Shown here: positions 1-64,000 of the stretch, piece by piece
How the letters are laid out: each line of letters starts with the position of its first letter
How positions within the stretch are numbered: the stretch's first letter is position 1
Source of the DNA: Gemmataceae bacterium
Lineage (GTDB): Bacteria; Planctomycetota; Planctomycetia; Gemmatales; Gemmataceae
Direction: 5' to 3'
Assembly (NCBI GenBank): GCA_019748295.1
Contig: JAIEPT010000063.1
Span: forward strand, 1 to 64,000
DNA length: 64,000 nucleotides
Position numbers and translations under genes: made by a program
Notes under the pieces: model-generated
What the model saw: only the letters and a program-made list of their open reading frames with translations
Database searches by the model: none
What the model was told of the DNA's origin: nothing

Positions 1-73
1 CCTCACTTCGCCGAATTGAAAATCCCTGGCGACGGCCTTGGCTAACCCGGACGTTATTTGTGAAACGGACCAC

Positions 74-400
74 TTAGTATCGCGGTATGTCAGGATCGAC
101 TTCGCAGGACCAGGCGTCGATGCCGCCGGAGAGGGATTTGACGTTTTCGTAGCCAAGCTTTTCGAGGTAGCTCGCGGCGGACAAGCTGCGGATGCCGTGG
201 TGGCAGTAGACGACGATAGTTTCTTCAGGCACGCGTCTGATTTCGCGGGCTCGGTTGGGCAAATCATTCAGCGGAATGTGCGTGCTGGCGGGGAGTTTCG
301 CCAGCTGGTTTTCCCAGGGCTGGCGCACGTCGACCAAACGGACTTTTTGCCCGTTTTCGAGATTGATAGCCAGTTCGCGCGCCGTGATTTGCTGGACCAT
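74..400 (-). CDS. Rhodanese-like domain protein (single domain)
   Basis: A 108-residue single-domain rhodanese, a cytosolic sulfurtransferase or persulfide-handling protein. The fold is readable: an N-terminal ITARELA helix, the VRLVDVRQPWE strand-loop typical of rhodanese domains, and the active-site loop VVYCHHGIRSLSAA with the catalytic Cys. The C-terminal GYENVKSLSGGIDAW is the usual rhodanese ending. I start at 400 (MVQQITARE) because the family begins there and a GGAGAG lies about 13 bases upstream; an in-frame ATG at 418 would add six residues. The next gene upstream on this strand is the charged protein ending at 507. The sulfur donor and acceptor cannot be read from sequence. Confidence 0.9.
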   Translation of the reverse strand: MVQQITARELAINLENGQKVRLVDVRQPWENQLAKLPASTHIPLNDLPNRAREIRRVPEETIVVYCHHGIRSLSAASYLEKLGYENVKSLSGGIDAWSCEVDPDIPRY

Positions 401-506
401 GGGAGGGAATCTCTCCATACGGCGGCGAAAATACGCCGCCGGCAAGACTTCGGACCCTGGGGCCGCCGGCCGGGAGAGAAGGCCGAGCGGCCGGCCTAAA
501 GCTCGC

Positions 507-977
507 TTACTTTTCTTTTGGTTCCTCGATCGGCTCCTTGACGGGCTGAACGAAGTGGGTGCTCTTCTTGTCCGCGGTCAGACGGGCCGCGTGAGCGTCC
601 GCTTCTTCCCGCTTGGGGTAGTCGTAGGTGGCGACCATCTGGCTCGAGTTGTTGAACACGCCCCAGATCACGCGCATGCGGACGATCTTGGCCGACTTGC
701 GAGGCTTCGCCTTCGGCTTGACTTCCTTGACGACCTTTTTCTTTTTCTTCTTGGGTTTTGGCTCGCCGTCTTCGTCTTCCTCTTCGTCCTCGTCGCCAGA
801 ACCCTCGGCTTCTTCGCCTTCCTCGGCCTCTTCATCGCCAGCTTCTTCTTCATCGCCTTCTTCATCATCTTCTTCTTCGTCGACTTCTTCTTCCGTCGTC
901 GTCTCGTCCTCCGGACGGCGCTCGGCAGCATCGAAATCGTTACGCAATTCCTTGCGGTTGAGAACGCGACGACCCAT
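507..977 (-). CDS. Charged low-complexity protein with conserved C-terminal domain, unknown function
   Basis: A 156-residue protein in three parts. Residues 1-25 are an ordinary basic/acidic head (MGRRVLNRKELRNDF). Residues about 26-72 are almost pure Glu/Asp, followed by a run of Lys (about 73-95). The last 60 residues look globular, with RMRVIWGVFNNSSQMVATYDYPKREEADAHAARL, followed by a tail rich in Pro, Glu and Lys. The start has a strong AAGGAG ribosome binding site about 9 bases upstream. The acid-then-basic layout suggests a flexible linker or nucleic-acid or chaperone-type interactions, but I do not recognise a characterised family. Plus-strand poly-Ser frames over this stretch are shadows of its GAA/GAG/AAG codons. 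Confidence 0.8.
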   Translation of the reverse strand: MGRRVLNRKELRNDFDAAERRPEDETTTEEEVDEEEDDEEGDEEEAGDEEAEEGEEAEGSGDEDEEEDEDGEPKPKKKKKKVVKEVKPKAKPRKSAKIVRMRVIWGVFNNSSQMVATYDYPKREEADAHAARLTADKKSTHFVQPVKEPIEEPKEK

Positions 978-1166
978 TTTTCCGGACTCCTTCGTGCAGA
1001 TTCGGCCTGTGTAATCCTAGAGTACCGGCCACGTAGGGGCGTTGCAAGGGGCATGCCCAAGGGCTACTCTAGACCCGCAACCGGTACGGCACGGACGAAA
1101 ACAGCGGACAACCACAGGTGCCGCAATTCGCGGACAGCCCATGCGATGCAAACCACGCGGTGAACG

Positions 1167-2504
1167 TTGACCGAGGCCACGCTGCCGAAACTGACGCTAA
1201 CGGGCTGCCTGCTCTTGGGCGCAATCGCCGCGCTCGCGCTGGTGCTTCGGCTGGGATACCTGCACCTGGCGACCGACCATTTTCGCGGAGCCGCGGAATT
1301 GGCGGTGCAGGGGACAGGCCCGCGCCTGCCGCTTTCGCACGCTCCGACGGATGCTGAAAACCTGATCGAGAACCTCGCCCAAGACGATGGCTGGTTCGGC
1401 GGGCTCGCCCCGCTTGCGACACACGAAGAGAAGTCGGCCCACATCGCGCCTTGCTATCCGTGGATCCGCAGCGTCCTTGTCCGCCTCGGTTTCTCCGGCG
1501 ATCGAAGCGTTCGCGCCGTGAATCTTGCTTGGGGCATCGGAGCCGTCGTTTTCCTGTTCCTCGCGGCGCGGCGATGGTACGACCTTCCCACTGCCGTCGC
1601 CGTCGGGTTGCTGGCTGCGATCTATCCGTTCTGGATCATTAACGTCGCGGAAAAGGCGGATGGCGGTCTCATCGTCTTTTGGTTTGCAGCCTCCGCATGG
1701 CTCGCGGTGCGGTCCGTGCAGACGGGGGAGCCAACCACCTGCCTCGCGTTCGGTCTCTCCATCGGGCTGACTGCCTTGACGCGAGCGGCGCTGTTGCCCT
1801 TTGCAGTCGTCGGCATGCTTTGGTTCTTGAGCCGCTGCCGCCATGTGAAATTCGGCTGGTTCGCGTCGCTGCTCGCATCGCTTGGTTTCTGCATCGCCAT
1901 CGGGCCATGGATGCTGCGTTGCTGGAAGGAATACGAAAAGGTTGTTCCGGTCGCGGATTCGGCTCTTCTGCACGTGTACATCGGCAACAACCCGTGGGCG
2001 AACGGCGGGCCGATGGACGAAGCGAAGCTCCGCTCGACGTTTTCCGCTGATCGACTTGAAGTGCTCCGTCGCGAAAAGAATCAGGCTCGGCGATACGCAA
2101 TGCTCGCCGACAACGTCGGCGAATTTTGGCGCGACGATCCGCGTGCGGCGTTGAGCCTGCGCTATGCCGCCTTTCAGCGATTTCTCTTTGGCGAGAAGTT
2201 CATCGACAACCGAAAACTCGTGGAGCGAGATGAGACGGCCCGCGCGTTGCCCGATTCGCTGGAACGGCGGGCCGAGTTCATTCTGCTGACGAGTTTGCTC
2301 TCCCTGTGGGCGTTGGGCCTGCTCGGGTGGGTTGCTTGCCGGGGGATGACGGGTTTCCTGACTGCCGCGCTGTTTGCGATTCCGCTGCCGTATGTGCTGA
2401 GCCATGCGGAGACGCTCTCAGGCCCGCGTTTGCCGTGGGACGCCGCGCTGATTGTGTTCGCGGGAGCGGCTCTTGCGAAGCTTTGGCCGGGCCGGCTCCG
2501 GTAG
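1167..2504 (+). CDS. Polytopic membrane protein, glycosyltransferase family 39-like
   Basis: A 445-residue integral membrane protein. A hydrophobic segment follows the start (LTGCLLLGAIAALALVL), then a long extracytoplasmic loop, then many membrane segments, for example AVVFLFLAARRWYDL, GLLAAIYPFWIINVAEK and FWFAASAWLAVRSV. The layout (first helix, polar loop, then helices, with a soluble loop near residues 265-350 containing HVYIGNNPWANGG) matches dolichyl-phosphate-mannose-type glycosyltransferases of planctomycetes. The predicted start is TTG at 1167 with no convincing ribosome binding site, so the start is uncertain by a few codons. It ends 8 bases before the lhr start, suggesting co-transcription. 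Glycosyltransferase function is inferred from architecture; donor and acceptor are unknown. Confidence 0.75.
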   Translation: MTEATLPKLTLTGCLLLGAIAALALVLRLGYLHLATDHFRGAAELAVQGTGPRLPLSHAPTDAENLIENLAQDDGWFGGLAPLATHEEKSAHIAPCYPWIRSVLVRLGFSGDRSVRAVNLAWGIGAVVFLFLAARRWYDLPTAVAVGLLAAIYPFWIINVAEKADGGLIVFWFAASAWLAVRSVQTGEPTTCLAFGLSIGLTALTRAALLPFAVVGMLWFLSRCRHVKFGWFASLLASLGFCIAIGPWMLRCWKEYEKVVPVADSALLHVYIGNNPWANGGPMDEAKLRSTFSADRLEVLRREKNQARRYAMLADNVGEFWRDDPRAALSLRYAAFQRFLFGEKFIDNRKLVERDETARALPDSLERRAEFILLTSLLSLWALGLLGWVACRGMTGFLTAALFAIPLPYVLSHAETLSGPRLPWDAALIVFAGAALAKLWPGRLR

Positions 2505-2512
2505 AATGCTGC

Positions 2513-5500
2513 ATGGATTCGCCTGATTCGCTGTCGTTGTTCCTGCCCCCCGTCGCCCACTGGTTTCGCGCCACGCTGGGCGAACCGACGGAAGTGCAAC
2601 GCCAGGGTTGGCCCGTCATCGCGGCTGGGCAGCATACGTTGCTGCTGGCGCCGACCGGATCGGGTAAGACGTTGGCCGCGTTTCTCGCCTGTCTGGATGC
2701 GCTGTGGCGCGAGCCGGAGTTGAAGCCCGGCGTCCGCATTCTCTACATCTCGCCGCTCAAGGCGCTCAATAACGACATCTACCGCAACCTGCAGGCGCCG
2801 CTCGAAGGCGTCATGCAATCGGCGGCCACGCTGGGCGTTTCGATCCCGCGCCTCGAGACGGCGGTTCGGACCGGGGATACGCCGATGACGGAGCGTCAAC
2901 GCCTTGCACGCAAGCCGCCGCAAATTCTGATCACGACGCCCGAGTCGCTCAATCTGCTGCTGACTTCCAAGGCAAGGGAAACGCTTCGCGGGGTCACACA
3001 TTGCATTGTGGACGAAATCCATGCCCTCTGCCCGAACAAACGTGGCGTGTTCTTGGCGTTGCTCTTGGAACGCTTGCAAGCGTTGGCCGAAAAGCCCTTC
3101 GTCCGCATCGGGCTTTCCGCGACGCAACGGCCCTTGGAAGAAGTGGCCCGCTATCTCGGCGGGGCCGTGTGGGAGGGGAACACGGGAACGCCTCGGCCGG
3201 TGTCGATCGTCGATGCGGGTTTACGCAAGAATCTCGATTTGAAAATCCTCAGTCCCATCGAAGCTTTCGGACCTTTACCCGAGCAAACCATCTGGCCATC
3301 GATCGATCGCCTTTTGGCCCGCGAGATTCGCGAGCATCGCTCAACCATCGTTTTCGCCAACAACCGCCGCGCCGCCGAACGGCTGACGGCCCGCCTCAAC
3401 GAGCAACTGGCCTTAGGCCCCGACGGCGAGGAAGTCGTTGCCACGGATGCGGAACCGATTCAGGTGCGTGCCCATCACGGCAGCGTTTCGCTTGAAATGC
3501 GACAGCAGACGGAGCAAGCGCTGAAGGAGGGCCGGCTCCGCGCCGTCGTCGCCACCGCATCGCTCGAACTTGGCATCGACATGGGAGCGGTCGAACTCGT
3601 CTGCCAGGTCGAATCGCCCGGCAACGTTGCACGCGGCTTGCAGCGAGTCGGACGGGCAGGGCACCTCGTCGGCCAGCAGAGCAAAGGACGCTTAATCCCG
3701 AAGACGCTTCCCGATCTCGTCAATCAAGCGGTGCTGGCTCGCGAAATGATGGCGGGGCGCGTCGAGCAGATGCAAGTGCCGCGCAACTGCCTCGACGTGC
3801 TCGCCCAGCAAGTCGTCGCCATGACGGCGATGGATGCCTGGAAGGTGGAGGATTGCTACCGCTTGGTTCGTCAAGCATATCCCTACGCCGATCTGAGTCC
3901 CGCCGCATTCGATGCGGTGCTGGAAATGGTTTCGGGCCGTTACCGCCTAGCGGCTTCCGCATCGAGCGATGAACGCACTGCGGAGCCGAAGGTGCAGATG
4001 CGAGCCATGCAGCCGCGGATTTCATGGGACCGCGTGCATCAGAAGTTGCATGCGTTGCCGGGAAGCCAAAAGCTCGCGGTCGCCCATGGCGGGACGATTC
4101 CCGATATGGGCCACTATGCGGTCGTCACGCGCGGCGGCAGTCGCATCGGCGAACTCGATGAAGAGTTCGTCTTCGAACGACGTATCGGCGATGCCTTTCT
4201 GTTGGGAACCAGCGCCTGGCGAATCGACCGCATCGACGTCGATCGCGTCGTCGTCTTCCCGGCCGAAGGGGCTCCCGCGATGGCTCCGTTTTGGCATGGC
4301 GAGCAAACGGGCCGCACCTTTGATCTGGGCCTCGCTCAGGGCCAATTTCTCCGCGAACTGCAAGAACGATTGGGGCAGCCCGATTGCATGGACTGGCTGC
4401 AACGCGAGTTCTTCCTCGATCGCCCCGCTGCTCGAAATCTGCGTGACTTCGCGCAGCGACATCTCATTCGCACCGGCGCCTTGCCGACGGATCGCTGCTT
4501 CCAGATCGAAGCCTCGCGCGATCCGCTCGGCGATTGGCAGGTTCTGCTCCTCACGCCGCTCGGCTCGCGCTTGCATCTCACGCTCCGTTTCGCTTTCGAG
4601 GCGCTGCTCCGCAAACGGCTCGGATACCGGCCGCAGTGCCTGCATCACGACGACGGCGTCCTCATCCGTCTGACGGAAAGCGACGAACCGATCATCGATT
4701 TGTTCGAAGGGTTGACTCCTGAAAACCTCGAATCGCTCGTCTTGGAAGAACTCGCCGACAGCGCGCTCTTCGCGTTACGCTTCCGCCAAAACGCGGCTCG
4801 TGCGCTGCTCATGCCGAAAACTGGGACCGGTCAGCGCGCCCCGCTTTGGCTGCAGCGTCTCCGCGGCCGCGATCTGCTGCAAGCCGCTCGGCGGTTCCCC
4901 GACTTTCCGATTCTCGCTGAGACATTTCGCGAGTGTCTCGAAGATCATCTCGATGTCCCGCGCGTTCGCGTCATGCTGGAGGAACTGAAGGCAGGCAAGA
5001 TCGACGTGCGTGCGGCCCGCGTTGCTTCGCCATCGCCTTTCGGCGCCAGCCTGCTGTTCTCCTTTCAGATGGCGTACATGTACGCCTACGACCGCACCGA
5101 TGCCGAAACGGCGCAAGGGGGCCGCGGGCTCGATGCGAGTTTGCTTGATGAACTCGTCGGCGGTTCGCGCGTGCAACTCGATCCGCAGGCGGTCGCTCAA
5201 TTCGATCGCCGACTGCGAAACGTCGGCATGCCGCCGCGATCGACTGCGGAAATGGCCGAATGGCTGCGGAAGTTCGGCGATCTCTCGGCCAGCGACCTCG
5301 AAGGCCCAATGACGGGTTACTTGGAGGAACTGGAAGCCGATGGCCGAGCGATTCGTCTCGAACTGCCCGCGGTTCGCGAAGGGATGCGGTGGGTGCTGAA
5401 GGAAGAGGAAGCGGATTATCGCATCACCTTCCTTGGCGATGCCGCCGCGCCGGACGAGAAGCGGCGGGCGGGAGCAACGATCCTTCTGCGCTATCTCGAA

Positions 5501-6964
5501 ACGCATGCGTTGGTCGGCCTCGACGACGTTCTCGGACGTTACCCGTTCGACCGCACCTGGGCGAAACAACAGTTGCAAGGTTGGACCCGCAGCGGCCGTT
5601 TGATGACGGCGCCTCCTGCCGCGGAAAATGGCGAATCGCCCCGCTTCGCGACGCCGATCAGCATCCGCGGCATGACGCAGGGCACCTTGGCGCTGCGTCG
5701 CCGCGAGGTCGTTGCCTGTCCCGATCGGCAATTCGTCGATTTCGTGCTCCGCTGGCAGAAGCTGCATCCGGAGAAGAACGTTCGCGGGCAGGACGGGCTT
5801 TTGCAGGTCCTGGGTTCGCTGGAAGGGACGACGGCGCCCGCATCGCTTTGGGAAAGCGTGATCCTGCCGCATCGGGTAAACGACTATCAGCCGCGTTGGG
5901 TGGATGAACTGCTCGCCGGCGGCGAATGGCTCTGGCATGGCAGCGGCGGCGATCATGGGCCAGGCGATGTCGGCTTCTTGCGGCGCGAATCGATCGCCGA
6001 CCTGCCTCCGCCGCGAATTGCCGACGACATCCCCCGGCCCGATTCGCTTGACGCGGTGCATGATGCGCTAGAACGCCGCGGAGCGCAATTCGTCACGGAT
6101 CTTGCCGCCAATCTCGACGCACCGCCCACCGCGGTTCGAGCGGCGCTGTGGGGACTCGTTCGCCTGTCGCTTGCGACCAACGATCATTTCGACGTCGTGC
6201 GGCGCGGAGAGTCGGCCGTCGAGGCTGAACCCGCATCCCGCGTCGGCCTTCGCGCGATGCGCCGGCCGACGAGTCGAATGCGGGCGCCGTCCCGGCCGGA
6301 AGGGCGGTGGTCGCTTATTCCGTGGGCGAGGCCGGACATGGAGGCGCAGGCGCTCGCGGCCGCTCATATGCTTCTGGATCGCTACGGCGTCGCGTGTCGG
6401 GAATTGGCGTTGCTCGACTCGCGCATGCCCCCCTGGAAAATCCTGTACGAAGTGCTGAGTCGGCTCGAACTGAGCGACGAGGTTCGCCGCGGCTATTTCG
6501 TGGAAGGCTTGAGCGGAGCGCAGTTCGCGTTGCCGGAGGCGAGCCGGATGTTGCAGGAATTGGCTTCGCCTTCGCAAGCCGCCGCCCCGCCGGTGTTGGT
6601 CCACAGCCTCGATCCCGCCAACCTGTTCGGCAGCGGGGCCCCGTATCCGCTCCCCGACGAACGCCAATTTCTTCGCCGCGCCGGCAATTGGCTGATTCTG
6701 CAAGCCGGCCAGCCGATCCTCACGGTCGAACAGCATGGCAAGCGCATCGCCTCATTGCCCGGCGTTCGCCCGGAGCAATTGGCCGCCGCGGTCAAGCTGT
6801 TGCCGCGATTGCTGGATCGCACGGGAGGCGACCTGCGGGCGAAGCTGATGGTCGAGGAATGGAACGGCGTCCCCGTTGGAACCACCGAAGGACGCGAACT
6901 GCTGGAGTCCGCGGGTTTCGTCCGCGACTACCAGGCGATGACCCTGTACGCCGTGTGGCGTTGA
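2513..6964 (+). CDS. lhr: Lhr-family ATP-dependent DNA helicase (large helicase-related protein)
   Basis: A 1483-residue superfamily 2 helicase close to the full length of bacterial Lhr (about 1500), so it is the long Lhr form with the C-terminal extension. Lhr proteins are 3'-5' DNA/RNA helicases linked to repair. Motif I is LLLAPTGSGKTLAAF near residue 45, Ia is YISPLKALNND, II is the DExH box DEIHAL near 166, III is GLSAT, and VI is LQRVGRAGHLVGQQSKG near 376. The winged-helix/Lhr-core region follows (ISWDRVHQKLHALPGSQKL, then GDAFLLGTSAWRID). I start at ATG 2513 (MDSPDSLSLFLPP) and reject the 69 upstream codons because they overlap the preceding gene in another frame. The ribosome binding site is weak and the gap to the upstream stop is 8 bases. 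Confidence 0.93.
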   Translation: MDSPDSLSLFLPPVAHWFRATLGEPTEVQRQGWPVIAAGQHTLLLAPTGSGKTLAAFLACLDALWREPELKPGVRILYISPLKALNNDIYRNLQAPLEGVMQSAATLGVSIPRLETAVRTGDTPMTERQRLARKPPQILITTPESLNLLLTSKARETLRGVTHCIVDEIHALCPNKRGVFLALLLERLQALAEKPFVRIGLSATQRPLEEVARYLGGAVWEGNTGTPRPVSIVDAGLRKNLDLKILSPIEAFGPLPEQTIWPSIDRLLAREIREHRSTIVFANNRRAAERLTARLNEQLALGPDGEEVVATDAEPIQVRAHHGSVSLEMRQQTEQALKEGRLRAVVATASLELGIDMGAVELVCQVESPGNVARGLQRVGRAGHLVGQQSKGRLIPKTLPDLVNQAVLAREMMAGRVEQMQVPRNCLDVLAQQVVAMTAMDAWKVEDCYRLVRQAYPYADLSPAAFDAVLEMVSGRYRLAASASSDERTAEPKVQMRAMQPRISWDRVHQKLHALPGSQKLAVAHGGTIPDMGHYAVVTRGGSRIGELDEEFVFERRIGDAFLLGTSAWRIDRIDVDRVVVFPAEGAPAMAPFWHGEQTGRTFDLGLAQGQFLRELQERLGQPDCMDWLQREFFLDRPAARNLRDFAQRHLIRTGALPTDRCFQIEASRDPLGDWQVLLLTPLGSRLHLTLRFAFEALLRKRLGYRPQCLHHDDGVLIRLTESDEPIIDLFEGLTPENLESLVLEELADSALFALRFRQNAARALLMPKTGTGQRAPLWLQRLRGRDLLQAARRFPDFPILAETFRECLEDHLDVPRVRVMLEELKAGKIDVRAARVASPSPFGASLLFSFQMAYMYAYDRTDAETAQGGRGLDASLLDELVGGSRVQLDPQAVAQFDRRLRNVGMPPRSTAEMAEWLRKFGDLSASDLEGPMTGYLEELEADGRAIRLELPAVREGMRWVLKEEEADYRITFLGDAAAPDEKRRAGATILLRYLETHALVGLDDVLGRYPFDRTWAKQQLQGWTRSGRLMTAPPAAENGESPRFATPISIRGMTQGTLALRRREVVACPDRQFVDFVLRWQKLHPEKNVRGQDGLLQVLGSLEGTTAPASLWESVILPHRVNDYQPRWVDELLAGGEWLWHGSGGDHGPGDVGFLRRESIADLPPPRIADDIPRPDSLDAVHDALERRGAQFVTDLAANLDAPPTAVRAALWGLVRLSLATNDHFDVVRRGESAVEAEPASRVGLRAMRRPTSRMRAPSRPEGRWSLIPWARPDMEAQALAAAHMLLDRYGVACRELALLDSRMPPWKILYEVLSRLELSDEVRRGYFVEGLSGAQFALPEASRMLQELASPSQAAAPPVLVHSLDPANLFGSGAPYPLPDERQFLRRAGNWLILQAGQPILTVEQHGKRIASLPGVRPEQLAAAVKLLPRLLDRTGGDLRAKLMVEEWNGVPVGTTEGRELLESAGFVRDYQAMTLYAVWR

Positions 6965-6976
6965 ACGGAGAACGAG

Positions 6977-7360
6977 ATGGAACTGATTCATCGCTCGACG
7001 GGAAACGCCGGAGAGGCGCTCGGCCCCTATCTCATCGAAACGATCCTGCAACCCAGCGAAGAGGGCCGCGGCACCGCGTATCGCGTCCGCATCGAACCGC
7101 ACTCGACGACCAGCGTCAGTTACCACAAGATTGCCGAGGAGTTCTACTTCGTCGTCAGCGGCAACGGCATCGCCATCCTCGATGGCAAACCGCACCCGCT
7201 GAAACCCGGCGACTTCCTCCGCCTCCCGCCCGGAACGACGCACGGCTTCATCACCGAAGACGAACCGCTCGACATGCTCGACATCCACATCCCAGGCTGC
7301 CGGCCGGACCACGACGTCTACTTCGTCGGCGAAACGCCGGAAGGATTCGTCAGCAAATGA
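6977..7360 (+). CDS. Small single-domain cupin protein
   Basis: A 127-residue one-domain cupin. Cupin motif 1 is seen as the region around RVRIEPHSTTSVSYHKIAEEFYFVVSGNG, with His and Glu metal ligands. Motif 2 follows as LKPGDFLRLPPGTTHGFITEDEPLDML, with the PPGTTH His. It is probably a metal-binding enzyme or sugar-binding protein in the cytosol. The start is 12 bases after the lhr stop, with GGAGAACGAG as ribosome binding site, so it is probably co-transcribed with lhr, although no functional link is obvious. Substrate unknown. Confidence 0.88.
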   Translation: MELIHRSTGNAGEALGPYLIETILQPSEEGRGTAYRVRIEPHSTTSVSYHKIAEEFYFVVSGNGIAILDGKPHPLKPGDFLRLPPGTTHGFITEDEPLDMLDIHIPGCRPDHDVYFVGETPEGFVSK

Positions 7361-7525
7361 AACATGCCCGTCTGCATGAGCGAAAGGGAAATCGTGGAGA
7401 CAGCGAAGATTCCCTCTCTTCCGCAGGGATCAAGTGAGGCCCTGCGATTGACCGCGGGGGAGAGGGCGGCCGAAGGCCGGGTGAGGGGTGCTTCGGGAGA
7501 CGTGGCCTTATGCGGGTCCGGCGGT

Positions 7526-7717
7526 CCGGTGGTGTCGCTGCGCTCAACCACCGGCTGCCTTATGTGACCCCTACAGGGGTCGATCTCCGCGAGGGTTGGG
7601 CTCATCTTCTGTGATCAAATCGCCACAACGTCAGGAAGACGGATTGAAGCCTGCGGAGATCGACCCCGTTAGGGGTCACATAAGGTAACCGGTGGTTGAG
7701 CGTAGCGACACCACCGG
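7526..7717. repeat. Large intergenic inverted repeat, 65-bp arms
   Basis: Left arm 7526-7590 and right arm 7653-7717 are both 65 bases and pair with only 5 mismatches by eye, around a 62-base spacer. Each arm starts with CCGGTGGTGTCGC and ends with the complement of GCGGAGATCGACCCC. It lies in the 429-bp gap between two convergent genes (cupin + and HAD -), where I see no coding sequence. It could act as a bidirectional terminator or be a MITE-like element; no T-run follows the arms. Confidence 0.85.
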
Positions 7718-7789
7718 GCCTGATCGCGCTCCCCCGCGGTGACTGTCCGCTACGGGCGATCGTGATCCTTGCGGGGGAGAGAGGAGGGT

Positions 7790-8476
7790 TCACTGCCTCC
7801 CGCAAGAGTCCAGCAGTTCACGAACGGTGTCCACATTGACATGGGTAAGGCATTCCACGACCAAATCGGCTCCGCCGGCTTCCAAGCGTTCGCGTGAATG
7901 ATGGCCGACGAACGTGACGCCAATCGCCTTCATGCCGGCCGATTTCGCGGCCTGGATGCCTACGGGGGCATCCTCGAAAACGACGCAGCGGCTCGGTTCG
8001 ACGCCCAATCGCTGAGCGCCGAGCAGGAACACCAAGGGGTCGGGTTTGCCGCGAGCCACGTCTTCCATGGCGATGACGGCGCCGAGATAGGGACGCAGGC
8101 ACGACTGATCGAGGATCATCTCGACATTTTCTCGCGGCGCGCTGGAGCCGATCGCTTGCTTGAAACCCGCTTCATGCAGCGAACGCACCAAGTCCAGCAC
8201 GCCCGGCAATGGTTCCAGGCCGCGGGCGGCGTCTTTCCGGTAATACGCTTCCTTGCGTTCGCCGAGCGCGTCGATCTCTTTCGCGGTGTAATGGTCGCCG
8301 AAGACGCGTGGGATGATCTCGGGATTACGCCAGCCGAAGGTGTTGGCGAAATCCTCGCGGCTATAGATCTTGCCGATCTCGGCGGCGAGCATGTTCCACG
8401 CGCGAAAGTGTTGCTCCGCCGTGTCCACGAGCGTGCCGTCCACATCCCAAAGCACCGCGAACTCCGACGCCTTCAT
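7790..8476 (-). CDS. HAD-superfamily hydrolase, beta-phosphoglucomutase-like
   Basis: A 228-residue haloacid-dehalogenase-fold enzyme with a C1 helical cap. HAD motif I is LWDVDGTLVDTAEQHF (the DxD nucleophile and acid/base Asp pair), motif II is the Ser in AIGSSAPRENV, motif III is the Lys in MEDVARGKPDPLVFLL, and motif IV is VVFEDAPVGIQAAKSAGM. The GKPDP and EDAPxGIxAA strings are typical of beta-phosphoglucomutase and related sugar-phosphate phosphatases. The start at 8476 is supported by GGAGAG about 9 bases upstream; the longer open frame runs back through the palindrome at 8517-8732 and is rejected. Whether it is a mutase or a phosphatase cannot be decided here. Confidence 0.9.
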   Translation of the reverse strand: MKASEFAVLWDVDGTLVDTAEQHFRAWNMLAAEIGKIYSREDFANTFGWRNPEIIPRVFGDHYTAKEIDALGERKEAYYRKDAARGLEPLPGVLDLVRSLHEAGFKQAIGSSAPRENVEMILDQSCLRPYLGAVIAMEDVARGKPDPLVFLLGAQRLGVEPSRCVVFEDAPVGIQAAKSAGMKAIGVTFVGHHSRERLEAGGADLVVECLTHVNVDTVRELLDSCGRQ

Positions 8477-8516
8477 CTGATTTCTCTCCTGATTTTGGAG
8501 CAGCCATTCTATGTCG

Positions 8517-8732
8517 AACCCACTGAAGACGTGCCATGCTTGGGCGGATCCCCGGCAGGGGCCGTGGACGTCTCCGCTTTCACCGCCCAAGCATGCCCCC
8601 AGACCGGACGCCGGAACCTTGAGCATGCAGGGGCGACGTGTTCGGTCTGTGGGCATGCTTAGGCGGTGAAAGCGGAAGCTGCCATGACCCCTGCCAGGGA
8701 CCCGCCTAAGCATGGCACGTCTTCTGTGGGTT
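8517..8732. repeat. Nested inverted repeat with 93-bp arms
   Basis: Arms 8517-8609 and 8640-8732 are both 93 bases, about 85-88% complementary by eye, around a 30-base spacer. Each arm is itself a hairpin: the left arm contains GCCATGCTTGGGCGG and, about 35 bases on, CCGCCCAAGCATGCC. The structure is therefore a palindrome made of two palindromes. It lies between divergent genes (HAD - and spermidine-synthase fusion +), so it is not a simple terminator. Confidence 0.88.
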
Positions 8733-8942
8733 CCCGAAAGCAAACGGATTGCGTTGATACCGGCGGAATATCGTTTTCCTGCGACTAGATTCCCTAGGGT
8801 CGCGGCAGACTGGCCGTTCCTTCCGAAACCTTGGGCGGTTAGTTGCTTTCGCGTTGCGGCGTCTGTAACATGCCTTTTCTTCGGGAACGCCCTCCTCGCC
8901 TGGCGGCGGGTGCGGCGTTTTGTCGGCTTTCCGGCGAATGGA

Positions 8943-11900
8943 ATGGGCCGTTCGTCGGTGTCCAGGAGGTGGCCCTTGGCCCTTGTGACGTTTGCCCTCA
9001 CGCTCTTCGTGAGCGCGTTCCTCTTGTTCCTCGTCCAGCCGATGATCGGCAAGCTCATTCTCCCGCGCCTGGGCGGGACGCCTCAGGTGTGGAACACCTG
9101 CATGGTGTTCTTCCAAATGGTGCTGCTCGCGGGCTACTTTTACACGCATGCCATCGGCTCGTGGCTGAAGCTGCCCCTTCGGCGCCAACTCCTGATCCAC
9201 GGCATCCTGCTCTTCGTCCCGCTCGCCATCCTGCTCGTTGGTCCGTTCGACATCACGGGCTGGACGCCGCCGCCGGGGCAAAATCCCATCTTTTCGACTC
9301 TGCTGCTCCTGCTCAAAATCGTCGGCATTCCCTTCTTCGTCGTTTCCACCAGCGCTCCTCTGCTGCAGAAATGGTTCGCCCACACCGGCGATCCGAGCGC
9401 CAAGGATCCCTACTTCCTTTATGGAGCCAGCAACCTCGGCAGCTTGCTGTCGCTGGTCGCCTACCCGTTTCTCGTCGAACCGACGTTTCTGCTGAACAGC
9501 CAAGCCTGGCTTTGGACCTTCGGCTACATCGCCCTTGCTGGCTTGATCCTCTACTCGGCGTCGCTCGTGTGGACATCGAAGGCTCAGGCGGAACCGGCCG
9601 TCGCCCCCGCCGGTGCGGGCTCCGCCGAAACGGGCATTCAACCCGCCGCTGCACTCGCCACTGCGGCGCCCGCGGCCACGGCGATCCAGACCGGCAAACG
9701 CCGCATGCTGAAGCCGTCAACGCCCACTTCGAGTTCCACGGCGCCTCCGGTCAGCGTCGCCAAACCGCTTGACGACACGATGACCTGGGCCCGGCGAATC
9801 CGCTGGATTCTGCTCGCCGCCGCTCCCTCGTCGCTCATGCTCGGCGTGACCAGCTACGTCTCGACCGACTTGTCGCCGTTCCCATTGCTGTGGGCCATTC
9901 CGCTCGCTCTCTACCTGATTACGTTCATCCTCGTCTTCATGAAACGCTGGACGGAAGAACCGCACCAGGCGGTCTTGTACATTCAGCCGATCTTGCTGGC
10001 GACCATGACGTACTTCGTCGCCGCCCGCAACTTCACCGGCAACCCGTTCTGGGCGACCGTGTTCTCCTTCGGCGGGTTCTTCGTCGCCACGCTTGCCTGT
10101 CACGGCGAACTTGCGAAGGACCGACCCAGCCCACGACATCTCACCGAGTTCTTCCTGTGGATGTCCTTCGGCGGCATGCTCGGCGGCATGTTCAACGCGA
10201 TGTTTGCTCCGCTTCTCTTCACCGGCGTGGCCGAGTATCCGATTGCAATCATCCTCTGTGCCGCCCTTCGTCCCCGCCTTTCGCAGAGCGGTTGGATCGA
10301 CGGCCTTTTCCTGTCCTCGCCTCAGTCCGAAGCGAGCATGATTCGCACCAGCAACGGCTTCTCGCTCAGCTGGCACAACTTCATGAACGGCATCCGCCGT
10401 TCTCTCGGCATGCAGCAACGCGAGTTCGTGCCGCCGAACACGCCCTGGGTGCTGAACGTCAGCCTCGACATCCTGCTGGCGGGTCTGTTCACCCTCGTGC
10501 TGTGGTTCGTGAAGCGAAACGTCGCCAACTGGAACTGGTATCGCCTTGATCCCGAAGAAAACGGGCTCCTGTCTTTCCTCAAGACTCTTGGCTTTGCTGC
10601 CGGCACTCGAGATGAAATGTCCGAGACGGTGCAGCTGGGCGTCCGCTTGGTGCTGTTCATCATCCCGCTCGCCTTCTGCGTCGGCTTCATGGCTCGCAAC
10701 CTGCGATTCGCACTCGCCCTCGCCGGCCTGATGCTCGTCCACCTTTACCTGACCGATCGCGGCGAGGAACGCATCCGCTTCGCGACCCGCAGCTACTTCG
10801 GCGTGCTCAAGGTGCTCGAAGAGAAGGACGAGATTTTCGGAGTCAGCGAAAAGACCGGGGCTCCCGCGCCGCGTGCCATCGAGGCTCTCGATTTCCAGAA
10901 GCAACCGGAAGTCGCCGCCAAGCTTTCGGAGTACGCCAAGGAATTCAACAAGATCGTGCGTGCTCCTGCAGACGAACGCGATCGCCGTGAGGCGATCGAA
11001 AAGCTCCAGAAGGATTACGACGGCGTGATCAATGCTCGGTACACGTACCTCATGCACGGCACGACGTATCACGGGCGCAACTACATCGATCCGCCCGAAT
11101 TCCCCAAGATCAAGCTGTCGCGCATCGCGACGACGTACTACCACCGCTACGGCCCCGTCGGCGCGGTGATGGAACGGTTCAACTACTTCAAGGGCGCCCA
11201 GAACACGTTCCACACGGATGCCCGCATCCCGGCCGCCATTACCGCGATGATGGGTTCGATGCAGGGCGGCCTGCCGCTGGACGCGGTCGCTCAGGCATGG
11301 TCGGATGCGCCGATCGCCACCATCGGCCTCGGTTCCGGAACGATGGCGTCCTATTGCCGGCCCTTCGGGCATATTGCCTACTACGAAATCGACGAGAACA
11401 TCCGCAACTTTTCGTTGCCCCCCTCGGGCCGTGAGGCGTACTTCACCTACCTGCTGAACGCCCGCAAGCGCGGCGGTTTGGTGGAGGTGATCATGGGCGA
11501 CGCTCGCCTTTCGATCGAACGGGAAGCAGCCCGTGAGAAGGAACGGGAAACGAAGAAGTCGTTCAACGAGGAGTTCGGCGACTTCAACGTGACCGCGATG
11601 CGCGAAGGCTACTACAAGGTCATGGTCGTGGATGCCTTCAGCTCCGATGCCATCCCGATCCATCTCCTCACCAAGGAAGCCGTCAACCTTTACATGGAAA
11701 AGCTCGCGAACGACGGCGTGCTTTGCCTGCATACCTCGAACCGCCACATGGACCTCATCCTGCCGATCTCCGAAATCGTCTATGACCATAACCAGGCTCA
11801 CCCGAGCGACCTCTGGTACGTGAGCATCGGTCAGGACAACGGCAAATCGGCATCGTTGGGGCACTTCGGTTCGGAATACGTGATGGTCTCGCGCGTGAAG

Positions 11901-12083
11901 GAACTGGTGGACGGCCCCTCGCTCAGCAAGGCCGTCGATGGTTCCGAGGTAACGTGGACCAATCAAACGGCGACACGGCCTGCCCGGCGCCGCAATGATC
12001 GCGAGCAGTGGTATCCGCCCGCGAACCCAGGCCGCAACCTGTGGACCGACAGTTACTCCAACATCATCCGCATTCTCCGGTAG
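8943..12083 (+). CDS. Membrane protein fused to a spermidine synthase-like domain (paralog 1)
   Basis: About 1046 residues. The N-terminal two thirds is a polytopic membrane domain beginning VTFALTLFVSAFLLFLVQP and containing LGGTPQVWNTCMVFFQ, in two membrane blocks separated by an Ala/Pro-rich linker near residues 205-270. The C-terminal part is a class I methyltransferase or aminopropyltransferase fold: ATIGLGSGTMASY (glycine loop), YYEIDENIR (acidic residue after strand 2), VIMGDARLSIE and VVDAFSSDAIPIH (SpeE-type catalytic Asp region). Such fused proteins are annotated as MFS/spermidine synthase; polyamine transfer is not proven for them. The start is uncertain: ATG 8943, or TTG 8976 placed 6 bases after a perfect AGGAGG at 8964. 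The next gene is a tandem paralog. Confidence 0.85.
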   Translation: MGRSSVSRRWPLALVTFALTLFVSAFLLFLVQPMIGKLILPRLGGTPQVWNTCMVFFQMVLLAGYFYTHAIGSWLKLPLRRQLLIHGILLFVPLAILLVGPFDITGWTPPPGQNPIFSTLLLLLKIVGIPFFVVSTSAPLLQKWFAHTGDPSAKDPYFLYGASNLGSLLSLVAYPFLVEPTFLLNSQAWLWTFGYIALAGLILYSASLVWTSKAQAEPAVAPAGAGSAETGIQPAAALATAAPAATAIQTGKRRMLKPSTPTSSSTAPPVSVAKPLDDTMTWARRIRWILLAAAPSSLMLGVTSYVSTDLSPFPLLWAIPLALYLITFILVFMKRWTEEPHQAVLYIQPILLATMTYFVAARNFTGNPFWATVFSFGGFFVATLACHGELAKDRPSPRHLTEFFLWMSFGGMLGGMFNAMFAPLLFTGVAEYPIAIILCAALRPRLSQSGWIDGLFLSSPQSEASMIRTSNGFSLSWHNFMNGIRRSLGMQQREFVPPNTPWVLNVSLDILLAGLFTLVLWFVKRNVANWNWYRLDPEENGLLSFLKTLGFAAGTRDEMSETVQLGVRLVLFIIPLAFCVGFMARNLRFALALAGLMLVHLYLTDRGEERIRFATRSYFGVLKVLEEKDEIFGVSEKTGAPAPRAIEALDFQKQPEVAAKLSEYAKEFNKIVRAPADERDRREAIEKLQKDYDGVINARYTYLMHGTTYHGRNYIDPPEFPKIKLSRIATTYYHRYGPVGAVMERFNYFKGAQNTFHTDARIPAAITAMMGSMQGGLPLDAVAQAWSDAPIATIGLGSGTMASYCRPFGHIAYYEIDENIRNFSLPPSGREAYFTYLLNARKRGGLVEVIMGDARLSIEREAAREKERETKKSFNEEFGDFNVTAMREGYYKVMVVDAFSSDAIPIHLLTKEAVNLYMEKLANDGVLCLHTSNRHMDLILPISEIVYDHNQAHPSDLWYVSIGQDNGKSASLGHFGSEYVMVSRVKELVDGPSLSKAVDGSEVTWTNQTATRPARRRNDREQWYPPANPGRNLWTDSYSNIIRILR

Positions 12084-12099
12084 CCCGGGCGCGATGAAT

Positions 12100-12127
12100 G
12101 AGTCTCCCGTCGAAAAACGGGAGACTC
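12100..12127 (+). terminator. Hairpin after spermidine-synthase fusion 1
   Basis: A perfect 10-bp stem GAGTCTCCCG / CGGGAGACTC around an 8-base A-rich loop, 16 bases after the stop at 12083. No T-tract follows; a second small GCCGC/GCGGC stem comes immediately after. It is a terminator-like or processing hairpin between the tandem paralogs. Confidence 0.55.
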
Positions 12128-12195
12128 GCCGCATTTGCGGCAACTTGCTACGTTTCGAACACCGAATCGAACGCCGAGTCTAGAGGGGGAATAAG

Positions 12196-15100
12196 GTGAC
12201 ATCAGAACTGCAATCAGCCGTTCTTATTTTTTCGGCCGCCGGATTTGTGGCGATCATCGGGCTCATCGCTTTTCTTGCCGCGACCTCCCAGGCTTTGCAA
12301 CGCGTTTCGCCCAAAAATCAAGAAATGACGCCGGGTAAAGTGTTTTTATGCTTTATTCCCTATTTTAGCATGTACTGGGTTTTTGTAGTCGTGCATCGCG
12401 TGGGAGAATCGCTGAAACGCGAGTTGCGCGACGAAGGCAGGCGGGATGTTGGAGATGCCGGCACGTCCGTAGGTTTCGCGTTCGCCGGATTAGCTGTCCT
12501 GAGCAATGTTATCGGCTTCTTTACTCGAACAGCATCGGACTCCCCCAGCTACTGGTACTTGTCTGCTGCGACCGCGGCTCTGATGGGTATTTCGGGAATT
12601 GTCTATGCGAGGCAGCTTAAGAAAGCTTACTCGCCTCTCGAGCTTGGAGCCTCGGCCCCATCGGGTCCGGTCGGCCCGCTTCTCCAGTTCGCGCTGACGC
12701 TGTTTATCAGCGCGTTCATCCTCTTCCTCGTCCAGCCGATCATCGGCAAGCTGATCCTCCCCAAGCTGGGTGGGACGCCTCAAGTGTGGAACACCTGTAT
12801 GGTGTTCTTCCAGGGCATGCTGCTCCTGGGTTACTTTTACACCCATTTCGTGACCACTCGCTTGCGTCCGCGGATGCAGCTCATTCTGCACTGCGTCCTT
12901 CTGGCGGCTCCGCTCCTGATCCTGACCCCGGGCTTTCTGAATATCAGCGCCCCTTTCGACTACATCCGCGGATCGTGGACGCCGCCCTTGGGAAGCAACC
13001 CGATTTGGCCGACGCTCACCTTGCTTCTGATGGTGGTCGGCTTGCCGTTCCTGGTGGTCTCCACGACGGCGCCTCTGCTCCAGAAATGGTTCGCTCTTAC
13101 CGATCATCCAGCCTCCAAGGATCCTTACTTCCTTTACGGCGCCAGCAACCTCGGAAGCATGTTGTCGCTGATTGCATACCCATTCCTCATTGAGCCGAAC
13201 CTGCCGCTTGCCGGGCAGGGCTGGCTTTATTTCGCCGGCTACATTGTCCTTGGATTGCTTGTGTTGGTGTGCGTGTTCATGGTCTTTCCGAAAGCGTCCA
13301 CGTACAACTTCGCCGGCGCCGCCGATCCCGGTTCGGATGCCCCGCGTTCCACCGCGAAGATCCCGGCCGAGACCGCCATTCAGCGGACCGACGTGAAGCA
13401 AGGAATGCAGGCCGGCCCAGCCCCCGCACGCGGTACCGCGGCCCCCGCAGCCGCCGCGCCCAACATTCGCATGGACGACAAGGTGGACGGCTTCCGCCGA
13501 CTCCGCTGGATCCTCCTCGCTGCGGTTCCATCAAGCCTCATGCTGGCGGTCACGTCGCATATCACGACGGACCTTTCGCCGATTCCGCTCTTTTGGCTCA
13601 TTCCGCTCGCGATCTATCTCGCGACCTTCATCTTCGTCTTCGCACGCTGGCCGATCGACTGGGTCGAAACCGTTCACCCGGCCGTCGTTTACATCCAACC
13701 GGTTGCGATTGCCCTGATGGTGTTCGCGCTTACGGGCCACACCGATTGGCGTGTCGCGGCATTCATCCACACGCTTGGCTTTACGGTCACGACATTCTTA
13801 TGTCACGGCGAGCTAGCCAAGGATCGACCTTCGCCCAGATATCTCACCGAGTTCTACTTGATGATGTCGGTGGGCGGCGTGCTCGGCGGCATTCTCAACG
13901 GCATCATCGCCCCGTTGATCCCCTATGCCTTCGAGTTCTATCTAGCGATCATCGTCGCCTGCCTCGTGCGGCCTTCGATGTCGTTCGGCGGATGGCTTGA
14001 AGACCTGTTTGCCGGCAGCGCCCCGCGACCCGCGGCCCGCGTGGGAGAGACAGCCCCGGAAGCCGAATCGACCCCGATGTCGTACGCGATCGACGCCGTC
14101 GTCGGCATCGTGGCCGGCATCATCGCGATCGGCCTGGGCACGCTGCTCATCAGCCAGCCGTACCACGCCGGGCAACGTGCCTCGCCGTCCGCATTCGGAT
14201 GGTCCTATGCGTTGCCGACGTTCCTCCTGCTCGCGTTCATGGGTCGGCCCTTCCGCTTCGGGCTGGGCATCACCGGCGTGCTGCTTGCCAGCGTGGCCGT
14301 TTCCAGCTCGACGGACCCGTCGATCTTCCAGGATCGCAGCTACTTCGGCATTTTGAAAGTGAAGCAGGGCCAGGCGGACGGCTTCGCGTATACGCAGCTG
14401 GTCCACGGCCACATTCTGCATGGGCAGAACTTCAAGCTGAGGAAGCCGGAAGACCGCGGCAATCCCAAGACGGACTGGACCCGATTCGCCACGACGTATT
14501 ACCACGAGCATGGACCCATCGGCCGCATGATGGCGAAGTACAACTGGTTCAACGACAACTTCGAGAACAACACCTACCACTCGGATTCGCGCGTCGTCGC
14601 AGCTATTTTGGGTCACATGGGAGGCGGCGGGCTGCAAGGGCTGCCCTTGACCGCCATGTTCGAGCCGTGGACGGAACCGCCGTGCGCCACCATTGGGCTC
14701 GGCACCGGCACGATGGCTCACTATGGCCGTCCGTTCCAGCATGTGCACTTCTACGAGATCGACAACCATGTGCGCAAGCTGTCGTTCCCGTCGAAGAACC
14801 TGAACTACTTCGTCCGCAACGAAGTCAACGACAAGGGCGTCAAGTTCCCGATCGATGGGGAACGGGACAAGGCGTACTTCAGTTACCTCATCGACGCCCT
14901 CGATCGCGGATGTGCCGTGCAGTTGTTCATGGGCGACGCCCGCCTACGCATGGCGCTGCCTTACGAAAACTACTACGAGCATCCGAAGACCGCCGGCGGC
15001 CCTGAGAACTTCTACAAGATGATGGTCGTCGATGCCTTCAGCTCCGACGCCATCCCGGCACACTTGATCACCAAGCAAGCGATCGAGATGTATATGGACC

Positions 15101-15480
15101 ATCTTTCCGAGGATGGCGTGCTTTGCCTGCACACCTCGAATCGCTATGTGCGTCTGCCCAAGGTCATCGTCGATGTGGCGAGCGATCTCGACCTGGTCTG
15201 GAACGTCGGCCACGATGCCCCGATCGAGGCGGTCGAGACCAAACTGCAGAGCAAGGGGCACAGCACGTCGGAATGGGTGATGGTCGCCCGCAAGAAGCTT
15301 CAGGAAAACGGCAAACGCTCCGGACGCGATTACTTGGCACACCTGCGACCGCCGCCAGGCTATCGCAGCCGCGGCGGCCCGTACTGGAGCGTCCCGTCGC
15401 CGTCAGGGAACAACAAGTATCTCTGGACCGACGATTACTACAGCCTGTGGAACATCATGGGCGGCCGCGACGACGACTAG
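12196..15480 (+). CDS. Membrane protein fused to a spermidine synthase-like domain (paralog 2, extra N-terminal domain)
   Basis: 1094 residues, a tandem paralog of the preceding gene with the same order: membrane domain (FALTLFISAFILFLVQPIIG, LGGTPQVWNTCMVFFQ) and C-terminal aminopropyltransferase-like fold (ATIGLGTGTMAHYG, FYEIDNHVRK, LFMGDARLRM, VVDAFSSDAIPAH, then CLHTSNRYV). It differs by an extra N-terminal block of about 160 residues with four hydrophobic segments. One of these is FLCFIPYFSMYWVFVVVHRV, resembling small planctomycete membrane domains of unknown function. It lacks the roughly 110-residue helical stretch that paralog 1 has before its catalytic part. The start is GTG at 12196, with GAGGGGGA upstream. 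Duplication followed by divergence is the simplest reading; substrate unknown. Confidence 0.85.
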   Translation: MTSELQSAVLIFSAAGFVAIIGLIAFLAATSQALQRVSPKNQEMTPGKVFLCFIPYFSMYWVFVVVHRVGESLKRELRDEGRRDVGDAGTSVGFAFAGLAVLSNVIGFFTRTASDSPSYWYLSAATAALMGISGIVYARQLKKAYSPLELGASAPSGPVGPLLQFALTLFISAFILFLVQPIIGKLILPKLGGTPQVWNTCMVFFQGMLLLGYFYTHFVTTRLRPRMQLILHCVLLAAPLLILTPGFLNISAPFDYIRGSWTPPLGSNPIWPTLTLLLMVVGLPFLVVSTTAPLLQKWFALTDHPASKDPYFLYGASNLGSMLSLIAYPFLIEPNLPLAGQGWLYFAGYIVLGLLVLVCVFMVFPKASTYNFAGAADPGSDAPRSTAKIPAETAIQRTDVKQGMQAGPAPARGTAAPAAAAPNIRMDDKVDGFRRLRWILLAAVPSSLMLAVTSHITTDLSPIPLFWLIPLAIYLATFIFVFARWPIDWVETVHPAVVYIQPVAIALMVFALTGHTDWRVAAFIHTLGFTVTTFLCHGELAKDRPSPRYLTEFYLMMSVGGVLGGILNGIIAPLIPYAFEFYLAIIVACLVRPSMSFGGWLEDLFAGSAPRPAARVGETAPEAESTPMSYAIDAVVGIVAGIIAIGLGTLLISQPYHAGQRASPSAFGWSYALPTFLLLAFMGRPFRFGLGITGVLLASVAVSSSTDPSIFQDRSYFGILKVKQGQADGFAYTQLVHGHILHGQNFKLRKPEDRGNPKTDWTRFATTYYHEHGPIGRMMAKYNWFNDNFENNTYHSDSRVVAAILGHMGGGGLQGLPLTAMFEPWTEPPCATIGLGTGTMAHYGRPFQHVHFYEIDNHVRKLSFPSKNLNYFVRNEVNDKGVKFPIDGERDKAYFSYLIDALDRGCAVQLFMGDARLRMALPYENYYEHPKTAGGPENFYKMMVVDAFSSDAIPAHLITKQAIEMYMDHLSEDGVLCLHTSNRYVRLPKVIVDVASDLDLVWNVGHDAPIEAVETKLQSKGHSTSEWVMVARKKLQENGKRSGRDYLAHLRPPPGYRSRGGPYWSVPSPSGNNKYLWTDDYYSLWNIMGGRDDD

Positions 15481-15502
15481 TTCGCGGAGACAGCAAACGT
15501 TT

Positions 15503-15550
15503 CGCGGGGAGCCGCAGGCGACCAGTTCGCCCGCGGCTCCCCGCGTTTTT
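15503..15550 (+). terminator. Intrinsic terminator after the spermidine-synthase pair
   Basis: A strong hairpin starts 22 bases after the stop: CGCGGGGAGCCGC pairs with GCGGCTCCCCGCG, with an inner GGCGA/TCGCC continuation, followed by TTTTT at 15546-15550. It is a textbook rho-independent terminator on the plus strand. Confidence 0.85.
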
Positions 15551-15564
15551 GCACGTCACGTGCT

Positions 15565-15772
15565 CTAGGGAAACGCCCTCCGTGGCGCTCCGCATGACCA
15601 GGCGCGTCCGATGGTTCGTCACCCGATATGCAATCGCCTCTCCCCCGCTTGCGGCTTAGCGTTCGCAGGTACTATCCGGATCGTTAAGTCGCAAGCGGCG
15701 ATCGCGGAATGCGAGCACTCGACGCGGTATGCTCCAAGTCCCGCGGAACGCCGCGGAGGGCGTTCCCTACAG
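15565..15772. mobile_element. MITE-like element, copy 1 (about 208 bp)
   Basis: A non-coding element bounded by terminal inverted repeats of about 28 bp (CTAGGGAAACGCCCTCC at the left, GGAGGGCGTTCCCTAC at the right). It carries an inner CCGCTTGCGGCTTAGCG / TAAGTCGCAAGCGG pair. It matches the sequence at 21364-21566 along its whole length in reverse orientation, including a shared inner stretch CGCGTCCGATGGTTCGTCAC. No transposase is encoded. A plus-strand frame through it (from 15611) antisense to the next gene is not a real gene. Confidence 0.8.
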
Positions 15773-15799
15773 GGCATGTTGTCGCTGCAAGTTATCTGT

Positions 15800-16429
15800 T
15801 TAATCGCGAACGCGGACGCGCAAGGTCGAGGCCCACTCGTGCGAATCGAGCGTTCGCCGGCCGACCGTCGTCGGCTTCAGCGCTTGCAGCGCCATGGCGA
15901 GCATCACCTGCGATTTCTTGACGCGAACGCGGCCGCCCAGGCAGACCCAGGGGCTTTGCTTGCCTTCGCCCTCGGGCACGATCGTCATGCGGTGAAAGTG
16001 GCGTGCGAAGCCGTCGTAGCTGACCTGCGGCGGCCAAACCCTCACGCGAGGTTTGTCCGCGAGATAGATGTCGCCCAAACCCGGCAGAACTTCTTCCAGG
16101 AGCGGGGCCAAGTTGTCCACATCGAAGTCGGATGCCTTTCCGGTGGATGCAATCACCAGCAGGCGGATGCGGACGGGCACGCCTTCCGCCAAGAGCCGGC
16201 GATCGCCGGTGCTCGGCTTGATCGGCGGGTAGGTGCTGAGCCGTTCCTCAAGGTTTTGCTCCTGGATGCTTGGCGCCTTTTTGCCGCGTCGAAAGAGCAG
16301 CGTCACCAGTCCAAGCAACAGCAGCACCGCAAGGACAACGAGGCCGATCGCGATGATCGTCCAGGAGTCGCGAGCCCCCTGCGGCAACGCGTCATTCAGA
16401 AAGTCCGGCGGTTTGCGGAAGAAATCCAT
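15800..16429 (-). CDS. Single-pass membrane protein, unknown function
   Basis: A 209-residue protein. A short N-terminal head is followed by one clear membrane helix (residues about 23-45, TIIAIGLVVLAVLLLLGLV), a basic RRGKK stop-transfer segment, and a soluble cytosolic domain of about 160 residues. That domain includes RLLAEGVPVRIRLLVIASTGKASDFDVDNLAPLLEEVLPG and ends GGRVRVKKSQVMLAMALQALKP. I do not recognise the family. It is convergent with the spermidine-synthase pair and divergent from the TolB-like gene at 16554. Confidence 0.8.
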   Translation of the reverse strand: MDFFRKPPDFLNDALPQGARDSWTIIAIGLVVLAVLLLLGLVTLLFRRGKKAPSIQEQNLEERLSTYPPIKPSTGDRRLLAEGVPVRIRLLVIASTGKASDFDVDNLAPLLEEVLPGLGDIYLADKPRVRVWPPQVSYDGFARHFHRMTIVPEGEGKQSPWVCLGGRVRVKKSQVMLAMALQALKPTTVGRRTLDSHEWASTLRVRVRD

Positions 16430-16478
16430 GTTCGACGTCTCGAAGGGTAGGGGAGTTGGTTCGGAGTACGCTGCAACA

Positions 16479-16509
16479 TTGGCGTTCGCGCGTCTCGTGC
16501 ACTTATAAT
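16479..16509 (+). promoter_or_regulatory. Sigma70-like promoter of the TolB-like gene
   Basis: A perfect -10 TATAAT at 16504-16509 with TTGGCG at 16479-16484; the 19-base spacer is longer than ideal. It lies 44 bases before the ATG at 16554, in the gap between divergent genes. Confidence 0.55.
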
Positions 16510-16553
16510 GACGACCGCACTCCTCGCCAAAGCAAAACTTTCAGGACATCCTC

Positions 16554-17594
16554 ATGAAGTGGACCCTTCTTGCTCTCGCACTCGTCGGCGCCGATCCGAA
16601 ATCCGATACGCCCAAAGCCGAGACGCCCGCGGAATCGCCGCATCTGTCGAACGTCCGTCAGATCACTCGCGAGTTCGTCCGCGCGGGCGAAGGCTACTTC
16701 TCGCCGGACGGATCCAAGATCATTTTCCAGGCCGAGGAAAACGGGCCCAACCCGTTCTATCAGATGTTCGTGATGGACCTGAAGTCCGGCGCTCATCGCC
16801 GCGTCAGCCCGGGCGTCGGCAAAACCACCTGCGGCTACTTCCACCCCACCGAAAGCAAAATCCTCTTCGCCAGCACGCATCTCGATCCCGACGCGAAGAA
16901 GCATTACGAACTCGAACGCAAGCTCCGCGAGGAAGAGAAACAGGCCAAGAAGCGCCGCCGATATGTCTGGGATTTCGACCCCTTCATGGAAATCTTCACT
17001 GCCGACCCGGACGGATCGAACCTGAAACGGCTCACCGATTCGCCCGGCTACGATGCGGAAGCTTCGTGGTCGGCCGACGGGAAGAAGATCGTCTTCTGCT
17101 CGAACCGCACCGGAGAGAAGAACCTCGAATTGTTCGTCATGGATGCCGACGGCAAAAACGTCCGCCAGCTTACGAAAGCTCCCGGCTGCTACAACGGCGG
17201 GCCGTTCTTCTCGCCCGACGGCACGAAGGTCATCTTCCGCAGCGACCGCAAGAAGAAGGACCACTTGCAGCTTTATGTGATCAACGTCGATGGGACCGGC
17301 GAGAAGGCGCTCACCGACGACGAAAACTGGGTCTTCTGGGCCCCGTACTGGTATCGCGACGGCAAGCACATCATCTACACTGCCGCGGACCACAGCGACC
17401 CTAAAGCTCGGCCCAACTACGATCTGTACTGGATGAATCTCGAAACGCAAAAGACCACCCGCCTCACCAATGCGCCCGGCGCCGACGTGTTGCCGGTATT
17501 CAGTCCGGATTATCGCCAGTTGATGTGGACCTCAACCCGCGACGGCCGCCAGCCGGCCCAATTATTCATCGCGGATTTCAAAGCCCCGGAATAG
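16554..17594 (+). CDS. TolB-like beta-propeller protein (WD40-like PD40 repeats), exported
   Basis: 346 residues. A short hydrophobic N-terminus (MKWTLLALALVGA) looks like a minimal signal peptide. At least five PD40-type blades follow, recognisable by repeated YFSPDGSKIIFQ, ASWSADGKKIVFCS, FFSPDGTKVIFRS, YWYRDGKHIIYTA and VFSPDYRQLMWTS, alternating with FVMDL/DPDGSNLKRLT strands. Family members are periplasmic TolB-like propellers or parts of S9 peptidases; no peptidase domain is attached here. The start has CAGGA 8-10 bases upstream and a TATAAT promoter. The blade preceding DPDGSN contains a basic insert (ERKLREEEKQAKKRRRY). A role in envelope binding is likely but the partner is unknown. 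Confidence 0.88.
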   Translation: MKWTLLALALVGADPKSDTPKAETPAESPHLSNVRQITREFVRAGEGYFSPDGSKIIFQAEENGPNPFYQMFVMDLKSGAHRRVSPGVGKTTCGYFHPTESKILFASTHLDPDAKKHYELERKLREEEKQAKKRRRYVWDFDPFMEIFTADPDGSNLKRLTDSPGYDAEASWSADGKKIVFCSNRTGEKNLELFVMDADGKNVRQLTKAPGCYNGGPFFSPDGTKVIFRSDRKKKDHLQLYVINVDGTGEKALTDDENWVFWAPYWYRDGKHIIYTAADHSDPKARPNYDLYWMNLETQKTTRLTNAPGADVLPVFSPDYRQLMWTSTRDGRQPAQLFIADFKAPE

Positions 17595-17635
17595 CGCGTG
17601 GCGTAAAGCGCTCCCCTCTCCCCCGCCGGGATCCA

Positions 17636-17697
17636 GCTATTGACCATCAGCATGCGAATGCTCGCGCGAACATTCGCATCCTGACGGTCAATTGCTC
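17636..17697. repeat. Inverted repeat, 26-bp arms
   Basis: Arms 17636-17661 and 17672-17697 pair with 3 mismatches (AGCTATTGACCATCAG with CTGACGGTCAATTGCT and flanks) around a 10-base loop. It lies 42 bases after the TolB-like gene stop and could serve as its terminator, but no T-run follows. Confidence 0.75.
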
Positions 17698-17820
17698 GTG
17701 CAATGGAGTAACCGTGGGGTAGAAGTTGTCTAAATCAGCGTGCGCAAATCGGCGGCGCGTTATCGGCCTTTCGAATAAGAGCGGGCGTCGCGCATCCGAT
17801 CAAAACATGCCAGTCGCCCG

Positions 17821-17935
17821 CACTAGCCCGAAGCGTCAGTCAGCGAGGGTCGACGCGAATCCCTCGCTGACGTTAGCGAGGGTGTCGCAGCGCATCCCGA
17901 GGCGATCACGCGAAACCCTCGCTGGCGCTCGGGCT
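17821..17935. repeat. Degenerate copy of the CACTARCCCGAAGCG palindrome family
   Basis: The left end CACTAGCCCGAAGCGTCAG and right end CCTCGCTGGCGCTCGGGCT are inverted. Between them, CAGCGAGGG and CCCTCGCTG form an inner hairpin, and further GCGAGGG/CCCTCGC units are present. Related to the tighter palindromes at 40198-40260 and 43802-43860. The rest of the 17595-18018 gap holds no gene that I can see. Confidence 0.75.
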
Positions 17936-18018
17936 CTGAAATTGCGAGAAAAAGGCGCCCTTACCCCAACCCTCTCCCGGAGGGACAGGGAAGTAGGCTA
18001 TCTCCTGCCGTTCGCCTA

Positions 18019-19989
18019 CTAAGCGATACGCGATCGCTGCATCACTTCGCGAAAGAACTCAAGCGACTCGGGATTCGCCAATGCTTCCGCGTTCGTCACC
18101 GGCATGGCGTTGATGACATTGCGGACAACGATCTCGGACAGCTTGCCGCTGATGGTCCGCGGCAAGTCGGGAACCTGAAGGATGCGGGCGGGCACATGCC
18201 GCGGCGAGCATCGTTCCCGCAACCGACGTTGGAGGGCGGCGACAAGCTCTTCGGTCAGCGACGTTTCAGGCTTCATGCGAACGAACAGAATCACTTCCTC
18301 ATCGCCATGGCGCCGAAGCGGCACGGCGAGCGCTTCGACGATTTCGGGAAACGTCTCGACCTGCCGGTATAGCTCCGCAGTTCCAATGCGAACGCCGCCT
18401 GGATTCAGCGTCGCATCGGAACGACCGAGAATTACGTAGCCGCCTTCCGCAGTTTCGATCCCGTAGTCGCCATGCCGCCATATGTTCGGATAGTTCGCAA
18501 AATAGGCGGCTAGATACTTTTCCTTTTGCGGATCGTTCCAGAAACCCGTCGGCATCGAGGGGAATGGCGAAGTGCACACCAGTTCGCCGGCTTCGCCGAC
18601 AGCGGGTTTGCCATTGCTGTCGAAAACATGCACATCCATGCCCAGTCCCTTCGCCTGAATCTCGCCGCGGCGGACGGGAAGCGTTGGGCAACCGAGAACG
18701 AAGCAGGAGACGATGTCCGTCCCGCCCGAAATCGACGCGATCGGCATGCCAGGACGAATCTTCGTCGCGAGGTAGTCGAAGTTCTCCGGCAACAGCGGCG
18801 AACCTGTCGAGAGCAAGCAGCGCAGCGAAGCCAACCCGAATCGCTCCGCGGGAGCCGCTCCGCACTTTTCGAGCGAAGCATAGTACTTCGCCCCGGCGCC
18901 GAAATGCGTGACGCCCTCCGCCTCAGCCAAACGAAAAAGCACTTCGGGATCGGGATGAAACGGCGAGCCGTCGAACAACACCGCCGTCGCTCGGCTGGCA
19001 AGCACGCTGGCAAGCCAGTTCCACATCATCCAACCGGTGGTCGTGTGGAAAAACAAACGGTCGCCAGGGCGGAGGTCGCTGTGAAGTTGATGTTCCTTGA
19101 GATGCTGCAGAAGGGTTCCGCCGGCGCCGTGGACGATGCACTTCGGAACGCCGGTCGTGCCGCTCGAGAAGAGGATGTAGACCGGATGCGAGAAGGGAAA
19201 ACGCGGAAACAGCATTGATGTCGGCGGCCGCGAAACGATTTCGCGGAATCGAATCTCGCTTCCCTTGAGCGGCGTCTCGTCTCCCAGCACGATGAATTGC
19301 TCGACGCTCGGCAAGCGATGAAGAAGGCCGCGGACGCGCGAGGCGACGTCATGCGCTTTGCCGTTGTAGCTGGACTGCGATGCGGCGAGCAACACGCGCG
19401 GTTCGATTTGGCCGAAGCGGTCGCAAATCGCGTCGTCGCCGAAATCGGGGGAGCAGGACGCCCAGGCCGCGCCGACTGCCGTGGTTCCGAGCATGGCGAT
19501 GACGGCTTCGGGGACGTTCGGAACGACCGCAGCAACGCGATCACCGGGCTGGACGCCGGACTTCAGGAGATGGTGAGCAAAGGCCTGCGATTGCTCGAGC
19601 AGTCCGCGGCGACTCACTCGGCGCGATTCGCCCCCCTCGGAGCGAAAGAGCAGAGCCGGGCTTTCAGCAAAGGCGGAGTTCGATGCGATCTCGGCGTGGC
19701 GCAGCAGGTTTTCCGCGAAGTTCAGGGAGGCGCCTGGAAACCAGGTCGCTTCCGTCATGTGCGCCCCGGCAACGTAAGCGAGGGTGGGATCGTCAGCCGC
19801 ATCGCCAAGTTCGCCTACGACGTCCGCGAAGCGCCAAACCGCGGTCCAGAAATCGCCGCGATGTTCGATGCTCCATCGATGCAGCGATGGATAATCGCGG
19901 ATCTCGGAAGGTGCGTGTGTTCGAGCAAATCGAGCGAGTAATGCGTCGGCGACTTGTTGGGCGGTCGGCGTCCAAAGAATGGCATTCAT
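18019..19989 (-). CDS. Acetoacetyl-CoA synthetase (acetoacetate-CoA ligase)
   Basis: 656 residues, the usual length for acetoacetyl-CoA synthetase of the ANL adenylate-forming superfamily. It activates acetoacetate to acetoacetyl-CoA with ATP in ketone-body or PHB-type metabolism. The N-terminal cap contains SLHRWSIEHRGDFW and TWFPGASLNFAENLL. The P-loop-like A3 motif is ILFSSGTTGVPKCIVHG near residue 270. The family-typical HHTTTGW-like segment reads LFFHTTTGWMMWNWL, followed by FGAGAKYYASLEKCG. The hinge and C-terminal Lys region is LPRTISGKLSEIVVRN. The ribosome binding site is weak. It lies on the same strand as the TPR/secretin cluster but is separated from it by two repeat elements. The assignment over acetyl-CoA synthetase rests on the FGAGAKYY and HTTTGW segments. 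Confidence 0.9.
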   Translation of the reverse strand: MNAILWTPTAQQVADALLARFARTHAPSEIRDYPSLHRWSIEHRGDFWTAVWRFADVVGELGDAADDPTLAYVAGAHMTEATWFPGASLNFAENLLRHAEIASNSAFAESPALLFRSEGGESRRVSRRGLLEQSQAFAHHLLKSGVQPGDRVAAVVPNVPEAVIAMLGTTAVGAAWASCSPDFGDDAICDRFGQIEPRVLLAASQSSYNGKAHDVASRVRGLLHRLPSVEQFIVLGDETPLKGSEIRFREIVSRPPTSMLFPRFPFSHPVYILFSSGTTGVPKCIVHGAGGTLLQHLKEHQLHSDLRPGDRLFFHTTTGWMMWNWLASVLASRATAVLFDGSPFHPDPEVLFRLAEAEGVTHFGAGAKYYASLEKCGAAPAERFGLASLRCLLSTGSPLLPENFDYLATKIRPGMPIASISGGTDIVSCFVLGCPTLPVRRGEIQAKGLGMDVHVFDSNGKPAVGEAGELVCTSPFPSMPTGFWNDPQKEKYLAAYFANYPNIWRHGDYGIETAEGGYVILGRSDATLNPGGVRIGTAELYRQVETFPEIVEALAVPLRRHGDEEVILFVRMKPETSLTEELVAALQRRLRERCSPRHVPARILQVPDLPRTISGKLSEIVVRNVINAMPVTNAEALANPESLEFFREVMQRSRIA

Positions 19990-20126
19990 GGCTGGCTCGA
20001 GCGGAATGCGGATCGAGGGTCGAACCAGCCGTTGATTGTAACCGCGCGACTAGGAATTGTTTCGATACCGTTGTGCATGCCTGCCGCTTGCCCCTTATAG
20101 GCGAGCGGCGGCGCCTGCATTTCTCT

Positions 20127-20225
20127 CCTCTCCCTCCGGGAGAGGGGCCGGGGGTGAGGGCGTGCGATGTGGCGTTACGCGAGTAAAGACACCCTCACCC
20201 CCACCCTCTCCCGGAGGGAGAGGGA
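20127..20225. repeat. CCCTCACCCCC / GGAGAGGG palindrome element, copy 1
   Basis: Arms of about 34 bp: CCTCTCCCTCCGGGAGAGG onward at the left, and CCCTCACCCCCACCCTCTC onward to 20225 at the right, around a 31-base spacer. The spacer (CGCGAGTAAAGAC in one orientation) matches that of the element at 49983-50086 in reverse orientation, so the two are one family. This element type is widespread and often misread as a short protein ending in SGRGAGGEG. Confidence 0.8.
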
Positions 20226-20231
20226 GGAAGA

Positions 20232-20313
20232 CTTGCTCCTGCCGCTCGCCTTAGCGAGATCAGGGCTTTTTCCGAACGCTAAGCCGCAAGCGGAAGACAG
20301 GATCTCGAAACAA
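20232..20313. repeat. CCGCTTGCGGCTTAGCG element, degenerate copy
   Basis: Shares TTAGCGAGATCAGGGCTTT and CGCTAAGCCGCAAGCGGAAG with the perfect palindrome at 39520-39585. The left arm is degenerate (CCGCTCGCCTTAGCG). It ends a few bases from the stop codon of the TPR lipoprotein gene (20318). Confidence 0.75.
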
Positions 20314-20317
20314 TCTC

Positions 20318-21190
20318 TTACTCGCGGTCGTCGTTCGTCGCCGTTCCCTGCAACGCCTCGGCGGGAAGCGGAGGCGGAGGCGCGATGCGGCGCGGTTCCG
20401 GCTGTTCCCGCGGCATGGTCGCTCCCACGGTGCGGATCGGATTCGCCGGGCCTTTGTCCGGAACTGCTCGCGGCGTTTGGCGTGCTTCGTCCGAGGGATT
20501 TTCGAGTCGGGTAAGCGCGATGCGGGCCAGTTGAAGTCCTGGCTCCAAGTTCAACGCCTGGCGATAACAGTTCTTCGCTTCCTCGCGTTTCCCTTGCGTC
20601 GCGTAAATGAATGCCAGATTGCACCACGCCTGAGCCGGATTCACCGCTTTCTGGAAGGCGGCCATTGCTTCGTCGTATCGTTCGCGTTGACCGAGCGTCA
20701 TCGCGAGATTGGTCCACGCTCGCGCATGCTTGGGATCCGCATTCACGGCCTGGCGCAGGTACTTCTCGGCCTCCGACCACAACCCGCGCGAGTAGTAGCC
20801 GTAGCCCAAATCCGTGAGCACATCCGCATCGTTCGGGTACATGGCCAACACGCGATCGAACTCGGCCTTCGCTTTATCGTGTTGCAGAGTGCGATCATAG
20901 AGCACCGCCAAACGACGCGCAACATGCTTGAGGCCCGGATCGATGGCCCGGGCCTTTTCGTAGAGGCCGATCGCTTCGCGGTCTTTGCCCCCCTTTTCGA
21001 GAGCCTCCGCCGTGGCGAGGCAAACTTTCGCGGATTCGCTGGGAGGCAGTTCCGGCGCAGGACGGCCTGAGGCGCCCAGCGAAGGGAGCGAGTTTTCCGA
21101 CTGCTTTCCATCCCAGAACGACGCGCAGCCCGACACGCCGACGACGAGGCCGGTGAGAAGTTGAGCCAACGCAAAACGATAAGGATGCAT
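20318..21190 (-). CDS. TPR-repeat lipoprotein, TadD-like
   Basis: 290 residues. An N-terminal signal with lipobox (LLTGLVVGVSGCASFW) predicts lipidation on Cys near residue 22. At least five tetratricopeptide units follow, for example AIGLYEKARAIDPGLKHVARRLAVLYDR, FDRVLAMYPNDADVLTDLGYGYY, YLRQAVNADPKHARAWTNLA, FQKAVNPAQAWCNLAFIY and CYRQALNLEPGLQLARIAL. The C-terminal 60 residues are Pro-rich. TPR lipoproteins of this kind (TadD/PilF type) help assemble secretins, and a CpaC-type secretin is encoded two genes upstream. The start at 21190 is chosen because it begins the signal peptide and follows GGGGGAGG; the 47 extra upstream codons are rejected. Confidence 0.87.
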   Translation of the reverse strand: MHPYRFALAQLLTGLVVGVSGCASFWDGKQSENSLPSLGASGRPAPELPPSESAKVCLATAEALEKGGKDREAIGLYEKARAIDPGLKHVARRLAVLYDRTLQHDKAKAEFDRVLAMYPNDADVLTDLGYGYYSRGLWSEAEKYLRQAVNADPKHARAWTNLAMTLGQRERYDEAMAAFQKAVNPAQAWCNLAFIYATQGKREEAKNCYRQALNLEPGLQLARIALTRLENPSDEARQTPRAVPDKGPANPIRTVGATMPREQPEPRRIAPPPPLPAEALQGTATNDDRE

Positions 21191-21195
21191 GACGG

Positions 21196-21262
21196 CGATC
21201 CTCCCCCAGGAGCCGACGAGCGATCGAACGCAAACTCCCCCGATAAGCCGGGGGAGGATTGC
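21196..21262 (-). promoter_or_regulatory. Putative translational switch in the leader of the TPR lipoprotein mRNA
   Basis: On the minus strand the leader contains AATCCTCCCCC (21260-21250). This can pair either with CGGGGGAG immediately downstream (8-bp stem, loop GCTTAT, 21256-21235) or with the ribosome binding site GGGGGAGGAT at 21208-21199 (10 bp perfect, extendable to 13 with one mismatch). The two pairings exclude each other, as in riboswitches and attenuators. No ligand-binding domain is recognised. A TTGACA lies at 21283-21278 on the same strand, with only a weak -10 after it. Confidence 0.5.
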
Positions 21263-21363
21263 CGTGGTCGGCGAACCTGTCAAGTTCAAGTCGCACCCGA
21301 ATCGGCTCGATTCGTTAAGTGAGGGCTTCAATTGAAACCTTCAGGCCTGTTGGCCGTTGCGTT

Positions 21364-21566
21364 CTGTAGGGAACGCCCTCCGCGGCGTTCCGCCGGACTG
21401 GATGCGTACGTCCCCGAGTATTCACATTCCGCGACCCCGCTTGCGGCTTGGCGTTCATGGCGTCCAATCGCTAAGCCGCAAGCGGGGGGGAGACGACTGC
21501 ATAATGGGTGACGAACCATCGGACGCGTCCAGTCCGGCGGAACGCCACGGAGGGCGTTCCCTACAG
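21364..21566. mobile_element. MITE-like element, copy 2 (about 203 bp)
   Basis: Terminal inverted repeats CTGTAGGGAACGCCCTCCG ... GGAGGGCGTTCCCTACAG, with arms that continue into GGCGTTCCGCCGGACTGGA and an inner CCGCTTGCGGCTTGGCG / CGCTAAGCCGCAAGCGG palindrome. It is the reverse-orientation relative of 15565-15772. It fills most of the 430-bp gap between the TPR lipoprotein and the exported protein gene, which otherwise holds no coding sequence. Confidence 0.82.
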
Positions 21567-21620
21567 AACGCGACGTCGCGGCGTAGGTTGGTGATGAATG
21601 TCGCGTTAATTTGGGAACTG

Positions 21621-22310
21621 CTAGTAGCCGAAAAGCCCGCGCCCGCCGAAGCTGCCGCCCGAGCCCGGACCAAAGCCCGAGCCGAAGCCGCTTAGGCTGC
21701 CGAAGCTGCCGAGACTTCCGGCGGAATTGTTGCCTTGCTGAAAGGCGCCGTATCCCGAACTGCCTTGCGGAGTCAGCATCTGCTGGTAGATGCGAGGCGC
21801 CTCCATGCCGTCGAGATCGAGAGCCTTGGGCGACGCCAACACGACGCGATTCGGCGCATCGCCGACGCCTGCATTGAGCAGCATCTCGATGATCTTCCGC
21901 TGCCTCGCCACGTCGACCTCGGCCTGGCCGGTGGGCTGGATCACGACGGGATGCGCGCATTCCGGCAGTCGTTTGGCGATGGAGCCGAGATGATGCAGTC
22001 CGAACGGGCCGAGATCCATCCCGCCCATGAACCATTCGTTGCAATAGATGGTGAAATCGTCCGCTTCCGCCTTCTGCTTTTGCAGCGACTGGATATTGCG
22101 GACGAAGTAGCCGTTGGGCATCGGTAGGGCGCCGGGCGGGATGGTCGCACAGCGATCGATGCGACCCATCAGACCGGGGCGTCCGAAGAGCGAACAGGGT
22201 CCGCTCGCGCCGCACGACTGAGCATGGCTCGAGGCGACGAAGAGCCCCGAGAGCAGGACCGCCGTCGAAAGCCGCCAGCGACGCATTGTAGGTGAAAAGA
22301 ACCGGATCAT
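21621..22310 (-). CDS. Exported protein of the secretin cluster, unknown function
   Basis: 229 residues with a clear Sec signal peptide (RRWRLSTAVLLSGLFVASSHAQ, cleavage after SHA). The mature part starts with a Cys pair (SCGASGPC), then a globular region containing FTIYCNEWFMGGMDLGPFG, HPVVIQPTGQAEVDVARQR and KIIEMLLNAGVGDAPNRVVL. It ends in a Gly/Ser-rich tail of about 45 residues (GSFGSLSGFGSGFGPGSG). It starts 48 bases after the secretin stop, with ACGAGG about 10 bases upstream, so the two are probably co-transcribed. The HPVVIQPTGQ...VARQRKIIEML stretch faintly recalls CpaD-type periplasmic proteins that accompany CpaC secretins. I would not name it from sequence alone. Confidence 0.78.
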   Translation of the reverse strand: MIRFFSPTMRRWRLSTAVLLSGLFVASSHAQSCGASGPCSLFGRPGLMGRIDRCATIPPGALPMPNGYFVRNIQSLQKQKAEADDFTIYCNEWFMGGMDLGPFGLHHLGSIAKRLPECAHPVVIQPTGQAEVDVARQRKIIEMLLNAGVGDAPNRVVLASPKALDLDGMEAPRIYQQMLTPQGSSGYGAFQQGNNSAGSLGSFGSLSGFGSGFGPGSGGSFGGRGLFGY

Positions 22311-22357
22311 CGCATTCGCCTCGTTCTTCGTGTGTTCTGGGTGGTCCGGCCGGCGCT

Positions 22358-25069
22358 TTAGTTTCCGTAGCCGCTGGGGCCGAAGATGTAGGTTTGCTCG
22401 CATTGCTTGTAGCTTCGCATGCGGTCCCAATCGTTCATGACCGGGCTGCGATAGTCGTAAGACCGGCGGCTTTCCAATCGGCCAAGCAGGTAAAATTCCA
22501 GGTCGCTCGGCTCGAACAGATCCGCCCCCGGCAGCGGCATGGCGGCGGCTTCCTTGCCGTTCATCGGATGCACCAGCTCCGGCGTGATCAGCACGACCAC
22601 TTCTTGCTCGCCGGAAGAGGTCCGATCGAATCCCGCAAGGCGGCTGAGGATCGGGATGTCGCCGAACCAGGGCACGCGTGTCGCGTCAGTTCCGAGGTTG
22701 TTTTGGATCAGGCCCGCCACCGCGAGGGTTTGGCCTTCGCGAAGCTCGACTGTCGTCTGGAAGTTGCGGCTGCTGAGACCGGAGACGAACGAGCCGCCGA
22801 TGGAGGATCCGGTAGTCAAATCGCGCGTGCTGACCGTTGCCGCGACGTTGAGTCGAATGCGGTCGCGGTCAAGCACGAAAGGGGTGAACTGCAGGTTCAC
22901 GCCGTAGGGGACGAAGTTGGCGCCTTGGAGACCCGAAAACGTGTTCCCCGTCACCACGGGCACGGGGAATTGGCCGCCCGCGTGGAAGGTGGCGCTTTGA
23001 CCGTTCATCGCCACGAGGTTCGGCTCGGCGAGCGATCGAGCATAGCTGATGTTGCGTAGCGCGTTGATCGCGAGGCTCACTTGTCCGCCGTCGAGCGAGA
23101 TCGGCAGGTTGTTCGTGCTGAGTCCCGCGAAGTTGCTCGCAAGGCCTGTCGCCGTCGTCAGTCCGCCGAAGCCGAACGAAGCGAGCGGCCCACCGGTTCC
23201 GATGTTGCCGGTGCGGTTCTGGAAGACCGTAGACCCCGCGCTGTTATTGACCGCGAAGTTAAGGCCGATGCTGCGCGCTGCCGAGCGGTTCACTTCCGCG
23301 ACGGTAACGCGAAGCATGACTTGTTGCTCGCCGGGAATGCGGAGCAGATTGATGACGTTGGGGCCGCCGAGCAACTGGAAATCTTCAAGCCCCGCCGTGC
23401 CGCTGACGTTGCCTGGATCGCCGGGCCGAACCGTCGGTTCGCGTCCCACCGGGATCTTGGCTGGGTCGAGCGATTCCTTTCCTTGATTGCCTCCTGGAGC
23501 GTTCGCCTTCACGATGTTCAGAATGTGCGTGGCCTGTGTAATGTCATGCACCTGACCGCTGACGACGAGTTTGTCCCCCACCAGTTTCAGATGCACCAGG
23601 CTGTCGGGAAACGTGCGGTTGATTTCGTCCTGCAGCGCCTTGTAGACGTTGTCGAGCCGCTCCTTCTCCTCGGGATCAGGGATGACGCGGACGAGGTAGC
23701 TCAGGATCTTCTCGCGGTCTTTGTGTTCCGGATCCGTGAACCAGAGGTTGAGAATCGTCGTGCCGACCTGTTTGCCGAGAACAGTGATTTCCTTTGGCGT
23801 CACCAGGTTGTAGATCGCGATCGATTCGTTGCCGACCTGGATTCGCTTGGGGACTTCGCTCAAAACCATCAGCCGTGTGCGGCCTTGCACCAGGTCGAGG
23901 GTGTTGCGCGGATCGACGAATTCCTTGACGTAGCGGTTGTATTCTTCGAGATCCTTTTTCGAGGGAACCGGTGTGGTCCCCAAAGGCCCTGGGGCGCCCG
24001 GGAGGCGCTGCAGCCGTGGATGATTGCCGCCGAAAAGTTCCAGAGGTCGCGGCGCCGGAGCGACTTCGACGGGATCGGCCTTTACCTTTTCAGGCAGCTT
24101 CGGTTCCTGGAACGCAAGGGGCCGAATGTCGGCCTGTTTCGCCGTTACGAGCGGAGGAGCCGTAGGTGATGCCTTCGGAGCGAGCTTTGCTTTTGCGATT
24201 GGGGAGACCATGGCCGGAGGCTGCACAATCTCCGGCAACGCGTTCGGTTCCGGGATGAGGGGAACGGCAAGCGCAGCCGGAGGCGACGCAGGCGGTTCAG
24301 GAAGAGGCGGTAGTTCTTGTTCGGCGATGAACGGAGCCGGCGAAGGAGCGGCGACAGGCGAAGGAGCCGGCGGAGGCAAAGGAGCTTCGGTCGCCGTCGG
24401 AACTGCTGGAGGAGGACTCGGTGCGGCCGGAGGTACTTCCGGAACCGGGACGGGCAGTGGTGGAGGAGCGGGCAGTTCGAATGCGGGCGTCGCAACGGAC
24501 ACGGGCGCGGGCGGCTGAGGAATCGGCGGGATCGCCGCGAGCGGATCGACCGGCGGCTGCGCGATCGGAGCGGGGGCACGCTTCGAGTCTTCCTTCACTT
24601 GCGGAATGGCGGGCAAATAGATGGCAGGAGCCGCCGGCATCGGAATCGCCGGGATCTCCGGCGCGGCCGGCGGAATCGCAACCGGTTCTACGACCGCAGG
24701 CCTGGTAGCCGGGCTGACTGCTGGCAGAGCGTCCGGCTCCGCAGGCACCTCAGTGAAAACGACGACCCCTTTACCCGACTGACGAAGCGGCGCGGGATGG
24801 GGGCCAGCGGGTGCGAGTTCGGAAATCGGAGCGTCGCCGAAGCCTTCCGTGGTTTTGGGCAGCGGCGTGAGCGAGCCGGGACTCGATTTGCCGGTCGGCG
24901 TCTGCGGAATGGACAGGTGTTTTGGTTGAGGCGGAGCCGCAGGCGAATGCGGAATGGCGGGCCGTTCCTGGGCGAACGCCGCCACAGCCAGGCCTAGGGC
25001 GCCGCAAGCTGCCCAGGCGAGCGGCATCGCGTTCCACCGGTGAATCAGGCTTCGAAGCAACTTTGTCAT
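22358..25069 (-). CDS. CpaC/RcpA-type secretin with long Pro-rich N-terminal region
   Basis: 903 residues. Signal peptide (LAWAACGALGLAVAAFAQE), then about 300 residues of Pro/Ala-rich low complexity. The pilus-secretin N-domain follows near residues 390-465 (RTRLMVLSEVPKRIQVGN, then TPKEITVLGKQVGTTILNLWF), a BON-like domain (about 477-525, LVHLKLVGDKLVVSGQVHD), and the secretin beta-domain from about 575 (QVMLRVTVAEVNRSAARSIGL, FHAGGQFPVPVV, then VVLITPELVHPM). It should form an outer-membrane ring. CpaC proteins usually serve Tad pili, but no Tad ATPase, prepilin peptidase or Flp pilin is in the window. The start has GAGGGGACGGGGG upstream. The Pro-rich part is unusually long for this family and may span a thick periplasm. 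Confidence 0.92.
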   Translation of the reverse strand: MTKLLRSLIHRWNAMPLAWAACGALGLAVAAFAQERPAIPHSPAAPPQPKHLSIPQTPTGKSSPGSLTPLPKTTEGFGDAPISELAPAGPHPAPLRQSGKGVVVFTEVPAEPDALPAVSPATRPAVVEPVAIPPAAPEIPAIPMPAAPAIYLPAIPQVKEDSKRAPAPIAQPPVDPLAAIPPIPQPPAPVSVATPAFELPAPPPLPVPVPEVPPAAPSPPPAVPTATEAPLPPPAPSPVAAPSPAPFIAEQELPPLPEPPASPPAALAVPLIPEPNALPEIVQPPAMVSPIAKAKLAPKASPTAPPLVTAKQADIRPLAFQEPKLPEKVKADPVEVAPAPRPLELFGGNHPRLQRLPGAPGPLGTTPVPSKKDLEEYNRYVKEFVDPRNTLDLVQGRTRLMVLSEVPKRIQVGNESIAIYNLVTPKEITVLGKQVGTTILNLWFTDPEHKDREKILSYLVRVIPDPEEKERLDNVYKALQDEINRTFPDSLVHLKLVGDKLVVSGQVHDITQATHILNIVKANAPGGNQGKESLDPAKIPVGREPTVRPGDPGNVSGTAGLEDFQLLGGPNVINLLRIPGEQQVMLRVTVAEVNRSAARSIGLNFAVNNSAGSTVFQNRTGNIGTGGPLASFGFGGLTTATGLASNFAGLSTNNLPISLDGGQVSLAINALRNISYARSLAEPNLVAMNGQSATFHAGGQFPVPVVTGNTFSGLQGANFVPYGVNLQFTPFVLDRDRIRLNVAATVSTRDLTTGSSIGGSFVSGLSSRNFQTTVELREGQTLAVAGLIQNNLGTDATRVPWFGDIPILSRLAGFDRTSSGEQEVVVLITPELVHPMNGKEAAAMPLPGADLFEPSDLEFYLLGRLESRRSYDYRSPVMNDWDRMRSYKQCEQTYIFGPSGYGN

Positions 25070-25230
25070 CCCCCGTCCCCTCGTGCCTGCGCATCTCGGG
25101 CGGAAACCGCGTGAACGTGCCGGGCGTATCGGTGGTATCGGTCAGGCAATCCTGCGAACTGAAATAATTCCTTCGAAATCCGCTTTTTGCTCAAGACGGG
25201 AGCAAGTCCACATCGAGGACCAGGCAAAGC

Positions 25231-25262
25231 GAAAAGCCCCCGACAAATCGGGTGCCTTTCGT
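25231..25262 (-). terminator. Intrinsic terminator of the giant surface protein gene
   Basis: On the minus strand GCACCCGA-TTTG-TCGGGGGC forms an 8-bp stem with one mismatch, preceded by AAAG and followed by TTTT. It starts about 48 bases after the stop at 25310 and separates the giant gene from the secretin gene. Confidence 0.75.
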
Positions 25263-25309
25263 TGATAGCGAAGAGTCGGAAAGATGGGGGGCGAGCCGAA
25301 CCCGCCTTG

Positions 25310-28300
25310 CTATACGACGTTCGCGAAGTCAACGGCGGAAAGGTTGGCAATCGCGAGGTTGCGGACGCGGATCTTTTTTCCGTTGGGCAACAGCAGGATG
25401 ATGTCCGCCGGCGTCACGGTGTCGGTCGCGGCGAAGACGATCCCGGACGCGGGAACGCCAGGAAGCCCTGCGGGTTTCTGCAAGGTCAGCGATATGGAAG
25501 GGCTGTAGGGCCGCAGGTCGATGCGATCCACGCCGTCGGTGAAATCGCGGAGGTCGTCCGAATCCGAACCGGGCAGGCTGGCACTGGTGTAGATGAAATA
25601 GTCCGCGCTGACGTCCGGGATCCCGATGCCGCCGCCCCAAAGGGTGTCGTCCCCCGCTCCGCCGTCGATCGCGTCGACTCCGGCGTCGCCGAAGACCACG
25701 TCGTTGCCGCCGCGTCCGTAGAGGTAGTCGTTGCCGTTTCCGCCGCGGATCACGTTGGGCTGATCGTTGCCGGTAATGACGTCGTCGCCGTCGCGTCCGT
25801 CGATGGCTGCCACGGCGATCATGTTGATTGCCGCGGAGAAGTCGAGCACATTGCGGCCTGCTCCGCCCCAGATCTCCATGCCGTTGCCGCGAACGATCGT
25901 GATGCCGTTTGCAGGCAGAAACTGGCTGAGCACCAAGGGCGCCCCGGCGATGGCTTCCAAGGTATCGATGCCCCCTTCGCCGGCGAAGGTGTCGAATTCC
26001 GCTTGATTGCCGAAACCCTGGAACGTGTCGTTGCCCGTGCCGCCGTAAAGGCTGTCGTTGCCCGCTCCGCCATTGAGCGTGTCGTCGCCGTCGGCCCCGC
26101 GGAGGACGTCGTTCTCCGCGCCGCCGTCGATCGTGTCGTTGCCCCCTTCGCCGTAGAGGTAATCGACGCCGGCCGCGCCGGAAAGTTCGTCGTCGCCGAT
26201 GCCGCCCCAGAGAGTGTCGCCGCCGGCTCCGCCCTGCATGCAGTCGTTGCCCGCGTCGCCCCAAAGCGTGTCGTTGCCGCCTCCGCCGAACAGAAGATCG
26301 TCGCCGGCGGACCCGTAAAGATTGTCCACGTCGTTGCCGCCGAAGAGGACGTCGATCAGGCTTCCGCCCCTGAGGACGTCGTTGCCGCTGCCTCCGTACA
26401 GCGAGGTGCGGACGGACAGGGCGCTGCCGTTGAGCGTGTCGGCTCCAGCTCGGCCGAACATGCGGACCTCGGTGATAGGCCCCGCTCCGCCGGTGAGCGT
26501 GGTGTTGGTCGGCGTTCCTGTGCCGTACTTGGTGGCGAGTTGGAAGCTGCCGCCGCCCAGGTCGGTGATGGTGTAGGTGTAGGCCGAGCGAGTGACGGTG
26601 AAGGTCGATCCGCCGCCGGTGGCCTTGATGATGTCGGAGCTGCCGCTGCCGGTGATGAACAGCACGTTCCCCGTGGGCTCGCTGCGGATGATGAGGGAGT
26701 TGTCGGGGATGTTCGAGGGGGTCAGCGTGACGTTGATGGCCGCGCTCGCGGAGCGGGTGGCATCGCCGTTGAGCCCGCCCGCATCGCGGACGGTGTAGCC
26801 GAACGTGTCCACGAAGTTCGGCGAGGGGATCGGACTGATGTTGCCGCCGGGGACGTAGGTCAACGTGAGCGTGGCGACGTTGACGCCGCCGACGACGGCT
26901 GTGCCGAGCTGCGAACCGGTGTAGGCGCCGGCGTCGCACAAAGGGACGGGATCGGCAGCGGGGGTGGAGGGATCGTCGAAGTAGAGCATGCCCCCGTCCG
27001 GCAAGGAGTCGATGAAGAAGACAAGGCTGCCGTTGGCGGTTTCGGTGTCCTTGGCGGAGAGGACAATGGTGAAGCCGAGCCCATCTTCGAGGACGGGACC
27101 GTAGGACGTGACCTGGGTGGTGATGACGGGGACGTTGTTTTGATCGATGCGGAGCGTGAGGTCGTTGGCGCCGAGGGACGCGAGCGGGATGGGTTGCCCA
27201 TTCTCGGCGTTGTAGAGTTCTTCGTAGACGACGCCGCCCGCGGCGATGCGCTTGATCGGATCGATCTCGGGGTGGGGCAATGCGGGCGTTTGATCGGCAG
27301 GGACGGCGAACTTGCCGGAGATGGCGGAGCCCACGCCATTGTCGATGACGCGGAAGGATGTGCCGACGTTGGCCCCCTGAGAGGGAACGATCGGCGTGTT
27401 GACGAGTAGGGTAGCGCCGCCGGCGATGGAGACGGCGGCGTCCGTCTTCAGTTGGTCGAACTGCGTGCCCGCGACAGGCGGGAAGCCGAGCGTCAGATCG
27501 ATGAGATAGGTGGCGGTCGCGGCGAACTGCACGGTCGAACCGGAGCCGGTGGAGAGCACGCCGATGACGGTGCCAGGCAGCGATGCGGCAGCGACCGTGG
27601 TGGGGTCGGCGACTTCAAGTCCGGAATCGCCCGGCGACAGCGTGCCCTGGACGACGAGCGGCCGATTGAGCGTGCCGGCGCCGCCGAGAATGGCGGCCGC
27701 AGCGACGGTGATTGCATTCGCAGACGAGGCCAAGGCGCCATTGACGACGAGAGCGCCGGCGTTGTCGTCAATGGCTCCGGTAAACGTGTACGTCCCTGCC
27801 GAGCCGAGGCGGAACGAGCCGCTGCCCGTCTTGAGGAGCCCGCCTGTTCCGCCGCCAAGCGTGCCGCTGTTCCAGGTGGTGCTGAGGTTGTTGCCGCCCG
27901 TCGTGAGCGTACCCGTGCCGAAGACGACTGAAGCGGTGGCGCCGCTGGGGCTCGAGAGCGAGCCGATCGTTTCGTCCTCGTTGTTGAGATCGAGCGACGC
28001 CGAGCCGATCATGCGGACGGCCGACTGATCCTGGATGCCGTCGCCGGCCGCGAGGACGAAGGTTCCGCCGCCGAGGAAGACATGGCCTCGCAGCGGAACG
28101 CTTTGGCCCAGGCCCGCATTGAGCCCGCCGCCCGCGAGGGCATTGACGATGACGGTGTCCGCTTCGAGAAGCCACTGATTGCGGGTGCGAAGGGCCGTGC
28201 CGTCTCCGGCTGAGGTATCGATCTGGAGCGTGTCGGCCTCGAAGCGGAAGGGCGTGGCGTTGCTTGTGCCGACTTCCGCTCCGACGATCTGAAGAGCGAC

Positions 28301-31300
28301 CGTGCCGCTTGTGCTGGCGACGCTGTTGATCGCTCCCGTCTGCGTCACGATGCCGCGAAGCGCATCGAGGCCCGCTTCCTGGTCGGCGAGAAGCTGCACG
28401 GTCGCCGTGCCGGTCGTCGCAATGCTGCCGCTGTTGAAGAGGATGCTGTCCCCCGCTTCGTAGCGCAGTGTTGCTCCTGCGCCTGCGTTGAACGTGACGA
28501 CGGCATTGTTGGCGAAGGTGACCGTATCCGTCGGCAAAGCGCTGTTGCCCGCGACGAAGGTCATCGACGCGCCGATCGTCTGATTGCTGCTGACGGTGAT
28601 CGGGCTTGTCGCTTCGACGCGTCCGCCGACCATGCTCACCAACCCCAACCCATCGATTGGAGCATCCAAATCCTTCAGCGTCAAAGCACCGCTGTTCTTG
28701 AGATAAACGCCGCCGGAAGTCGTGTTGCTCAGGTCCGCGTTCGTGACGAACGTCTCCAGTTCGTCGGCGAATGTCGTCCCCGTCCCCGCGCCAATGCCGG
28801 CCGCGGCCTTCAGGATCAGATTGGTCGCAGTGATGTTCAGGGCGGCGCCATCGCCGTCGAGGATCGCGGTGCTTGCCGACAGATTCGCAGTGCTGCCGAC
28901 GCCGCCGGCCGTCACGGTTTCGAGCGTCAAGTCGCCGCTCGCTGCCGCGATGATGACGTCGCCGTTCGTGGTCGTCGCGGATCGCACGCGAAGCCCATCT
29001 ACGTCGAGGAGGCGAATCGGGCCCGTTCCGGTGACCGAGGCGGCAAGCCCGCGGTTCGCGAGGGCGCTCGCGTCGATTTCGATCGTCGCCAAGCTGCCGA
29101 TTCCCGCGGCGGCCGTGAGATTGATGACGCTGGCGGTCAGGTCCGAACCGGCATCGCCGGCACCGACTTCTTCGATCGAGGCGGCCGCAGTCAGCGTGAT
29201 CATGTCGCCGACTGCCGAGACGCTGTCGACCAAGATGTCGCCCGCGGTCGTGGTGATGGCGATCACGTTCGTCGCGTCCGTCGCAGAGATCACGCTGGTC
29301 GCGGCGACCGTCCCGCCTGCAGTGATGGCGATCGACCCGTCCGCGGTCGTGACGCTGGTCAGCGTGATCGTGTCCGATTCGTCGATGAGAATCGACCCAG
29401 CCGTGCTCGTGGCAGCCGTCAGGTCTGCGACCGCTGTGTCGAGATCAATGCCGCCGACCGCCGAGACGACCAAGGCGGCGCCGCTGACATTGACGGATCC
29501 CGCGTTGTTGTCGGTGACGGCTCCGGCTGATTGCAGCGTGACCGTCGTGAGGGCGGTCAGCGTGTTGACCGCGGTAGCGGAGTCTTCCGTGATGGCGATC
29601 GAGGTTGAAGTCGCGGTGGCGGCGACGGAGCCGAAGTTCAAGGTATCGCCCGAGGCGTTGCCCAGATCGACGGAGATGCCCTGAAGCGTCGCGCTGTTCG
29701 TTACCGCCAAGGACGCGAATGCCGCATTCGTCAAAGCTCCGGCTGAGGTCAACGTAAGGCTGCTCGCGGTGCTTGTTCCGCCGAGAGAAGTCGCGCCGTC
29801 TTCCGCGATCGCGACCGTGCCGCCGGAGGCGAAGGTCAGGCTGCCGAAGTTGAAGTCGTCGCCGCCGATCGTGCCGAGCGTGATCGATGAGCCGCTGAAG
29901 CTGGCGTTGTTTGCGACGTCCACATTCGCCGAAGCCGTATTCGACATGGACGCGCCGAAAGCCGACAGTGCGCCCGCCGCCAACGTGCCGCCGAAACTGA
30001 TGCTGCTGAAGCCCGCTCCCGAAGCTCCTAGCGTCAGGCTCGCGCCGCTTGCGAAATCCGACAAGTTGCCGACCGAAAGGGTGTCGGCCGCGTTGCCGCG
30101 GTTGATGGTGAGCGACCCGGTCGGTGCGGTGAAGACGGTGTCTTCGAAGGTCGCCGGGCTGCTTGAAAGGCGAATCAACCCGTTGCCCAGCGTACCGTCG
30201 TCGCCGAGCGTGGCGACGGATCCAGCCGCGGGCAGATTGAAGACCGCGTTCGCGATCGAGCCGGCGTTGACGAGGATCGGTTCAAGCCCGGTGTAAGTCG
30301 CCGTTCGGCCATCGAAGCTGATCGAGCCGTCGTTGGCGTTGGCGAAGTTGCTGACGAAGTTCGTAAACGTGCCGCCGAGCACTTCCAGCGTGTCGCCGGG
30401 AGACGCGGTCTGGCTGTTGCCGTTGAACGTAATCCCGCCAGTGGGGATGGCCGTGCCGTTCGCGTAGTTGATCGTCAGTTTGTCGTTGCCGGCAAGCCCG
30501 TTGATCGTCGCGGAGGCAATGGCTCCGAGATTGGCGAACGGACCGCCGTTGAGGCTGACCTCGAACTGCGCCGGCGAACCGCTGATTTGGCGGAAGACGA
30601 AGGTATCCGCCCCGGCCGTGCCGCTAATGACCGGCATGGTGTTGAGCACGACGTCGTTGCCGTCGCCGCCGTTGTAGGTGACGTAAAGCGGCACGCCGCC
30701 AAACGTGATCATCGCTCCTTCGGGCAATCCGGCGAAATAACCCGTGGTGTTGTCCGTCCCATCGTTATTGATGAGGACGAAGCGATTGCCGAGCACCGGA
30801 ACGAAGGAACCGGACAGGTTCAGCGTTGCGACGCCTGACCCGAGAGCCACGGTCCCGGAAACGTTGAGTTGGTCGTACTGCGTGCCAACGGTCGTGCCAT
30901 TGATTTCGGGAGCGAAAGAGCCGCCGGTGAAGGGAACGCTTCCGGAGTTCAGGATGCCTGGGCTGGTCCCCGGGGCGAGTGAACCGGAATCGACGCGGAT
31001 CGCTCCGTCGATCGTTCCGGAACCGCCGAGGATGCCTCCCGCGACGACGACGTCGTCGTCGGCGGTGCCGTTGGCGAGAGAGCCGTTGACGAGCAGCGTG
31101 CCGGCGCTCACCGTGGTGACGCCGGTGTAGGAATTCGCGGCGGCGAACGTGGCGGAGCCGACGCCCACCTTGGCGAGGTCAAAAGCGCCGCCGATGGCGC
31201 CGTTGACCGATAACGATCCGGCTCCGCCGATCCTCGCGTTCGTCGTCAGGGTCACGCTGCCGCCGATCGTGCCGCTTCCGGTCGAAGTCGCCAGTGCGCC

Positions 31301-34300
31301 GTTGCCGCCGACGCCCGATCCTCCCACGGACAAAGATTCGGTCCCGAGGTCGGCCTGCACGTCGAGCGTCGCGCCGCTGGCGATGATGGTGTTTCCCGCC
31401 GCTGTGCCAAGGGCCGAGGCACTGGCGGCGACGATCGTTCCTGCCGAAATGCTCGTCGTCCCTTGATAGCTGTTCGCCCCGCTCAGCGTAAAGGCGCCGG
31501 ATCCCTGTTTCGTCAAACCGCCCGTTCCGGAGATCGCGCCCGCAAAGGTCGTGAGGCCGTCGTTGCCCCCCGTGGAGAGCGTGTTGCTGCCGAGCGTGAC
31601 CACGGAACCCGCGACCCCCGCAAGCGAGCCGATGGTTTCGTTGAAGTTGAGCTGCAGCGAGGCTCCCGACGCCGTTAGATCCACCGCGCTGCCGTTGGGG
31701 AGTGCGGACCCGCCGCCGACGACAAGCGTGCCTGCGGAAATCGTGGTGTTGCCGGAATAGGTATTCGCTCCGGTGAGCGTCAGCGTGCCGGCGCCCCCCT
31801 TGGCGACCGATCCGCCCGTGATCGTGCCGCTCAGCGTGCTTGCCGTTCCCGTGTTCGTCACGGTCGTCGTGCCGTTTGTGGCGATCGATCCGGCGCCGTT
31901 GACGTCGCCGCCGCTAAGCGAGAGGCTGGCGAGCGCCGTCGGGGCGCCGAACGTGGTGTTGTTGAGCACGATGTTGGCGCCGCCGGCATTCAGCGTCAGT
32001 GCATTCGCTCCGCTCACGGAACTGCCGGTCGCGAAGGTGATGCTCGCATCCGTCGTCGCGGCGTCGGAATCGATCGACGCTGCGGCTCCGAGCGTGTAGG
32101 CGCCTGAAAGACTAATGGTTCCCGCGGACGTGAGGGCATCGGAACTCAGGTTGCCGTTCAAGGTCATGCCGGATGACGCGATTGAGATGCCGCCGGACCT
32201 GGTCGCGACGGCGCCAATCGAGGAACTCGTCCCTGAACTGACGATGGCGAACGACTGCAGATTTCGCGACGCGCCGACGCTACCGAGCGTGACCGAGCCG
32301 GCCCCCGCGGTGATGCTGAGCGTTCGATTGTTGGCTGCGCTATCCGCATTGACAGGCCGGCTCAACGTCAGGGCGCCGCCGCCCGTGGTGATGGAGACGC
32401 CTCCAGCGGCCAGATCGACGCTTGCCGTATTCGATGCGAAGGCGACGCTGCCGCCACTGGTCGCGATGTTGCCGCCCAGGTTAAGCACGGACCCGGCGGC
32501 GTTGCTGATATTGACCGAACCGTTGCTCGTGGTGATGCCCGTAATCGTGCCGCCCGAGGCGAACTGGATATTCGCGGCTCCGCCCGCGGCATTGTTGGTC
32601 GCGGAGTAGCTGTTGATCGCATTCGCGAAGCCATTGAGGCCGATGCCGCCCGTGCCGCTGTTCGTGGCCGCCAGGACGGCCGCAGTGACTGCGGCAGTTT
32701 GCGAAAGTCCGCCGGTTGTGGTCAGCGTGTAGGTTCCCCCGACATTGCCGCCCGCGAGTGCGAGTCCGCCCGCCGAATCGGTTACGGTTGCATTGGCAGT
32801 AGTTGTCGCGGTGAGCGTGCCGATCGTGTTGCTTGAGTTGGTCAACGTGTAGGCGCCGGCGTTCCCCGCCGCGCCGAGGATCAACGTCGGGGCGACAATC
32901 GCTGCGGACTGCGTTGCGGAGCCGCCGGTGATCAGGCTCAACGTCCCGGCAACGGTCGCCGTTCCGTTGATCGCGATCGAATCGCCGGCTTCGCTGCCGG
33001 TGTTGAACGAGAGGTTCGTGATCCCCGCAGCCGCGGCGTCGGCGCTGGAGATCGTGAACGTATCCAAACTGGAGGCGATCCCGCTCGTGTCGATCTGGAC
33101 GGTCGTGTTGTTGTAGAAGTAGACCGTTTCGATCGGGGTCCCGCCGTTGTTGGTCGTTCCCGAGACGACGATGGCGGCTTGGCCGGGGTTTCCGAACTGC
33201 GTGCCGTTGGCGATCGTGAAACGGTTCCCCGCGACCAGCGGCGTCAGCGAAACCGAGGTCAAACTGGCCGTGCTCATCCCCGTGATGTTAACGGGCTCCA
33301 AGTTCGAGAAGGAGATGTTGGTCGTCCCCAGGCCGGTAACCTGGACGGTGCCTTGCTTGTTGCTCGCGGTCGAGGAAGAAGCAGGCGAATACTTCGCGTT
33401 CGTGGAGCCGTTGCCGATGACGGTGAGCGTGTCGTTCCCACCGGCGCCCCCGTCGAAGACGATATGAGGAAGCGTGCCGCCCGATAGATCGACGCTCAGC
33501 GAGTCATCGCCGGGTCCGCCCTGGAAGTTGATCTGACCTGAAAAACTCGCGAGCGGAATGCGAATCGACTTCCCGTCGCTTGAAAGCGTCCAACCAGCTG
33601 GTGCTCCGGCAAATTGTTCGACGGCATCGGAAAGCACCAAGGAGGTGCCGACGACCGACACCGAAAATCGGTTGTTCTTTCCCGTGCTGTCCGTGTCGGC
33701 AACGGTCAAGTTGCCGCCCGTAATCGTTGCGGAGATCGACCCGCTTGGAGGGGCCGCGATGCCGGAGAGCTTCGACAGGTAGCCGCCGAAGCTGCTGCCG
33801 GTTTCCGTGAGCGTGGCAGTTCCGGTCCCCGGATCGAAATCGCCGCTGCCGTTGAATTGGCCCGTCGTGGCTACGTTGCCAGAAGGATCGACCGTGATCG
33901 CACGACCGCGGGTATCGGCGGCGCCGCCCAACTGCCGACTCCATTGCACGACGCCGCTGCTGTTGAGCGCGGAAACGAACGCATCGTGGTTGTTCACGGA
34001 GGTAAGGACTGTACTCCCGCCGGCGGGGAACGCGCCGCCGTCGAATCGACCCGTCGCGAAGACGTTGCCCGACGCATCGAGCGCGACCCCCGCGCCGACG
34101 CTGCCTCCGTCGCTTCCAAGGAGGGTTGTCCAAGAAATGGCGCCCGAACTGCCCGAGTCCGTCACTTTACTGACGAAGGCCCGCGCAAAGCTTTGCGGCG
34201 GATTGTCGTCGATGCTTCCAGACCACGTGCCTGCGACGATGGGATTGCTTGCCGCATCCAGCGTCAGGCCCGCGATTTCGTCAACGCCGCCGTTGTCGAA

Positions 34301-35185
34301 GGGGCGGACCCATGCCGAGGTCTGAAGGTCCGAACTGAGTTTCCAGAGGAACCCGTCTCGGCCCCCCGTTGCGGTCGCGCTGACGCTGCCGAAGGAACTC
34401 GTTCCTCCAAAGGCTCCGGCTACGAACACATTCCCGGCCGCACTGACTGCGATGGCTCGTCCGATATCGTCGCTGCTCGTAGAGGAGCCGAAAAACCGCA
34501 GAGCGGAAAGGGCGCCTGAAGGATTCAGGCGCACGACAAAGCCGTCGTTGTTCCCGTTTTGATGGAGGAAGACGTTGCCCGCGCCGAAGTTGGTGGTGTC
34601 GAAAAACTGTCCCGTCAAATAGATGTTGCCGGCGCCATCGAGCGCGATCCCGCGGGCGACTTCGGCATTGCCGGCGCCGTAGCGGTTGGCCCACGTCACG
34701 CTGCCGGTGCTGGCCGACAATTTGGCGACGAACACGTCCGATGAGCCGGCCGTGTCCAAGTTCGGATCGCCAGCGAAGTTTTGGCCCGCGAAGGAACCCG
34801 TGACGAACACGTTGCCGGAGCCATCGACCGCAATCGCATGGGCCGCATCGTCGCCGCTTGATTCGAGCTTGATCGCCCAAAGAGCGGTTCCGGCTGGGTT
34901 GTACTTGGCCACAAACGCGGACTGCCCGGAAGTCGTCAGCGACAAGGCGCCGAACTGAGCGTCATCCTTGAACTGACCCGCGACGTAGATGTTCCCCGCG
35001 CTATCGTTCGCAATGGCGTTGCCGCGGATTTCATTAGGGGAGACAAAACCGGCGGCATACACGAAATCCCCCGCGGGCGCCAAGCGCGCCTCAAGCGTCT
35101 CAAGCCGAGGGCGATGTTGGCTCTTGTTCCCGCGAATCGTCTTGGGTTTCGCAATCAACGCGCGGAGCCATCGGCGAAATGACAT
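25310..35185 (-). CDS. Giant exported RTX/beta-repeat surface protein (adhesin-like)
   Basis: 3291 residues. The N-terminus has a basic head and RPRLETLEARLAPAG (about 26-40), a form of the LEPR-type motif found on planctomycete exported giants. Residues about 45-470 are SBBP-type propeller repeats (GNIYVAGQF, GNVFVTGSFAG, GNIYLTGQFFD). A long Ser/Thr/Ala/Gly beta-helix region follows, with autotransporter-associated strand repeats near 1120-1500 (LTLTGANTYSGNTTISAGTL, FTLSGANSYQGTTSISAGT). A cadherin-like stretch lies near 2640-2800. From about 2900 to 3110 there are many RTX calcium-binding nonapeptides (GGSGNDVLRGG, GGGGNDTLWGD, GGAGNDSLYGG). There is no autotransporter barrel; the RTX end points to type I-like secretion, but no type I genes are nearby. 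RBS AAGGA precedes the start. Adhesion is inferred. Confidence 0.9.
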   Translation of the reverse strand: MSFRRWLRALIAKPKTIRGNKSQHRPRLETLEARLAPAGDFVYAAGFVSPNEIRGNAIANDSAGNIYVAGQFKDDAQFGALSLTTSGQSAFVAKYNPAGTALWAIKLESSGDDAAHAIAVDGSGNVFVTGSFAGQNFAGDPNLDTAGSSDVFVAKLSASTGSVTWANRYGAGNAEVARGIALDGAGNIYLTGQFFDTTNFGAGNVFLHQNGNNDGFVVRLNPSGALSALRFFGSSTSSDDIGRAIAVSAAGNVFVAGAFGGTSSFGSVSATATGGRDGFLWKLSSDLQTSAWVRPFDNGGVDEIAGLTLDAASNPIVAGTWSGSIDDNPPQSFARAFVSKVTDSGSSGAISWTTLLGSDGGSVGAGVALDASGNVFATGRFDGGAFPAGGSTVLTSVNNHDAFVSALNSSGVVQWSRQLGGAADTRGRAITVDPSGNVATTGQFNGSGDFDPGTGTATLTETGSSFGGYLSKLSGIAAPPSGSISATITGGNLTVADTDSTGKNNRFSVSVVGTSLVLSDAVEQFAGAPAGWTLSSDGKSIRIPLASFSGQINFQGGPGDDSLSVDLSGGTLPHIVFDGGAGGNDTLTVIGNGSTNAKYSPASSSTASNKQGTVQVTGLGTTNISFSNLEPVNITGMSTASLTSVSLTPLVAGNRFTIANGTQFGNPGQAAIVVSGTTNNGGTPIETVYFYNNTTVQIDTSGIASSLDTFTISSADAAAAGITNLSFNTGSEAGDSIAINGTATVAGTLSLITGGSATQSAAIVAPTLILGAAGNAGAYTLTNSSNTIGTLTATTTANATVTDSAGGLALAGGNVGGTYTLTTTGGLSQTAAVTAAVLAATNSGTGGIGLNGFANAINSYSATNNAAGGAANIQFASGGTITGITTSNGSVNISNAAGSVLNLGGNIATSGGSVAFASNTASVDLAAGGVSITTGGGALTLSRPVNADSAANNRTLSITAGAGSVTLGSVGASRNLQSFAIVSSGTSSSIGAVATRSGGISIASSGMTLNGNLSSDALTSAGTISLSGAYTLGAAASIDSDAATTDASITFATGSSVSGANALTLNAGGANIVLNNTTFGAPTALASLSLSGGDVNGAGSIATNGTTTVTNTGTASTLSGTITGGSVAKGGAGTLTLTGANTYSGNTTISAGTLVVGGGSALPNGSAVDLTASGASLQLNFNETIGSLAGVAGSVVTLGSNTLSTGGNDGLTTFAGAISGTGGLTKQGSGAFTLSGANSYQGTTSISAGTIVAASASALGTAAGNTIIASGATLDVQADLGTESLSVGGSGVGGNGALATSTGSGTIGGSVTLTTNARIGGAGSLSVNGAIGGAFDLAKVGVGSATFAAANSYTGVTTVSAGTLLVNGSLANGTADDDVVVAGGILGGSGTIDGAIRVDSGSLAPGTSPGILNSGSVPFTGGSFAPEINGTTVGTQYDQLNVSGTVALGSGVATLNLSGSFVPVLGNRFVLINNDGTDNTTGYFAGLPEGAMITFGGVPLYVTYNGGDGNDVVLNTMPVISGTAGADTFVFRQISGSPAQFEVSLNGGPFANLGAIASATINGLAGNDKLTINYANGTAIPTGGITFNGNSQTASPGDTLEVLGGTFTNFVSNFANANDGSISFDGRTATYTGLEPILVNAGSIANAVFNLPAAGSVATLGDDGTLGNGLIRLSSSPATFEDTVFTAPTGSLTINRGNAADTLSVGNLSDFASGASLTLGASGAGFSSISFGGTLAAGALSAFGASMSNTASANVDVANNASFSGSSITLGTIGGDDFNFGSLTFASGGTVAIAEDGATSLGGTSTASSLTLTSAGALTNAAFASLAVTNSATLQGISVDLGNASGDTLNFGSVAATATSTSIAITEDSATAVNTLTALTTVTLQSAGAVTDNNAGSVNVSGAALVVSAVGGIDLDTAVADLTAATSTAGSILIDESDTITLTSVTTADGSIAITAGGTVAATSVISATDATNVIAITTTAGDILVDSVSAVGDMITLTAAASIEEVGAGDAGSDLTASVINLTAAAGIGSLATIEIDASALANRGLAASVTGTGPIRLLDVDGLRVRSATTTNGDVIIAAASGDLTLETVTAGGVGSTANLSASTAILDGDGAALNITATNLILKAAAGIGAGTGTTFADELETFVTNADLSNTTSGGVYLKNSGALTLKDLDAPIDGLGLVSMVGGRVEATSPITVSSNQTIGASMTFVAGNSALPTDTVTFANNAVVTFNAGAGATLRYEAGDSILFNSGSIATTGTATVQLLADQEAGLDALRGIVTQTGAINSVASTSGTVALQIVGAEVGTSNATPFRFEADTLQIDTSAGDGTALRTRNQWLLEADTVIVNALAGGGLNAGLGQSVPLRGHVFLGGGTFVLAAGDGIQDQSAVRMIGSASLDLNNEDETIGSLSSPSGATASVVFGTGTLTTGGNNLSTTWNSGTLGGGTGGLLKTGSGSFRLGSAGTYTFTGAIDDNAGALVVNGALASSANAITVAAAAILGGAGTLNRPLVVQGTLSPGDSGLEVADPTTVAAASLPGTVIGVLSTGSGSTVQFAATATYLIDLTLGFPPVAGTQFDQLKTDAAVSIAGGATLLVNTPIVPSQGANVGTSFRVIDNGVGSAISGKFAVPADQTPALPHPEIDPIKRIAAGGVVYEELYNAENGQPIPLASLGANDLTLRIDQNNVPVITTQVTSYGPVLEDGLGFTIVLSAKDTETANGSLVFFIDSLPDGGMLYFDDPSTPAADPVPLCDAGAYTGSQLGTAVVGGVNVATLTLTYVPGGNISPIPSPNFVDTFGYTVRDAGGLNGDATRSASAAINVTLTPSNIPDNSLIIRSEPTGNVLFITGSGSSDIIKATGGGSTFTVTRSAYTYTITDLGGGSFQLATKYGTGTPTNTTLTGGAGPITEVRMFGRAGADTLNGSALSVRTSLYGGSGNDVLRGGSLIDVLFGGNDVDNLYGSAGDDLLFGGGGNDTLWGDAGNDCMQGGAGGDTLWGGIGDDELSGAAGVDYLYGEGGNDTIDGGAENDVLRGADGDDTLNGGAGNDSLYGGTGNDTFQGFGNQAEFDTFAGEGGIDTLEAIAGAPLVLSQFLPANGITIVRGNGMEIWGGAGRNVLDFSAAINMIAVAAIDGRDGDDVITGNDQPNVIRGGNGNDYLYGRGGNDVVFGDAGVDAIDGGAGDDTLWGGGIGIPDVSADYFIYTSASLPGSDSDDLRDFTDGVDRIDLRPYSPSISLTLQKPAGLPGVPASGIVFAATDTVTPADIILLLPNGKKIRVRNLAIANLSAVDFANVV

Positions 35186-35405
35186 GCTGATTCCTTCAGT
35201 GCGCGCAGATCGGCGGCGAACTCATAAGGCGATGAGCCAGCTGCATGCCTGCGCTTCCAAGCGCAATGGGGACGGGACGCAGTCGGCGTTAAAGGAACCG
35301 AAAAAGGGGGACGGGGTCAAGTAAAAAGACGAAGAAGAGTGAAAATGGCGAGCATAGCGGGTCTTCCGTTTACATCTGCCTCGCCCCCTCCGCAACGCGG
35401 CACGC

Positions 35406-38400
35406 TTACGCAACGCCGAGCGTCTTCTTGATCCAATCCGCATCCGGCAAACCGTAGGGCCGAAACTTCTCGAGCAGCCCCTGGTCTTCGCGATAGAGAT
35501 AGGCCCGATTCGCTCCCAGCTTGGCCGCGAGCGGGGAATCGAGGAATTGGCTCGAATCGCTCGGGTTCATGGCGAAAGCTACCTTCATCTCGAACTCGCG
35601 GATGGCGTTGCGGTCGAGCGTGCGTTGCAGGTTGGCGAGGTTGTCGCACCATGCCAGCGTGTGGATCCCCGCGGGCGGGCCGTCACGCAGCATGCGGCCG
35701 AAGACGCGGTGCGGCAGGTTCTCTTCGCCGCGGCGGGCGATGCCGAGATCGTCGTCCGGCTTTCGAAGATCGCGGATGCGATGCAGCCCATGCAGCACCA
35801 CGAAGCGCGGGATCAGTTCCCCGTCTTGCTGGGAACGGGTCGGCAACTCTGTCGCCCACTGGCCCAGCAGTTCGGCGATGCGGTTGGGGCCGACGAGGCG
35901 AATCCCGGCAACTTTCGCAAAGGTTTCCAGCGTCTTCTGGCGAATCGAATCGACGGGCAGCCCCGGCACAAACACGATCTCGCTCTTCGCGGACGATTTA
36001 CGAAGACCCAGCATGGCGGCCACGAGCACGTCGAATGCCCGCTCTTCTTGCTGCCCGACCAGCAGCAGGTTGGCGCCGCTGTGTCGAGGGAAGCGAAGGG
36101 CAGGGGGCGCTTGCAAGGTCAGCGATTCGCCAAGCCAGGTTGTTTGCTCGCCCTCGGGCGCGGGTTCGCTCAGATGGAGATTCGCGGTGAGGTCCGCGGG
36201 ACGGTTCCCTTCGAAGACCGCCAGCGGCAACGCGCGCCGCAGCTGCTTGTCCGCTTCGAGGCGATGCAAATCATCGAGCAACTGATCGCGACGCGAATCC
36301 TCCAGCCAAACGACCTGGAAGAACTGGTTCCCTTCGAGCAGGCCCCCCGCGTTGTTGTAGATGGCTTCGCCGGGGCGCGAGAGCAAGCGGGCTTCAGTGT
36401 TTTCGCGGCTCAGAATCAGGTGAGCGTCGGCTTCGCTGCAGGGGAGGGCGATGCGGATCGCCATCTGGTCGAGCGTGGCCCGAGCAAGACCGTAGGCGCC
36501 GCCGAGCGTCTGCGAACCGAGCACGACATGGATGCCGAAGGCGCGGCCCTGGCGGACGAGGCGATCAAGGAGCAGGGCTGATTCCTGGGAGAGCTTGTCG
36601 TCTTCGACGAAGAACTCCTGAAACTCATCGACGATCAGCACGATGCGCGGCATGCGAACGTCGGCGCCGGCGGGAGAGCCGCGAAACGCCGGCAGATCGT
36701 TGACGCCCACATCGCGGAACTTTTCGCCGCGTCCCGTCAGCTCGGCATCGAGCGATTGCAGCACGCTGAGTCCGAACTCGCGTTCGCTTTCCACGGCAAC
36801 GACGCGAGCATGCGGCAAGGCATGGCTGGCATAGGTCTTGAACTCGACCCCTTTTTTGAAGTCGATCAGATAGAGTTCGACTTCGTTCGGCGAGTAGCGA
36901 AGTCCAAGCTGCATGATGAGGACATGCAGCAACGTCGATTTGCCGGAGCCGGTCTTGCCTGCGACGAGCACATGCTGCTGCGTGCCTTGTCCCAGTGAAA
37001 GGGATTGCGGCCGCCCCGCACCGACTTTGCCCAGCGGCACGCTCAAGCCATGTCGGCTTCTTTCGGTCCATCGTTCGGCGGCCGGCGGGGCAATCGTGTC
37101 GAACGGAACCTGACGGCGCCCCGCAGCGACAGCTTTCTTGCCGACCTCATTCAGCGAGCGCGAAAGCTCTTCCTCGCTCGGCGCCGGAGTGGTGATGAGC
37201 GGCAGGACGGAGAACTCGTCGTCCTGCCACAGCCAACCTTCGGCACCAGCGTGAAGCACGGTGCAGGCAGCTTCCAGATCCTCCCAGCGCAAGCCTTCCG
37301 GCGGATCCTTCGTCGGGTCGGCTTGCACCCACACGTAGATGCCGGCGCGGGCGCCGGCGCTCGCCAGGCTCAGCAGCCGTTGTGCGGCCTCTTTACTGAA
37401 ATTCGCGGGAAAGTCGGCCACGACGACGAACCGGAACGGCTCCGCCAATTCGCCTGCCTGGGCGTTGTACTCAGCCAAGGTCGCGAACTGGTTCCGCAGG
37501 AACTTCTGCAGGATCGTTTCCATGTGGCCGGTCAGCTCGGCGAGTCGTTCCTCGATGTGCGTCGTCTCGGTCCAGATGCGATGATCGACAAGCTGCGGGT
37601 CGTGATCCGCCAGATGCATGAAACCCGCGAAATGCTCGCCGCGGCCCACCGGGTCGATCAACGTGCATCGCATGCGGCCCGGCGGCAACGCTTGCCAGGC
37701 GCGGAGCAGCAGACCTTTCAGAAGGTTGATCCCGCCCGCCCGCTTCGGCTCGGCGGCTTCCAGCAGCAACGACGCCTTTTCGGGGAAGCCAAGGCACGCG
37801 GGGACGGTCTGTTCCTGCCAGCCGGGGACGGGAAGAAAGCGGTCTTGCGGCAAGCCATCAGGAAGCGATCTGAGATCGAGCCGCAGTTCGCCGAAAGGAA
37901 TGCCCGAAGGCAGACCCTCGGGAAGCGATCCATTGCCGTTGCGGCGGAACCAGCGATGCTCCTCGCGCACGACTTGGTCTCGATCCGCGGCAAGGCGATC
38001 GCTTGCCTGCTTCCATTCGCGGAGCATCCGCGCGTACTCATCCGCATGGTGCCGGTTCGTCGCATCGCGCACATCGCGGAGACGCCGACCGGCCGCTTGC
38101 AGCTTCGCCTCGCGCTCCGAATGGAGGCGGATCATTGTTTTTCGGTAGCCGTTGCTGGAGGCTTCCAGTTGCTGGTCGCGATCGACAAGAATCTGCGCCA
38201 TCCGCGGCGGGAAGGTACGCTCCGCTTCGTCCAGGCGTTCGCCGCGCTGATTGCGCAGTTCGCGTACCGACGCCTTGGTGCGAGCCACGGCATCACGAAT
38301 TCCGGCCTGCGTCTTGACGGCGCTCTCCTTGCGTCGTTGCCGATACTGGGTGCGCGCATGGTCCAGGAATGCCCGTCGATTGGCGTTCGCGTGGACCCAC

Positions 38401-39233
38401 GCTTCCTTGAGTTCGTGACGTGTTCCCGTTGCCCACACGACGAGCCGCTGATGAAGGTGGCGCCGGATCAGCAACCCGAAAACCAGAATCATCGCCCCGA
38501 CCGCGGCGGAGATGAACCACGGTTGCTCAAGATACGTCAAGGGCCCCGCGATCAGCCCCCACAGGATGAGCATGATCGAGAAGGATCGATATCCTTGCAG
38601 CCAGCGCGGCAGCCTGAGGTTGCGAATTTCCTGAAGCGCGGCCTTGCTGCGTTCGAGATTCGTCCGAAGATCGGCCCACGGATCGGCGGTGGCGGCGACC
38701 GATTCGCCTTCGATGATGCGATCGTCCGGCCTCAGCAAATCCCATCGCGCCAGCGTGGCGACCGCTTCGAGATCGTGTTGCTCCATCTGCTTCAGCAACG
38801 CCTGCGAATCGAGAGACGATTGCCGCAACTGGTCCTTGGCGACCTTCTTGTCAGCCTCGAAGACGGTGACCAGCGTCCAACGAATTTCCTTGAACTCGTT
38901 CTCCGTCTCCTCTTTTTGCCGGCGATAGCTTAAGCCGATTTCCTGCTTGGTTCGTTTGTACTCGGCCTTCGTCTGCTTCGCTTGCTGGGCGGCGTTCTCC
39001 TGCAGCATCTCGCGCTCGCTGTCTGCGAGCATCTCTGCCTCTTCTTGGCCGCGTTTGAAGGTCTCCTCCGCTTCGTCTCGCGCGAAGGCGAAGTCTTTCT
39101 CCGCCTGGGCGAGCCGTTGCTTCAGCTCCGCGGGCAATCGGCGCTCGCGCTCCGCGCGCACGCTTGCTTGCTGCCGCAGCGCGCTCCACGATTCGCGAAG
39201 CCGAACGATCCAGGGACGTGGGATGGCGCTCAT
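35406..39233 (-). CDS. FtsK/SpoIIIE-domain ATPase, EccC/EssC-like, with coiled coils
   Basis: 1275 residues. Order: coiled coil (about 20-190), two membrane helices (about 216-256, SIMLILWGLIAGPLTYL and ISAAVGAMILVFGLLI), a second coiled coil (to about 430), then FtsK-like modules. Module 1 (about 500-690: LPPGRMRCTLIDPVGRGEHF, then FRFVVVADFPANF) lacks a Walker A. Module 2 has VLVAGKTGSGKSTLLHVL near 757, LIDFKKGVEFK, and Walker B RIVLIVDEFQEFF near 864. Module 3 (NLLLVGQQEERAFDVL) has a degenerate Walker A. Multi-module FtsK ATPases with one competent site resemble the EccC/EssC motor of type VII secretion, and WXG100-like genes lie directly upstream. The start at 39233 overlaps the previous stop (ATGA). 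DNA translocation is an alternative role but less likely in this context. Confidence 0.87.
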   Translation of the reverse strand: MSAIPRPWIVRLRESWSALRQQASVRAERERRLPAELKQRLAQAEKDFAFARDEAEETFKRGQEEAEMLADSEREMLQENAAQQAKQTKAEYKRTKQEIGLSYRRQKEETENEFKEIRWTLVTVFEADKKVAKDQLRQSSLDSQALLKQMEQHDLEAVATLARWDLLRPDDRIIEGESVAATADPWADLRTNLERSKAALQEIRNLRLPRWLQGYRSFSIMLILWGLIAGPLTYLEQPWFISAAVGAMILVFGLLIRRHLHQRLVVWATGTRHELKEAWVHANANRRAFLDHARTQYRQRRKESAVKTQAGIRDAVARTKASVRELRNQRGERLDEAERTFPPRMAQILVDRDQQLEASSNGYRKTMIRLHSEREAKLQAAGRRLRDVRDATNRHHADEYARMLREWKQASDRLAADRDQVVREEHRWFRRNGNGSLPEGLPSGIPFGELRLDLRSLPDGLPQDRFLPVPGWQEQTVPACLGFPEKASLLLEAAEPKRAGGINLLKGLLLRAWQALPPGRMRCTLIDPVGRGEHFAGFMHLADHDPQLVDHRIWTETTHIEERLAELTGHMETILQKFLRNQFATLAEYNAQAGELAEPFRFVVVADFPANFSKEAAQRLLSLASAGARAGIYVWVQADPTKDPPEGLRWEDLEAACTVLHAGAEGWLWQDDEFSVLPLITTPAPSEEELSRSLNEVGKKAVAAGRRQVPFDTIAPPAAERWTERSRHGLSVPLGKVGAGRPQSLSLGQGTQQHVLVAGKTGSGKSTLLHVLIMQLGLRYSPNEVELYLIDFKKGVEFKTYASHALPHARVVAVESEREFGLSVLQSLDAELTGRGEKFRDVGVNDLPAFRGSPAGADVRMPRIVLIVDEFQEFFVEDDKLSQESALLLDRLVRQGRAFGIHVVLGSQTLGGAYGLARATLDQMAIRIALPCSEADAHLILSRENTEARLLSRPGEAIYNNAGGLLEGNQFFQVVWLEDSRRDQLLDDLHRLEADKQLRRALPLAVFEGNRPADLTANLHLSEPAPEGEQTTWLGESLTLQAPPALRFPRHSGANLLLVGQQEERAFDVLVAAMLGLRKSSAKSEIVFVPGLPVDSIRQKTLETFAKVAGIRLVGPNRIAELLGQWATELPTRSQQDGELIPRFVVLHGLHRIRDLRKPDDDLGIARRGEENLPHRVFGRMLRDGPPAGIHTLAWCDNLANLQRTLDRNAIREFEMKVAFAMNPSDSSQFLDSPLAAKLGANRAYLYREDQGLLEKFRPYGLPDADWIKKTLGVA

Positions 39234-39463
39234 GGCGCGAAACGCTCCTCGTCGCCGCATTCGTCCGCCATTTGGCGAAGCAGCGGCTCCAGTTGGTCCA
39301 TCTGATCCAGGCAAAATCGGACGGCGCCTTCCAGCGGCGTCCATGCATCTTTGTCGAACTGCTCGCGCACGTCATCCGCCCAGAAGTCGCCCAGCTTCGT
39401 CCAGTCGGACTCGAGATCCTTCCACTTGCGTGCAAGCCGTTCGCGTCCAAGGTCGAATCGCAT
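39230..39463 (-). CDS. Small WXG100-like helical protein (W-A-D variant)
   Basis: A 77-residue, all-helical, acidic protein. The centre reads DFWADDVREQFDKDAW, giving W28-x-D30-x5-F36. This is the same spacing as the WXG100-like protein at 40307-40576 and the place where WXG100 proteins carry the WxG turn followed by a helix with a conserved Phe. Helices flank it on both sides (LARKWKDLESDWTKL and LEGAVRFCLDQMDQLEPLLRQM). It overlaps the ATPase start by four bases (ATGA), so the two are translationally coupled. I start at 39463; the longer frame runs through the palindrome at 39520-39585. A secreted or chaperone-like partner of the ATPase is the most likely role, by analogy to Esx pairs. Confidence 0.7.
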   Translation of the reverse strand: MRFDLGRERLARKWKDLESDWTKLGDFWADDVREQFDKDAWTPLEGAVRFCLDQMDQLEPLLRQMADECGDEERFAP

Positions 39464-39519
39464 ATGCCATTTCCATGTTTGCCTGGGAAGCTTAAACGTT
39501 GTTTTAATACCACCTGTGC

Positions 39520-39585
39520 TGTCTTCCGCTTGCGGCTTAGCGAGATCAGGGCTTTCTCCGAACGCTAAGCCGCAAGCGGAAGACA
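39520..39585. repeat. Perfect 23-bp inverted repeat inside the WXG100/ATPase cluster
   Basis: Arms 39520-39542 (TGTCTTCCGCTTGCGGCTTA and GCG) and 39563-39585 are exact reverse complements around a 20-base loop, AGATCAGGGCTTTCTCCGAA. The same element, degenerate on one side, lies at 20232-20313. It sits in the 181-bp gap between the coiled-coil gene and the 77-residue WXG100-like gene, so it may end or attenuate transcription inside the cluster. Confidence 0.85.
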
Positions 39586-39644
39586 TAGTTTTCGAAACCA
39601 CTTCAGCGGCGGATGAATCGTGCCGGCACGATTCGTATCGCGTC

Positions 39645-40121
39645 CTATGTTTGTCGATACGCTTCAAGGCGATCGACACGTTCCTTCAAGAACGTCGCCA
39701 TGTTCGGCACATCCGCGTCCAGCATGTTGCGAACGCGATGCAATGCTCCTCGAAGATCCTTGGATTCATCGGGCAGTTCGCGCATCCACAGGCGAGTTCG
39801 CTCCATCTTGTCCTCGATCTGCGCGAGCCGGGCCTTCGCGCGCCGCAATGCGATCTCCGCTTCCGTCGTGTCGTGCGTCTTCGCGGCCGACATCATGATT
39901 CGCCGCATCGTCAACTCTTCCATGGCGACATGCACCGCTTCCTCGGCGCGTCGTTGCTCGCCGCGCCAGTGAGCAAGTTGCCCCTGAAGCCAGTCGAGCG
40001 ATCGCATGATCGTCCACTCCGCGGACGCGACCTCTTCCTTCGCCTTCTCGGCGAATTCGAGGATTTGCCCGCGAAAAAGCTCGAGGCTCTCAATCGATCG
40101 AACGTCCGCGGGGCCTGGCAT
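39645..40121 (-). CDS. Helical coiled-coil protein of the WXG100/ATPase cluster
   Basis: 158 residues, almost entirely helical. Segments are SIESLELFRGQILEFAEKA, a Trp-containing centre (SAEWTIMRSLDWLQGQLAHW), a long charged helix (EEAVHVAMEELTMRRIMMSA) and a coiled-coil end (ARLAQIEDKMERTRLWMREL, then NMATFLKERVDRLEAY). There is no signal peptide or membrane segment. Position between the two WXG100-like genes suggests a scaffold or a longer Esx/LXG-type partner of the ATPase. I recognise no named family. The start lies 11 bases after a GAGATCC that resembles the signal before the first WXG100-like gene. Confidence 0.78.
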   Translation of the reverse strand: MPGPADVRSIESLELFRGQILEFAEKAKEEVASAEWTIMRSLDWLQGQLAHWRGEQRRAEEAVHVAMEELTMRRIMMSAAKTHDTTEAEIALRRAKARLAQIEDKMERTRLWMRELPDESKDLRGALHRVRNMLDADVPNMATFLKERVDRLEAYRQT

Positions 40122-40197
40122 GAGCGGATCTCGACTTTCAGAAACCGATCGACAGCTAATGGGTTGTCCAGGCTAAATCCTCGGGTCGCAGTCGCGC

Positions 40198-40260
40198 ACC
40201 AACCCGACGCGTCAGTCAGCGAGGGTTGACGGTATCCCTCGCTGACGCGTCGGGCTAGTG
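40198..40260. repeat. Palindrome of the CACTARCCCGAAGCG family inside the WXG100/ATPase cluster
   Basis: Left arm ACCCGACGCGTCAGTCAGCG-AGGG and right arm CCCTCGCTGACGCGTCGGGCT pair along about 21 bp with a 4-base insertion (TCAG) in the left arm, around TTGACGGTAT. It lies in the 185-bp gap between the first WXG100-like gene and the coiled-coil gene. Relatives at 17821-17935 and 43802-43860. Confidence 0.82.
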
Positions 40261-40306
40261 CAGAGGCGCCCGAGACCCCGACATTTAGTCTGGTAGACGC
40301 ACTAGT

Positions 40307-40576
40307 TCACTTCCGGAAATAGTCTTCCACATGCTCCGCCTTGCGAAGCAACACGGGCACATGCTCCTCGGACTTCTCCAGAAACGCCGACAGCACGTGG
40401 AGCGTTTCCTCGAACTCGCGCGTGAATCGCTCGTGTTCCTGATCGCGCCATGTCGCCGCCAGTCCAGTCATTTGGCCATGCAGCGAGGCGAGCCGGTCCC
40501 GCAGTTCTTGGTTGAAATGGTTCAGATTCTGAGCGAAGCGACGAACTTCCGCAGGATCGATGATGGCTTGCGACAT
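40307..40576 (-). CDS. WXG100-family protein (ESAT-6-like), W-R-D variant
   Basis: 89 residues, the typical size of WXG100 proteins, with no signal peptide. Helix 1 is EVRRFAQNLNHFNQELRDRLASLHGQMTGL, the turn is TWRDQEHERF (W43-R-D in place of WxG, then F51), and helix 2 is EETLHVLSAFLEKSEEHVPVLLRKAEHV. This helix-turn-helix hairpin with Trp in the turn and Phe eight residues later is the WXG100 signature. The C-terminal YxxxD/E export signal of mycobacterial substrates is not present in clear form. It is the first gene of the minus-strand block and divergent from the PhnD-like gene; the 229-bp gap between them should hold both promoters. By family it is a type VII substrate or chaperone. Confidence 0.83.
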   Translation of the reverse strand: MSQAIIDPAEVRRFAQNLNHFNQELRDRLASLHGQMTGLAATWRDQEHERFTREFEETLHVLSAFLEKSEEHVPVLLRKAEHVEDYFRK

Positions 40577-40805
40577 GAGCCGGGCATCTCGCGAGGGGCG
40601 ACGGGCAGACGGCGACGTGATGGAGCCGTCGAGTTCAACTTATCCCAGCAAGGCGAACCACGCAACGACAGGATCGCCGCGAATCGGCGTCACGGACCAT
40701 TCACCCGATCTTCACCCGTTCCACCCACGGACCATCTAACCATTTATTAACAATCCGCCGCGCAATCCGTTTTCCGTCGTGGGCATCAGCTGAGGAGTCC
40801 CCTTG

Positions 40806-41879
40806 ATGGCAACTTCCCCACCGTTCACGCCGGGTTACAAGTCCCCGCGCCTGCGAATCTTCATGTTGTTGCTGGTTCCGGCCGTCCTCGCGGGATCCGC
40901 CGGGGCTTTTTTCTACGTTCAAGCGTCGAAGACGACGGATGCCGATTACACCGCCCTCGTTGGCGATTACGTCGCTCGCTTCGGCCCGCGCACCTCGCTC
41001 GACGTCGGATACACGGATGCGGACGGCGACTTGATTGCGGATCTGCCGCAAGACAAGGCCGCGTGGTTGGATCCCAAGGAGATTGTCTTCTCGGGGATCG
41101 TCTTCGATGCTTCCGAGAAATCTCAGGCGGTGTGGAAGTCTTTGATGGATCACCTCGCCAAGGAAACAGGCCGCAAGGTGACGTTCGCCTCGGAGATGGG
41201 GGGCGTCGATGAGCAGATGGAAGCGTTGAAAGCGGGGAAGCTGCATGTCACCGCGTTCGCGACGGGGAGCGTGCCCGCGGCAGTCAATTCGGCCGGGTTT
41301 ATCCCACTCGTTGCTCCCGCGGATGAAGCGGGCAAGTTCGCGTATCAGATGGAGATCATCGTCCCCGCGAGCAGCGTGATCCAAAACCCAAGCGAGCTTC
41401 GCGGCCGAAAAGTGACGTTTTCCAGCATGTCGTCGAACGCCGGCATGAAGGCGCCGACGTACTTCTTGAGCGAGAAGTTCGGCCTTCAATTCGGCAAGGA
41501 CTACGCGTTTCATCTTTCCGGTTCCTATGATCGCTCGCTCGAAGGGATCGCTTCGGGCAAGTTCACGGCCGCTCCCATCGCGAACGACTTTCTTCGCAGG
41601 GCGGTCGCGCGCGGGACGATCGAAATAAGCAAATACCGCAGCATTTATAAGTCCGACGATTTTCCGCCGCTCTGTTTCGGGCATCCGCATCATTTGACGC
41701 CCGAACTGGCGACGAAGGTCCGCGACGGCTTGCTGTCCTTTTCCTGGAAGGGCACGGCCGTGGAAACGGAGTATGCGCCGGCAGGTTTGGCGAAGTTCGT
41801 CCCCGTCGATTACAAGCGCGATTGGGCGCTGGTCCGAACCGTGGACGAAGGGATGCTGAAGCTCGCGAAACAACGGTGA
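40806..41879 (+). CDS. PhnD-like phosphate/phosphonate-type substrate-binding protein, membrane-anchored
   Basis: 357 residues. An N-terminal hydrophobic anchor (LRIFMLLLVPAVLAGSAGAFFYV) has no lipobox Cys. The periplasmic binding fold follows: DPKEIVFSGIVFDASEKSQA, SLMDHLAKETGRKVTFASEM, KAGKLHVTAFATGSVPAA, ELRGRKVTFSSMSSNAGMKAP, YFLSEKFGLQFGKDYAF and HLSGSYDRSLEGIASGKFTAAPI. These are the family marks of PhnD/SsuA-like proteins. No ABC permease or ATPase is adjacent, so it may be a sensor or an orphan binding protein. GAGGAG upstream fits ATG 40806; TTG 40803 is also possible. A DUF1559 gene follows 32 bases later. Confidence 0.85.
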   Translation: MATSPPFTPGYKSPRLRIFMLLLVPAVLAGSAGAFFYVQASKTTDADYTALVGDYVARFGPRTSLDVGYTDADGDLIADLPQDKAAWLDPKEIVFSGIVFDASEKSQAVWKSLMDHLAKETGRKVTFASEMGGVDEQMEALKAGKLHVTAFATGSVPAAVNSAGFIPLVAPADEAGKFAYQMEIIVPASSVIQNPSELRGRKVTFSSMSSNAGMKAPTYFLSEKFGLQFGKDYAFHLSGSYDRSLEGIASGKFTAAPIANDFLRRAVARGTIEISKYRSIYKSDDFPPLCFGHPHHLTPELATKVRDGLLSFSWKGTAVETEYAPAGLAKFVPVDYKRDWALVRTVDEGMLKLAKQR

Positions 41880-41911
41880 GTCTCGTCTTCGAATTCAACC
41901 GGAGTCATCCG

Positions 41912-42970
41912 ATGTTCGTACTTTCGCAGAAACAACCGCCTCGAAGCAATCGTGCCGCGTTCACGCTCATCGAACTGCTGGTGGTGATCGCCATCATTGC
42001 CGTGCTGATCGCCTTGCTCGTGCCTGCGGTTCAAAAGGTCCGCGAATCAGCGTCCCGTTTGCAATGCGCGAACAACCTGAAGCAAATCGGCCTGGCGATG
42101 CACATGTTCGAGGGAACCTACGGGTTCTTCCCCCCGGCCCGCTCCGACGGCGTGAATGCCGTCTGGCCGAAGGGCAGCCCGAAGAACCATGGCATGTTCG
42201 GGATCATCCTTCCTTACATTGAACAGGGCGCGATTCTCACCTCCACCGGTTACGACTTCAATCAGAACTGGGATGCGGCCCAAAATCGCAACGCGGCAAA
42301 GATGCCCGTTGTGCTGTACCAGTGTCCCTCGGCAGGCAATTCCGCGCGATTCGTGACCAATCCGCCGACCACCTCGAGTCCCAATTTCGGACAAGCCGTC
42401 GGCGACTACGCCCCGGTCACGTTCGTGGAGTCGAATCTCTACATCGCCATGGGACTTACCGCCCCCGCGCTGGATCTTCGCGGCAGCATGATGCAGACGA
42501 ACAAATTCATGTACATCTCCGGCGTGAGAGATGGGCTTAGCAATAGCCTGGCAATCACGGAGTGCGCCAATCGCCCCGGACGCATCTTGGGCCGTTCGGT
42601 GATGCCCGAGCGAGACCCCGCGGCTGTTTCTCCGTGCAACGTCAACAATTTCACCGTCGGCGGCGCGGGCTGGGCCGACAACGATTCGGCCATCTCCGTC
42701 CATGGCGCCGATGCCGGCACCAAAGTGCCGAACGGCTCTTGCGCGTTTCCGACGGGCGTCGGACGGCTTCCTGCTTCCGGAAGCACCTCGGGCGGGAAGT
42801 GCGTCATCAACTGCACGAACTGGGCAGAGATTTACGCCTACCACACGAGCGGAGCCAACGCACTCTTCGGCGACGGTTCGGTACGGTTCCTTTCCGCGAG
42901 CATGGATCCCACAGTGATGATCGCAATCGTCACCCGCGCCGGCGGCGAAACCAACACCGACTTGCCGTAA
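41912..42970 (+). CDS. DUF1559 protein with type IV pilin-like N-terminus
   Basis: 352 residues. The N-terminal AAFTLIELLVVIAIIAVLIAL is a class III/prepilin-type signal (cleavage before Phe) followed by the hydrophobic pilin helix and PAVQKVRESASRLQCANNLKQIGLAMH. The large DUF1559 domain follows and ends in the family-typical ALFGDGSVRFLSASMDPTVM. Such proteins are hugely expanded in planctomycetes and probably form pseudopili or surface structures; the exact role is unknown. The start at 41912 has GGAG 7 bases upstream. Six Cys residues in the second half could form disulfides. The prepilin peptidase is not in the window. Confidence 0.92.
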   Translation: MFVLSQKQPPRSNRAAFTLIELLVVIAIIAVLIALLVPAVQKVRESASRLQCANNLKQIGLAMHMFEGTYGFFPPARSDGVNAVWPKGSPKNHGMFGIILPYIEQGAILTSTGYDFNQNWDAAQNRNAAKMPVVLYQCPSAGNSARFVTNPPTTSSPNFGQAVGDYAPVTFVESNLYIAMGLTAPALDLRGSMMQTNKFMYISGVRDGLSNSLAITECANRPGRILGRSVMPERDPAAVSPCNVNNFTVGGAGWADNDSAISVHGADAGTKVPNGSCAFPTGVGRLPASGSTSGGKCVINCTNWAEIYAYHTSGANALFGDGSVRFLSASMDPTVMIAIVTRAGGETNTDLP

Positions 42971-42984
42971 TGATCGGTGCCGGC

Positions 42985-43119
42985 GAGCAACCGCTGTTAG
43001 GCGGCTGGTAAAGCATCCTGCACAAGTTTCTTCGTCCCCAGACCTTTTGTCCTTGCGAGTCGTCTGGGGTAATGAGACTTGTGCAGGATGCCGTACCAAC
43101 CGCCTAACAGCGGCTGCTC
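42985..43119. repeat. Inverted repeat with about 58-bp arms
   Basis: Left arm from GAGCAACCGCTGTTAGGCGG to CCCCAGAC at 43043; right arm from GTCTGGGG at 43062 to CCGCCTAACAGCGGCTGCTC at 43119. Mismatches are few (about 10 by eye) and the spacer is 18 bases. It fills the 169-bp gap between the convergent DUF1559 gene and the next minus-strand gene. The outermost CCGCTGTTAGGCGG is itself nearly palindromic. Confidence 0.83.
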
Positions 43120-43139
43120 TCCAATGGCATCCGACTCGG

Positions 43140-43691
43140 TCATGGCGATAGCGGCAATTGCATCTCGCGGTCGCCGGCGACGGGAAACACGGCAATTATC
43201 TTCATCTTCCAGACATTCTGTTCCCGCACAAAATCGGATTTGCCGCGGGCGAGGAATTGGGCCTCCCCATCGCCATCGACGCGGAAGTAGAAATCAACCT
43301 TCGCGCGGTCCCCTTCGGGCCGAGCATCGATATCCCAGATCTTCAGGAAACGCACTTTGTGCTGCTTCAGCGTGCGATCGATTCGGCCATACAGTTCCTG
43401 GCCCGTGTGCTGCGAATAGACGAAGTCCTTGGAGACGAAGCGAAAAAGCGTCTTCGCGTTGCCATCCATCACCGCCTGCCCCATCGTTTGCAGGTTGTCG
43501 GCAATCTGGCGGCGATCCGTGGGTACGAGTTCGAAAAGCAGCCAGGTTGCGACCAGCAAACCGAGCAGGCCAACGAAAAGGGCAAGGTGCTTCAATCGGC
43601 GATACAGCCAATACTGCATCCCAAACGCGACCGCAGCGATGACGATCGCGAAGTAGACGAACGAAGCATGTTCCGCAAGCCAGATGAGCAT
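43140..43691 (-). CDS. Membrane protein with SnoaL-like/NTF2-like soluble domain, unknown function
   Basis: About 183 residues. Two membrane helices come first (HASFVYFAIVIAAVAFGMQY and LALFVGLLGLLVATWLLFEL), then a soluble part. That part reads QTMGQAVMDGNAKTLFRFVSKDFVY, AKVDFYFRVDGDGEAQFLARGKSDFV and WKMKIIAVFPV, the pattern of an NTF2/SnoaL-like cone fold used in ligand-binding accessory domains. No catalytic residues can be assigned. The start is uncertain: ATG 43691 lacks a good ribosome binding site and the frame is open to 43790. Confidence 0.72.
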   Translation of the reverse strand: MLIWLAEHASFVYFAIVIAAVAFGMQYWLYRRLKHLALFVGLLGLLVATWLLFELVPTDRRQIADNLQTMGQAVMDGNAKTLFRFVSKDFVYSQHTGQELYGRIDRTLKQHKVRFLKIWDIDARPEGDRAKVDFYFRVDGDGEAQFLARGKSDFVREQNVWKMKIIAVFPVAGDREMQLPLSP

Positions 43692-43801
43692 GAAGAGCGT
43701 CCGAAGGGCCGCGACGGAATGGATCGCCCGCAGCGATACTGCTCTCGCCCGCGCTTTAGCGTTTCGCGACGAGTTAAGACGTCTCGTCAAAAGACGCCAA
43801 A

Positions 43802-43860
43802 CACTAACCCGAAGCGTTAGCGAGGGCCGACTTGAACCTCGCTAACGCTTCGGGTTAGTG
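43802..43860. repeat. Perfect 24-bp inverted repeat (CACTAACCCGAAGCG family)
   Basis: Arms 43802-43825 and 43837-43860 are exact reverse complements (CACTAACCCGAAGCGTTAGC-GAGG) around an 11-base loop. It lies just upstream of the 43140-43691 gene, in the 213-bp gap before the small membrane protein at 43905. It is the cleanest copy of the family also seen at 17821 and 40198. Confidence 0.88.
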
Positions 43861-43904
43861 CAGAAACGCACTCTGCCCAACTCCCGGAGGGTGAGGGGGG
43901 CGTA

Positions 43905-44174
43905 TCACGCGGCGGCGGGCGCGGATTCCTTCGGCTTCGATTCCATCGTCATCGGCAAAGCCGGCTTGCTGCCGCGGAAGAAGACGAATGCCGTCACCGC
44001 GAGGCCCAACGCACAAGCAAGCGAGGTGCGGCGGACGGCCAGATCTTCCGCGTAGATTTCGAGCAACCGATGCTGCCCCGTCTCGGGGCGGAAGAAGGTC
44101 GGCGCCACCGTGACGGCTCCGCCCAGACCCAACGCGACCGCCATCGTGACGCCGAAGAGCAATTTCTGAAACAT
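43905..44174 (-). CDS. Small membrane protein, unknown function
   Basis: 89 residues with two hydrophobic segments, FGVTMAVALGLGGAVTVAP and TSLACALGLAVTAFVFF, separated by a polar loop (FFRPETGQHRLLEIYAEDLAVRR). It ends in a Lys/Ala-rich tail (KPKESAPAAA). The start is well supported by AAGGAGGGGGCG before ATG 44174. It lies 132 bases downstream of enolase on the same strand; no functional link is evident. It was originally hidden inside a longer frame that reads through the upstream gap. Confidence 0.75.
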   Translation of the reverse strand: MFQKLLFGVTMAVALGLGGAVTVAPTFFRPETGQHRLLEIYAEDLAVRRTSLACALGLAVTAFVFFRGSKPALPMTMESKPKESAPAAA

Positions 44175-44306
44175 CGCCCCCTCCTTGGTAGTTTGGAGCA
44201 GCGAGTCGGGAGTCGAGAAAAATGCAGAAGCCGGACAATCGTTACGATCGGTCCGGCCTTTCCGTTTTCGCTTCTCACTCGCAACTCGCTGCTCCCGACT
44301 CACTCC

Positions 44307-45647
<1,341 letters not shown>

Positions 45648-45695
45648 TTAGATTATGGGAATCGTCGAAAACGATGAGAGTTGAGGAAAGACTCC

Positions 45696-45798
45696 AAGCC
45701 CAGGGGCGACCGCAGGGAGCTCCTGGGATTGAAGCGTCGGAAGTGCGACAAGATTTCGGTCTGGATCCCAGGAGCTCCCTACGGTCGCCCCTGGGCTT
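45696..45798. repeat. Inverted repeat with 34-bp arms (33/34 paired)
   Basis: Arms 45696-45729 and 45765-45798, equal length, one mismatch (AAGCCCAGGGGCGACCGCAG with its complement CTACGGTCGCCCCTGGGCTT), 35-base spacer. It lies upstream of enolase, in a 790-bp gap between divergent genes. Confidence 0.87.
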
Positions 45799-45822
45799 TG
45801 ATCTGCATGGGCGCAAGAAATT

Positions 45823-45886
45823 GCCCCGAGCGAGCCGGGTTCGCCTAGGACTCGGGGGAATCCTTGGCGAAAGGCTCGCTCGGGGC
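45823..45886. repeat. Second inverted repeat in the enolase upstream gap, about 28-bp arms
   Basis: GCCCCGAGCGAGCC at 45823-45836 pairs with GGCTCGCTCGGGGC at 45873-45886, and the stem continues with TTCGCCTAGGA / TCCTTGGCGAA. It sits only 24 bases from the preceding palindrome and is unrelated to it in sequence. Confidence 0.83.
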
Positions 45887-46349
45887 GGATGAGAGCGGGT
45901 TCCGGCGAACGTGACTGCGGGTCGGGATGACGGGCCGCAGGTCAGGGAGTTCGCGTTCGGGGTCGGCGCGTTTTGCCGGAACCCTGCGAGAGCGGCGTGC
46001 CGCGAAGCTCGGCGCCGGTCGGGGAACCGAAGGGCGAGTTTCGTGATTCGTCGCGGTGCGTCCCTCCCTGGAAACGCCGGCGAATCATGGGAGCCGCAAG
46101 TCTGGCAATCCGGGGTCTTTGTCGAAGGACCGGAAGGCAACACACCTGTTATCGGCGGCTTCATCGAGCTACTTGAACGCCATGCCGGTTCGCAACAATT
46201 CCTGAAGTTCTTGCCGCACGGTCGGCCGGATTCGCGCGAAGGGAACAAGGAAAACGCCCGCGCGCGGAAGCCAGTTCGAATTCCCGCCGACCCTAGAGAT
46301 TTCGAATCAAGTCTAAAGATGCGCGCTATCTTGGATCGCGCCCAGCATT
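45887..46349. other. Gap without a recognisable gene
   Basis: About 460 bases with no supportable coding sequence. A GGGTTCCGGC at 45899 is answered by GCCGGAACCC at about 45976, so a third imperfect palindrome may be present. A plus-strand frame (45911-46447) and a minus-strand reading ending PTVRQELQELLRTGMAFK near 46170 are open, but neither has a proper start or a known family. A TACAAT at 46350-46355 may be the -10 of the following gene, with no good -35. Confidence 0.5.
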
Positions 46350-46401
46350 TACAATGGGGCGGTTCCGCTCCATCGGCGCCGCCTAGGGGTGAGGCGTCTC
46401 C

Positions 46402-47802
46402 ATGTTCACGATCGAAGACTCCGGCGTTTCGCTTTGCGACCGATTGAGCCGACGCGATTGGCTGCGAATCGGCGCGCTCGGCCTCGGCGCTGGCCTCACT
46501 TGGCCCCAGGTGCTGCAAGCGCGTTCTCCCTCGGCGCCCAGCGGAAGTTTCGGCCGGGCCAAGTCGGTGATCATGATCTGCCTCTTGGGCGGGCCGCCGC
46601 AGCATGAGACCTGGGATCCGAAGCCGGACGCTCCTGCGGAAATTCGCGGGCCGTTTCGGCCCATCGCCACCAGCAATCCCGGGCTGCATGTCGGCGAGTT
46701 GATGCCCCGTCTTGCGCAACAGGCGCATCGATGGTCCGTACTTCGAGCTGTCTCGACGCGCGACAACGCCCATTCGTCGAGCGGCTACTACATGCTCACG
46801 GGCGTCCCGCACTTGCCGCAAAACGTCGAAAACGCACGTCCCGGAGCGCCCAACAACAGCCCGAGTCTCGCGGCTCTCGTCAATCGCATGAAGATGCGGC
46901 CCGGCGGCATGCCCGCATCGCTCGTCGTGCCCGAAAACATCTGGAACGACGGCAATATCCCCTGGCCGGGGCAGGATGCGGGTTGGCTGGGGCGTACCGC
47001 GGATCCCTGGCTTTTGCACTGCGATCCCTCGGTCGCCAGCTTCCAGGTGCCCGCCCTGGCGATGCCCGCCGAAGTGTCCGCACTGCGTTTCGACGAACGG
47101 CAATCCCTGCTCGCGCAGGCCAATCGCCATTTGGACCGCGTGGCCCGAACTGCCGCCACGGCCGATTTCGACGACAAGACCCGGCAAGCGCTTGACCTCA
47201 TGACCGCCCACGGCATTCGCCGCGCGTTCGATCTCAATCAAGAACCCGCTCGCCATCGCGATCGCTACGGTCGGCATCGTTTCGGGCAGAGCGTGCTCCT
47301 CGCCCGCCGGCTTGTGGAAGCGGGCGTGCCGTTGGTCCAGGTGAATTGGACGCGGATCAATCCGGAAGTGCCGAATCAGGGAACATGGGACACCCATTCC
47401 AAGAATGCCGAGACCCTGGAGAAATGGCTGATGCCGATGATGGACGCCGCCGTCGCCAGTTTGATGGACGACCTCGCCGTCCGCGGCATGCTCGACGACA
47501 CTCTCGTTTACTGGATGGGAGAGTTCGGTCGAACGCCGAAGCACAATGGAGCAGCGGGCCGTGATCACTGGGGTTCCGTTTTCTCTCTCGCCATGGCAGG
47601 CGCCGGCTTGCAGCCGGGCGCAGTCCACGGCTCCTCCGATTCGATCGGCGCCTACCCGCGTGACGGCATGGTCCGTCCGGAAGAGTTGAACGCCACCATC
47701 ATGCACCTCATGGGCATCGACCACGCTGCGGAGATCCAAGACCAGGTAGGCCGCGTCGGCGTTCTCAGCCGCGGCGAACCGATCCGCGCGATCCAGCGAT
47801 GA
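46402..47802 (+). CDS. DUF1501 protein with Tat signal (exported, alkaline phosphatase-like fold)
   Basis: 466 residues. The N-terminus has a twin-arginine signal, LSRRDWLRIGALGLGAGLTW, so it is exported folded. The body matches planctomycete DUF1501: SVIMICLLGGPPQHETWDPK, LRAVSTRDNAHSSSGYYMLTG, FGQSVLLARRLVEAGVPLVQVNW, WDTHSKNAETLEKWLMP, VYWMGEFGRTPKHN, RDHWGSVFSLAMAGAGL and the ending MHLMGIDHA. The fold is related to alkaline phosphatase/sulfatase; the metal-ligand-like Asp/His residues are in the WDTH and RDHW segments. DUF1501 genes are usually next to DUF1549/DUF1553 cytochrome-like genes; none is here. RBS GAGG is 7 bases before ATG. Confidence 0.9.
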   Translation: MFTIEDSGVSLCDRLSRRDWLRIGALGLGAGLTWPQVLQARSPSAPSGSFGRAKSVIMICLLGGPPQHETWDPKPDAPAEIRGPFRPIATSNPGLHVGELMPRLAQQAHRWSVLRAVSTRDNAHSSSGYYMLTGVPHLPQNVENARPGAPNNSPSLAALVNRMKMRPGGMPASLVVPENIWNDGNIPWPGQDAGWLGRTADPWLLHCDPSVASFQVPALAMPAEVSALRFDERQSLLAQANRHLDRVARTAATADFDDKTRQALDLMTAHGIRRAFDLNQEPARHRDRYGRHRFGQSVLLARRLVEAGVPLVQVNWTRINPEVPNQGTWDTHSKNAETLEKWLMPMMDAAVASLMDDLAVRGMLDDTLVYWMGEFGRTPKHNGAAGRDHWGSVFSLAMAGAGLQPGAVHGSSDSIGAYPRDGMVRPEELNATIMHLMGIDHAAEIQDQVGRVGVLSRGEPIRAIQR

Positions 47803-47937
47803 GCGCGAGGAAGAGAACGCTTAGCCACCTATTTCAACGCCCAGAACCCCGATCTGCAAAGCACCCGAATCGCGACTCCGCCGACACCTGCCGCAACGGC
47901 AATCGCCGCGTGGTTCCGTGCGGGTTCTTTCGTCTAC

Positions 47938-47969
47938 TTGTCGCTCCCGACGGGTGAGTGTATGCTCAC
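47938..47969 (+). promoter_or_regulatory. Promoter and operator of the tetR-RND operon
   Basis: A -35 TTGTCG (47938-47943), 17-base spacer, and -10 TATGCT (47961-47966). GTGAG-TGTATG-CTCAC (47954-47969) is an imperfect palindrome covering the -10. The arrangement fits autorepression by the TetR protein encoded 26 bases downstream. The open frame starting at 47938 begins on the -35 box and is not the gene start. Confidence 0.65.
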
Positions 47970-47994
47970 TCCGAAGTTGTGGAGCATGTCGCCG

Positions 47995-48681
47995 ATGAAG
48001 ACACCTGCCAAATTGACTGGTGACCAGCGACGCGCGGCGATCTTGCTCGCCGTTCGCCAGGTCTTTGCGGAGAAGGGATTCGACGGGGTCACGACCCGTG
48101 AGTTGGCGGAAGCAGCCGGCGTGTCCGAAGCGCTTCTTTTCAAGCATTTTCCGAACAAGGAAGCCATCTACAGCGCGATGCAGGACAGTTGCTGCACCGA
48201 TGAGGATCGCGAACTGTACGAGCGGCTGCAATCGCTTCCCCCCTCGGCTTCGACGCTTGTTTTGCTGGTTCACTACCTCGTGACCCGAGTGGTGCGCGAT
48301 CGGCCTGTCGAGGAAGAGGCGGCCGTGATTGGGCGGCTGATGTTGCGTAGTTTGGCGGGGGATGGGCACTTTTCTCGCATGCTCTATCGCTGTGCGGCGG
48401 AGAAGTGGGCGCCGAAGGTTGCGGCCTGCCTCAAGTCGGCGGCGCGCGAAGGCAAGTTGGTGGGCAAGGAAGGCAACGCGAACCTCGGGGCGTGGCTCGC
48501 GCACCATCTCGCGATGGCCATCATGTTTCATGAATGTCCGGACGATGCCGTCGTCGCTTACGGCGTCTCTCGCCGCAAGTTGAGCGAGCAGGCGGTCCGT
48601 TTCATCTTGCGGGGCCTAGGCCTCAAAGAGACGGTCATCGACGAACTTTACAACCCGAAGGCTCTCTCCCTCTTCGAGTAA
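47995..48681 (+). CDS. TetR/AcrR-family transcriptional regulator
   Basis: 228 residues. The N-terminal TetR helix-turn-helix is clear: RRAAILLAVRQVFAEKGFDG, then VTTRELAEAAGVSEALLFKHF and PNKEAIYSAM. The C-terminal ligand-binding domain is helical (LVLLVHYLVTRVVRDR, EAAVIGRLMLRSLAGD). The RND adaptor and pump genes follow on the same strand, so it is most likely their local repressor. ATG 47995 has GGAG 10 bases upstream; ATG 47986 would add three residues. Effector unknown. Confidence 0.93.
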   Translation: MKTPAKLTGDQRRAAILLAVRQVFAEKGFDGVTTRELAEAAGVSEALLFKHFPNKEAIYSAMQDSCCTDEDRELYERLQSLPPSASTLVLLVHYLVTRVVRDRPVEEEAAVIGRLMLRSLAGDGHFSRMLYRCAAEKWAPKVAACLKSAAREGKLVGKEGNANLGAWLAHHLAMAIMFHECPDDAVVAYGVSRRKLSEQAVRFILRGLGLKETVIDELYNPKALSLFE

Positions 48682-48746
48682 CATCTTGGAAACCAAGTCA
48701 GTGAGTGCCCACTTCGATTCTTCGCAATTTGGTCGAAAGGAGGCGG

Positions 48747-49970
48747 ATGGTGATAGCAGACTTCCAAATGCCGTGGCGCGGCTGGCTGATGTTGGTCAGC
48801 GCTTTGTTGATCGGCTGCAAGGGAAGCGACGTCGAATTTCCCACTCCGCCGCCGCCCGTTGTGACCGTTGCGACGCCGCTGGTGCGCGACGTGATCGACA
48901 CCTCCGAATTCACGGGGCGTACGGCCGCCGTCGAGTCGGTGAAGGTGCGGGCGCGTGTCTTCGGGCATCTGCAGAAGATCGGCTTCACCGAAGGCGCCGA
49001 GGTGAAGAAGGGGGATCTCCTCTATGTCATCGATCCTCGCCCCTTTCAAGCCACTTTATCGCGAGCGGAAGCTGAATTTGCGCAGGCGGAAGCTCGTCTC
49101 AACCGTATCACGGCCGACTATGGCCGTGCGGCATCGCTAAGCTCAACTCGCGCGATCAGTCGCGAGGAATTCGAAAAGGTGTCGTTCGAGCAGGCGGAGG
49201 CGAAGGCCGCGGTTCGCAGTTCTCAGGCGGCGGTCGATACGGCGAAGCTGAATCTCGAATATTCCGAAGTCCGCGCTCCTATCAACGGGCAGATCGGCAA
49301 AACGATGGTGACCGTCGGCAACCTCATCGAATCGGGCGAGATGGGGGGCACGCTGCTGACCAACATCGTCTCGCTGACGCCGATGTACGTCTACTTCGAC
49401 GTCGATGATCAGACCTACATCCGCATCAAGCCGCTCTTCGACGCCAGCAAACGCGACTCGCAGGGGGTCGGCATGCCGCCGATCCGGCTCGGCATCGCGG
49501 GCGAAACGGGCTTTCCGCATCAGGCTTCGATCGACTTCGTCGATAACCAAGTCGATCCCGGCACCGGCACGCTCCGGATGCGGGCCGTCTCTTCGAATAA
49601 AGATCGCAGGCTGACGCCTGGCTTCTTTGCCCGCGTTCAGGTTCCGCTCGGTACTCCGCATCGTGCAATTCTGGTCACGGAGCGAGCAGTCGAGACGGAC
49701 CAGGGCCAGAAGGTTCTTTATGTCGTCGGCAAGGACAATATCGTCGAAAAACGCCTTGTAAGGCTTGGCCGACTGCACGATGGACTACGTGAAGTTCTTG
49801 AAGGCATTCAGGCCAACGACAAGGTGATCATCAACGGCTTGCAACTGATTCGCCCCGGCGTCCCCTGCGATCCGAAGCGGGTCGAGATGCCGGAGCTTCG
49901 CGACGGTCGGCAGATACCGACTCCGGCGGCGGCGCCGAACGCGAACGGCGCCCCGGCGACCAAGCCTTAA
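48747..49970 (+). CDS. RND efflux periplasmic adaptor (membrane fusion) lipoprotein
   Basis: 407 residues, AcrA/MexA type. Signal and lipobox LMLVSALLIGCKGSD predict a lipidated Cys. Then the barrel-sandwich and hairpin: VVTVATPLVRDVIDTSEFTG, VRARVFGHLQKIGFTEGAEV, KKGDLLYVIDPRPFQATLSR, the alpha-hairpin AEAEFAQAEARLNRI ... EYSEVRAPINGQIGKTMVTV, and the beta-barrel DFVDNQVDPGTGTLRMRAV and LTPGFFARVQVPLG. The C-terminus is Ala/Pro-rich. AAAGGAGG ends three bases before ATG 48747 and six before GTG 48750, so either may be used. It should link the pump encoded next to an outer-membrane channel; no TolC homolog is in the window. Confidence 0.95.
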   Translation: MVIADFQMPWRGWLMLVSALLIGCKGSDVEFPTPPPPVVTVATPLVRDVIDTSEFTGRTAAVESVKVRARVFGHLQKIGFTEGAEVKKGDLLYVIDPRPFQATLSRAEAEFAQAEARLNRITADYGRAASLSSTRAISREEFEKVSFEQAEAKAAVRSSQAAVDTAKLNLEYSEVRAPINGQIGKTMVTVGNLIESGEMGGTLLTNIVSLTPMYVYFDVDDQTYIRIKPLFDASKRDSQGVGMPPIRLGIAGETGFPHQASIDFVDNQVDPGTGTLRMRAVSSNKDRRLTPGFFARVQVPLGTPHRAILVTERAVETDQGQKVLYVVGKDNIVEKRLVRLGRLHDGLREVLEGIQANDKVIINGLQLIRPGVPCDPKRVEMPELRDGRQIPTPAAAPNANGAPATKP

Positions 49971-49982
49971 GCTCCCTTTGTC

Positions 49983-50086
49983 TCGGGGAGAGGGTTGGGG
50001 TGAGGGTGCCTTTTCTCGCGTGACGCCACGTCGCGCGCCCTCACCCCCGGCCCCTCTCCCGGAGGGAGAGGGGAGAAATGCAAGTG
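49983..50086. repeat. CCCTCACCCCC / GGAGAGGG palindrome element, copy 2
   Basis: Left GGGGAGAGGGTTGGGGTGAGG and right CCCTCACCCCCGGCCCCTCTC onward pair across a spacer that matches copy 1 (20127-20225) in reverse orientation (CTCGCGTGACGCCAC). It lies inside the RND operon between adaptor and pump, so it could tune their expression ratio. Confidence 0.82.
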
Positions 50087-50111
50087 CCGCTCGCTTTAAC
50101 AGGAGACCGAC

Positions 50112-53100
50112 GTGCTCGCAAGGTTCTTCATCGATCGTCCGGTCTTCGCGTGGGTCATCTCGATCATCATCGTGCTGATCGGCATCATCTCGCTGGTGGG
50201 CCTGCCGGTCGCGCAGTATCCGGAGATCACGCCTCCCACCATCCAGGTGAGTTGCAGCTACCCCGGCGCCAACGCGCAGGTGGTGGCCGACACCGTGGCC
50301 GCGCCGATCGAGCAGCAGATCAACGGCGTGGAAAACATGATGTACATGTCGTCGCAATCGAACAACGACGGCTCGTACAGCCTTACGGTCACATTCAAGC
50401 TCGGCGTCGATCTGGATGCCGCTCAGGTGCAGGTGCAGAATCGCGTCAACCAGGCGATTCCGCTTCTGCCTGACGTTGTGAAGTCCACCGGCGTGCTCGT
50501 GAAGAAGCAATCGCCCAGCATCCTGCTCGTGGTCAATGTCTACTCCGATCCCGATCCGGTCACGAAGAAGCCAAGCTTCGATCAGCTCTACCTCAGCAAC
50601 TACGCCACGCTTCAGATCAAAGACGCGCTGGCCCGTGTCGAGGGCGTCGGCGACGTCATCATTTTCGGCCAGCAAGACTACAGCATGCGCGTTTGGCTCG
50701 ACCCGGATAAGCTTGCTTCTCGCAACCTAACGGCCGGCGATGTGCTTCGCGTCCTCCGCGAGCAGAACGTGCAGGTTGCCGCCGGGCAGCTCGGACAGCC
50801 GCCCGTTCCCGCAGGCCTCGATTTTCAGTTCATCCTCGGGGCTCAGGGCCGACTCGCCGATCCTGAGCAATTCGCGAATATCGTGCTGAAAACCGGGACT
50901 GCGGGCGAAGTGACTTATCTGAAGGACGTGAGCCGATCCGAACTCGGCGCCCGCAGCGAGACGACGTTGTCTCGCTTGGATGGAACGCCCTCCGTGGGCC
51001 TTGCGATCTTTCAGCTCCCCTCGGCCAATGCGCTCGACACCGCGGATCGCGTGCGGTCCAAGATGCGCGAATTGCAGTCCCGTTTTCCGGACAAGCTCAA
51101 GCAGGCGATCATCTACGATGTGACGCCGTTCATCCGCGAATCGGTGGACGAAGTGTTCCACACGCTGCGCGACGCGGTGATTCTCGTCGCCATCGTCGTC
51201 TTGCTCTTCTTGCAGGATTGGAAAGCGGTGATGCTGCCGCTCATCGACGTGGGCGTGTCGCTCGTGGGCACGTTCGCGGTCATGAAGTTAATGGGCTTCA
51301 CGCTCAACAATCTCACCCTCTTTGGATTGGTCTTGGCCATCGGCATCGTCGTGGACGACGCCATCGTCGTGCTTGAGAACATCGAGCGCTGGCTGGCCAA
51401 AGGCCTGGGAGTGCGCGATGCGACCATCAAGGCGATGGACGAGATCACGGGGCCGATCATCGCGATCACCCTTGTGCTTAGCGCGGTGTTCTTGCCGAGT
51501 GCGTTTCTCGGCGGCATCACGGGCCAATTTTTCCGGCAATTCGCGCTGACCATCAGCGCATCGATGATCATCTCGGCCATCAACGCGATGACGCTGACCC
51601 CGGCGCGTGCGACGGCGATCTTCGGCGGCCGCAAGTTCAGCGGACATGGCCACGGCCATGACGAGGGACGCGAAGCATTGCCCTGGTGGATCTTCGGCAT
51701 TATCGGCGGCCTGATCACGATGAACCTGCTTTGGCCCATGGTGGCATCCCATTTCCATTACGAGGAACTCGCTGCCGATCTCGACCCGGGCGCCCTGCGG
51801 ATCCTGGTCGTCAAGCATGCGATCAACCTCCTCACGTTCCTGCCAGGCGCGATTGCCGGCGGGATTCTCGGCTGGATCGTCATTCGCCCGGCGAACTGGC
51901 TGCTCGCTCAGTTCTTCCGCGGATTCAACCGCTTCTTCGACTGGGTGACGAACGCCTATGGACGAGTCGTCGCATGGAGCCTGCGGTTGTCGCTGATCGT
52001 GCTGCTGATCTACGGCGGCTTGCTTGGTCTCACCTACCTGGGCTTCGTCCGTCTCCCATCGGGATTCATCCCGAATCAGGACAAGGGCTACCTGATCGCG
52101 AATGTGCAGCTTCCCGATGCCGCATCGCTGGAGCGGTCGGTGGAGACGATGGATAGGATCCGCGAGATCGTGCTCGAAACGCCCGGCGTCGCTCACATGA
52201 TCGACATCCCCGGCATGTCGTTCGTCATGAACGGCAATGCCTCGAACTTCGGCTCGATCTTCGTCATCCTCAAGCCGTTCCATGAGCGTCGATCGCCTGA
52301 GATGTATTCGGAAGCGATCGCCAACACGCTGCGCATGCGCGTCATGAGCGAGATTCAGCAGGCCCAGGTGCTCGTTTTCGGCGCCCCCGCGGTCGATGGC
52401 CTGGGCAATGCGGGCGGGTTCACGCTCATGCTGGAGCAGACCGGCAACGTCGATCTGCCGGCGCTCGAAATGCAGACGATGAAGCTCAGCGAGCAGGCGA
52501 GCAAGTTGCCTGGCTTCATCGGCATGTTCAGCAGCTTCCGCGCGAGCACTCCGCAATTGTTCGTGGACGTCGATCGCGTGAAGTGCAAGACGATGAAGGT
52601 GGAACTCAACGAAGTCTTCGAGACGCTGCAGGTGTTCCTCGGGGGCTACTACGTCAACGACTTCAACCGCTTCGGCCGAACCTGGCAAGTGAACGTGCAG
52701 GCCGACGCGCCGTTCCGCGTGACGGCGGACAAGGTGCGCCAATTCCGGGTCCGCAACGCTAGCGGCGAAATGGTTCCGCTCGGATCCCTGGCCACCGTTC
52801 GCGACGAAGTGGGGCCCGTGTTCGTGCTCCGTTACAACATGTTCCCCGCGACGGCGGTCAACGGCATCACGCTGCCCGGCGTCAGCACCGGCACCGTGAT
52901 CGACACGATCGAAAAACTGTGCGATCGCGAGCTGTCGCGCGGCATGGCGTATGAATGGAGCGGGCTCACCTATATGCAGCGCGATGCGCTGCGCACGGAG
53001 TCGCTGAAGGATCTTCTGCAGAACCCCTTCACCGCGTTCGTCGGCGCCGTCGTCCTCGTGTTCCTCGTGCTGTCGGCCCTGTACGAAAGCTGGTCGTTGC

Positions 53101-53585
53101 CGTTCTCGGTCGTGCTTGTGGTGCCGATGTGCTTGCTTTGCGCTCTGGCAGGCATCTTCGTGGCGCAAATGGACCTGAACATCTTCGTGCAGGTGGGCTT
53201 CGTCGTGCTCGTCGGTCTGGCGAGCAAGAATGCGATCCTCATCGTCGAGTTCGCTCGCGATCGGCAGGCGGAAGGAGCAAGCCTGTTCGATGCAACCGTC
53301 GAGGCGGCACGCGTCCGTCTGCGGCCCATCATCATGACGTCGTTCGCCTTCATCCTGGGCGTCGTGCCTTTGGTGCTCTCGAAGGGGGCCGGGGCGGAGA
53401 TGCGGCGGACGCTGGGCGCCGCAGTCTTTTCGGGGATGCTGGGCGTCACCCTCTTCGGCATTTTCCTGACGCCGGTCTTCTACTACGTGGTCCGGTATTT
53501 CGTGAAAGTACCCCGCCGGCCGCCTATCTCAAGTGATGCGCTCATCACTGTGCGTGATTCGGCTCTATCCAATGTGCAAAGATAA
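50112..53585 (+). CDS. RND efflux pump, HAE1 family, with an inserted His-rich/TM segment
   Basis: 1157 residues, about 110 more than AcrB/MexB. The start is IDRPVFAWVISIIIVLIGII (TM1), then the porter head QVSCSYPGANAQVVADTVA and GVENMMYMSSQSNNDGSYSL. The TM4 proton-relay motif is GIVVDDAIVVLENIERWL, and there is a second repeat RLPSGFIPNQDKGYLIANVQL. TM10-12 contain LVGLASKNAILIVEFARDRQ and SFAFILGVVPLVLSKGAGAE. Between TM6 and TM7, about residues 505-620, there is an extra block with FSGHGHGHDEGREALPWW followed by two hydrophobic segments. GTG start with AGGAG 7 bases upstream. Substrates unknown; drug or solvent export is typical. Confidence 0.95.
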   Translation: MLARFFIDRPVFAWVISIIIVLIGIISLVGLPVAQYPEITPPTIQVSCSYPGANAQVVADTVAAPIEQQINGVENMMYMSSQSNNDGSYSLTVTFKLGVDLDAAQVQVQNRVNQAIPLLPDVVKSTGVLVKKQSPSILLVVNVYSDPDPVTKKPSFDQLYLSNYATLQIKDALARVEGVGDVIIFGQQDYSMRVWLDPDKLASRNLTAGDVLRVLREQNVQVAAGQLGQPPVPAGLDFQFILGAQGRLADPEQFANIVLKTGTAGEVTYLKDVSRSELGARSETTLSRLDGTPSVGLAIFQLPSANALDTADRVRSKMRELQSRFPDKLKQAIIYDVTPFIRESVDEVFHTLRDAVILVAIVVLLFLQDWKAVMLPLIDVGVSLVGTFAVMKLMGFTLNNLTLFGLVLAIGIVVDDAIVVLENIERWLAKGLGVRDATIKAMDEITGPIIAITLVLSAVFLPSAFLGGITGQFFRQFALTISASMIISAINAMTLTPARATAIFGGRKFSGHGHGHDEGREALPWWIFGIIGGLITMNLLWPMVASHFHYEELAADLDPGALRILVVKHAINLLTFLPGAIAGGILGWIVIRPANWLLAQFFRGFNRFFDWVTNAYGRVVAWSLRLSLIVLLIYGGLLGLTYLGFVRLPSGFIPNQDKGYLIANVQLPDAASLERSVETMDRIREIVLETPGVAHMIDIPGMSFVMNGNASNFGSIFVILKPFHERRSPEMYSEAIANTLRMRVMSEIQQAQVLVFGAPAVDGLGNAGGFTLMLEQTGNVDLPALEMQTMKLSEQASKLPGFIGMFSSFRASTPQLFVDVDRVKCKTMKVELNEVFETLQVFLGGYYVNDFNRFGRTWQVNVQADAPFRVTADKVRQFRVRNASGEMVPLGSLATVRDEVGPVFVLRYNMFPATAVNGITLPGVSTGTVIDTIEKLCDRELSRGMAYEWSGLTYMQRDALRTESLKDLLQNPFTAFVGAVVLVFLVLSALYESWSLPFSVVLVVPMCLLCALAGIFVAQMDLNIFVQVGFVVLVGLASKNAILIVEFARDRQAEGASLFDATVEAARVRLRPIIMTSFAFILGVVPLVLSKGAGAEMRRTLGAAVFSGMLGVTLFGIFLTPVFYYVVRYFVKVPRRPPISSDALITVRDSALSNVQR

Positions 53586-53653
53586 GCACTGTTTGATGTT
53601 TCGAACGGTTAAGCACACGGTTGTCGTGCCATGCGTCCCACCCGAATCCGACC

Positions 53654-54976
53654 TCAGCTCACCGAAGCGCCCGCGAGGTAGCCGCGGAGTTCGCAGAAGA
53701 TTTGGCTGCAGCGCTCTCGCCATCCGCTGTTATGCAGCGCTTTGCGGTCCGGCGACGTCATGACTGCGGTGATGGCGAGGTGATTCGCGTTCTTCGGATC
53801 CTTCCGCTCCATGCGCAGTTCAAGGTCGATGTCGGCATACTTCCGACGCAGACCGAACCACGACGACTCAGTGCCGGGCCCGATGCGCACGACGATCCGA
53901 CCCGGGACGCTTTCAAGGACAGACCCGGAAATGTCTTGCACGAAATAACGAAGCTTGTGCGTCGCGATCGCATCCGGCATCCAGGCTTCCATGCGGAAGA
54001 CGACGGAATTGGGATCCACCGGTTCATGATCGGCCGGCGTTTCGGGAAGATGTTGCTCGAGTGGAGTGTCGAGCGTTTCGCGAAAGGCCTGGTGTTCGGC
54101 GGTATCCCATGAAGCGTGCAACGCTTCGCGAAACATCAAGGCAAGGTCACGAGCACATCCGGGACGTTCGTTCGGCATCTTGGACAAGCAACTCATCACC
54201 ACCTGCTCGACCTCGACCGACACGGAGTCGGCGATGCCCATCTCCTCGAAGGTCGGAGGCGGCTCGGTGGCGTGGGCGATCAACACATCCATCGCGTCTT
54301 CGCGGTTGAACGGCAATCGCCCCGTGAGCAGTTCGAAAAGAATGACGCCCACGCTGTAGATATCGCAGGAGTAGGTCACATCCTCGCCGCGAATCTGTTC
54401 CGGCGAGATGTAACCCGGAGTGCCGACGGCGAAGTCGGTTCCGGTGTCCGTGGTCTTGTGATACATCGCCATGCCGCTGGAATCTTCCACCAGCTTGGCG
54501 AGACCGAAATCCATCACCTTGATTTTTTCATAGGGAGTTTCCGGATCCACCACCATGAGATTGCTCGGCTTCAGATCGCGATGGGCGATTCCTTGATCGT
54601 GAGCCGCTTGCAGGGCCTCGCACAGCTGATCGAGCAGACGGGCGATGCGCGGCGGGTTGAGCCGTTTGTTCTTTTTGAGAAGCTCATCCAGGGAAATTCC
54701 CTTGATGTACTCCATGACGATGCAGGGGCCGTGCGGATCGTTGAGCGAGGCGTCGTAAAGGGTGACGGCGAAGGGATGTTGGAAGCGGGCCATCAGCAGC
54801 GTTTCGCGCTGAAAGCGTTCGTGGAACTTGGGATCTGCCGCGATGTGGTCATGCATGACCTTGACGACGACCTGTCGTCCAAGATCGATCTGACGAGCGA
54901 GATAGACGCGTCCCATGCCCCCTTCGCCGAGGAGCCGGAGCGGTTCGTACCTGCCCAGAAAAATGCGGCCAGCCAT
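53654..54976 (-). CDS. Cytosolic Ser/Thr protein kinase (PknB-like) with extra C-terminal domain
   Basis: 440 residues. Kinase domain: LGEGGMGRVYLARQ (Gly-rich loop), VVVKVMHD (Lys), IAHRDLKPSNLMVVD (catalytic loop), VMDFGLAKLVEDSSG (DFG), VGTPGYISPEQIRGEDVTYS and DIYSVGVILFELLTGRLPF. No membrane helix is present, unlike PknB. After about residue 320 a separate domain of some 120 residues follows (VVFRMEAWMPDAIATHKLRY, GLRRKYADIDLELRMERKD), whose function I do not recognise. The start has GGAAGG 7 bases upstream. Targets unknown. Confidence 0.93.
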   Translation of the reverse strand: MAGRIFLGRYEPLRLLGEGGMGRVYLARQIDLGRQVVVKVMHDHIAADPKFHERFQRETLLMARFQHPFAVTLYDASLNDPHGPCIVMEYIKGISLDELLKKNKRLNPPRIARLLDQLCEALQAAHDQGIAHRDLKPSNLMVVDPETPYEKIKVMDFGLAKLVEDSSGMAMYHKTTDTGTDFAVGTPGYISPEQIRGEDVTYSCDIYSVGVILFELLTGRLPFNREDAMDVLIAHATEPPPTFEEMGIADSVSVEVEQVVMSCLSKMPNERPGCARDLALMFREALHASWDTAEHQAFRETLDTPLEQHLPETPADHEPVDPNSVVFRMEAWMPDAIATHKLRYFVQDISGSVLESVPGRIVVRIGPGTESSWFGLRRKYADIDLELRMERKDPKNANHLAITAVMTSPDRKALHNSGWRERCSQIFCELRGYLAGASVS

Positions 54977-55099
54977 GAGCGACCTTCCACGCCGGAAAGC
55001 GCGAATCCTTGGAACCTTCGCCCAACTCTAGGTCACGAAGCCGAAGCAGGTGGGGAAACAGGCGTGATTTTTTCTGAAGGGCCGTACATTCCCGATACG

Positions 55100-55193
55100 C
55101 CCGTTTAGCCGCCGCTCTTGGAGCGGCGTGGACAGTATCCCCGGATCGCGTGGCATGAAGTCCGCTCCGCTCCGAGAGCGGCGGCTAATCGGG
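55100..55193. repeat. Inverted repeat with about 34-bp arms
   Basis: GCCCGTTTAGCCGCCGCTCT with TGGAGCGGCGTGGAC at the left and CCGCTCCGAGAGCGGCGGCT with AATCGGG at the right. About 29 of 34 positions pair, with an inner GGAGCGG duplication. It ends next to the stop of the phosphodiesterase gene (55194), between that gene and the kinase start. Confidence 0.78.
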
Positions 55194-56594
55194 TCATTCG
55201 TTTTCCAGGCCCAGGGCGGACAGGATCAGATTCCTCAGAAACGGCTGACGCACATCGCCTTCCGGCGGTTCCTGCCCATCGGCGATGAACAGAGGTGCAT
55301 CGTTCGGATCGGCGACGCGAAGCCCGTGGCTGCCTTTCACCAGGGATGCATCGAGCGGGGTGAGGTCGAAGCGAGTACGAAACCCCATCTTTTTCGCCGC
55401 CAGCCGCCGGGCCGCCCGCAATTTGGGGAAACGAATAGCGGGGTCGAAGAACAGTTCGCAAGGGTCGTAACCGGGCTTGCGGTGAATATCGACCGTGCGG
55501 GCGTAATCCGGCGCATGGGCATCGTCGAGCCAAAAGGGATATGCGAACCATGCATTCGGCTTGGATAGCACCACCAGGTCGCCGGCCCGCGGATGATTGA
55601 GGCCAAGCTCCATCCGCTGAAGCCCGGCAAACACGCGTCCCACTCCCGGGATTGTTTCCATCACGTCTCGAACCCGTTGCAGTTCGTCCGCCGAACGCAC
55701 GTAGACATGGGCCAGCTGATGGTCGCAAACCGCAAACGCGGCGCTGGCGAAGGTCTCGAGTTGATCGCCGAAAGGGCCGGGCCTGGACTGCAATAGGCCG
55801 GCTTTCGCGAGGTGACGGTTGATGTGGATGGGCGTGTCCACATCCAGGTGCGTGTATTCGTTGACGACCCACACCCGCGCGCCTGCCGCTTGGGCAGCAT
55901 CAAGCAACGGAGCACCTGCGGCATCGAGTTCGCCGACGAGTCGTTTCCAATCGCAGCCGCTGGGGCCGAACCGCTGCGTGTCGTAATCAAGATGCGGCAA
56001 GTAAACGAGGGTAAGGTCCGGCGGCCCGCCTTCCGCGGATCGCAGAACCTCGGCCGCACATCTCGCGATCCAGCGTGTGGATCCAAGGCCTGCCATCGGC
56101 CCCCAAAAGGTGGGAAACGGAAAATTGCCGAGCCGTTTCTTGAGGCTGTCGGCCCATTCGGGCGGCGTTGTCTGAATGTCGAACGCCTTGTTGCCGTCGC
56201 TGCCGTAATGCGGCTTCGGCGTCACGGAGAGATCGACGTCCGCCCCCTGATTGAACCACCAGAACAGCTTGGCTGCACGAAACGACGTCCCCTGCTTCGC
56301 CGCACGTCGCTTCGCCGTCGCGTAGACCGGTTCGGCCTGCATCAAGCGATTCGACTGCTGCCAGAATCGCACTTCCATCGTGTCGCGAAACAGCCAGCCG
56401 TTGCCGACGATGCCGTGATCCTGCGGTAGTTCTCCCGTGAGCATCGACGCCTGCGCCGCGCAGGTGACCGCGGGATACACCTCCTGCATCGGCCGACTCC
56501 ACCCTTTTTGGGCAAGGGCGGAAAGCCGCGGAGCCAGAGCGAGGTGGCGTACGGGAAGGCCGACGGTATTGATGACGACAAGCGGAGCGGGCAT
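55194..56594 (-). CDS. Type I phosphodiesterase/nucleotide pyrophosphatase (alkaline phosphatase superfamily)
   Basis: 466 residues. The N-terminus is PAPLVVINTVGLPVRHL; the nucleophile region is EVYPAVTCAAQASMLTGELP followed by QDHGIVGNGWLFRD, the layout of type I phosphodiesterases (here TC in place of the common TxP). Later: LTLVYLPHLDYDTQRFGPSG (metal Asp/His), VWVVNEYTHLDVDTPIHIN, AGDLVVLSKPNAWFAYPFWL, the CELFFDPAIRFPK segment, and the ending TRFDLTPLDASLVKGSHG. It probably hydrolyses phosphodiester bonds of small nucleotides or phosphonates. No signal peptide is visible, so it is cytosolic. I start at 56594; GTG 56597 is equivalent. Confidence 0.87.
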   Translation of the reverse strand: MPAPLVVINTVGLPVRHLALAPRLSALAQKGWSRPMQEVYPAVTCAAQASMLTGELPQDHGIVGNGWLFRDTMEVRFWQQSNRLMQAEPVYATAKRRAAKQGTSFRAAKLFWWFNQGADVDLSVTPKPHYGSDGNKAFDIQTTPPEWADSLKKRLGNFPFPTFWGPMAGLGSTRWIARCAAEVLRSAEGGPPDLTLVYLPHLDYDTQRFGPSGCDWKRLVGELDAAGAPLLDAAQAAGARVWVVNEYTHLDVDTPIHINRHLAKAGLLQSRPGPFGDQLETFASAAFAVCDHQLAHVYVRSADELQRVRDVMETIPGVGRVFAGLQRMELGLNHPRAGDLVVLSKPNAWFAYPFWLDDAHAPDYARTVDIHRKPGYDPCELFFDPAIRFPKLRAARRLAAKKMGFRTRFDLTPLDASLVKGSHGLRVADPNDAPLFIADGQEPPEGDVRQPFLRNLILSALGLENE

Positions 56595-56713
56595 CACGTG
56601 GCCTCGAAATCGCGGGGCTTCTGTCGTTGTACGAGCGAAAGGCGCACCATTCTTGGCAGCGTTTGAGCGACCATACAATGCAGCTAGATGGAACCGGTAA
56701 CGAGGATCGCATC

Positions 56714-57205
56714 ATGGATCGATTATGGGCGCCGTGGCGCATGGCGTACGTATCCGCGCCAAAATCGCCGGGCGAAGCCGACGAGTGCTTCCTTTGCCGC
56801 GGGCTAAGCGAGACGAACGACGCGGAGAACCTCATCGTCGCCCGCGGCGAGCGGACGGTCGTGGTCGTCAATCGCTTTCCGTACAACAACGGCCATCTGC
56901 TGATCGCGCCGCAATCGCACAAGGCCCAGCTCGGCGAATTAGATGACGCCGAAGTGGCCGAGATCCATCGAATGTTGGTGCGGATGCAGTCGCTCCTTCA
57001 AGAGAAGATGAAGCCCGAAGGCTTCAATGTCGGCGTGAATCTCGGCAAAGCGGCGGGGGCGGGATTGCCGGGGCACTTGCACTACCACATCGTCCCACGA
57101 TGGAACGGCGACACGAACTTCATGCCGGTGCTGGGCGACGCCCGCGTCATCGTGCAATCGCTCGATGCGGTTCGCGAACTGCTCGCCGAAGCGTATGCTG
57201 CTTAG
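56714..57205 (+). CDS. HIT-family nucleotide-binding hydrolase
   Basis: 163 residues. LWAPWRMAYVSAPKSPGEADECFLC is the start of HIT-family proteins (the WRxxY and CxxC region, with one CFLC). NRFPYNNGHLLIAPQSHKAQ is the substrate-side strand, and GAGLPGHLHYHIVPRW carries the catalytic histidine triad HxHxH. The length fits bacterial Ap4A-phosphorylase-like HIT proteins. A TACAAT -10 lies at 56674-56679. ATG 56714 has GAGG 8 bases upstream. It is divergent from the phosphodiesterase; both may act on nucleotides, which is inference. Confidence 0.93.
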   Translation: MDRLWAPWRMAYVSAPKSPGEADECFLCRGLSETNDAENLIVARGERTVVVVNRFPYNNGHLLIAPQSHKAQLGELDDAEVAEIHRMLVRMQSLLQEKMKPEGFNVGVNLGKAAGAGLPGHLHYHIVPRWNGDTNFMPVLGDARVIVQSLDAVRELLAEAYAA

Positions 57206-57208
57206 CTT

Positions 57209-57310
57209 TCTATGTAGCCCTCTCGCTCCGCGAGAGGTAAGCGGATGAATGCCATGCGATTGCCTGGCGCTATGCCGCTTACCTCTCGCGGAGCGAGAGG
57301 GCTACATAGA
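57209..57310. repeat. Perfect 36-bp inverted repeat
   Basis: Arms 57209-57244 and 57275-57310 are exact reverse complements (TCTATGTAGCCCTCTCGCTC ... GCGAGAGGTAAGCGG) around 30 bases. Each arm contains a smaller CTCTCGC/GCGAGAG palindrome. It starts 4 bases after the HIT gene stop. Confidence 0.9.
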
Positions 57311-57317
57311 ACTACCT

Positions 57318-57411
57318 GCACCAAGCCCCAGGGTAAGCGCAGCGCACCCTGAGGGATCCATCCGCGGGCTGATCCCCAGGGTGCGCTGCGCTTACCCTGG
57401 GGCTTGGTGCA
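57318..57411. repeat. Second inverted repeat, 41-bp arms
   Basis: Arms 57318-57358 and 57371-57411 pair with one indel (TGCACCAAGCCCCAGGGTAA at the left, TTACCCTGGGGCTTGGTGCA at the right). Each arm has its own AGCGCAGCGC core. It follows the perfect palindrome by 8 bases; both lie in the 292-bp gap between HIT and dNTPase genes, where no coding sequence is seen. Confidence 0.88.
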
Positions 57412-57497
57412 CGACGTCAAGATGGTGCACCGCTTACCCTTCACACTCAGTCCCGCTCCTCAAAAGGGAGAGGGGAACAAGACGATCGGAGCATCCT

Positions 57498-58646
57498 TTG
57501 TTTGAGCCCCCTGATTGGTTGGACCGCGAGGAGGAAGTTCTCGCGTCCTATGCGATGAAGACGCGCAATAGTCGGGGACGCAAACATCCCGAGTCCTCCG
57601 AAAGCGCTCGCACGCTGTATCAGCGCGACCGAGATCGCATCGTTCACAGCACCGCGTTTCGCCGGCTCATGTACAAGACGCAGGTGCTCGTCAACCATGT
57701 CGGCGACCATCATCGCACTCGGCTCACCCACACGCTCGAAGTCGCACAGATCAGCCGCACGATCTCCCGGCAACTTGGCCTGAACGAAGATTTGACCGAA
57801 GCGATCGCCCTCATGCACGACCTCGGCCATCCGCCCTTCGGCCATGCCGGCGAAACCACGTTGGCCGAATGCATGGAGGGGCACGGCGGTTACGAACACA
57901 ACCTGCATGGCCTGCGCATCGTCGAGGAACTCGAATATCGCTACCCCGATTTCCCGGGCCTGAACCTTTCCTGGGAAGTGCTCGAAGCACAAGCCATGCA
58001 CAGCAAAAGAACAGACTCGCCGGAAGTCGCGGAGTACCTGAAGGTCGGTCAACCGCTGCTCGAGGCCCAGGTCGTCGATGCCGCCGACAGCTTGGCCTAC
58101 GATTCGCATGATGTGGATGACGCACTTTCCGTTGGTCTCATCACGCTCGAAGAATTGAACCAAGTCGCATTCTGGCGGCGGGCCGTCGAACGGGTGCAAC
58201 AAAGGCACCGGAACCTTTCGTCGCTGAACTTTCAGCCGACCGTGGTGCGGGCGCTGATCAACTGGCAAGTCACCGACTTGCTGGAGAACACCCGACAGAA
58301 CCTCCGCACGCAGAAGATTGCCGTGCTCGATGACGTTCGCCAGGCGCCGCTTCTCGTGGTCCCTGGATCGGAAGTTCTCGAACTCAAGCGCGAGTTGGAA
58401 GAGTTTTTGCGGCGATGCGTCTATCGCGACCACCGCGTCTTGAGAATGGTGCGCAAAGGCCAACGGATGCTGCGGGCGATGTTCGACGAGTTCATCGGCG
58501 ACCCCCAGTTGCTTCAGGATCGCTACCAAGAGCGAGCACGCCGAACTTCGCTGCATCGCACGGTTTGCGATTACCTGGCCGGCATGACCGATCGCTTCGC
58601 CCAGGACGAATATTTAAGGCTGTTCCACCCGACAACCCACGCATAA
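57498..58646 (+). CDS. dNTP triphosphohydrolase (dGTPase-like, HD domain)
   Basis: 382 residues, the length of type 2 dGTPase-like proteins. The HD domain ligands are readable: NHVGDHHRTRLTHTLEVAQI (first His), EAIALMHDLGHPPFGHAGE (HD pair) and DAADSLAYDSHDVDDAL (last Asp). FRRLMYKTQVL is the family start. It hydrolyses dNTPs to nucleoside and triphosphate. The start is TTG 57498 (MFEPPDWLDREEE) with GGAG 6 bases upstream; the longer frame from 57249 reads through the two palindromes and is rejected. Start chosen with moderate certainty. Confidence 0.9.
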   Translation: MFEPPDWLDREEEVLASYAMKTRNSRGRKHPESSESARTLYQRDRDRIVHSTAFRRLMYKTQVLVNHVGDHHRTRLTHTLEVAQISRTISRQLGLNEDLTEAIALMHDLGHPPFGHAGETTLAECMEGHGGYEHNLHGLRIVEELEYRYPDFPGLNLSWEVLEAQAMHSKRTDSPEVAEYLKVGQPLLEAQVVDAADSLAYDSHDVDDALSVGLITLEELNQVAFWRRAVERVQQRHRNLSSLNFQPTVVRALINWQVTDLLENTRQNLRTQKIAVLDDVRQAPLLVVPGSEVLELKRELEEFLRRCVYRDHRVLRMVRKGQRMLRAMFDEFIGDPQLLQDRYQERARRTSLHRTVCDYLAGMTDRFAQDEYLRLFHPTTHA

Positions 58647-58848
58647 GATACTCCCCAGGTGGAAAGAGAAGAGCAGGCTCAATCGACCTTCCCTGGAATG
58701 CTCCGGAGCCCCTTCGGCCGGAGAAAGGCGCATGACTGCGTCTCCCTCCTCCCTCTGTCGATGGGCTCGCCGTTCCGACTCTTCGCCACGATCTCGATTC
58801 TCCCTTGCGGTCCAACACGCGGAGGCCCGGCAATTGCCGGCAGCGTCT

Positions 58849-59991
58849 ATGAACGATAGCAATTCGCCGGCCCCAGGTTTCGGCACCGACCGAAGCAAGC
58901 TGATTCTGCTGATTCTGCGGGCCGTTTTCCTGTTCCTCTCGATCGGCATCGCCAGCAGCATCCTCTTTTTCCTCTTCGATCGCCAGGCTTACGTCCTCGG
59001 CACGATCAGCTTCGTCATCGTCATGGCCATCGCCATTGCGGTGCTCGCCGGCGACGTGATGGCGAAGAACAAGCAAATCACCTCGATTTCGTCGGTGTTC
59101 TTCGGCCTATTAATGGGTTTCCTGCTCGCCTCCCTCTTCTGGCAGGCCTTGCAACCCATCGTCCGCGAATACCTCGGCGTGCAAGCCGTTTCCTCGACGC
59201 GACCCGAACAGATGATTCAGCTGCTGCTTACGATCATCACCTGCTACATCTCGGTGTCGATCCTGTTCCAAACGAAGGAGGATTTTCGGTTCATTATCCC
59301 CTATGTCGAATTTTCCAAGCAGCTCAAGGGAGCCAAGCCGCTGGTTCTGGATACCAGCGTGATTATCGACGGCCGAATTGCCGATATCTGCGATACGGGA
59401 ATCATCGACACGAAGCTGATCGTTCCCCGGTTCGTGCTGCAGGAATTGCAGGGGATCGCCGACAGTTCCGACAAGATCAAGCGAAACCGAGGCCGCCGCG
59501 GGTTGGACGTGCTCAAGAAGATGCAGTCCAACACCAAGGTGGAAGTGCAGATGCACGAGGCGAATATCGCCGAGCTTCGCGAGGTGCTTAAGGTTGACGA
59601 ACGCCTCGTGGTCCTCGCCAAGGTGCTGAGCGCCCGGGTCGTGACCAACGACTTCAATCTGAACAAGATCGCTCAGATTCAAGGCGTGGACGTCATCAAC
59701 CTCAACGAATTGGCCAACGCCCTCAAGCTGGTGGCGCTGCCCGGCGAAATCCTTTTCGTCAAGATCGTCAAGCAGGGCGATCAGATCGGCCAGGGGGTCG
59801 GCTATCTCGACGACGGGACGATGGTGGTAGTGGAGCAAGGCCGCTCCGCCCTTGGGCAGGAAGTCAACATTACCGTCACGAGCGTCTTGCAGACCCCTGC
59901 GGGACGCATGATTTTCGGCCGCATCGAAGCGCGGCCGTTCGTTTCGACCGCGGTCGCCGCCGGCGCCGCTCCCGCCCAGCCGCCTGCCTGA
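58849..59991 (+). CDS. PIN/TRAM-domain membrane protein (YacL-like)
   Basis: 380 residues. Four membrane helices (for example AVFLFLSIGIASSILFFLF, GTISFVIVMAIAIAVLAGDV and SVFFGLLMGFLLASLFWQAL), then a PIN nuclease-like domain KPLVLDTSVIIDGRIADICD ... FVLQELQGIADSSDKIKRNR ... VVTNDFNLNKIAQIQGVDVI with the acidic residues of the PIN site. A TRAM domain GQGVGYLDDGTMVVVEQGRS follows, and an Ala/Pro tail. This is the YacL family, membrane-bound with RNA-binding/nuclease potential. ATG 58849 has no good ribosome binding site; an upstream start is possible. The upstream 200-bp gap contains a CTCCGG/CCGGAG hairpin. Confidence 0.92.
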   Translation: MNDSNSPAPGFGTDRSKLILLILRAVFLFLSIGIASSILFFLFDRQAYVLGTISFVIVMAIAIAVLAGDVMAKNKQITSISSVFFGLLMGFLLASLFWQALQPIVREYLGVQAVSSTRPEQMIQLLLTIITCYISVSILFQTKEDFRFIIPYVEFSKQLKGAKPLVLDTSVIIDGRIADICDTGIIDTKLIVPRFVLQELQGIADSSDKIKRNRGRRGLDVLKKMQSNTKVEVQMHEANIAELREVLKVDERLVVLAKVLSARVVTNDFNLNKIAQIQGVDVINLNELANALKLVALPGEILFVKIVKQGDQIGQGVGYLDDGTMVVVEQGRSALGQEVNITVTSVLQTPAGRMIFGRIEARPFVSTAVAAGAAPAQPPA

Positions 59992-59994
59992 GCC

Positions 59995-60028
59995 GGCGAG
60001 CGGCCGGCATGTCGGCCGCTCGCCTTTT
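59995..60028 (+). terminator. Intrinsic terminator of the PIN/TRAM gene
   Basis: Perfect 11-bp stem GGCGAGCGGCC / GGCCGCTCGCC with an 8-base loop and TTTT, starting 4 bases after the stop. The next gene starts 18 bases after it, so the next gene needs its own or read-through transcription. Confidence 0.85.
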
Positions 60029-60045
60029 CAGGCAGGAGTTTCGCC

Positions 60046-60765
60046 TTGCGATATCGCTTCCTTATCCTCGCCTCGCTCATCGGCATCGCCGCCGTCTCGT
60101 TTCTCTCCGCCCAACAGCCTCCAGTCGGCAAAGTCAACGACCTGGAAACGGTGGAAAAGCTGCTCGCTGCGCGGAAAGATTATCAGAAGCAGCTCGAACA
60201 GCTTCGCACCACCTACGTCAATGCAGGCGATCTCGAACGCGCGAAGTGGGCGGAAGAAGAGCTTCGTCAATGGCACCGCATTCCGAAGTATCCGTTCCGA
60301 CTTGAACTCGACGTGCCGCCGCCCAGCCTGACCGGAAACGCCAGCGTGCCGGAAGCCACGAAATTGGTCGCCCGCGCCATGCTCTACAAGGACAAAGGCT
60401 TCGGCGCCGATCTGATCGACAACCAGCGCCGGGCCGAAATTCTTCTGCAAGAATTGCTTTCCAAATACCCGCAGAGCGACAAGATATCCGACGCCGCGTT
60501 CCTGCTTGGCGACATCTATGAAGGTCGCATCTACAAGATGCCGCGCCGAGCCGCGATGTATTACGAACGCTGCTTCCAGTGGAACCCGAAGACGCAATTC
60601 GACGCCCGCCTCCGCGCGGCTCGTCTCTACGACCGCACAGTCGGCGATCGGCAACGGGCGCTGGAACTCTACCGCGAAGTGGTCAACAACGAGATCGAAC
60701 CGCGCCGCGTCCAGGAAGCGACCAAACGCATCCAGGAAATGACCGGCGCCTCCGCGATGCGATGA
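60046..60765 (+). CDS. Exported TPR-like protein, unknown function
   Basis: 239 residues. Signal peptide RYRFLILASLIGIAAVSFLSAQ. The mature part is helical: KVNDLETVEKLLAARKDYQK, then a linker and TPR-like helices (AEILLQELLSKYPQSDKISD, AAFLLGDIYEGRIYKMPRRA, AMYYERCFQWNPKTQFDARL, RAARLYDRTVGDRQRALELY). This resembles the periplasmic coiled-coil plus TPR build of YbgF/BamD-type proteins but is not clearly either. The TTG start has GCAGGAG 7 bases upstream. Role in envelope assembly is only a guess. Confidence 0.8.
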   Translation: MRYRFLILASLIGIAAVSFLSAQQPPVGKVNDLETVEKLLAARKDYQKQLEQLRTTYVNAGDLERAKWAEEELRQWHRIPKYPFRLELDVPPPSLTGNASVPEATKLVARAMLYKDKGFGADLIDNQRRAEILLQELLSKYPQSDKISDAAFLLGDIYEGRIYKMPRRAAMYYERCFQWNPKTQFDARLRAARLYDRTVGDRQRALELYREVVNNEIEPRRVQEATKRIQEMTGASAMR

Positions 60766-60799
60766 GCGGAATCCGATTGCCGCTTGTAGTAAACCGCTT

Positions 60800-60869
60800 G
60801 TAGTAACCCGCTTCAGCGGGTCATTCGATTTTGGGCGAGATATCGCGACCCGCTGAAGCGGGTCACTAC
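60800..60869. repeat. Palindrome GTAGTRACCCGCTTCAGCGGGTC
   Basis: Left GTAGTAACCCGCTTCAGCGG (60800-60823 with GTCA) and right CGACCCGCTGAAGCGGGTCA (60845-60869 with CTACG) pair with about 3 mismatches. Each arm is itself palindromic (ACCCGCTTCAGCGGGT), so it is nested. It precedes the second DUF1501 gene. A further truncated CCGCTTGTAGTAA unit occurs at 60781-60798. Confidence 0.85.
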
Positions 60870-60907
60870 GAGCTTTGGGCGAGCTTTGCGGTTCGTTCGG
60901 AATCGAA

Positions 60908-60936
60908 TTGCGGAGCCCGGCGGTCCCGTTTACAAT
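60908..60936 (+). promoter_or_regulatory. Sigma70-like promoter of the second DUF1501 gene
   Basis: TTGCGG at 60908-60913, 17-base spacer, TACAAT at 60931-60936, 36 bases before ATG 60973. This is a good match to the bacterial consensus. Confidence 0.65.
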
Positions 60937-60972
60937 TCGCCTACCCCCCGATCACCCAAACGCGGAGCGGCG

Positions 60973-62481
60973 ATGCTGCGGATCCTTGGCTCACCCAAGC
61001 GATTGTGCGACGGCTTAACCCGGCGCGACATGCTCCATGCCGGCTCGCTGAGCTTTCTGGGACTTGGCCTTGATTCCTTCCTTCGCGCCAAGGAAGTTCA
61101 AGCCGCCCCCTCCCCCGCCGCGATCAACGCCCACTTCGGCCGCGCGAAATCTTGCATCCTTCTGTTTCTCTACGGCTCGCCCAGCCAGCTCGAATGGGCG
61201 GACATGAAGTACGACGCCCCGGTCGAAATCCGCGGCGAACTCGGCGGCATCCGCTCGTCGTTGCCGGGATGCGACGTGTGCGAACTGTTTCCCAACATGT
61301 CGCGCATCATGGACCGCATGACCGTCGTGCGGTCCATGAGCCATCCGTATCCGCTGCACGGCGTCGCCTACGCCACCACGGGCGTCGATGCGATCGATGT
61401 GCCGATGGAACTGAACCCGCGTGACGGAAGGCATTGGCCGTACATCGGCTCCGTGGTCGAGTATCTTGATCGCGCCGAAGCCGATCGCCGGGGCCGTCGT
61501 CGCGAACTGCCCGCCAACATCGCTCTCCCCTGGCCCTTCAGCACCCGGCGTCGCGGCGAGGCGCCTCGTGCGGGTCCGTATGCGGCATTCCTCGGCAACG
61601 CCTACAACCCGCTGTGGACCGAATTCCGCGGCGAAGCGACCGTCACGCTTCCCAAGACGCTCAACGGCGAAGTGCTGGAGATCAAGGAACCCTACGCCGG
61701 CATCAGCCCGGAAAGCCGATTCGTGTTGGCCGAGGGTTCCCGCGTGGAAGGCGATTTGACGCTTGATCGCCTCGATCAACGCCGAACGCTGCTCCAGCAA
61801 TTCGACCGCGCCCGCTCCAATGCGGATGCCGCCGGGGCCGAACGCAATTTCGATCGCTACCGGTCGATGGCTTACGATCTCATCGGCTCCGACAAGATTC
61901 ATCGCGCGCTCGATCTCGAACGCGAACCGCGCGGATTGCGCGAGCGCTACGGCATGACGGTTTTCGGCCAAGCCTCCCTCGCCGCTCGCCGTCTGGTGGA
62001 AGCCGGCTCGCGTTTCGTCAGCGTCTTCTGGGACGAGTTCGGCCTCGCCGGCTCGGGCTGGGATACCCACTGGGAGCACTATCCCCGCATGAAGAACGAA
62101 CTCTGCCCCGGCCTCGACCGAGCATTGTTCGGCCTGATCTCGGACCTCGATCATCGCGGCATGCTCGATGAGACGCTCGTTCTGGTCCTCAGCGAGCATG
62201 GCCGCACGCCGCGGCTCAACAATGCGAAAGGCGCGGGCCGCGATCACTGGTCGCAAGCCTACACCTGCATGCTCGCCGGCGGCGGCATCGCACGCGGCAA
62301 AGTTGTCGGACGCACGGACAAGCAAGGCGGCACTGTGACCGACCGCCCCGTGTCGCCGAAGGACATTCTCGCCACCGCCTACTGGCTGCTCGGCATCGAC
62401 CCCCACACCATGATTCAGGACCGCGCCGGACGCGGCCTTTTCCTCACGCCCGGCAACGTCGCCCACGATCTGCTCGCCTGA
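60973..62481 (+). CDS. DUF1501 protein with Tat signal (second copy)
   Basis: 502 residues. The Tat signal is LTRRDMLHAGSLSFLGLGLD. Body: KSCILLFLYGSPSQLEWADM, RSMSHPYPLHGVAYATTGVD, YGMTVFGQASLAARRLVEAG, WDEFGLAGSGWDTHWEHYPR, LVLVLSEHGRTPRLNNAKGA, GRDHWSQAYTCMLAGGGIAR and the ending YWLLGIDPHTMIQD. It is paralogous to the first DUF1501 protein (46402) but diverged, and lacks the usual gene partners. GGAG lies 5 bases before ATG 60973. Exported enzyme of alkaline phosphatase type; substrate unknown. Confidence 0.92.
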   Translation: MLRILGSPKRLCDGLTRRDMLHAGSLSFLGLGLDSFLRAKEVQAAPSPAAINAHFGRAKSCILLFLYGSPSQLEWADMKYDAPVEIRGELGGIRSSLPGCDVCELFPNMSRIMDRMTVVRSMSHPYPLHGVAYATTGVDAIDVPMELNPRDGRHWPYIGSVVEYLDRAEADRRGRRRELPANIALPWPFSTRRRGEAPRAGPYAAFLGNAYNPLWTEFRGEATVTLPKTLNGEVLEIKEPYAGISPESRFVLAEGSRVEGDLTLDRLDQRRTLLQQFDRARSNADAAGAERNFDRYRSMAYDLIGSDKIHRALDLEREPRGLRERYGMTVFGQASLAARRLVEAGSRFVSVFWDEFGLAGSGWDTHWEHYPRMKNELCPGLDRALFGLISDLDHRGMLDETLVLVLSEHGRTPRLNNAKGAGRDHWSQAYTCMLAGGGIARGKVVGRTDKQGGTVTDRPVSPKDILATAYWLLGIDPHTMIQDRAGRGLFLTPGNVAHDLLA

Positions 62482-62559
62482 CGCCAACTCGCATTGCTCA
62501 GCGTCTGACGTCCAATACGATGTCGAACGCACTCTGCGTTTCGCTTCCTTGGAGAAGTC

Positions 62560-63678
62560 ATGGACCCTCGCTATCACGTGGGCGGAGCCGAGAAACTGCT
62601 GTCGCCGTCCTTGCTCTTCTTCAAGGATATCATCCACCACAACATCGAGCGGATGATCGCCAGGGCCGGTTCGCCCGATCGCCTACGGCCCCACGTCAAG
62701 ACGCACAAGACGCGCGAAATCGTTTGCATGCAGGTGAATGCCGGCATAACGAAACACAAGTGCGCAACGATTGCGGAAGCGGAGATGCTCGCTCAGGCGG
62801 GGGCGTCCGATATCCTCATCGCCTATCCGATGGTCGGGCCCAATATCGAGCGTTTCGCGAAACTTATCCGCATCTACCCCGAATCGAAGTTCTCGTGCCT
62901 CGTCGATCATCCCAAACCGCTCGAGCAGCTTTCGAGCGCGCTGCATTCCGCCGGCCTTTCCGCCGAGGTGCTCGTCGATGTGGATATCGGCCAGCACCGC
63001 ACCGGCATTGCAGTTGGGCCGGAGGCCGTGAAGCTCTACGAACAAATCACTCGCTCGCCGGGGCTTCGGCCAGGCGGACTCCATGCCTACGACGGGCACA
63101 ACCATCAGGAGAAACTTGAGGATCGCGAGAACGCGGTCGTGGGCCCGTTCGATGCGGTGCTTGAGATGCGAGTTTCGCTGATGGACCGCGGAATGCCTGT
63201 GCCTCGCGTGGTAGCAGGGGGCACACCGACGTTCCCCGTCTACCACGACATGCATCACGACGGGCTCGAGTTCTCTCCGGGCACTTGCGTGCTCAACGAT
63301 CACGGCTACGGCTCGAAATACGCGGATCTCAGCGATTTCACGCCCGCCGCGGTTTTGCTGACGCGCGTCGTGAGCCGGCCCGCCCCGAACCGCATCACGC
63401 TCGATCTGGGTCACAAGGCCGTCGCCGGCGACCCTCCCGCGGGCCGGCGCGTTCGCATGTTGAACCTCGGCGAATATCGCGAAGCGACTCACAACGAAGA
63501 GCACCTGGTGCTTGAAACGCCGGACCCGGTGAAGGCCGAGCCCGGCGACGTCTTCTACGCGCTGCCGACGCACATCTGCCCGACCTGCGCGTTGCACAAA
63601 TTCGCGTATGTCGTCAGCGAGGGTGAGGTTCGCGAGCAGTGGACCATCGCCTCACGCGACCGAGTCATCACGATCTAG
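62560..63678 (+). CDS. Fold-type III PLP enzyme, D-threonine aldolase/D-serine dehydratase-like
   Basis: 372 residues. The N-terminal alanine-racemase-like barrel carries the PLP Lys in LRPHVKTHKTREI. AEVLVDVDIGQHRTGIAVGP, GLHAYDGHNHQ and VVAGGTPTFPVYHDM fit the D-threonine aldolase/DSD1 family. The C-terminal metal site HICPTCALHKF carries the His and Cys pair that binds Zn or Mn in this family. It should cleave or dehydrate D-beta-hydroxy amino acids. GGAGAAGTC precedes ATG 62560. It follows the DUF1501 gene by 78 bases with no obvious functional relation. Confidence 0.9.
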   Translation: MDPRYHVGGAEKLLSPSLLFFKDIIHHNIERMIARAGSPDRLRPHVKTHKTREIVCMQVNAGITKHKCATIAEAEMLAQAGASDILIAYPMVGPNIERFAKLIRIYPESKFSCLVDHPKPLEQLSSALHSAGLSAEVLVDVDIGQHRTGIAVGPEAVKLYEQITRSPGLRPGGLHAYDGHNHQEKLEDRENAVVGPFDAVLEMRVSLMDRGMPVPRVVAGGTPTFPVYHDMHHDGLEFSPGTCVLNDHGYGSKYADLSDFTPAAVLLTRVVSRPAPNRITLDLGHKAVAGDPPAGRRVRMLNLGEYREATHNEEHLVLETPDPVKAEPGDVFYALPTHICPTCALHKFAYVVSEGEVREQWTIASRDRVITI

Positions 63679-63690
63679 AGAAGTCCTCAC

Positions 63691-63860
63691 GCTCCGCGTG
63701 AGGTCAGCGGCGATGTAAGGTCTGACCTGTCTTTCGTGGCGACAAGTTTATCTAACTTGTCGGATTCGAAGGCGAAGCCAGACTTTTAAACAAATTACAA
63801 ATTAGATAAACTTGTTTCCGCGGCTGACGGGCCTCACATCGACGCTGACCTCACGCGGAC
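63691..63860. repeat. Nested inverted repeat with an AT-rich inner palindrome
   Basis: Outer arms: CGCTCCGCGTGAGGTCAGCG-GCGATGTAAGG (left, to 63720) against CCTCACATCGACGCTGACCT-CACGCGGACAG (right, from 63832). Inner arms: ACAAGTTTATCTAACTTGT near 63742-63760 against ACAAATTAGATAAACTTGTT near 63799-63817. The spacer between outer and inner pairs is not complementary. The inner AT-rich part is unlike the GC-rich window. It lies after the PLP-enzyme gene. Confidence 0.78.
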
Positions 63861-63932
63861 AGGGGGAGGTTCGCTGTCTTTTCAGACCCAGGGCGAACGC
63901 GGGAGGGGGGTCTGGACATTTTTTACTAGCCC

Positions 63933-63961
63933 TTGACTTGTGCGAACTGGTTCGTTTACAT
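63933..63961 (+). promoter_or_regulatory. Sigma70-like promoter for a gene beyond the window
   Basis: TTGACT (63933-63938), 17-base spacer, TTACAT (63956-63961), pointing toward the right end. No start codon with a ribosome binding site is seen before the end, so the gene it serves lies outside. Confidence 0.5.
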
Positions 63962-64000
63962 TTCGCCCGTCGCTTCAAGGCGTTTGCACCTGGGCCGTTC

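Follow-up and report, generated by a model that had tools for sequence, protein, structure and literature searches.

The closest described systems are the REPINs of Pseudomonas fluorescens SBW25, inverted doublets of REP sequences that lie outside genes, combine conserved units with a variable spacer and cluster beside RAYT genes (Bertels and Rainey 2011; PMC3116915; for this and the other papers cited, our statements refer to the parts of the text that were accessible). In the legend of its Fig. S11, a long hairpin versus a clover was proposed for the SBW25 REPINs. GTAG-tagged REPs also form head-to-head dimers with the foot outside and linkers of mostly 20-100 bp; heterodimers with different stems (P. 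aeruginosa GTAG-24) and insertions inside other palindromes are described among them, and Planctomycetes are already named as carriers of tagged REPs (PMC3733652). The same source finds no obvious explanation for the heterodimer preference, and the fold used by the REPIN transposase is still an open question in this literature (PMC3116915, PMC3733652). In the TnpAREP / REPtron systems a HuH-type RAYT is flanked by its own hairpins, a tetranucleotide immediately precedes the hairpin on its 5' side, and REP sizes of 21-65 nt are reported (PMC6006769, PMC8266576). TnpAREP cleaves single strands (PMC8266576), and RAYT classes and the guide sequence are treated in PMC6006769.

We analysed a stretch of 64,000 nucleotides from a Gemmataceae bacterium (the window), whose genome we call the source genome. 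The inverted repeat at 8516-8733, which ranks first in the window among those with arms up to 400 nt apart, is very probably a planctomycete REPIN copy, a non-autonomous miniature of two head-to-head REP-like units with their GTGC feet outside (Table 1). In kind the element is an ordinary REPIN and shares the features of the SBW25 and GTAG-tagged elements listed above; it is unusual in loop and foot. Its family has 65-nt units with a 13-bp stem and a loop of about 35 nt, whereas the SBW25 REPINs have a 16-mer core (PMC3116915) and the loops tabulated for GTAG families measure 2-20 nt (PMC3733652). The foot is GTGC, or GTGG in some relatives, compared to the described GTAG/GTGG. In the accessible parts of the REP literature, including those on planctomycete REPs, no long-loop CATGCTT family was found. 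In an exact-string literature search with four motifs, 612 papers contained one or more of them; among the 15 listed, no title dealt with a bacterial repeat, and both CATGCTT strings were absent from these 15.

Table 1. Coordinates of the element, its parts and the flanking genes in the window
Feature	Position	Strand	Remarks
HAD-like hydrolase gene	7790..8476	-	Pfam HAD_2, E 2.2e-32; start 54 nt from unit 1
Outer left arm	8516..8530	.	GAACCCACTGAAGAC; 14/15 match to right arm
REPIN-like element	8531..8718	.	Two inverted REP-like units and linker; model matches
Unit 1 (type A)	8531..8595	+	Foot GTGC 8531-8534; loop 8548-8582
Unit 1 stem	8535-8547 with 8583-8595	+	CATGCTTGGGCGG/CCGCCCAAGCATG
Linker, 58 nt	8596..8653	.	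Ends partly complementary, CCCCCAGACCGGAC / GTTCGGTCTGTGGG
Unit 2 (type A)	8654..8718	-	Foot GTGC 8718-8715
Unit 2 stem	8714-8702 with 8666-8654	-	CATGCTTAGGCGG/CCGCCTAAGCATG
Outer right arm	8719..8733	.	GTCTTCTGTGGGTTC
Gene of unassigned family	8976..12083	+	Predicted start 257 nt from unit 2 (simple gene caller)

A preliminary description of the locus had given pairing arms of 93 bp. The inverted repeat is real, but its arms (8516-8609 and 8640-8733, 30 nt apart) measure 94 nt each and are 86% complementary. As a single strand of 231 nt it folds at -98.3 kcal/mol, compared to -43.3 +/- 3.8 kcal/mol for 200 shuffles, none of which was equally stable (z = -14.4). Each arm is also a hairpin by itself, as had been noted, with a perfect 13-bp inverted repeat whose halves are separated by 35 nt. 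The sequences that had been quoted for both arms, GCCATGCTTGGGCGG / CCGCCCAAGCATGCC, occur in arm 1, but arm 2 has the pair given in Table 1 for unit 2: GGG/CCC in the stem of arm 1 is AGG/CCT in arm 2, a compensated change from G-C to A-T. The view that the DNA could adopt one long or two small structures was right, and it is the 'hairpin versus clover' alternative known for REPINs. In silico, the long fold of the window copy (-98 kcal/mol with flanks) was by far more stable than the local folds (about -22 and -19 kcal/mol). This copy is atypical in that both arms are of one type, which makes it one of only three exceptions among 68 pairs to the rule that partners have different stem classes. 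Its long hairpin looks so good because the partners are of the same class and because the outer 15 nt match so well, and an outer-arm match of 14/15 was reached in only 2 of the 66 pairs measured in the family. The two units scored 83.5 bits (8531-8595, plus strand) and 87.0 bits (8654-8718, minus strand) with a covariance model whose underlying alignment includes both of them. No match to Rfam at gathering scores and no tRNA was found in the window.

The preliminary description had proposed a search for copies elsewhere, and BLAST, the covariance model and a stem pattern all found many. The pattern CATGCTTNNNCGG-N(30-50)-CCGNNNAAGCATG matched 158 times in the 6.47-Mb source genome, while the reversed pattern used as a control did not match at all; the units are therefore short palindromes in high copy number, as in REPINs. 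BLAST of the element returned 124 rows, many of which represent one place on both strands, and the covariance model (63 non-redundant units) found 150 matches in the source genome, which are all that were scored. We fetched 98 stretches and scanned them together with the window (99 stretches, 398 kb), which yielded 177 units in 102 clusters. The 65-nt unit consists of the foot GTGC, the 13-bp stem CATGCTTnnnCGG and the loop, which is 33-36 nt long in all 177 units. GTGC was present in 168 of them and GTGG in one, so that the foot in this genome is not the GT[AG]G guide tetranucleotide of REPINs. Copies were also seen within 300 nt of several contig ends (e.g. C25, C87, C136, C312), indicating that contigs probably break at the repeat and that the copy number is perhaps an underestimate. 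The 9-mer GTGCCATGC at the 5' end of the unit was observed in two or three tandem copies at six loci (L015, L018, L030, L036, L047, L128) and in a shorter form in L012; this is possibly slippage or a footprint of strand transfer.

Among the 102 clusters, 52 are simple pairs (+ then -) lying off the stretch ends and four are double pairs, and single units occur 17 times off the stretch ends and 21 times at them. Neighbouring units form inverted doublets with the GTGC feet outside at 68 of the 75 junctions. The opposite order (- then +) was found at six junctions, always inside larger clusters (three or four units); one junction was ++, for which BLAST put the second unit in the opposite orientation. 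Linkers range from 27 to 133 nt, are mostly 28, 33, 36 or 43 nt long, and show a 15-nt tandem step (e.g. GAACGCTCGGAAGCT).

Placement was judged with a simple codon-usage gene caller, and 31 of the 102 clusters were left out of the count, having no gene called on one side. The family is mainly intergenic: 67 of the 71 judgeable clusters lie between genes and four overlap called ORFs. The gaps around these 67 clusters, all with a gene on both sides, are tandem in 39, convergent in 17 and divergent in 11 cases, and the divergent setting of the window copy is therefore one of several. Of all gaps in these stretches, 144 are tandem, 37 convergent and 38 divergent, and by raw counts the distribution of the clusters does not stand out clearly from this background.

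These data bear on the local role that the preliminary description implied by placing the hairpin between divergent promoters. The two genes are indeed divergent, but a scan of 8400-9050 gave no sigma-70-like promoter, so that the divergent promoters had been deduced from gene orientation only. The longest open frame of the downstream (+) gene starts at 8712, within the element. A regulatory switch, in which supercoiling shifts the DNA between a long cruciform and short ones and the two flanking genes are tuned in this way, would suit the position of the element, with divergent genes on its two sides and the HAD start at a distance of 54 nt, and the very stable long fold of this copy. However, the family is spread over the whole genome and occupies more tandem and convergent than divergent gaps, and the downstream gene was found beside the HAD gene in none of 29 relatives' loci (flanks fetched up to 1.5 kb). 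In addition, the pairing of the long arms is not conserved across the family in the source genome. Together with the missing promoter match, this makes such a switch very improbable. Most likely, the element at this locus is a past insertion without a dedicated function, which may have an incidental effect on the HAD gene's 5' region.

Alternatively, a REPIN could have been recruited later at some loci for mRNA stability, attenuation or termination, possibly here in the 5' untranslated region of the HAD gene. REPs are reported to be active in gene expression (PMC6006769, PMC8266576), and tandem or convergent gaps account for 56 of the 67 intergenic clusters. On the other hand, no intrinsic terminator (GC hairpin with a loop of 3-8 nt, followed by a T run) was found within 8516-8733; the scan, which sees loops of 3-8 nt only, gave three candidates, all at 8853-9015. 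Recruitment at the RNA level is also at odds with the gap orientations, which are not clearly distinct from those of all gaps, and with the layout of the doublet: the two units run on opposite strands, so that a single transcript could contain only one of them in a given sense. We therefore consider it unlikely.

The outer arms raise the question of whether a classical MITE of a DDE-type IS could explain the element instead, the shared outer arms being its terminal inverted repeats. In line with this, 61 units have common longer outer arms containing TTGCATCTTCGAC. However, these arms are absent from 112 units with enough flank, and at two loci, L130 and L131, the arm is found next to a different repeat (CCCGAAGCG), with no unit of the present family. 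Of all explanations considered, a DDE-type MITE is the least probable, and the TTGCATCTTCGAC arm is perhaps a shared insertion target.

The REPIN family allowed us to ask which of the two folds is kept. For the alignment (A1), units were chosen by sequence similarity and constant stem ends, and the variable triplet was not used for picking; 63 of 64 distinct sequences were used, and one 74-nt unit and two incomplete units were dropped. The 13-bp stem was paired in 99.6% of the cells, with seven (nearly) invariant pairs and three middle pairs that change on both sides. Changes on both sides of the stem amounted to 62 cells in the 63 units, compared to 23.2 in shuffles, of which none of 500 was as high, although many copies are related and the independent events are fewer than these 62 cells. 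In the 68 head-to-head pairs, the middle triplet (G-U included) was paired within units in 396 of 408 cases (97%) but between partners in only 115 of 408 (28%); with Watson-Crick pairs only, the values were 360 and 95 of 408, respectively. The unit finder accepted units from 9 of 13 stem matches upward and is therefore mildly biased toward paired stems. Partners matched less in the middle triplet than in all 1000 shuffles, and their stem classes (G-type and C-type) differed in 65 of the 68 pairs, where 34 were expected and the maximum of 2000 shuffles was 49. Both partner shuffles mix the unit classes freely and thus test a heterodimer against random union only; they give no support for an 'avoidance' of partners beyond the asymmetry of type A and type B.

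Since the triplet covaries within the unit and not between partners, the sequences favour two small hairpins, and not the long cruciform, as the form preserved in the source genome. This differs from the SBW25 REPINs, where compensatory changes run along the long hairpin (PMC3116915). Partners also differ in G004 (7 of 7 pairs), at another stem position, whereas partner stems are identical in G018 (none of 6 pairs differs), UBA4732 (none of 22) and two further MAGs (none of 3). The heterodimer state is thus lineage-specific, and only heterodimer lineages discriminate between the two folds, G018 and UBA4732 being compatible with a long hairpin because their stems are identical. One possible, though doubtful, extension is that the clover fold is under selection and that partner stems were driven apart, with compensation within the units, to prevent the long hairpin. 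At least two planctomycete lineages would have taken this course independently, at the middle triplet in the source genome and at another stem position in G004, and the result would be REPINs that are obligate heterodimers, readable by a RAYT and spared by hairpin nucleases. With 65 of 68 partners differing and stems paired within units, the family bears on both the fold and the heterodimer questions by sequence alone.

With strict filters, the covariance model found matches in 5 of 41 genomes including the source genome: 27 in G018, 18 in G004 (19 in a second scan), three in G003 and one in G009. Diverged unit pairs in other genera have the same orientation. A scan of named genomes gave at least 87 stretches, and among the 80 matches listed, 75 were planctomycete, four came from Saccharothrix and one from a Legionella MAG. 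The Saccharothrix loci (four) and the Legionella locus carry differently built palindromes and were taken as chance or convergence. The foot GTGG was found in 17 of 23 units of G004, in all 12 of JAKEET and in 37 of 69 of JACOUH, and, with one exception, every unit counted across the IMG/VR contigs and the seven genome sets besides the source genome had GTGC or GTGG. Outside the source genome the counts are limited to units whose foot is GTGN, and some loci of the G018 set may be present twice, under two names. Loops of 30-40 nt were found among the values shown for these sets. Similar units were also seen on four viral-labelled contigs from one sample (L270-L273, IMG/VR 3300047160), which are either host contamination or phage-borne copies.

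An intact cognate RAYT lies beside the units in the MAG UBA4732 (L225, DHJA01000001.1; gene at L225:3380-3946). This protein of 188 aa matches NF047646 REP_Tyr_transpos with 90.5 bits (cut-off 80), Pfam Y1_Tnp with 18.6 bits, which is under the cut-off of 23, and TnpAREP in PDB 4er8 weakly (E 2.9e-5). Paired units follow about 25 nt past its stop, the start has a diverged single unit (22.6 bits) at a distance of about 25 nt, and further pairs are found on both sides. As in the TnpAREP / REPtron systems, a RAYT is thus flanked by its own hairpins.

In the source genome only remnants of such a gene adjoin the units. Contigs C105 and C58 end within a RAYT C-terminus, each broken at the same base and 66-67 nt from a unit; the two C-termini are identical in 43 of 44 residues and share 29 of 44 with the UBA4732 RAYT. 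C236 carries a RAYT N-terminal relic 55 nt from a unit. By comparison, the regions within 70 nt of known clusters make up about 0.45% of the source genome. The C-terminal fragments matched NF047646 with E 0.0016, far under the cut-off, and the N-terminal relic did not match it. In C236 (L118, G000:C236:1-300) the N-terminus runs into the 3' flank of the gene as found at C58 and C105, which indicates an internal deletion next to units. The search of the source genome yielded no intact cognate RAYT, and the middle part of the gene (about residues 35-144) was absent among the matches listed. None of the 13 PF01797 loci of this genome had a unit in flanks of up to 1.5 kb on each side, and several of them carry other palindrome families; the closest intact homologue, on C378 (L274), was likewise without a unit. 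Of 23 Y1_Tnp loci in four relatives, one (L174) had a unit, about 0.8 kb away.

Across the class, a homologue of the UBA4732 RAYT was present in 109 of 297 genomes at E <= 1e-15. We took the best match from each of 30 genomes, with the gene position approximate in a few shortened loci, and in 22 of these 30 loci both flanks contained GGGTG[CG]C at a distance of up to 300 nt. The motif occurred 1.37 times per 300 nt in the RAYT flanks compared to 0.20 elsewhere in the same loci, and in several of the loci it precedes shorter hairpins. The planctomycete RAYT has the motifs EHVH / WQ / YVHANP, unlike TnpAREP / REPtron. We know of no cleavage data for a planctomycete RAYT of this kind.

The REPIN-type element is probably mobilised as single-stranded DNA by a RAYT. 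When the strand becomes single, for instance at a fork, each unit would fold locally; the RAYT would then recognise foot and stem, cut beside them and join the doublet elsewhere, and copies would survive mainly between genes. The family extends the described REPs by a long-loop type that has a matching RAYT, in a phylum known to carry REPs but for which we found little literature.

Other palindromes of the window were also seen near transposase genes. A second family (GGGAACGCCCTCCG..) occurs at 21355-21575 and 15569-15767 and also flanks the Y1_Tnp gene in L060 (G000:C384); it looks like a separate REP/RAYT pair. The palindrome CTATGTAGCCCTCTCGCTCCGCGAGAGG at 57208-57311 is also found beside the Y1_Tnp match in L055, and a motif like CAGCCGCTGTTAGGCGGCTG, which is part of the palindrome at 42982-43122, flanks the Y1_Tnp gene in L053. 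In L025, L030, L042, L129 and L132, the palindrome GAGCCGCGCACGCAGTAAGCGG.. lies inside the linker or a unit, which indicates nested insertion and a mosaic of REP families; it is also present beside the Y1_Tnp match in L054.
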